From NCBI GenBank assembly GCA_009911175.1, contig QXWX01000142.1, positions 1 through 13,376 of the forward strand: DNA of 13,376 nt, read 5' to 3'. Shown in pieces: positions 1-13,376 of this stretch. The position numbers were made by a program, and so were the translations under genes. How positions within the stretch are numbered: position 1 is the first letter of the stretch; every line of letters begins with the position of its first letter. The notes below the pieces were generated by a model. The model was not told the origin of the DNA and made no database searches. It saw only the letters and a list, made by a program, of their open reading frames with translations. The DNA is from Lachnospiraceae bacterium (GTDB taxonomy: Bacteria; Bacillota_A; Clostridia; Lachnospirales; Lachnospiraceae).

Positions 1-67
1 GGATGCGGGAAAGCTGCACGTCCGGTTCTGAGAGGGGTAAGCCCCGCAAGGGACTTACCTACTTACC
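1..67 (+). mobile_element. 3' end of a group II intron (domains V and VI)
   Basis: The first bases fit the 3' part of group II intron domain V: a GGATGC strand, a GAAA-containing apical loop, then GCACGTCCGGTTC as the 3' strand. The GAGCC that normally opens domain V would lie just outside the window. Domain VI follows as a hairpin pairing GGTAAG (36-41) with CTTACC (54-59), with an inner CCC/GGG pair. A bulged A at 61 within CCTACTT is the likely branch point. By family spacing the intron should end at about 66-67. The reverse transcriptase/maturase ORF, if present, is upstream of the window. The motif is seen directly; the exact 3' splice site is inferred. Confidence 0.82.
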
Positions 68-226
68 AAACTTCTCCGAATTTTCCTATAGAACAAAAAC
101 CCTCCGGGGGATGCGCACTGCGGCGTATGAGGTAGATGTCGCAATGCGACCGCCGCAGGCGCGAGTTTCGCAAGCGAAACTCTTTGTTCTGGTGTATCCG
201 GCGGGCGCACGATCTAAGGGGAGGGC
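68..226. other. Gene-free structured region downstream of the intron
   Basis: No credible gene is present. The stretch is dominated by nested inverted repeats. AGAACAAA (90-97) pairs with TTTGTTCT (183-190). Inside that, CTGCGGCG (118-125) pairs with CGCCGCAG (151-158) around GTCG/CGAC at 138-150. A near-perfect hairpin GAGTTTCGC/GCGAAACTC lies at 163-182. Together they make a closed multibranch fold of about 101 bases. It could be a structured RNA, a relic of another small mobile element, or the exon-side sequence of the intron. I do not recognise it as a known RNA family. Short open frames here look fortuitous. Confidence 0.5.
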
Positions 227-234
227 AAAATCTC

Positions 235-431
235 GTTACTGTTCACATCCTTTGGGTGCTCCAGCAACAGTATCCAGCCTATTTTAAGTCGCCTTCGGCG
301 GTCCTAAGCGCCAGCGACGCTTGTTTAGGACGGACCGGAACGGAGTGTAGACGGGCTGGATATGATGGCAAATGTTACTTTATTGGCCGGACGCCGTGCA
401 GCAGGGTGCACGACGCCGTGTGAACAGTAAC
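235..431. mobile_element. MITE-like element, 197 bp, with TIRs and target duplication
   Basis: GTTACTGTTCACA (235-247) is repeated as its exact reverse complement at 419-431, giving perfect 13-bp terminal inverted repeats. The element is flanked on both sides by the identical octamer AAAATCTC (227-234 and 432-439), as expected for a target-site duplication. The interior has no gene but is strongly structured: TATCCAGCC (269-277) with GGCTGGATA near 354-362, GTCCTAA with TTAGGAC around 302-332, and CGTGCA with TGCACG near 394-412. The terminal repeat matches the end of the IS4-type remnant at 8616-8628 at 12 of 13 positions, so an IS4-family transposase probably mobilised it in trans. It lies 30 bp upstream of the -35 of the next gene. 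Confidence 0.85.
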
Positions 432-461
432 AAAATCTCCTCTCTTCGATCTGTAAACTGC

Positions 462-490
462 TTGACAAACGATCCGTCAGTAAGCATACT
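462..490 (+). promoter_or_regulatory. Predicted sigma-A promoter for the ATPase gene
   Basis: A perfect -35 TTGACA at 462-467 is followed by a 17-bp spacer and a -10 CATACT at 485-490, which has 4 of 6 consensus bases. It lies 105 bp upstream of the ATG at 595 and just downstream of the MITE insertion. A MITE at this distance could alter or insulate expression, but that is inference. Confidence 0.55.
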
Positions 491-594
491 ATTAAATAAC
501 AGCAATCCATTTGAGGGAAGCAGCTGTTACATTTCCATACAGTTCCTTGGCATATACCATTGGACTTGTTTTCATTCGGAAAGAGAGGGCATAT

Positions 595-2175
595 ATGGGC
601 AGGATATTTAATGTCAGCGCTGCGTGCAAACCGGAATTGCATTATATGGTGAATATGGATGAACAATTGAAACAGATAAAAGCCATGGTAGATCAGGGGC
701 TGTATTTTACCATAAACCGTGCCCGGCAATATGGTAAAACGACTACGCTTCATGCTTTGGAGCGTCTTTTACAAAGAGAATATATTGTAATCAGCCTGGA
801 TTTTCAGATGTTCAGTGCTGCGGACTTTGAGACAGAAAAAGACTTTATTGAAAACTTTTGTATGGAAATTTTAGGGGGTGCTGCGGCAAAAGATATTTCT
901 GCGGATATACGGGGACAGATGGAAGGTTTGGCAGATGGATCTGTACAAAATGACAGGCTATCGGCCCTGTTTCGCTGCCTGAGTAAGTGGTGCCGGCACT
1001 CAGAAAAAAAGATTGTACTGATGATCGACGAGGCAGACAGTGCTTCAAAATATTGTGTGTTTCTTGATTTTTTGGCGCAGTTGAGAGGGTATTATATTAT
1101 CAGAGAAAAGAAGCCGATATTTCAGTCAGTGATCCTTGCAGGAGTATATGATATAAAGAACCTGAAAAATAAGTTCGTAGAAGAGTATAGGATGAACAGC
1201 CCGTGGAACGTTGCGGCAGATTTTGATATAGACCTGCGTCTGAGAGAACATGGGATTGCAGGAATGCTGGCTGATTATGAGGAAGATCACCATACAGGAA
1301 TGAATATTCAGGAAATTGCGGGATTGATTTATGATTATACGTCAGGCTATCCCTTTCTTGTGTCACGCATCTGTAAATTAATGGATGAAAAAGTTTATAG
1401 AGATGCAAATGAATTTGAAAGAAATAAGGCATGGACGAAAGAAGGGTTCTTGACGGCTGTCCGTATGCTGCTGACAGAAGAAAATACATTGTTTGATTCT
1501 CTGGACAACAAGCTGATTGATTATCCGGATCTGAAACAGATGCTTCTGGAATTACTGCTTCAGGGAAATGTGATCGAATACGTACCAGGCAATTTGGGAA
1601 TCCGCATGGCGGCGATGTTTGGTTTTGTGACGATTGAGAATTATATTGTGAATGTCTCAAACCGAATATTTGAGACAAGGCTTTATAACGGATTTCTGGC
1701 GGAAAAGTCGAGACACAATGAGCTGGCGCAGACAGCGGCTTTGGAAAAAAATCAGTTTATTGCAGACGGACGTCTGGATATGGAGCTGGTTCTCCGAAAA
1801 TTTGTCAGCTATTATCAGGATATTTTTGGGGAACTGCAGGAAAAATTTTTGGAGGATAACGGGCGATGTCTGTTCCTTCTGTATATCAAACCGATCATCA
1901 ATGGAACAGGAAATTACTATATTGAAGCAAAAACACGGACAAACCAGCGCACGGATTTGATCATTGATTACTGCGGGGAGCAGCATATTGTAGAGCTAAA
2001 ACTCTGGCGGGGAGAGGAATATAATAAAAGAGGAGAGGAACAGCTTACAGACTACCTGGATCTTTACCATGCGAAGCAGGGATATCTTGTCAGCTTTAAT
2101 TTCAATAAGAAAAAGAAGGTTGGTGTGGAACGGCTTCGGATCAAAGACAAGATTATTTTCGAAGCGGTGGTTTGA
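595..2175 (+). CDS. AAA-type ATPase with C-terminal PD-(D/E)XK nuclease-like domain
   Basis: This 526-residue protein belongs to a family of AAA-like ATPases fused to a PD-(D/E)XK fold that is abundant in gut Firmicutes and Bacteroidetes; its cellular role is not established. The N-terminus MGRIFN and the segment INRARQYGKTTTL (residues 40-52) form the degenerate Walker A of this family, with GKT at 47-49. A Walker B of hydrophobics then D145-E146 lies in VLMIDEAD. Near the C-terminus, D454 in RTDLIID and E467-x-K469 in VELK match the nuclease-like D...ExK signature. The ATG at 595 is chosen over an upstream in-frame TTG at 511 because GAGAGGG (583-589) precedes it at 5 nt and family members start this way. 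The coding sequence is visibly more AT-rich than the MFS gene 15 nt downstream, suggesting separate ancestry. A link to mobile-element or phage defence is possible but unproven. Confidence 0.85.
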   Translation: MGRIFNVSAACKPELHYMVNMDEQLKQIKAMVDQGLYFTINRARQYGKTTTLHALERLLQREYIVISLDFQMFSAADFETEKDFIENFCMEILGGAAAKDISADIRGQMEGLADGSVQNDRLSALFRCLSKWCRHSEKKIVLMIDEADSASKYCVFLDFLAQLRGYYIIREKKPIFQSVILAGVYDIKNLKNKFVEEYRMNSPWNVAADFDIDLRLREHGIAGMLADYEEDHHTGMNIQEIAGLIYDYTSGYPFLVSRICKLMDEKVYRDANEFERNKAWTKEGFLTAVRMLLTEENTLFDSLDNKLIDYPDLKQMLLELLLQGNVIEYVPGNLGIRMAAMFGFVTIENYIVNVSNRIFETRLYNGFLAEKSRHNELAQTAALEKNQFIADGRLDMELVLRKFVSYYQDIFGELQEKFLEDNGRCLFLLYIKPIINGTGNYYIEAKTRTNQRTDLIIDYCGEQHIVELKLWRGEEYNKRGEEQLTDYLDLYHAKQGYLVSFNFNKKKKVGVERLRIKDKIIFEAVV

Positions 2176-2190
2176 GAACAGGTGATGAGT

Positions 2191-3423
2191 ATGAAACTGA
2201 GCGTTTATAAGGATATCATAAAAAACGAAAAAAATTTCCGGTATATGATTCTGGCAAATATGATCAGCCGGTTTGGGGACTCTGTGGATGCCATCGCCTA
2301 TAGCTGGATGGTCTACCAACTGACAGGCTCGGCGGCGTGGCTGTCTGTCATTCTTGGGGTGAATATGGTTCCGACGGTGCTGTTTCAGCCGCTGGGAGGT
2401 GCACTGACGGAATATTTCCGCAAAAAGAGAGTCATTGTCATCTGTGACATTGCCCGGGGAGCTGTGGTCTTTTTCACAGGCATGTGCATGCTGCTGGGAG
2501 TGTTAGAGCCGTGGCATCTGCTTGTCCTGACATTTATAAATTCCTCCATCGAAGCGCTGCGGATTCCAAATGGGCTTGCAATCCTGCCCAAAATCCTCAG
2601 GAAGGAGCATTATAAGGCGGCCATTTCCATGGACCAGGGAGTGCGGAGAACGTCCGAGCTGATCGGCATGGGCTGCGCCGGAATCATCATAGGGTGGATT
2701 GGAATCGGCGGGGCTCTGTTTGTGGATGCGGTGACCTTTCTGGCTTCCGGGCTTCTGCTTTTATTGCTGAGGGTGAATGAGGAGAGCGGGGAAGGGCAGC
2801 AGTTTCAGATGAAGGGGTATGCCGCCGCGCTCAAAGAAGGGTTCGTCTATTTTAAAACGAGTAAGCTGGCAATGATGGTATGTGTGATCTGTGTGGTACA
2901 GAATTTGTGTATGCTTCCCATTGAAAATCTGCAGGCTGCTTATATCAGCGAATACCTGAGACTGGACGTATTTGCGATGTCAGTGGGCGGGACGGCGATT
3001 ACGGCGGGCATGATATCCGGGGCGCTGCTTTTGCCTGTGATCTCCCGGAGAATCCCGGAAAAACAGGTTCTGATCCGGGGAGGAATCCTGATCGGGCCGC
3101 TGTATTTTTGCTATCTCGTGATCGGGATGATTCCTTTCAACGAGGGAAAATATCTTGGCTATTTTATTGCGGCGTTTGCCTTTGGAATGCTAAATTCCGT
3201 GATCGGGGTTACGGTCCAGGTGATCTTTGTGAGCAGCGTGCCGGAAGCGTTTGTGGGGAGGATCAGCGGGATATTTAACGCACTGGCCTGCGGGTCTCTG
3301 CCGGTGGGATCATTTTTGCTTGCAGGCTTGTCGTCTGTATTGGCGATCCGGGAATTGTATCTGCTGACCGGGATTCTGTCGGGGATTCTGTTTCTGCTTA
3401 TGGATCGATCAAAAGGAAAATAG
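2191..3423 (+). CDS. MFS transporter, drug/siderophore exporter type (MFS_3-like)
   Basis: The product is about 410 residues with roughly twelve hydrophobic helices and a short charged N-terminus. MFS hallmarks are visible: RFGDSVDAIAYSWMVYQLTG in the first helix, and the loop after helix 2 contains EYFRKKRVIVICDI, the usual basic loop between helices 2 and 3. The overall pattern resembles the macrolide/enterobactin-exporter branch of MFS, so efflux of a small molecule is likelier than sugar import; the substrate cannot be told. Upstream in-frame GTG (2182) and ATG (2185) codons exist. The ATG at 2191 is preferred because AGGTGA (2180-2185) then sits 5 nt upstream. The gene begins 15 nt after the ATPase stop and is probably cotranscribed. 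A strong terminator follows the stop. Confidence 0.85.
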   Translation: MKLSVYKDIIKNEKNFRYMILANMISRFGDSVDAIAYSWMVYQLTGSAAWLSVILGVNMVPTVLFQPLGGALTEYFRKKRVIVICDIARGAVVFFTGMCMLLGVLEPWHLLVLTFINSSIEALRIPNGLAILPKILRKEHYKAAISMDQGVRRTSELIGMGCAGIIIGWIGIGGALFVDAVTFLASGLLLLLLRVNEESGEGQQFQMKGYAAALKEGFVYFKTSKLAMMVCVICVVQNLCMLPIENLQAAYISEYLRLDVFAMSVGGTAITAGMISGALLLPVISRRIPEKQVLIRGGILIGPLYFCYLVIGMIPFNEGKYLGYFIAAFAFGMLNSVIGVTVQVIFVSSVPEAFVGRISGIFNALACGSLPVGSFLLAGLSSVLAIRELYLLTGILSGILFLLMDRSKGK

Positions 3424-3444
3424 CACAGATATAGAAGCTTTCTG

Positions 3445-3488
3445 AGCCGGGACAAAAAATATGCTATATTTTTTGTCCCGGCTTTTTT
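3445..3488 (+). terminator. Strong Rho-independent terminator after the MFS gene
   Basis: A perfect 17-bp inverted repeat (3445-3461 with 3467-3483) encloses a 5-nt loop and runs into a T tract (3483-3488). The stem is AGCCGGGAC at its base and A/T-rich near the loop. The A run in the left arm means it could also end transcription from the other strand. It separates the ATPase-MFS unit from the flavoprotein operon. Confidence 0.95.
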
Positions 3489-3603
3489 GTATGGAAAATA
3501 AGAGACCAAAATTGATACCACATTAAGAGACTGACAGAGAAGCGGAAATTATAAAAAATATGTAAACTGTCTTCATAAAACAAAAGAACGATGGAGGTAG
3601 AAC

Positions 3604-4566
3604 ATGAAAGTATTAGGAATTTCCTTTGGAAGAAGGAACCAGCGCAGCGACGTGATGGTGAAGGAAGCACTGTTTGCGGCAAAGGCAGCCGGAGCGGAGG
3701 TGCAGTTTATCAATACCGTGCGTATGGACATTGGGCACTGCCGCGCCTGCGACTACTGCAGCCGCCTGCGCGACAAAGGAGAGACGGAGATCCACTGCTG
3801 CATGAAGGACGATTATCATATCCTGGAGGAAGCATGTCTGGACGCGGACGGGATCATCATCGGCGCGCCGGTTTATGCGGTGGGCATCGTCGGACAGTTT
3901 AAGAATTTTGTGGACCGTTTCGGACCGTCCCATGACAGGGCCGCATTGATCGAGGAGAACAAAAAACGGATCGAAGCGGGCAAGCCGGAACTTGACCCGA
4001 GATATTTTAAAGACCGCTATACAGGCTATATTTCCGTAGGCGGGGCGCAGACCCACAACTGGGTATCCCTGGGGCTACCAATGCTGGATCTGTTCAGCTT
4101 TTCCTTCTGCATGAAATGTGTAGGCCATGTGGATGCCTATGACCAGGGCAGAACCGGTCATCCGCTGTTTGACCCGGAACTGATGAAAAAGTGCGCAGAA
4201 CTTGGCAAAGCGGTAGCAGAATCACTTGGAAAACCATATGACGAAGTGGACACCTGGGTTGGAGAGGAAGGCGTATGTCCGGTATGCCATAACCCGCTCC
4301 TCAGTATGAACGGAACTACCCATGTGGAATGCCCCATCTGCGGCATTTGGGGAGATCTGTCTGTGGACGGAGACAAGGTGAAGGTAGAGTGGTCCGAGCA
4401 GGAGATCGCCCGCGCGCGGAATACAAACATCGGAATCTATGAGCACTATAACGAGATCCAGAACATGATCAAGGTCTGTGTACCGAAGCTGGTTGCGAAT
4501 AAAGAGACGCTGCCGAAGATGATGGAAAAATATGAGAAATTCGAGGAAACAATTGAAAATATGTAA
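3604..4566 (+). CDS. Flavodoxin-fold iron-sulfur-type flavoprotein A (NADPH-dependent FMN reductase-like)
   Basis: This is a 320-residue cytoplasmic oxidoreductase of the NADPH-dependent FMN reductase/iron-sulfur flavoprotein superfamily. The N-terminal strand KVLGISFGRRN is the FMN phosphate-binding region. C46-x2-C49-x2-C52-x12-C65 resembles the compact cysteine cluster that binds [4Fe-4S] in iron-sulfur flavoproteins. GAPVYAVGIVGQFKNFVDRF is the second flavin-contact block. Beyond the usual domain there is a C-terminal knuckle C225-x2-C228 and C243-P-I-C246-G, rubredoxin-like or zinc-ribbon-like. It could hold Fe and relay electrons, or just bind Zn. GGAGG at 3593-3597 sits 6 nt before the ATG. 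The promoter is uncertain; CTGACA at 3531-3536 is the best -35 but the -10 is weak. It is the first gene of a four-gene operon, paralogous to the gene at 6105-7031. The substrate is unknown. Confidence 0.85.
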   Translation: MKVLGISFGRRNQRSDVMVKEALFAAKAAGAEVQFINTVRMDIGHCRACDYCSRLRDKGETEIHCCMKDDYHILEEACLDADGIIIGAPVYAVGIVGQFKNFVDRFGPSHDRAALIEENKKRIEAGKPELDPRYFKDRYTGYISVGGAQTHNWVSLGLPMLDLFSFSFCMKCVGHVDAYDQGRTGHPLFDPELMKKCAELGKAVAESLGKPYDEVDTWVGEEGVCPVCHNPLLSMNGTTHVECPICGIWGDLSVDGDKVKVEWSEQEIARARNTNIGIYEHYNEIQNMIKVCVPKLVANKETLPKMMEKYEKFEETIENM

Positions 4567-4582
4567 GTTTGACCTTTGGAAA

Positions 4583-4595
4583 CTGTTCAGAACAG
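4583..4595. promoter_or_regulatory. Short perfect dyad in the 170-bp gap before symporter A
   Basis: CTGTTC, a central A, then GAACAG makes a perfect 6-1-6 dyad, 17 bases after the flavoprotein A stop. The octamer TGCAGAGG then occurs twice, at 4638-4645 and 4656-4663, 18 bp apart. No good promoter is visible in the gap. The dyad could be an operator for internal control of the symporter, but it is short enough to arise by chance. Confidence 0.25.
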
Positions 4596-4736
4596 GATTA
4601 CATATGTATTATGAACCCCATATGAATACGCAGGAACTGCAGAGGTAATCTTCATTGCAGAGGCCGATGTTTGGGGGATTGCGAATGTATCCATGAAGCT
4701 GCTGAACAGACACTCTATACGAAAGAAAGGAAAACG

Positions 4737-6089
4737 ATGATGGAACAAAAAGCAAAGTTAACAATGGGTACCAAGATCGTATATGGACTTGGTGATTTTG
4801 CCAGTCAGCTTGTGTGGACATTTGTTGGAAATTATCTGACTGTTTATTATACGGACGTAGTAGGGCTTGCCCCGGCGATTGCCAGTGCAATCATGCTGAT
4901 TGCAAGAATCTGGGATGGAGTAAATGATCCGATGTTCGGAGCTGTCGCTGAGCGTACAAAATCAAAATGGGGACGTTTTCGTCCTTATATATTGGTCTTT
5001 TCCCCGATACTTGCCATATTCAATGTGCTGGCATTTACGGCTCCGTTCGGCAACAAAACGGCGGGCGTGATTTGGGCGGCATTCTCGTATATCGGCCTGG
5101 GAATGTTATATACGGCTGTAAACTTAAGCTATGGTTCCCTTGCAAATGTCATGACAGCAGATTCACAGGAACGTGTGGAATTAAATTCCTGGAGGATGAT
5201 CGGAACAAACCTGGGATCTTGTTTCCTGAGTGCAATTTCTATGCCTCTGATCTTAAAGTTCAGCCGTGCGGAAGCACCAACCGGAATGGGATATACTCTG
5301 ACAACTATGGTATTTGCAATCTGTTCCCTTCCATTGTTCTTTCTGGTGTTTAAATGCTGTAAAGAAGTGATCCAGCCGCGTCAGGATGTAAATCAGATCC
5401 CGATCAAAACAACGATCAAGGTGGTAGTGACAAACAAACCGCTGCTTATTATCTTCTTTACGCTGCTGGCTTATATGACGGGAATGTTTGGACGTATCGG
5501 GCTTGCGATTTATTACTTTATGTACAATATGCAACGATTTGACCTGATCTCCATTTTGATGATGGCGCCTACGATCTGTGGGGCAGTCGCAATCTTTTTA
5601 ACAAGAAAGCTTGTAAACTATGTGCCGAAAAAAACGCTCGGGGCGATCAGCCTGACCGGATGCGGGATTTCCCTGCTGATCCTTTACATGATCCCGGCTT
5701 CCAATGCGACGATGGTGATCATCATGTCAGGGGTATACGGGCTGTTTTCCTTTGCGGTACCGTTGTTCATGGGAAGTGTTCCGGAATGTATTGACTATGC
5801 GGAATTAAATACCGGAGTGCGTTCCGACGGTACATCCTATGCGTTTACATCTCTGGCAACAAAGTTCGGAAGTGCGTTCGGCGCTTCGGTTGGCCTGATG
5901 ATCATGTCCTATTTCGGATATGTGGCAAATGCAGAGCAGACGGCAGAGGCTTTAAAAGGAATCAACATTGCGGTCAATATTTTCCCGGCAGTCACATTTT
6001 TTGTGGCTCTTGTAATTTGGATGTTCTATCCGATTGATGCGAAAAAAGCAACGGAGATACGGGAAGAATTGGAGAAAAAAGCAGAATAG
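4737..6089 (+). CDS. GPH-family cation symporter A (MelB-like MFS)
   Basis: This 450-residue, twelve-helix membrane protein belongs to the glycoside-pentoside-hexuronide:cation symporter family. The hallmark runs from VYYTDVVGL (36-44) through ARIWDGVNDPMFG (56-68) to KWGRFRPY (77-84). D60 and D64 align with the Na+-binding Asp55 and Asp59 of Salmonella MelB, so cation coupling is probably kept. At the MelB Asp19 sugar-contact position this protein has Q24, and at Asp124 it has N129; the latter is common in the family. AAAGG (4726-4730) precedes ATG 4737 by 6 nt; the adjacent ATG at 4740 is a possible alternative. It is separated by 170 bp from flavoprotein A and followed 15 nt later by flavoprotein B. 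Import of the operon's unknown substrate is inferred. Confidence 0.88.
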   Translation: MMEQKAKLTMGTKIVYGLGDFASQLVWTFVGNYLTVYYTDVVGLAPAIASAIMLIARIWDGVNDPMFGAVAERTKSKWGRFRPYILVFSPILAIFNVLAFTAPFGNKTAGVIWAAFSYIGLGMLYTAVNLSYGSLANVMTADSQERVELNSWRMIGTNLGSCFLSAISMPLILKFSRAEAPTGMGYTLTTMVFAICSLPLFFLVFKCCKEVIQPRQDVNQIPIKTTIKVVVTNKPLLIIFFTLLAYMTGMFGRIGLAIYYFMYNMQRFDLISILMMAPTICGAVAIFLTRKLVNYVPKKTLGAISLTGCGISLLILYMIPASNATMVIIMSGVYGLFSFAVPLFMGSVPECIDYAELNTGVRSDGTSYAFTSLATKFGSAFGASVGLMIMSYFGYVANAEQTAEALKGINIAVNIFPAVTFFVALVIWMFYPIDAKKATEIREELEKKAE

Positions 6090-6104
6090 GGTGAGGAAAT
6101 AAAA

Positions 6105-7031
6105 ATGAGCGATAAGAAAAAAGTATTGGGAATTAATTTTGGACGGGCAAACGTAAATTGTAAAAAGTTATTGACCGCAGCCATGGAAGCCGCAAAACAG
6201 GCGGGAGCGGAAACGGAGATCATTGATACGATCAAAATGGATATCCGGCACTGCATCGGGTGCGGAGCATGTTCACGCATGCTCCAGAGCGGGAAGGGAC
6301 AGATTCAATGTATCCAGAAAGATGACTATGAAGCGCTTTCAGACGCTGTTCTGGCTGCAGACGCGATCATTGTAGCGGCCCCGGTGTATGTACTGGCACC
6401 TACAGGACAATTTAAAAATTTCGTGGATCGTTTTGGACCAGCCCATGATAAGGCGTATATGCTGTTTGAAAATGAACTCCGTAAGGACACGGGCGGAGAA
6501 GAATTGAATCCGGACTGCCTGAAACGCCATTTGGTATCGTATATTTCTGTAGGAGGCGCAACCACGCCGCATTGGGTATCTTATGGACTTCCGGGGATGA
6601 ATTTATTTGGAATGAGCCTGAATATGAAGGTAGTAGACCAATTGGACGCATATGGCTCTTATGTCCCGTACAATCAGAAGGTGCTTCTGGAAAAATCCAG
6701 GCATATCGGAGAACGGATTGTAGAAGCGCTGGATAAAAAGACCAGCGAGATCACATGGGAGTCTGAGCCGGGAATCTGTCCGGTATGTCATTGTAAGGAG
6801 ATGACGCTGAACGGAACCTCCACGGTATGCTGTCCGGTCTGCGGTATCTATGGAACCCTTAAAATGGAAGGCGACCAGGTAAAGGTGGAATTTAGCGAGG
6901 AAGAGAAGAATCGGAGCCGTTTGAAATTTACTGGCGTACTGGAACATCAGGTGGAACAGGGCCGAAAGGACCGGTATCCAAGATTTGACGAATATGTGGA
7001 GAAATTCCGGGCAATGCAGGATGAGATGTAA
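6105..7031 (+). CDS. Flavodoxin-fold iron-sulfur-type flavoprotein B
   Basis: This 308-residue protein is a full-length paralog of the product of 3604-4566. KKVLGINFGRAN is the N-terminal FMN loop. C50-x2-C53-x2-C56-x12-C69 repeats the same cysteine spacing as flavoprotein A. APVYVLAPTGQFKNFVDRFG is the flavin block, and WVSYGLPGMNLF matches WVSLGLPMLDLF in A. The C-terminal knuckle C225/C228 and C243/C246 falls at exactly the same residue numbers as in A. GTGAGGA (6091-6097) provides the ribosome site and the gene starts 15 nt after symporter A, so translation is likely coupled. The two proteins diverge most in residues 120-140 and in the last 50 residues, where substrate or partner choice may differ. 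Reduction of an imported compound is inferred; no partner reductase is nearby. Confidence 0.85.
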   Translation: MSDKKKVLGINFGRANVNCKKLLTAAMEAAKQAGAETEIIDTIKMDIRHCIGCGACSRMLQSGKGQIQCIQKDDYEALSDAVLAADAIIVAAPVYVLAPTGQFKNFVDRFGPAHDKAYMLFENELRKDTGGEELNPDCLKRHLVSYISVGGATTPHWVSYGLPGMNLFGMSLNMKVVDQLDAYGSYVPYNQKVLLEKSRHIGERIVEALDKKTSEITWESEPGICPVCHCKEMTLNGTSTVCCPVCGIYGTLKMEGDQVKVEFSEEEKNRSRLKFTGVLEHQVEQGRKDRYPRFDEYVEKFRAMQDEM

Positions 7032-7120
7032 TATGTTATGCGCACAGTGATTTTGTGTGCGGCGTAGATCTAAAGAATGAGCAAATCTCTTTTAGAAAAA
7101 AAGATGAGATGGAGGGCACT

Positions 7121-8512
7121 ATGAGCAACACAAATTTGAACCAATACGGCACAAAGCCATTGACTTTTGCCAATTATTTTGTATATGGACTGGGTAACTT
7201 TGCATCCCAATTGTCATGGACCATGGTTGGTACATATCTGTCCATTTTCTATACGGACGTATTCGGGCTCGGCGTAGGGGCTGTTGCAATGCTGATGCTG
7301 GTTGCAAAAATCTGGGATGGTATCAATGATCCGATGATGGGAACTCTGATGGAGCGTACTCATACAAAGTGGGGACGTTTCCGCCCATACATTTTTGTCG
7401 GGGCGCCGTTCTTAGTCATTTTCACAATCCTGACCTTTACCGTACCGGGATTTGAAGGGACTGCGAAACTGGTGTATGCCTATGTGACTTATATCGGTCT
7501 GGGAATGGCATACACGATGACAAATGTACCTTATCTGGCATTGCCGACCGTTATGACACGTGACCCGAAAGAGGTAAACAGGCTGAATGCGGCTCAGATG
7601 ATGGGTATGACAGTCGGACAGATCATACTGAACCTGTTTGTGCTGAATCTGGTACTCTGGATCGGAAAAGGCGACCAGGTTGCCGGGTATCAGGGCGCGG
7701 CGGCTCTTCTGGCATTTATCGCGCTGCCGATGTTCTGGGCGGTAGCTGTATTATCTAAGGAGCAGATCACGGTCAAGAAGGAAGATCAGGGCAAGGTCAG
7801 CGAGGGGCTGAAACTGGTGTTCCAGAATAAGAACCTGCTCTGCGCAATGATGTATTCATTTTTTAATATGTTTGGTATCCTGGGACGTATTTCTGTAGCA
7901 GTATTCTTCTATATGCACTGTGTAGGAAATTTTGCCCTGATTTCCGTATTTATGATGATGCAGATGGCAGTGGGAACCATTATTATGCCGTTTTCACCGA
8001 AGTTTTTGGAAAAATTCGGCAGACGGAAAACCGCAATTATCTCCATGGTCATCCAGGGTGTGGCTTTGGTTCTGCTGTATTTTGGACCATCGACGAATAT
8101 CCCGTTTAATTTCCTGTGCATGGTTCTCTATGGAACAGGCTATATTGCAGGTCCCTGCGGTTCCTGTATGATGATTGATGCCATTGATGATTTTGACGAT
8201 AAGTATGGTTACAGAAATGACGGCATGGCATTCTCTTTCCAGGGAACTGCAATCAAGATCGCAACTGCGATTGCAAACTCCGCATTCCTGTTAGTTATGG
8301 GTGCGTTCGGATATGTAGGCGGCGGAGAGATTACGGAGCATGTACAGACCGGTATCAATCTGGCGGCAAACTTACTGCCTGGTATCGTATTCCTTATTGG
8401 AATCATCCCGCTGATGCTGTATGACTTGGATAAGCCGGGATATATGGATGCAGTCAGGGAAAGACTGGTTGCAAGGGATAAGGCGAAGAAAGAAGCGGAA
8501 GGCATGGAATAA
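7121..8512 (+). CDS. GPH-family cation symporter B (MelB-like MFS)
   Basis: This is a 463-residue paralog of symporter A with the same hallmarks: FYTDVFGLGVG (43-53), AKIWDGINDPMMG (62-74) and KWGRFRPY. D66 and D70 align with MelB Asp55 and Asp59, and Q30 replaces Asp19 just as in symporter A. The shared YGLG-(D/N)-FASQ segment suggests that both bind a related ligand that is not melibiose-like. The ATG at 7121 is supported by GGAGGG at 7111-7116. An in-frame ATG at 7109 overlaps that site and is less likely. The 89-bp gap from flavoprotein B contains only a weak CGCACA/TGTGCG hairpin (7041-7061). A charged C-terminal tail of about 20 residues ends the protein. The gene closes the operon, with a terminator 30 bp on. 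Confidence 0.88.
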   Translation: MSNTNLNQYGTKPLTFANYFVYGLGNFASQLSWTMVGTYLSIFYTDVFGLGVGAVAMLMLVAKIWDGINDPMMGTLMERTHTKWGRFRPYIFVGAPFLVIFTILTFTVPGFEGTAKLVYAYVTYIGLGMAYTMTNVPYLALPTVMTRDPKEVNRLNAAQMMGMTVGQIILNLFVLNLVLWIGKGDQVAGYQGAAALLAFIALPMFWAVAVLSKEQITVKKEDQGKVSEGLKLVFQNKNLLCAMMYSFFNMFGILGRISVAVFFYMHCVGNFALISVFMMMQMAVGTIIMPFSPKFLEKFGRRKTAIISMVIQGVALVLLYFGPSTNIPFNFLCMVLYGTGYIAGPCGSCMMIDAIDDFDDKYGYRNDGMAFSFQGTAIKIATAIANSAFLLVMGAFGYVGGGEITEHVQTGINLAANLLPGIVFLIGIIPLMLYDLDKPGYMDAVRERLVARDKAKKEAEGME

Positions 8513-8542
8513 AAAAATCTGTCGTGAAGCGATATACATTTG

Positions 8543-8568
8543 GGCTGCGTTTATACGCAGCCTTTTTT
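8543..8568 (+). terminator. Rho-independent terminator closing the flavoprotein-symporter operon
   Basis: GGCTGCGT (8543-8550), a TTAT loop and ACGCAGCC (8555-8562) form a perfect 8-bp stem followed by six T (8563-8568). It lies 30 bp after the stop of symporter B. Confidence 0.95.
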
Positions 8569-8615
8569 GAACGAGAGGAAGGGGGAGTGAATGAACCATA
8601 GATACTATTCTAATT

Positions 8616-9326
8616 GTTACTATTCACAGTCAATTTCTAGGAGGTACTTATATGTCTTTCCCACAAAAGGTTAAGTCCACACTTTGGGCAATCGTGGATA
8701 ACATGGCCTGTAATACTGCCCAGTTTGTCAAATACCCCGGAAGGGATTTTACACGTGACCGGAAGTTGGGGGGGACAGCTGATCCGTTTCTTCCTCTGCA
8801 TGGAAAGCGGCTGCATCGAACATGAACTGCTGAAATATTTTTATTTCCTGCCCGACGAGGTCCCTACTGCTTTCGCTTTTATCCAGCAGCGGGCAAAACT
8901 CCTCCCGGAAACGTTCCGGCACATCCTTAGCCATTTTAACCTTAGCTTCCTGCCAGAAAGGCTTATGGGCAGGTATTCCCTCATTGCCGCGGACGGATGC
9001 GAATTTAACATTGCCCGCAACCCACAGGCCCCTTCCACTTTTCATCCTGCAAGCGGCAAGTCAAAAAAAGGGTTCAATTCCATCCACACGGTTTCCCTAT
9101 ATAACCTGCTTTCCAAAAAGGTATCTGGATGTAGTCGTACAGCCCGGTAGGCTCAAAAATGAATTTGCCGCCCTCTGCCAGCTATAACGTCTTCGCCCAT
9201 GCGTTTGAGAAAGGCTATTTCTTCGCCATCCGCGTCAAGGATATCAATGTAAAGCGTCTCCTTAGGGCTGACAGCCTGCCCCAACAGATGGACAGGTGGG
9301 CGGACGTGATCCTTACCCGCTCAAGT
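8616..9326 (+). mobile_element. Left part of a decayed IS4-family insertion sequence
   Basis: The left end is marked by GTTACTATTCACA at 8616-8628, nearly identical to the MITE terminal repeat at 235-247. A GGAGG ribosome site (8640-8644) and a broken transposase follow. The right half, including the catalytic C-terminal region and the right terminal repeat, is absent. The IS sequence stops at about 9321-9326, where it joins a truncated toxin gene on the other strand. Because the right end is gone, no target duplication can be seen. Confidence 0.8.
8652..9326 (+). pseudogene. IS4-family transposase, frameshifted and truncated
   Basis: The reading starts at ATG 8652 (MSFPQKVKSTLWAIVDNM) and resembles IS4-family DDE transposases common in Lachnospiraceae, which are usually a little over 400 residues. 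The frame breaks in a run of seven G (8768-8774) and resumes as CMESGCIEHELLKYF and LIAADGCEFNIARNP, the block that carries the first catalytic Asp. A second shift lies in the A run near 9115-9119, after which YLDVVVQPGRLKNEFA continues. Between ALCQ and SYNVFAHAF about 20 residues of the expected PIF-ADRG region are deleted, removing the second Asp. The protein stops being recognisable after ILTRS, so roughly half is missing, including the catalytic Glu. Both shifts look like single-base gains in homopolymers. The gene is dead even if one of them is a sequencing error. Confidence 0.85.
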
Positions 9327-9606
9327 TGCAACGATTACTTCCAACTCGCCGAAATGAAGCTTCCCATACATGCTTTTAACCATTGCGGCGTTCTTTACTT
9401 TATAGATTTTCAAATATCCTTTTGAAACATACTCCTTGATTTCAATAAGCTCTTTCTGATGAACGGATGAACCGGCGCAAAGCTCTCTGAATACGGCATC
9501 AGGAAGAACGATTTCATCAAACAACTCCCATAAGAGGGATAATCTTCCTAATTGATAGCAGCCCTATGATTGGGCTGGTATTGCATATGACTTTTTCGCT
9601 TTTCAT
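9321..9606 (-). pseudogene. PIN-domain toxin (DUF3368-type), frameshifted and truncated
   Basis: Reading leftward from ATG at 9604-9606, MKSEKVICNTSPIIGLLSIR shows the opening of a PIN-type nuclease, where NTSP is the usual first metal-binding region. The frame is lost around 9531-9540 and resumes as LWELFDEIVLPDAVFRELCA and later KLHFGELEVIV, the second acidic block. The sequence ends at the junction with the IS4 remnant at about 9321-9330, so the C-terminal part of the domain is missing. It begins within 2 nt of the antitoxin stop, the standard coupled layout. Family assignment rests on pattern recognition. The break is probably from IS4 insertion followed by deletion. Confidence 0.7.
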
Positions 9607-9607
9607 A

Positions 9608-9892
9608 TTATTCCTCTGATAAATTAGCAATTGCGAGTTCATCCATCTGCATTTCTTCTTCTGAGTATCTGCTCCATGGAATATCATGAGCTTTTAGAAA
9701 ATCCATAAAATCCCAGATGTTTTTTCCGGCCAGCTCTGCGGCTTTTTCTAAAGTAACAATTCCAGACACAAACATGCCTGCTACAATGGAGATCGTTACC
9801 TTATCATCCATCGTCTTTCCTGCTTTCATAGTATATAGATACGGTAATAAAGTTTTGGGTATTTCTACATCTACTATATTCTGTTCCATCAT
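9608..9892 (-). CDS. UPF0175-type antitoxin, intact partner of the broken PIN toxin
   Basis: This 94-residue protein starts MMEQNIVDVEIPKTLLPYL and contains VSIVAGMFVSGIVTLEKAAELAGKN-like features: a helix-turn-helix-like segment (EKAAELAGKNIWDFMDFLKAHDI) followed by an acidic C-terminal tail. That pattern fits UPF0175, a family commonly encoded next to DUF3368 PIN-domain toxins. It would bind and neutralise the toxin and probably repress its own promoter. GAGGGA (about 9895-9900, minus strand) is the ribosome site. The next ATG, one codon later, is an alternative start. Its stop lies 1 nt from the toxin ATG. With the toxin disrupted, the antitoxin is now an orphan that may still act in trans on related toxins. 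Confidence 0.75.
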   Translation of the reverse strand: MMEQNIVDVEIPKTLLPYLYTMKAGKTMDDKVTISIVAGMFVSGIVTLEKAAELAGKNIWDFMDFLKAHDIPWSRYSEEEMQMDELAIANLSEE

Positions 9893-9925
9893 CGTCCCTC
9901 GCTTTCTTGATTAAGAAGTGTTTAT

Positions 9926-9967
9926 ATCATATATAATCCGTATCTGTTCGGCAATGCCTCAGATACG
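9926..9967 (-). promoter_or_regulatory. Antitoxin promoter with overlapping dyad (candidate operator)
   Basis: On the minus strand TTGCCG (9949-9954) and TATGAT (9926-9931) are separated by exactly 17 bp. An 8-bp dyad, CGTATCTG (9939-9946) with CAGATACG (9960-9967), brackets the -35. Antitoxins of coupled pairs usually repress their own operon, so this dyad is a sensible binding site. That role is inference. Confidence 0.5.
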
Positions 9968-10012
9968 ACTGCAGTCCCATGGAAATTGCTTTTTTGCAAT
10001 AGGGATTGCTCC

Positions 10013-10079
10013 TGCAGATTCTTAACCTGGAGGTTAAGAAGGATTTGTGGTGTCGAGGGTTCAACTCCCTCCCGTGCAA
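10013..10079 (+). pseudogene. tRNA-like remnant 1 (T arm and partial acceptor)
   Basis: GAGGG TTCAACT CCCTC (10055-10071) is a textbook T arm with its conserved TTC. It is followed by seven bases, CCGTGCA, whose last four can pair with TGCA at 10013-10016, as an acceptor would. The D arm is missing. In the anticodon position there is a 7-bp hairpin CTTAACC/GGTTAAG (10021-10038) with only four loop bases, which cannot be an anticodon arm. It is best read as a decayed tRNA or tRNA-like RNA element. Confidence 0.4.
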
Positions 10080-10152
10080 ACGGTAGCTCAGTGGGTAGAG
10101 TACACAACATGATGGTAAGGCAATCAAGCCTGCGGTTCGAATCCGCTCAGGA
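10077..10152 (+). pseudogene. tRNA-like remnant 2 (D arm and T arm, no anticodon arm)
   Basis: GTAGCTCAGTGGGTAGAG (10083-10100) is a near-perfect tRNA D arm with box-A-like bases. TGCGG TTCGAAT CCGCT (10131-10147) is a T arm with a T-T mismatch at its base. Between them the expected 5-bp anticodon stem does not form, the spacing is about 6 nt too long, and AGGC/GCCT (10118-10131) folds instead. The flanking bases do not make an acceptor stem. It is probably a decayed tRNA gene, adjacent to remnant 1. Confidence 0.5.
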
Positions 10153-10600
10153 AAATGCTTTTATCCCGAAATCCGGCACGGCAGCGCGAACCGCTGCCAT
10201 GCAGTTTGGCCTGCTGCCAGCAGGACGGGGATACCGCAGTAGGGAACTGCCGCAAAATAATTCCAACCGCACAGCTGGAATTATTTTGCGGCAGTTCCTG
10301 AGAAGAAAGGGGGAACAGCAGCCCGCAGAAGATATTTCACCGGTTTTTCCGGGTCCGCAGGATCTGACAGCGGATCACAGGATAACAGCGGGGATGTCGG
10401 GGCGCGGGCCTGCCCTTCCTCCCGGACTGCTGCCAAACCGTGCTGCGCTGCAGCTCGCGTTCCGTCCGGCCATGCAGATGTCTGACCGGGCGGAAGGGGC
10501 GCTGCACCAGCAGCCATGCCTCCGCATCCGGCTGAAGGATGAGGGATAAAAGGTTACCATTTGCGGCCGGCCAGGCCGTGAACTGCTGCTAGAAAAGTAT
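10153..10600. other. GC-rich gene-free stretch with hairpins
   Basis: This stretch is clearly richer in G and C than its neighbours. It carries a hairpin GGCAGCG/CGCTGCC (10180-10198), CCTGC/GCAGG (about 10210-10224), and the large inverted repeat at 10243-10298. An open frame runs across it on the plus strand, but it starts inside the tRNA-like remnants and shows no domain, no ribosome site and repetitive residue use, so I do not call a gene. I see no recognisable element in 10300-10600 beyond short palindromes such as GGCCGGCC near 10565. Confidence 0.45.
10243..10298. repeat. Perfect inverted repeat, 23-bp arms, 10-nt loop
   Basis: The left arm (10243-10265, beginning GGAACTGCCGC) is exactly reverse-complementary to the right arm (10276-10298). 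The loop is ACCGCACAGC. No T tract follows on either strand, so it is not an ordinary terminator. It could be a cruciform or RNA hairpin, a residue of a small transposable element, or a protein-binding site. Confidence 0.9.
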
Positions 10601-10609
10601 TGATAAAAT
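10601..10609 (+). promoter_or_regulatory. Extended -10 promoter for the SPFH gene
   Basis: TG-A-TAAAAT fits an extended -10 (TGnTATAAT) with one mismatch and lies 36 bp upstream of the ATG at 10645. No convincing -35 is found 16-18 bp upstream, which is tolerated by extended -10 promoters. Confidence 0.4.
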
Positions 10610-10644
10610 GGAAATGAATGAAAATAGATCGGAGGGAAACAGCA

Positions 10645-11754
10645 ATGAAGTATATGATTCAGGATAATCAGGCAGGATTTGTATTAAAGAACGGGATCTT
10701 TCAGAAAATGATCACCGCCGGGACGTACCATTTTTCTAAAATAGCAGGTTACAGGGTGGAGATTGAGGAGATGACAGGGGAAGTGGATTATATGGACGTT
10801 CCCTATCCGGTTCTTTCGAGAGATCCTGCATTTCTGAAGGCCACCGTACACATGGAGATTCCGGACGGCTCCATTGGATTTCTCTACATAAACGGAAAAC
10901 TTTCCTCCTATGCAAACCGGAAGGAGTATACCTTCTGGAATGTATTTGACAAGCATGAGATCCGGATCGTGCCGATGACGGAAACGATGACGGGGCCGGA
11001 GGTGTCCAGGCAGATGCTTTCTCTTGTTCCCGGAAAGCTCTATACGGAGGTAAAGGTAGGGGAAGGGGAGACCGGGCTGGTGTATTATGACAACGTTTTG
11101 CAGAAGCCATTTTCCAGGGGGATCTACCGTTTCTGGAATTACAAGCACAGCATTTCCTATAAGGTGCTGGACATGAAGCAGAGGGAACTGGATATTGTCG
11201 GGCAGGAGATCCTCACGAAGGATAAGATCGGGATCAGGATGAACGTTTCCTGTATCTATAAGATCCGGGACGCCGTAGAATTTGCCGCAGCCATCTCGGA
11301 TCTGAAGGGCCAGCTGCACTCCGCGGTGCAGCTGGCGATCCGGGAGATCGTGGGGAATTATAAGCTGGATGAGATTCTGGAGGCTAAAGAGCGGATCTCC
11401 GCAGAGATCTATGAGGCGTTAAAGGACAGAGAGGGGATGTTCTGTGTGCATTTCCTGACAGCCGGGATCAAGGACATCATCCTGCCAGGCGAGATCCGGG
11501 CGATCATGAACTCCGTGCTGGTGGCGGAAAAGGCCGCCCAGGCAAATGTGATCTCCAGGCGGGAAGAGGTGGCATCCACCAGGTCGCTGCTCAACACGGC
11601 CAAGCTGATGGAGGAAAATCAGACGCTCTATAAGCTGAAGGAGCTGGAGTATCTGGAGCGGATCTGCGGGAAGGTAGGCGAGATTTCCGTCAATGGAAAC
11701 GCGGGAATCGTGGAGCAGTTAGGCCGTCTGATGGGGGCGGAGCGGGCGGTGTGA
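10645..11754 (+). CDS. SPFH/Band 7 (slipin-type) domain protein with N-terminal repeats
   Basis: This 369-residue protein carries an SPFH/Band 7 domain at about residues 184-330, including LTKDKIGIRMNVSCIYKIRD and LQLAIREIVG-like sequence (VQLAIREIVGNYKLDEIL), then a helical tail rich in charged residues that ends in EQLGRLMGAERAV. SPFH proteins oligomerise into rings or scaffolds, often at membranes; no transmembrane helix is visible here, so it may be peripheral. Residues 1-182 look like three diverged copies of one unit: QAGFVLKNGIFQ...GTYHF (7-45), SIGFLYINGKLS...EYTFW (74-112) and ETGLVYYDNVLQ...GIYRFW (140-182). An in-frame ATG at 10618 exists, but ATG 10645 has GGAGGG (10631-10636) 8 nt upstream. 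The gene stands alone, convergent with the symporter gene on the other strand. Its function is unknown. Confidence 0.8.
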   Translation: MKYMIQDNQAGFVLKNGIFQKMITAGTYHFSKIAGYRVEIEEMTGEVDYMDVPYPVLSRDPAFLKATVHMEIPDGSIGFLYINGKLSSYANRKEYTFWNVFDKHEIRIVPMTETMTGPEVSRQMLSLVPGKLYTEVKVGEGETGLVYYDNVLQKPFSRGIYRFWNYKHSISYKVLDMKQRELDIVGQEILTKDKIGIRMNVSCIYKIRDAVEFAAAISDLKGQLHSAVQLAIREIVGNYKLDEILEAKERISAEIYEALKDREGMFCVHFLTAGIKDIILPGEIRAIMNSVLVAEKAAQANVISRREEVASTRSLLNTAKLMEENQTLYKLKELEYLERICGKVGEISVNGNAGIVEQLGRLMGAERAV

Positions 11755-11762
11755 TACCGCCC
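11744..11762. terminator. Possible hairpin terminator between convergent genes
   Basis: GGGCGGT (11744-11750) pairs with ACCGCCC (11756-11762) around a 5-nt loop, and the stop codon of the SPFH gene lies within it. There is no T tract, so efficient Rho-independent termination is doubtful. With only 31 bp between the convergent genes it is the only candidate. Confidence 0.35.
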
Positions 11763-11785
11763 CGATCCATGTCCCCATGTCTTGA

Positions 11786-13204
11786 TTACCGCAAGGGTTT
11801 TGATGTCCAATAATCAACATCGTGGGGAAGCCCGATCTCTTTTGCACAGAAGAAAGGAGTGTCCTTCCTGCGAAGCTGCTCCTCATAGTCCTGTAAGGCT
11901 TTCAGAGCGTATTTGCCGAGAAGGAGGATTACCGGCATATTGATGATGGTCATGAAGCCCATAGTCACATCGGCGATATCCCACAAAAGGTCGGCGCTCA
12001 ATCCGGCGCCCGCGAAGATCACCAGCGAGGCGATGATCCGATAGACGATCATAAAGCATTTGCCGGGCGTATGTCCGAACATATAATTGAAAACATGGTC
12101 CACATAAAAGAGATTTCCCAACAGGGTGGTAAACGCGAACAGGACCATGGATACGGTGATAAAGAGAGGCCCGAACATCCCCAGCGTACTCTGCAGTGCC
12201 TCCTGTACATATGGTGCGCCTGAGAGCGCTTCTGTGGGTTCAATCCCGGAACACATACACATAAATGCGGTTGCAGAGCACAAAAGAAGCGTATCGATGA
12301 ACACAGACAAAACCTGCACCAGGCCCTGGGCAGCCGGATGGTTCACATCTGCGGAAGCCGACGCGTTGGGCGCGGAGCCGACGCCGGCTTCATTGCTGTA
12401 GAGTCCCCGCTTGATCCCGTACATGACGCAGGAACCGCTGAAGCCGCCCATAATGGACCGGAAGTCAAAGGCTTCGCTGAAGATGCGGGAGATCACGGCG
12501 GGCAGATAGGTAATGTTCATAACGATCACCACCAGGGAGACCAGCACATAGGCAAGTCCCATCATGGGAACCATTACACTGGTGACCCGGACAATACGCT
12601 GTCCGCCGCCCAGCAGGCAGTATCCCACAATGACCGCAAGCACCAGCCCGATGATCCAGGGGGTCAGATTCGGATCATAAAAGCTGTAGGATGCGAAGGT
12701 GGACTGCAGGTTGTAAGAGGCCAGCATGTTGAATCCGAATCCATAGGTCAGAATCAGGCATACGGAAAATACGAGTGCCAGCGGACGGCTGTGGAGGGCT
12801 GCTTCAATATAATAGGCAGGCCCACCGTAGCTTCCGTGTGGGCCGCGTTTTTTGTAGATCTGGGCCAGGGTGCTTTCGATAAAAGCGGAGGCAGCGCCGA
12901 TGACGGCAATGATCCACATCCAGAAAACAGATCCGAAGCCGCCCAGGCAGATGGCCGTTGACACGCCGATGATATTGCCGGTGCCTACACGGGATGCCGT
13001 AGAAACCATGAGCGCCTGGAAGCTGGAAACCTTGTCGTCCCCGCCGGCAGGCTTTTCCATGATGGCCCGGAAAGCCTGCCCGATCATGCGGAACTGAACA
13101 AAGCGCGTCCGAACCGTGAAGTAAATACCTCCTGCCAGCAATAAGATGATCAGCAGATAGCCGTACATAAAATCACTGATCCATGAAACAATATTTGAAA
13201 TCAT
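11786..13204 (-). CDS. Alanine/glycine:cation symporter (AGCS family)
   Basis: This 472-residue polytopic membrane protein belongs to the AGCS family (PF01235), which imports alanine or glycine with Na+ or H+. The family signatures are clear: STASRVGTGNIIGVSTAI (69-84) contains the GTGNI block, GGPAYYIE lies at 127-134, and SNEAGVGSAPNASA is at 270-283. Length is typical. An upstream in-frame start at 13285 would add 27 residues that do not resemble a membrane protein of this family and would run over the -10 region. ATG 13204 has GGAGG (13211-13215) 6 nt before it and is chosen. The promoter and a CodY-like box lie directly upstream, consistent with nutrient-controlled amino acid uptake. The gene is transcribed alone toward the SPFH gene. 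Confidence 0.93.
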   Translation of the reverse strand: MISNIVSWISDFMYGYLLIILLLAGGIYFTVRTRFVQFRMIGQAFRAIMEKPAGGDDKVSSFQALMVSTASRVGTGNIIGVSTAICLGGFGSVFWMWIIAVIGAASAFIESTLAQIYKKRGPHGSYGGPAYYIEAALHSRPLALVFSVCLILTYGFGFNMLASYNLQSTFASYSFYDPNLTPWIIGLVLAVIVGYCLLGGGQRIVRVTSVMVPMMGLAYVLVSLVVIVMNITYLPAVISRIFSEAFDFRSIMGGFSGSCVMYGIKRGLYSNEAGVGSAPNASASADVNHPAAQGLVQVLSVFIDTLLLCSATAFMCMCSGIEPTEALSGAPYVQEALQSTLGMFGPLFITVSMVLFAFTTLLGNLFYVDHVFNYMFGHTPGKCFMIVYRIIASLVIFAGAGLSADLLWDIADVTMGFMTIINMPVILLLGKYALKALQDYEEQLRRKDTPFFCAKEIGLPHDVDYWTSKPLR

Positions 13205-13256
13205 AATCTTCCTCCTGTCTTTTGAGTACGATGGCCGAATGACAAAAACTATGTTT

Positions 13257-13285
13257 ATTATACAGAAAGCGCTGCGGGAAAGCAA
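13257..13285 (-). promoter_or_regulatory. Sigma-A promoter of the AGCS symporter
   Basis: On the minus strand a perfect TATAAT (13257-13262) is preceded by exactly 17 bp and TTGCTT (13280-13285). The distance from the -10 to the start codon is 52 bp. The weak -35 fits a regulated promoter. Confidence 0.75.
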
Positions 13286-13286
13286 A

Positions 13287-13301
13287 TATTTTCAGAAAAT
13301 A
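13287..13301 (-). promoter_or_regulatory. CodY-box-like operator
   Basis: The 15-mer TATTTTCTGAAAATA (minus strand) matches the CodY consensus AATTTTCWGAAAATT at 13 of 15 positions; only the outermost bases differ. It is the core of a perfect 8-1-8 dyad at 13286-13302 and sits immediately upstream of the -35. CodY represses amino acid uptake genes when branched-chain amino acids and GTP are high, which suits the gene downstream. Whether this organism encodes CodY cannot be seen here. Confidence 0.65.
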
Positions 13302-13376
13302 TCAGCTTTAAAAGGTGATTTTGAGTTAGTTTTGTCTAATTGCGTATATATTCATTGTCAGCCAATTTTTCAAAGT

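Follow-up and report, generated by a model that had tools for sequence, protein, structure and literature searches.

The window, a stretch of 13,376 nucleotides from a Lachnospiraceae bacterium, is close to Schaedlerella arabinosiphila (nearest genome, G001), which carries the same four-gene array. As described in the first-pass annotation, four genes lie on the same (forward) strand in the order flavoprotein, symporter, flavoprotein, symporter, here designated FLR-A (3604..4566), GPH-A (4737..6089), FLR-B (6105..7031) and GPH-B (7121..8512). The two flavoproteins (320 aa and 308 aa) share 45% identity and the two symporters 36%, in keeping with the homology claimed for both pairs. The symporters are 450 aa (GPH-A) and 463 aa (GPH-B) from their likely true starts at 4737 and 7121, which are preferred over the longest-ORF starts at 4671 and 7055 because of the lengths of homologues and purine-rich upstream motifs. 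Intrinsic terminators, also noted earlier, bound the array on the forward strand at 3444..3484 (19-pair stem followed by a T-run) and 8542..8563 (9-pair stem followed by a T-run), as located by a pattern scan which is noisy, giving 23 terminator-like sites in the window against 12.5 ± 4.0 in shuffles. The Rfam scan of the window gave no match at gathering level.

Both flavoproteins match PF03358 (FMN_red; E 3e-12 for FLR-A and 2e-16 for FLR-B) and are identified as FLR-like, FLR-A as an FLR-like ene-reductase of the WrbA type with a C-terminal four-Cys ribbon, which is the widely conserved member, and FLR-B as a member of another subfamily. In the PDB sequence search, the flavone reductase FLR of Flavonifractor plautii (PDB 7d38) is the sole solved sequence matched by FLR-A (E 3.7e-39) and the better of two matches for FLR-B (E 2.1e-39). 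Aligned with residues 1–285 of F. plautii FLR, FLR-A is 32.3% identical over 288 columns (89% coverage of FLR-A) and FLR-B 30.6% over 281 columns (90% coverage of FLR-B), with pairwise E below 1e-40 to the 7d38 chain for both, so that both pass the thresholds of the FLR screen of Yang et al. 2021 (identity ≥30%, coverage ≥80% and E ≤1e-10 to F. plautii FLR). The AlphaFold2 model of FLR-A (pLDDT 94) has 7d38 as its top Foldseek match among PDB folds (TM 0.79/0.87, E 1.5e-24), the next match following at E 6e-8. A WrbA-like N-terminal domain with a C-terminal beta/helix tail is present in FLR-A by the model, and in FLR-B as judged from sequence alone.

The FLR residues D103, G106, V144, G146, W149 and H271 are conserved in both flavoproteins, while E91, K92, S147, M10, S14 and N15 are conserved in neither. 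Among the activity-critical residues G106, W149, H271 and I275, all four are found in FLR-A, whereas FLR-B has a gap at I275 and retains the other three; the C-terminal histidine equivalent to H271 occurs in 98 of 98 alignment rows. The cluster motif of iron-sulfur flavoproteins (ISF) is the compact CX2CX2CX4-7C. The N-terminal cysteines here are spaced CX2CX2CX12C (C46, C49, C52 and C65 in FLR-A), and the earlier designation of these proteins as iron-sulfur-type is not upheld, though the four cysteines are conserved and are the same four found in FLR. The words "iron-sulfur", "Fe-S" and "cysteine" do not occur in the main text of the FLR paper (PMC7862272). By homology, and for FLR-A also by the modelled fold, reduction of the flavone/flavonol C2-C3 double bond is a candidate activity of FLR-A and FLR-B. 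Homology does not guarantee the substrate of FLR-like proteins; a second F. plautii Flr has no apigenin activity, according to the available part of PMC8398226.

GPH-A and GPH-B both match MFS_2 (PF13347; E 5e-88 and 2e-91, respectively) and exceed the 231.35-bit cut-off of NCBIfam TIGR00792 (GPH) with 369.6 and 306.9 bits, and are thus assigned as GPH:cation symporters. Both contain a WDxxNDP motif which aligns with MelB, where the aspartates D55 and D59, which we take to be the cation-site pair, are kept, while the positions of D19 and D124, presumably sugar-site residues, are occupied by Q and N; the two proteins are therefore not melibiose-like. In the symporter tree, GPH-B belongs to a clade of 29 rows, of which 27 lie directly 3' of an A-type flavoprotein, and GPH-A falls in a different clade of seven rows, whose other members adjoin, or are one gene from, FLR and/or C-glycoside deglycosidase (CGD) genes. 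Locus L209 of G001 contains a Gfo-CGDa-CGDb-Gfo row headed by a GPH gene from the sister group (90/85) of the GPH-A clade.

The first-pass annotation took the array for a tandemly duplicated two-gene module, an origin which is rejected here, as the copies are not mutual nearest relatives in the tree of either gene and relatives show two-gene junctions in which FLR-A is followed directly by GPH-B. FLR-A belongs to a 40-row A-type clade and FLR-B lies outside the starred 78-row clade containing FLR-A, a placement limited by the long branches of FLR-B and F. plautii FLR. In two close relatives (L082 and L126), GPH-A and FLR-B do not stand between FLR-A and GPH-B, and the gap between these two genes is 58–72 bp compared with 2.5 kb in the window; the blastn breakpoints against them (4564/4566 and 7095/7099) delimit a forward-strand segment (4567..7094) with GPH-A and FLR-B. 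The two-gene state is found in G004, G008 and G011. The four-gene order may thus have arisen by insertion of the GPH-A/FLR-B pair into an older partnership of FLR-A with GPH-B, which may have brought in a second substrate. The two flavoproteins, like the two symporters, fall in separate clades, and the pairing maintained in relatives is that of FLR-A with GPH-B. Gene order is conserved to the extent that S. arabinosiphila has the same array, but the compact four-gene order is seen in no other of the loci examined. Its nearest parallel is in Anaerobium (L095), where a pair of A-type flavoproteins, both accompanied by a GPH gene of their own, is spread over about 10.5 kb. An order-wide search (392 genomes) finds a single FLR-B orthologue with context beyond G001 (L227, 76% identity), the other two matches being 48–49% identical, while a class-wide search with P0037 (391 genomes) finds the orthologue in G001 only. 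The L227 orthologue is flanked by GH3 and ThuA genes, with no GPH or CGD gene in the 14 kb examined around it. Several named genomes also carry FLR-B orthologues, as matches of 60–87%.

Beyond the array, a GPH gene lies directly downstream, on the same strand, of the A-type flavoprotein in 32 of 45 cases, compared with one GPH gene among 233 genes at least six places away in the same loci. This supports the import-and-reduce module proposed in the first-pass annotation, and the refuting case named there, flavoproteins that mostly stand next to unrelated genes, does not hold for the A type. CGD genes occur in the examined locus of 22 of 46 A-type flavoproteins, and 40 of 45 cases have the GPH gene downstream and/or CGD in the locus; these counts are not all independent because several loci come from one genome. 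Counted by NCBI-named genus, the FLR-GPH pair and CGD are each found in 8 of 12, the named loci having been selected by similarity to FLR-A and four paralogues; FLR, GPH and CGD are combined in L240, L243, L238, L233 and L235. CGDB is not enriched next to A-type FLR genes (4 of 173 genes within two places versus 6 of 233 at six or more), so the FLR-CGD link holds at the scale of the locus and the genome. The array indeed contains no hydrolase, as remarked earlier, yet in many relatives CGD or carboxylesterase genes are found next to genes of this kind or in their neighbourhood. A NuoG/NuoF-like pair lies near FLR genes in some relatives, and FLR-like genes adjoin CGD genes on two Treponema contigs.

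Among 299 genomes of the same family, one per genus, FLR-like genes (E ≤1e-30) are present in 26, CGDB above its cut-off in 25, and both in 17, where 2.2 are expected (Fisher p 1.2e-15); in 13 of these 17 the two lie within 10 kb of each other (1.1 expected). The strongest FLR matches (E ≤1e-100, a cut set after the table had been inspected) fall in 16 genomes, every one of which has CGD. CGD is found within 10 kb of none of 43 more distant FLR-like matches. One representative CGD matches PF19906 (E 1.1e-36) and, in the PDB, DgpB (E 1.5e-40), which is second to a DUF6379 chain. The profiled families in the window are FLR and GPH only, with no CGD or Gfo/Idh gene, and the G001 genome has three CGDB matches outside the array, the nearest about 71 kb away. 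The same genome has five strong FLR matches, and a full-length FLR-like match is found in only 4 of 12 genomes within the genus. Phloretin hydrolase (PF18089) is absent from six of seven genomes searched, including G001 (one match in G004). Those genomes thus lack part of the known FLR-Fcr-Phy route, and G001 lends no support to a complete classical flavone route. An OYE-type gene of 657 aa in G001, located some 8 kb upstream of FLR-A, could be Fcr-like, but the NCBIfam families that it matches best (BaiCD, mycofactocin-linked OYE and bilirubin reductase) all give scores below their cut-offs.

As the FLR-GPH pair recurs, often near polyphenol-deglycosylation genes, the array probably serves, by a modest balance of likelihood, as the arm for import and reduction in the catabolism of polyphenol glycosides by this Schaedlerella-like member of the Lachnospiraceae. 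The GPH symporters would import plant polyphenol glycosides, probably including C-glycosides as suggested by the linkage, and a Gfo/Idh oxidoreductase with a two-subunit CGD, encoded elsewhere in G001 and close by in many relatives, would remove the sugar without hydrolysis, a chemistry established in the literature for DgpABC/DfgABE. The FLR-like FMN enzymes would then hydrogenate an activated C=C bond in the aglycone, the reaction that F. plautii FLR carries out on flavones, the substrate here being presumed by analogy. FLR is unable to use NAD(P)H, and the FLR paper leaves its electron chain open (PMC7862272); the NuoG/NuoF-like pair may supply the electrons. No description of a link between FLR and GPH, or between C-glycoside deglycosidase or C-deglycosylation and a symporter, was found in the open-licence PMC literature; the main text of PMC12724307 lacks "transporter", "MFS", "uptake" and "gene cluster", and the role of the dgp cluster transporters is called unclear in the available part of PMC8398226. 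It is a tentative proposal, with a chance somewhat short of even, that the pairing of GPH with FLR-like ene-reductases is widespread in Lachnospiraceae and provides an import-and-reduce arm of polyphenol C-glycoside breakdown there, a link not made previously. If so, these GPH proteins become a candidate family of C-glycoside importers and the NuoG/NuoF-like pair a candidate electron donor to FLR, the conserved pair tied to CGD offering concrete genes for both the FLR donor and the dgp transporter role. S. arabinosiphila presumably corresponds to strain ASF502 of the Altered Schaedler Flora, which would make mouse work feasible.

Sugars are the typical cargo of GPH symporters, and it is unlikely, though worth weighing, that GPH-A and GPH-B import ordinary plant sugars or O-glycosides (e.g. 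xylosides sensed by AraC/GH39 regulators), with the flavoproteins as accompanying redox accessories or electron sinks. AraC-GH39 fusions do cluster beside A-type FLR genes (34 of 173 genes within two places versus 6 of 233 further away), and other FLR copies adjoin carboxylesterases or a GH3, but the co-occurrence and linkage with CGD genes are far above expectation, and the sugar-site substitutions argue against melibiose-like transport. Rather improbable is a role of the flavoproteins as general WrbA/azoreductase-like quinone or xenobiotic reductases, with adjoining symporters unrelated to their substrate: PF03358 is broad and the fold matches after 7d38 are FMN reductases, azoreductases and quinone reductases, but the gap between 7d38 and these matches is wide, the H271-equivalent histidine is invariant, and the FLR-A/GPH-B pairing is maintained across genera. 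That the FLR-like enzyme reduces the unsaturated keto sugar which CGD sets free, and not the aromatic aglycone, is very unlikely: the available parts of PMC10539306 and PMC10628242 give a hexose enediolone as the deglycosylation product and a 2-hydroxy-3-keto-glycal as that of an O-glycoside enzyme, conservation is somewhat higher in A-type FLR than in its partners (median 79% versus 73% for GPH-B over 91 pairs from 14 hand-picked loci; 68% versus 62% for CGD alpha and 51% for CGD beta over 171 pairs from 19 loci) and phloretin hydrolase is mostly absent, but diversification of FLR paralogues within G001 fits varied aglycones better than a constant sugar, and W149, H271 and I275, which surround the flavone in FLR, are conserved in FLR-A.

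Read as an uptake-and-reduction arm, the array shares parts with several known systems. F. plautii FLR (PDB 7d38; PMC7862272) resembles both flavoproteins in length, fold, FMN domain with C-terminal extension, W149/H271 and the same eight aligned cysteines, but is only about one third identical (31–32%), with several FMN-contact residues differing and I275 lacking in FLR-B; the main text of that paper has no word starting with "transporter" or "symporter". The FLR-Fcr-Phy row of Clostridium butyricum likewise places an FLR homologue in a proposed polyphenol-reducing gene row, but the available part of PMC11868195 describes no symporter partner, while the partners here are GPH and, in many relatives, CGD, and G001 lacks phloretin hydrolase. 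The dgp (Dorea strain PUE) and dfg (Eubacterium cellulosolvens) clusters are comparable in that, in many relatives of the array, FLR and GPH have Gfo/Idh and CGD alpha and beta genes nearby, and that the dgp cluster, according to PMC8398226, also contains transporters and accessory genes with an unclear function. They differ in that FLR is not named as a component in the available passages on these clusters and that no CGD gene lies in the window. With MelB and other GPH:cation symporters, GPH-A and GPH-B share the TIGR00792/MFS_2 family and the cation-site Asp pair, but they have Q and N at the D19/D124 positions and their partner in the array is a reductase instead of a glycosidase.

Four genes on the forward strand of the 13,376-bp window make up the array, namely the flavoprotein genes FLR-A (A; 3604–4566) and FLR-B (B; 6105–7031), both matching Pfam FMN_red, and the symporter genes GPH-A (4737–6089) and GPH-B (7121–8512), both matching Pfam MFS_2 and, above its curated cut-off, the NCBIfam GPH model TIGR00792. 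The same-strand order flavoprotein-symporter-flavoprotein-symporter between terminators, as given in the first-pass annotation, was confirmed, with terminator-like hairpins lying 5' (3444–3484) and 3' (8542–8563) of the array. FLR-A and FLR-B share 45% identity, and GPH-A and GPH-B 36%. The nearest genome, Schaedlerella arabinosiphila G001 (69% of sampled words in common), carries the same array (97.8% identity across window 3427–8568), and full-length FLR-like matches were found in four of the 12 genomes of the genus that were searched.

Just upstream lies an MFS exporter-like gene (2182–3423, +), also present upstream of FLR-A in the close relatives G004 and G008, and before it a gene for an AAA_35-type ATPase with a PDDEXK_3 nuclease-like domain (511–2175, +), to which similar DNA occurs upstream of the array in G001 (locus L081) and G008 (L126), not in the G004 locus (L082). 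In L081, an insertion of about 5.1 kb (4707–9824; LysR regulator, class-V aminotransferase and others) lies just 5' of FLR-A, with a 5-bp overlap between its two edges in window coordinates (3427–3431). Window 8569–9922 has no blastn counterpart in L081. Two short consecutive ORFs at 8725–9425 (+), without a Pfam match, resemble a decayed transposase by eye. The genes for a UPF0175 protein (9608–9892, −), an SPFH/Band_7 protein (10618–11754, +) and a sodium:alanine symporter (AgcS; 11786–13285, −) are apparently unrelated flank.

Membership of FLR-A and FLR-B in the family of the Flavonifractor plautii flavone reductase (FLR; PDB 7d38) is well supported by PDB and fold matches, identity and residue mapping. 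The 7d38 entry is the sole PDB sequence match of FLR-A (E 4e-39) and the better of two for FLR-B (E 2e-39), and it is the top fold match (E 1.5e-24, TM 0.79; runner-up E 6e-8) of the AlphaFold2 model of FLR-A (pLDDT 94), the one flavoprotein modelled. Identity to F. plautii FLR is 32.3% for A and 30.6% for B (281–288 columns); the published homologue screen used 30% identity and 80% coverage, and the 11 further homologues tested converted apigenin (PMC7862272). W149 and H271 show no variation across the 98 aligned rows, which include A and B. I275 is absent from FLR-B but present in every A-type row (44) and in 50 of the 54 remaining rows. D103, G106, V144, G146 and four N-terminal cysteines are retained in both A and B; E91, K92, S147, M10, S14 and N15 of FLR are without conservation in the two. 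Family membership need not imply the same substrate: a second F. plautii Flr is described as lacking apigenin activity (PMC8398226).

The simplest history of the array is insertion of a GPH-A/FLR-B unit between the older partners FLR-A and GPH-B. In the 58-row GPH tree, GPH-B belongs to a 29-row clade (support 100/100), 27 members of which lie directly 3' of an A-type FLR, the remaining two being the GPH-B of the window and of G001, 3' of FLR-B. GPH-A falls in a 7-row clade (100/99), sister to two GPHs within gene rows for C-glycoside deglycosidase (CGD; support 90/85, not starred). In the 99-row FLR tree, the A-type clade containing A has 40 rows (100/98), and a 78-row clade (98/93) includes A but leaves out B, B and FLR being long branches. 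The gap between the stretches homologous to FLR-A and GPH-B is 72 bp in L082 and 58 bp in L126 versus about 2.5 kb in the window, and G011 has the two-gene form too. Loss of GPH-A/FLR-B in the other genomes is less likely, because the two-gene state is found in most A-type relatives. Tandem duplication of a flavoprotein-symporter module, as first proposed, is contradicted by the two trees, in which the copies lie apart, and by the two-gene junctions in L082, L126 and G011.

A looser parallel to the array is found in Anaerobium acetethylicum (L095), in the order FLR, 198-aa gene, GPH (55% to GPH-A), AraC/GH39, FLR, GPH (80% to GPH-B); here the FLR gene did duplicate, since the two A-type copies are sisters (100/98). 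In G008, an apparently decayed FLR-like copy with five in-frame stops is flanked by two GPH matches (G008:C1:102176–103000).

To obtain gene neighbours, an alignment of five flavoproteins was run against a genome collection described as covering 84,980 species. It matched 298 stretches; a relative is encoded in 183 of them, the best 80 of which were retained as 77 loci, with neighbours called by profiles built from clusters within them. Across these loci, 46 FLR genes are A-type (at least 60% identity to A). The suggested flavoprotein-GPH association was borne out: 45 of the 46 have a downstream gene within the fetched DNA, which in 32 is a same-strand GPH at 1–305 bp (some loci share a genome). 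Of the 173 genes no more than two places from A-type FLR, 38 are GPHs, versus 1 of 233 at six or more places. CGD genes occur in the fetched locus of 22 of the 46, and CGDB, the beta subunit, is not enriched adjacent to A-type FLR (4/173 near versus 6/233 far). By NCBI-named genus, A-type loci show the FLR-GPH pair in 8/12 and CGD genes in 8/12. Directly downstream of the other FLR genes (n=46) lie GPH in 2, CGDB in 3 and carboxylesterase in 5, with CGD in the locus of 17. The carboxylesterase-family genes directly adjoining other FLR copies (L064, L072, L076, L131, L132, L134) suggest ester substrates.

Recurrent families, named by Pfam from one or two representatives each, comprise AraC fused to GH39, Gfo/Idh, CGDB (PF19906), OYE-type reductase, carboxylesterase, xylose-isomerase-like TIM barrels (CGD alpha, CGDa, and a second type), NuoG-like and NuoF-like proteins, and FAD reductases, whose nearest NCBIfam is vinylphenol reductase VprA, below cut-off. 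The CGDB assignment is supported by a DgpB match in PDB (E 1.5e-40), behind a DUF6379 chain (4.4e-48). The AraC/GH39 regulators (~800 aa), whose GH39 part may sense glycosides, recur by FLR, GPH and CGD genes (L063, L067, L069, L080, L209, L240 and others).

Among 299 same-family genomes, each from a different genus, 26 have FLR-like genes (E≤1e-30, at most seven candidates scored per genome), 25 have CGDB over cut-off and 17 have both, versus 2.2 expected (p 1.2e-15). The two lie within 3, 10 and 20 kb in 8, 13 and 14 of the 17, with 0.4, 1.1 and 2.0 expected from random placement. CGDB is present in 16/16 genomes with a best FLR match at 1e-100, a cut chosen post hoc, versus 1/10 weaker ones, and lies within 10 kb of 17/35 strong versus 0/43 weak matches among the 78 listed. 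The FLR-CGD link therefore holds for the A/B-like part of the family rather than for every FLR-like gene.

Several loci join all three families. L240 (putatively Faecalicatena faecalis) reads isomerase, Gfo, CGDb, CGDa, Gfo, FAD reductase, 388-aa gene, NuoG-like, NuoF-like, AraC/GH39, FLR (93% to A), GPH (81% to GPH-B), and L243 (putatively Hespellia) has the same content minus the isomerase in its fetched 20 kb. L238 (putatively A. acetethylicum) contains AraC/GH39, FLR, GPH, CGDb, CGDa, FAD reductase, NuoG-like and NuoF-like; its 20 kb include neither Gfo nor isomerase. L233 and L235 both contain AraC/GH39, GPH (45–46% to GPH-A), Gfo, CGDa, CGDb, FLR (37% to A or B), isomerase, Gfo. Of the three CGDB matches in G001, at C1:500577, 4837604 and 5695429, the middle one belongs to an AraC/GH39-GPH-Gfo-CGDa-CGDb-Gfo row.

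Aligned with MelB, GPH-A and GPH-B keep the Asp pair of the cation site and replace the sugar-site residues D19 and D124 with Q and N, in keeping with an unusual symporter substrate. Given the gene families, the predicted fold of A, the conserved pairing, the linkage and the co-occurrence observed, GPH-A and GPH-B would import glycosides and FLR-A and FLR-B would reduce the aglycone. C-glucosides are oxidised by DgpA/DfgE and their C–C bond cleaved by DgpBC/DfgAB (PMC11170127, PMC8563793), and flavones are reduced by FLR, which according to its authors does not accept electrons straight from NAD(P)H and whose electron chain they call unexplored (PMC7862272). The NuoG/NuoF-like pair is a candidate electron supply that would feed FLR; NuoG-like genes occur in 16/77 loci, and in 8 a NuoG- or NuoF-like gene lies no more than three genes from FLR (raw counts). 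In L066 (2208–7368), L240, L129 and L143 the pair lies close to FLR-like genes, often with FAD reductase genes nearby as well. Counting against the mechanism are the lack of a CGD gene in the window and of a detectable phloretin hydrolase in G001, the odd pocket of FLR-B, and the differing context (GH3, ThuA) of FLR-B in Agathobacter.

FLR, GPH and CGD are each already known, and FLR and CGD genes are listed together in Catenibacillus genomes (PMC11170127). In the accessible text of the literature searched, FLR was found neither linked to GPH symporters nor placed in CGD loci; the FLR-GPH-CGD link is a strong and testable prediction from gene context.
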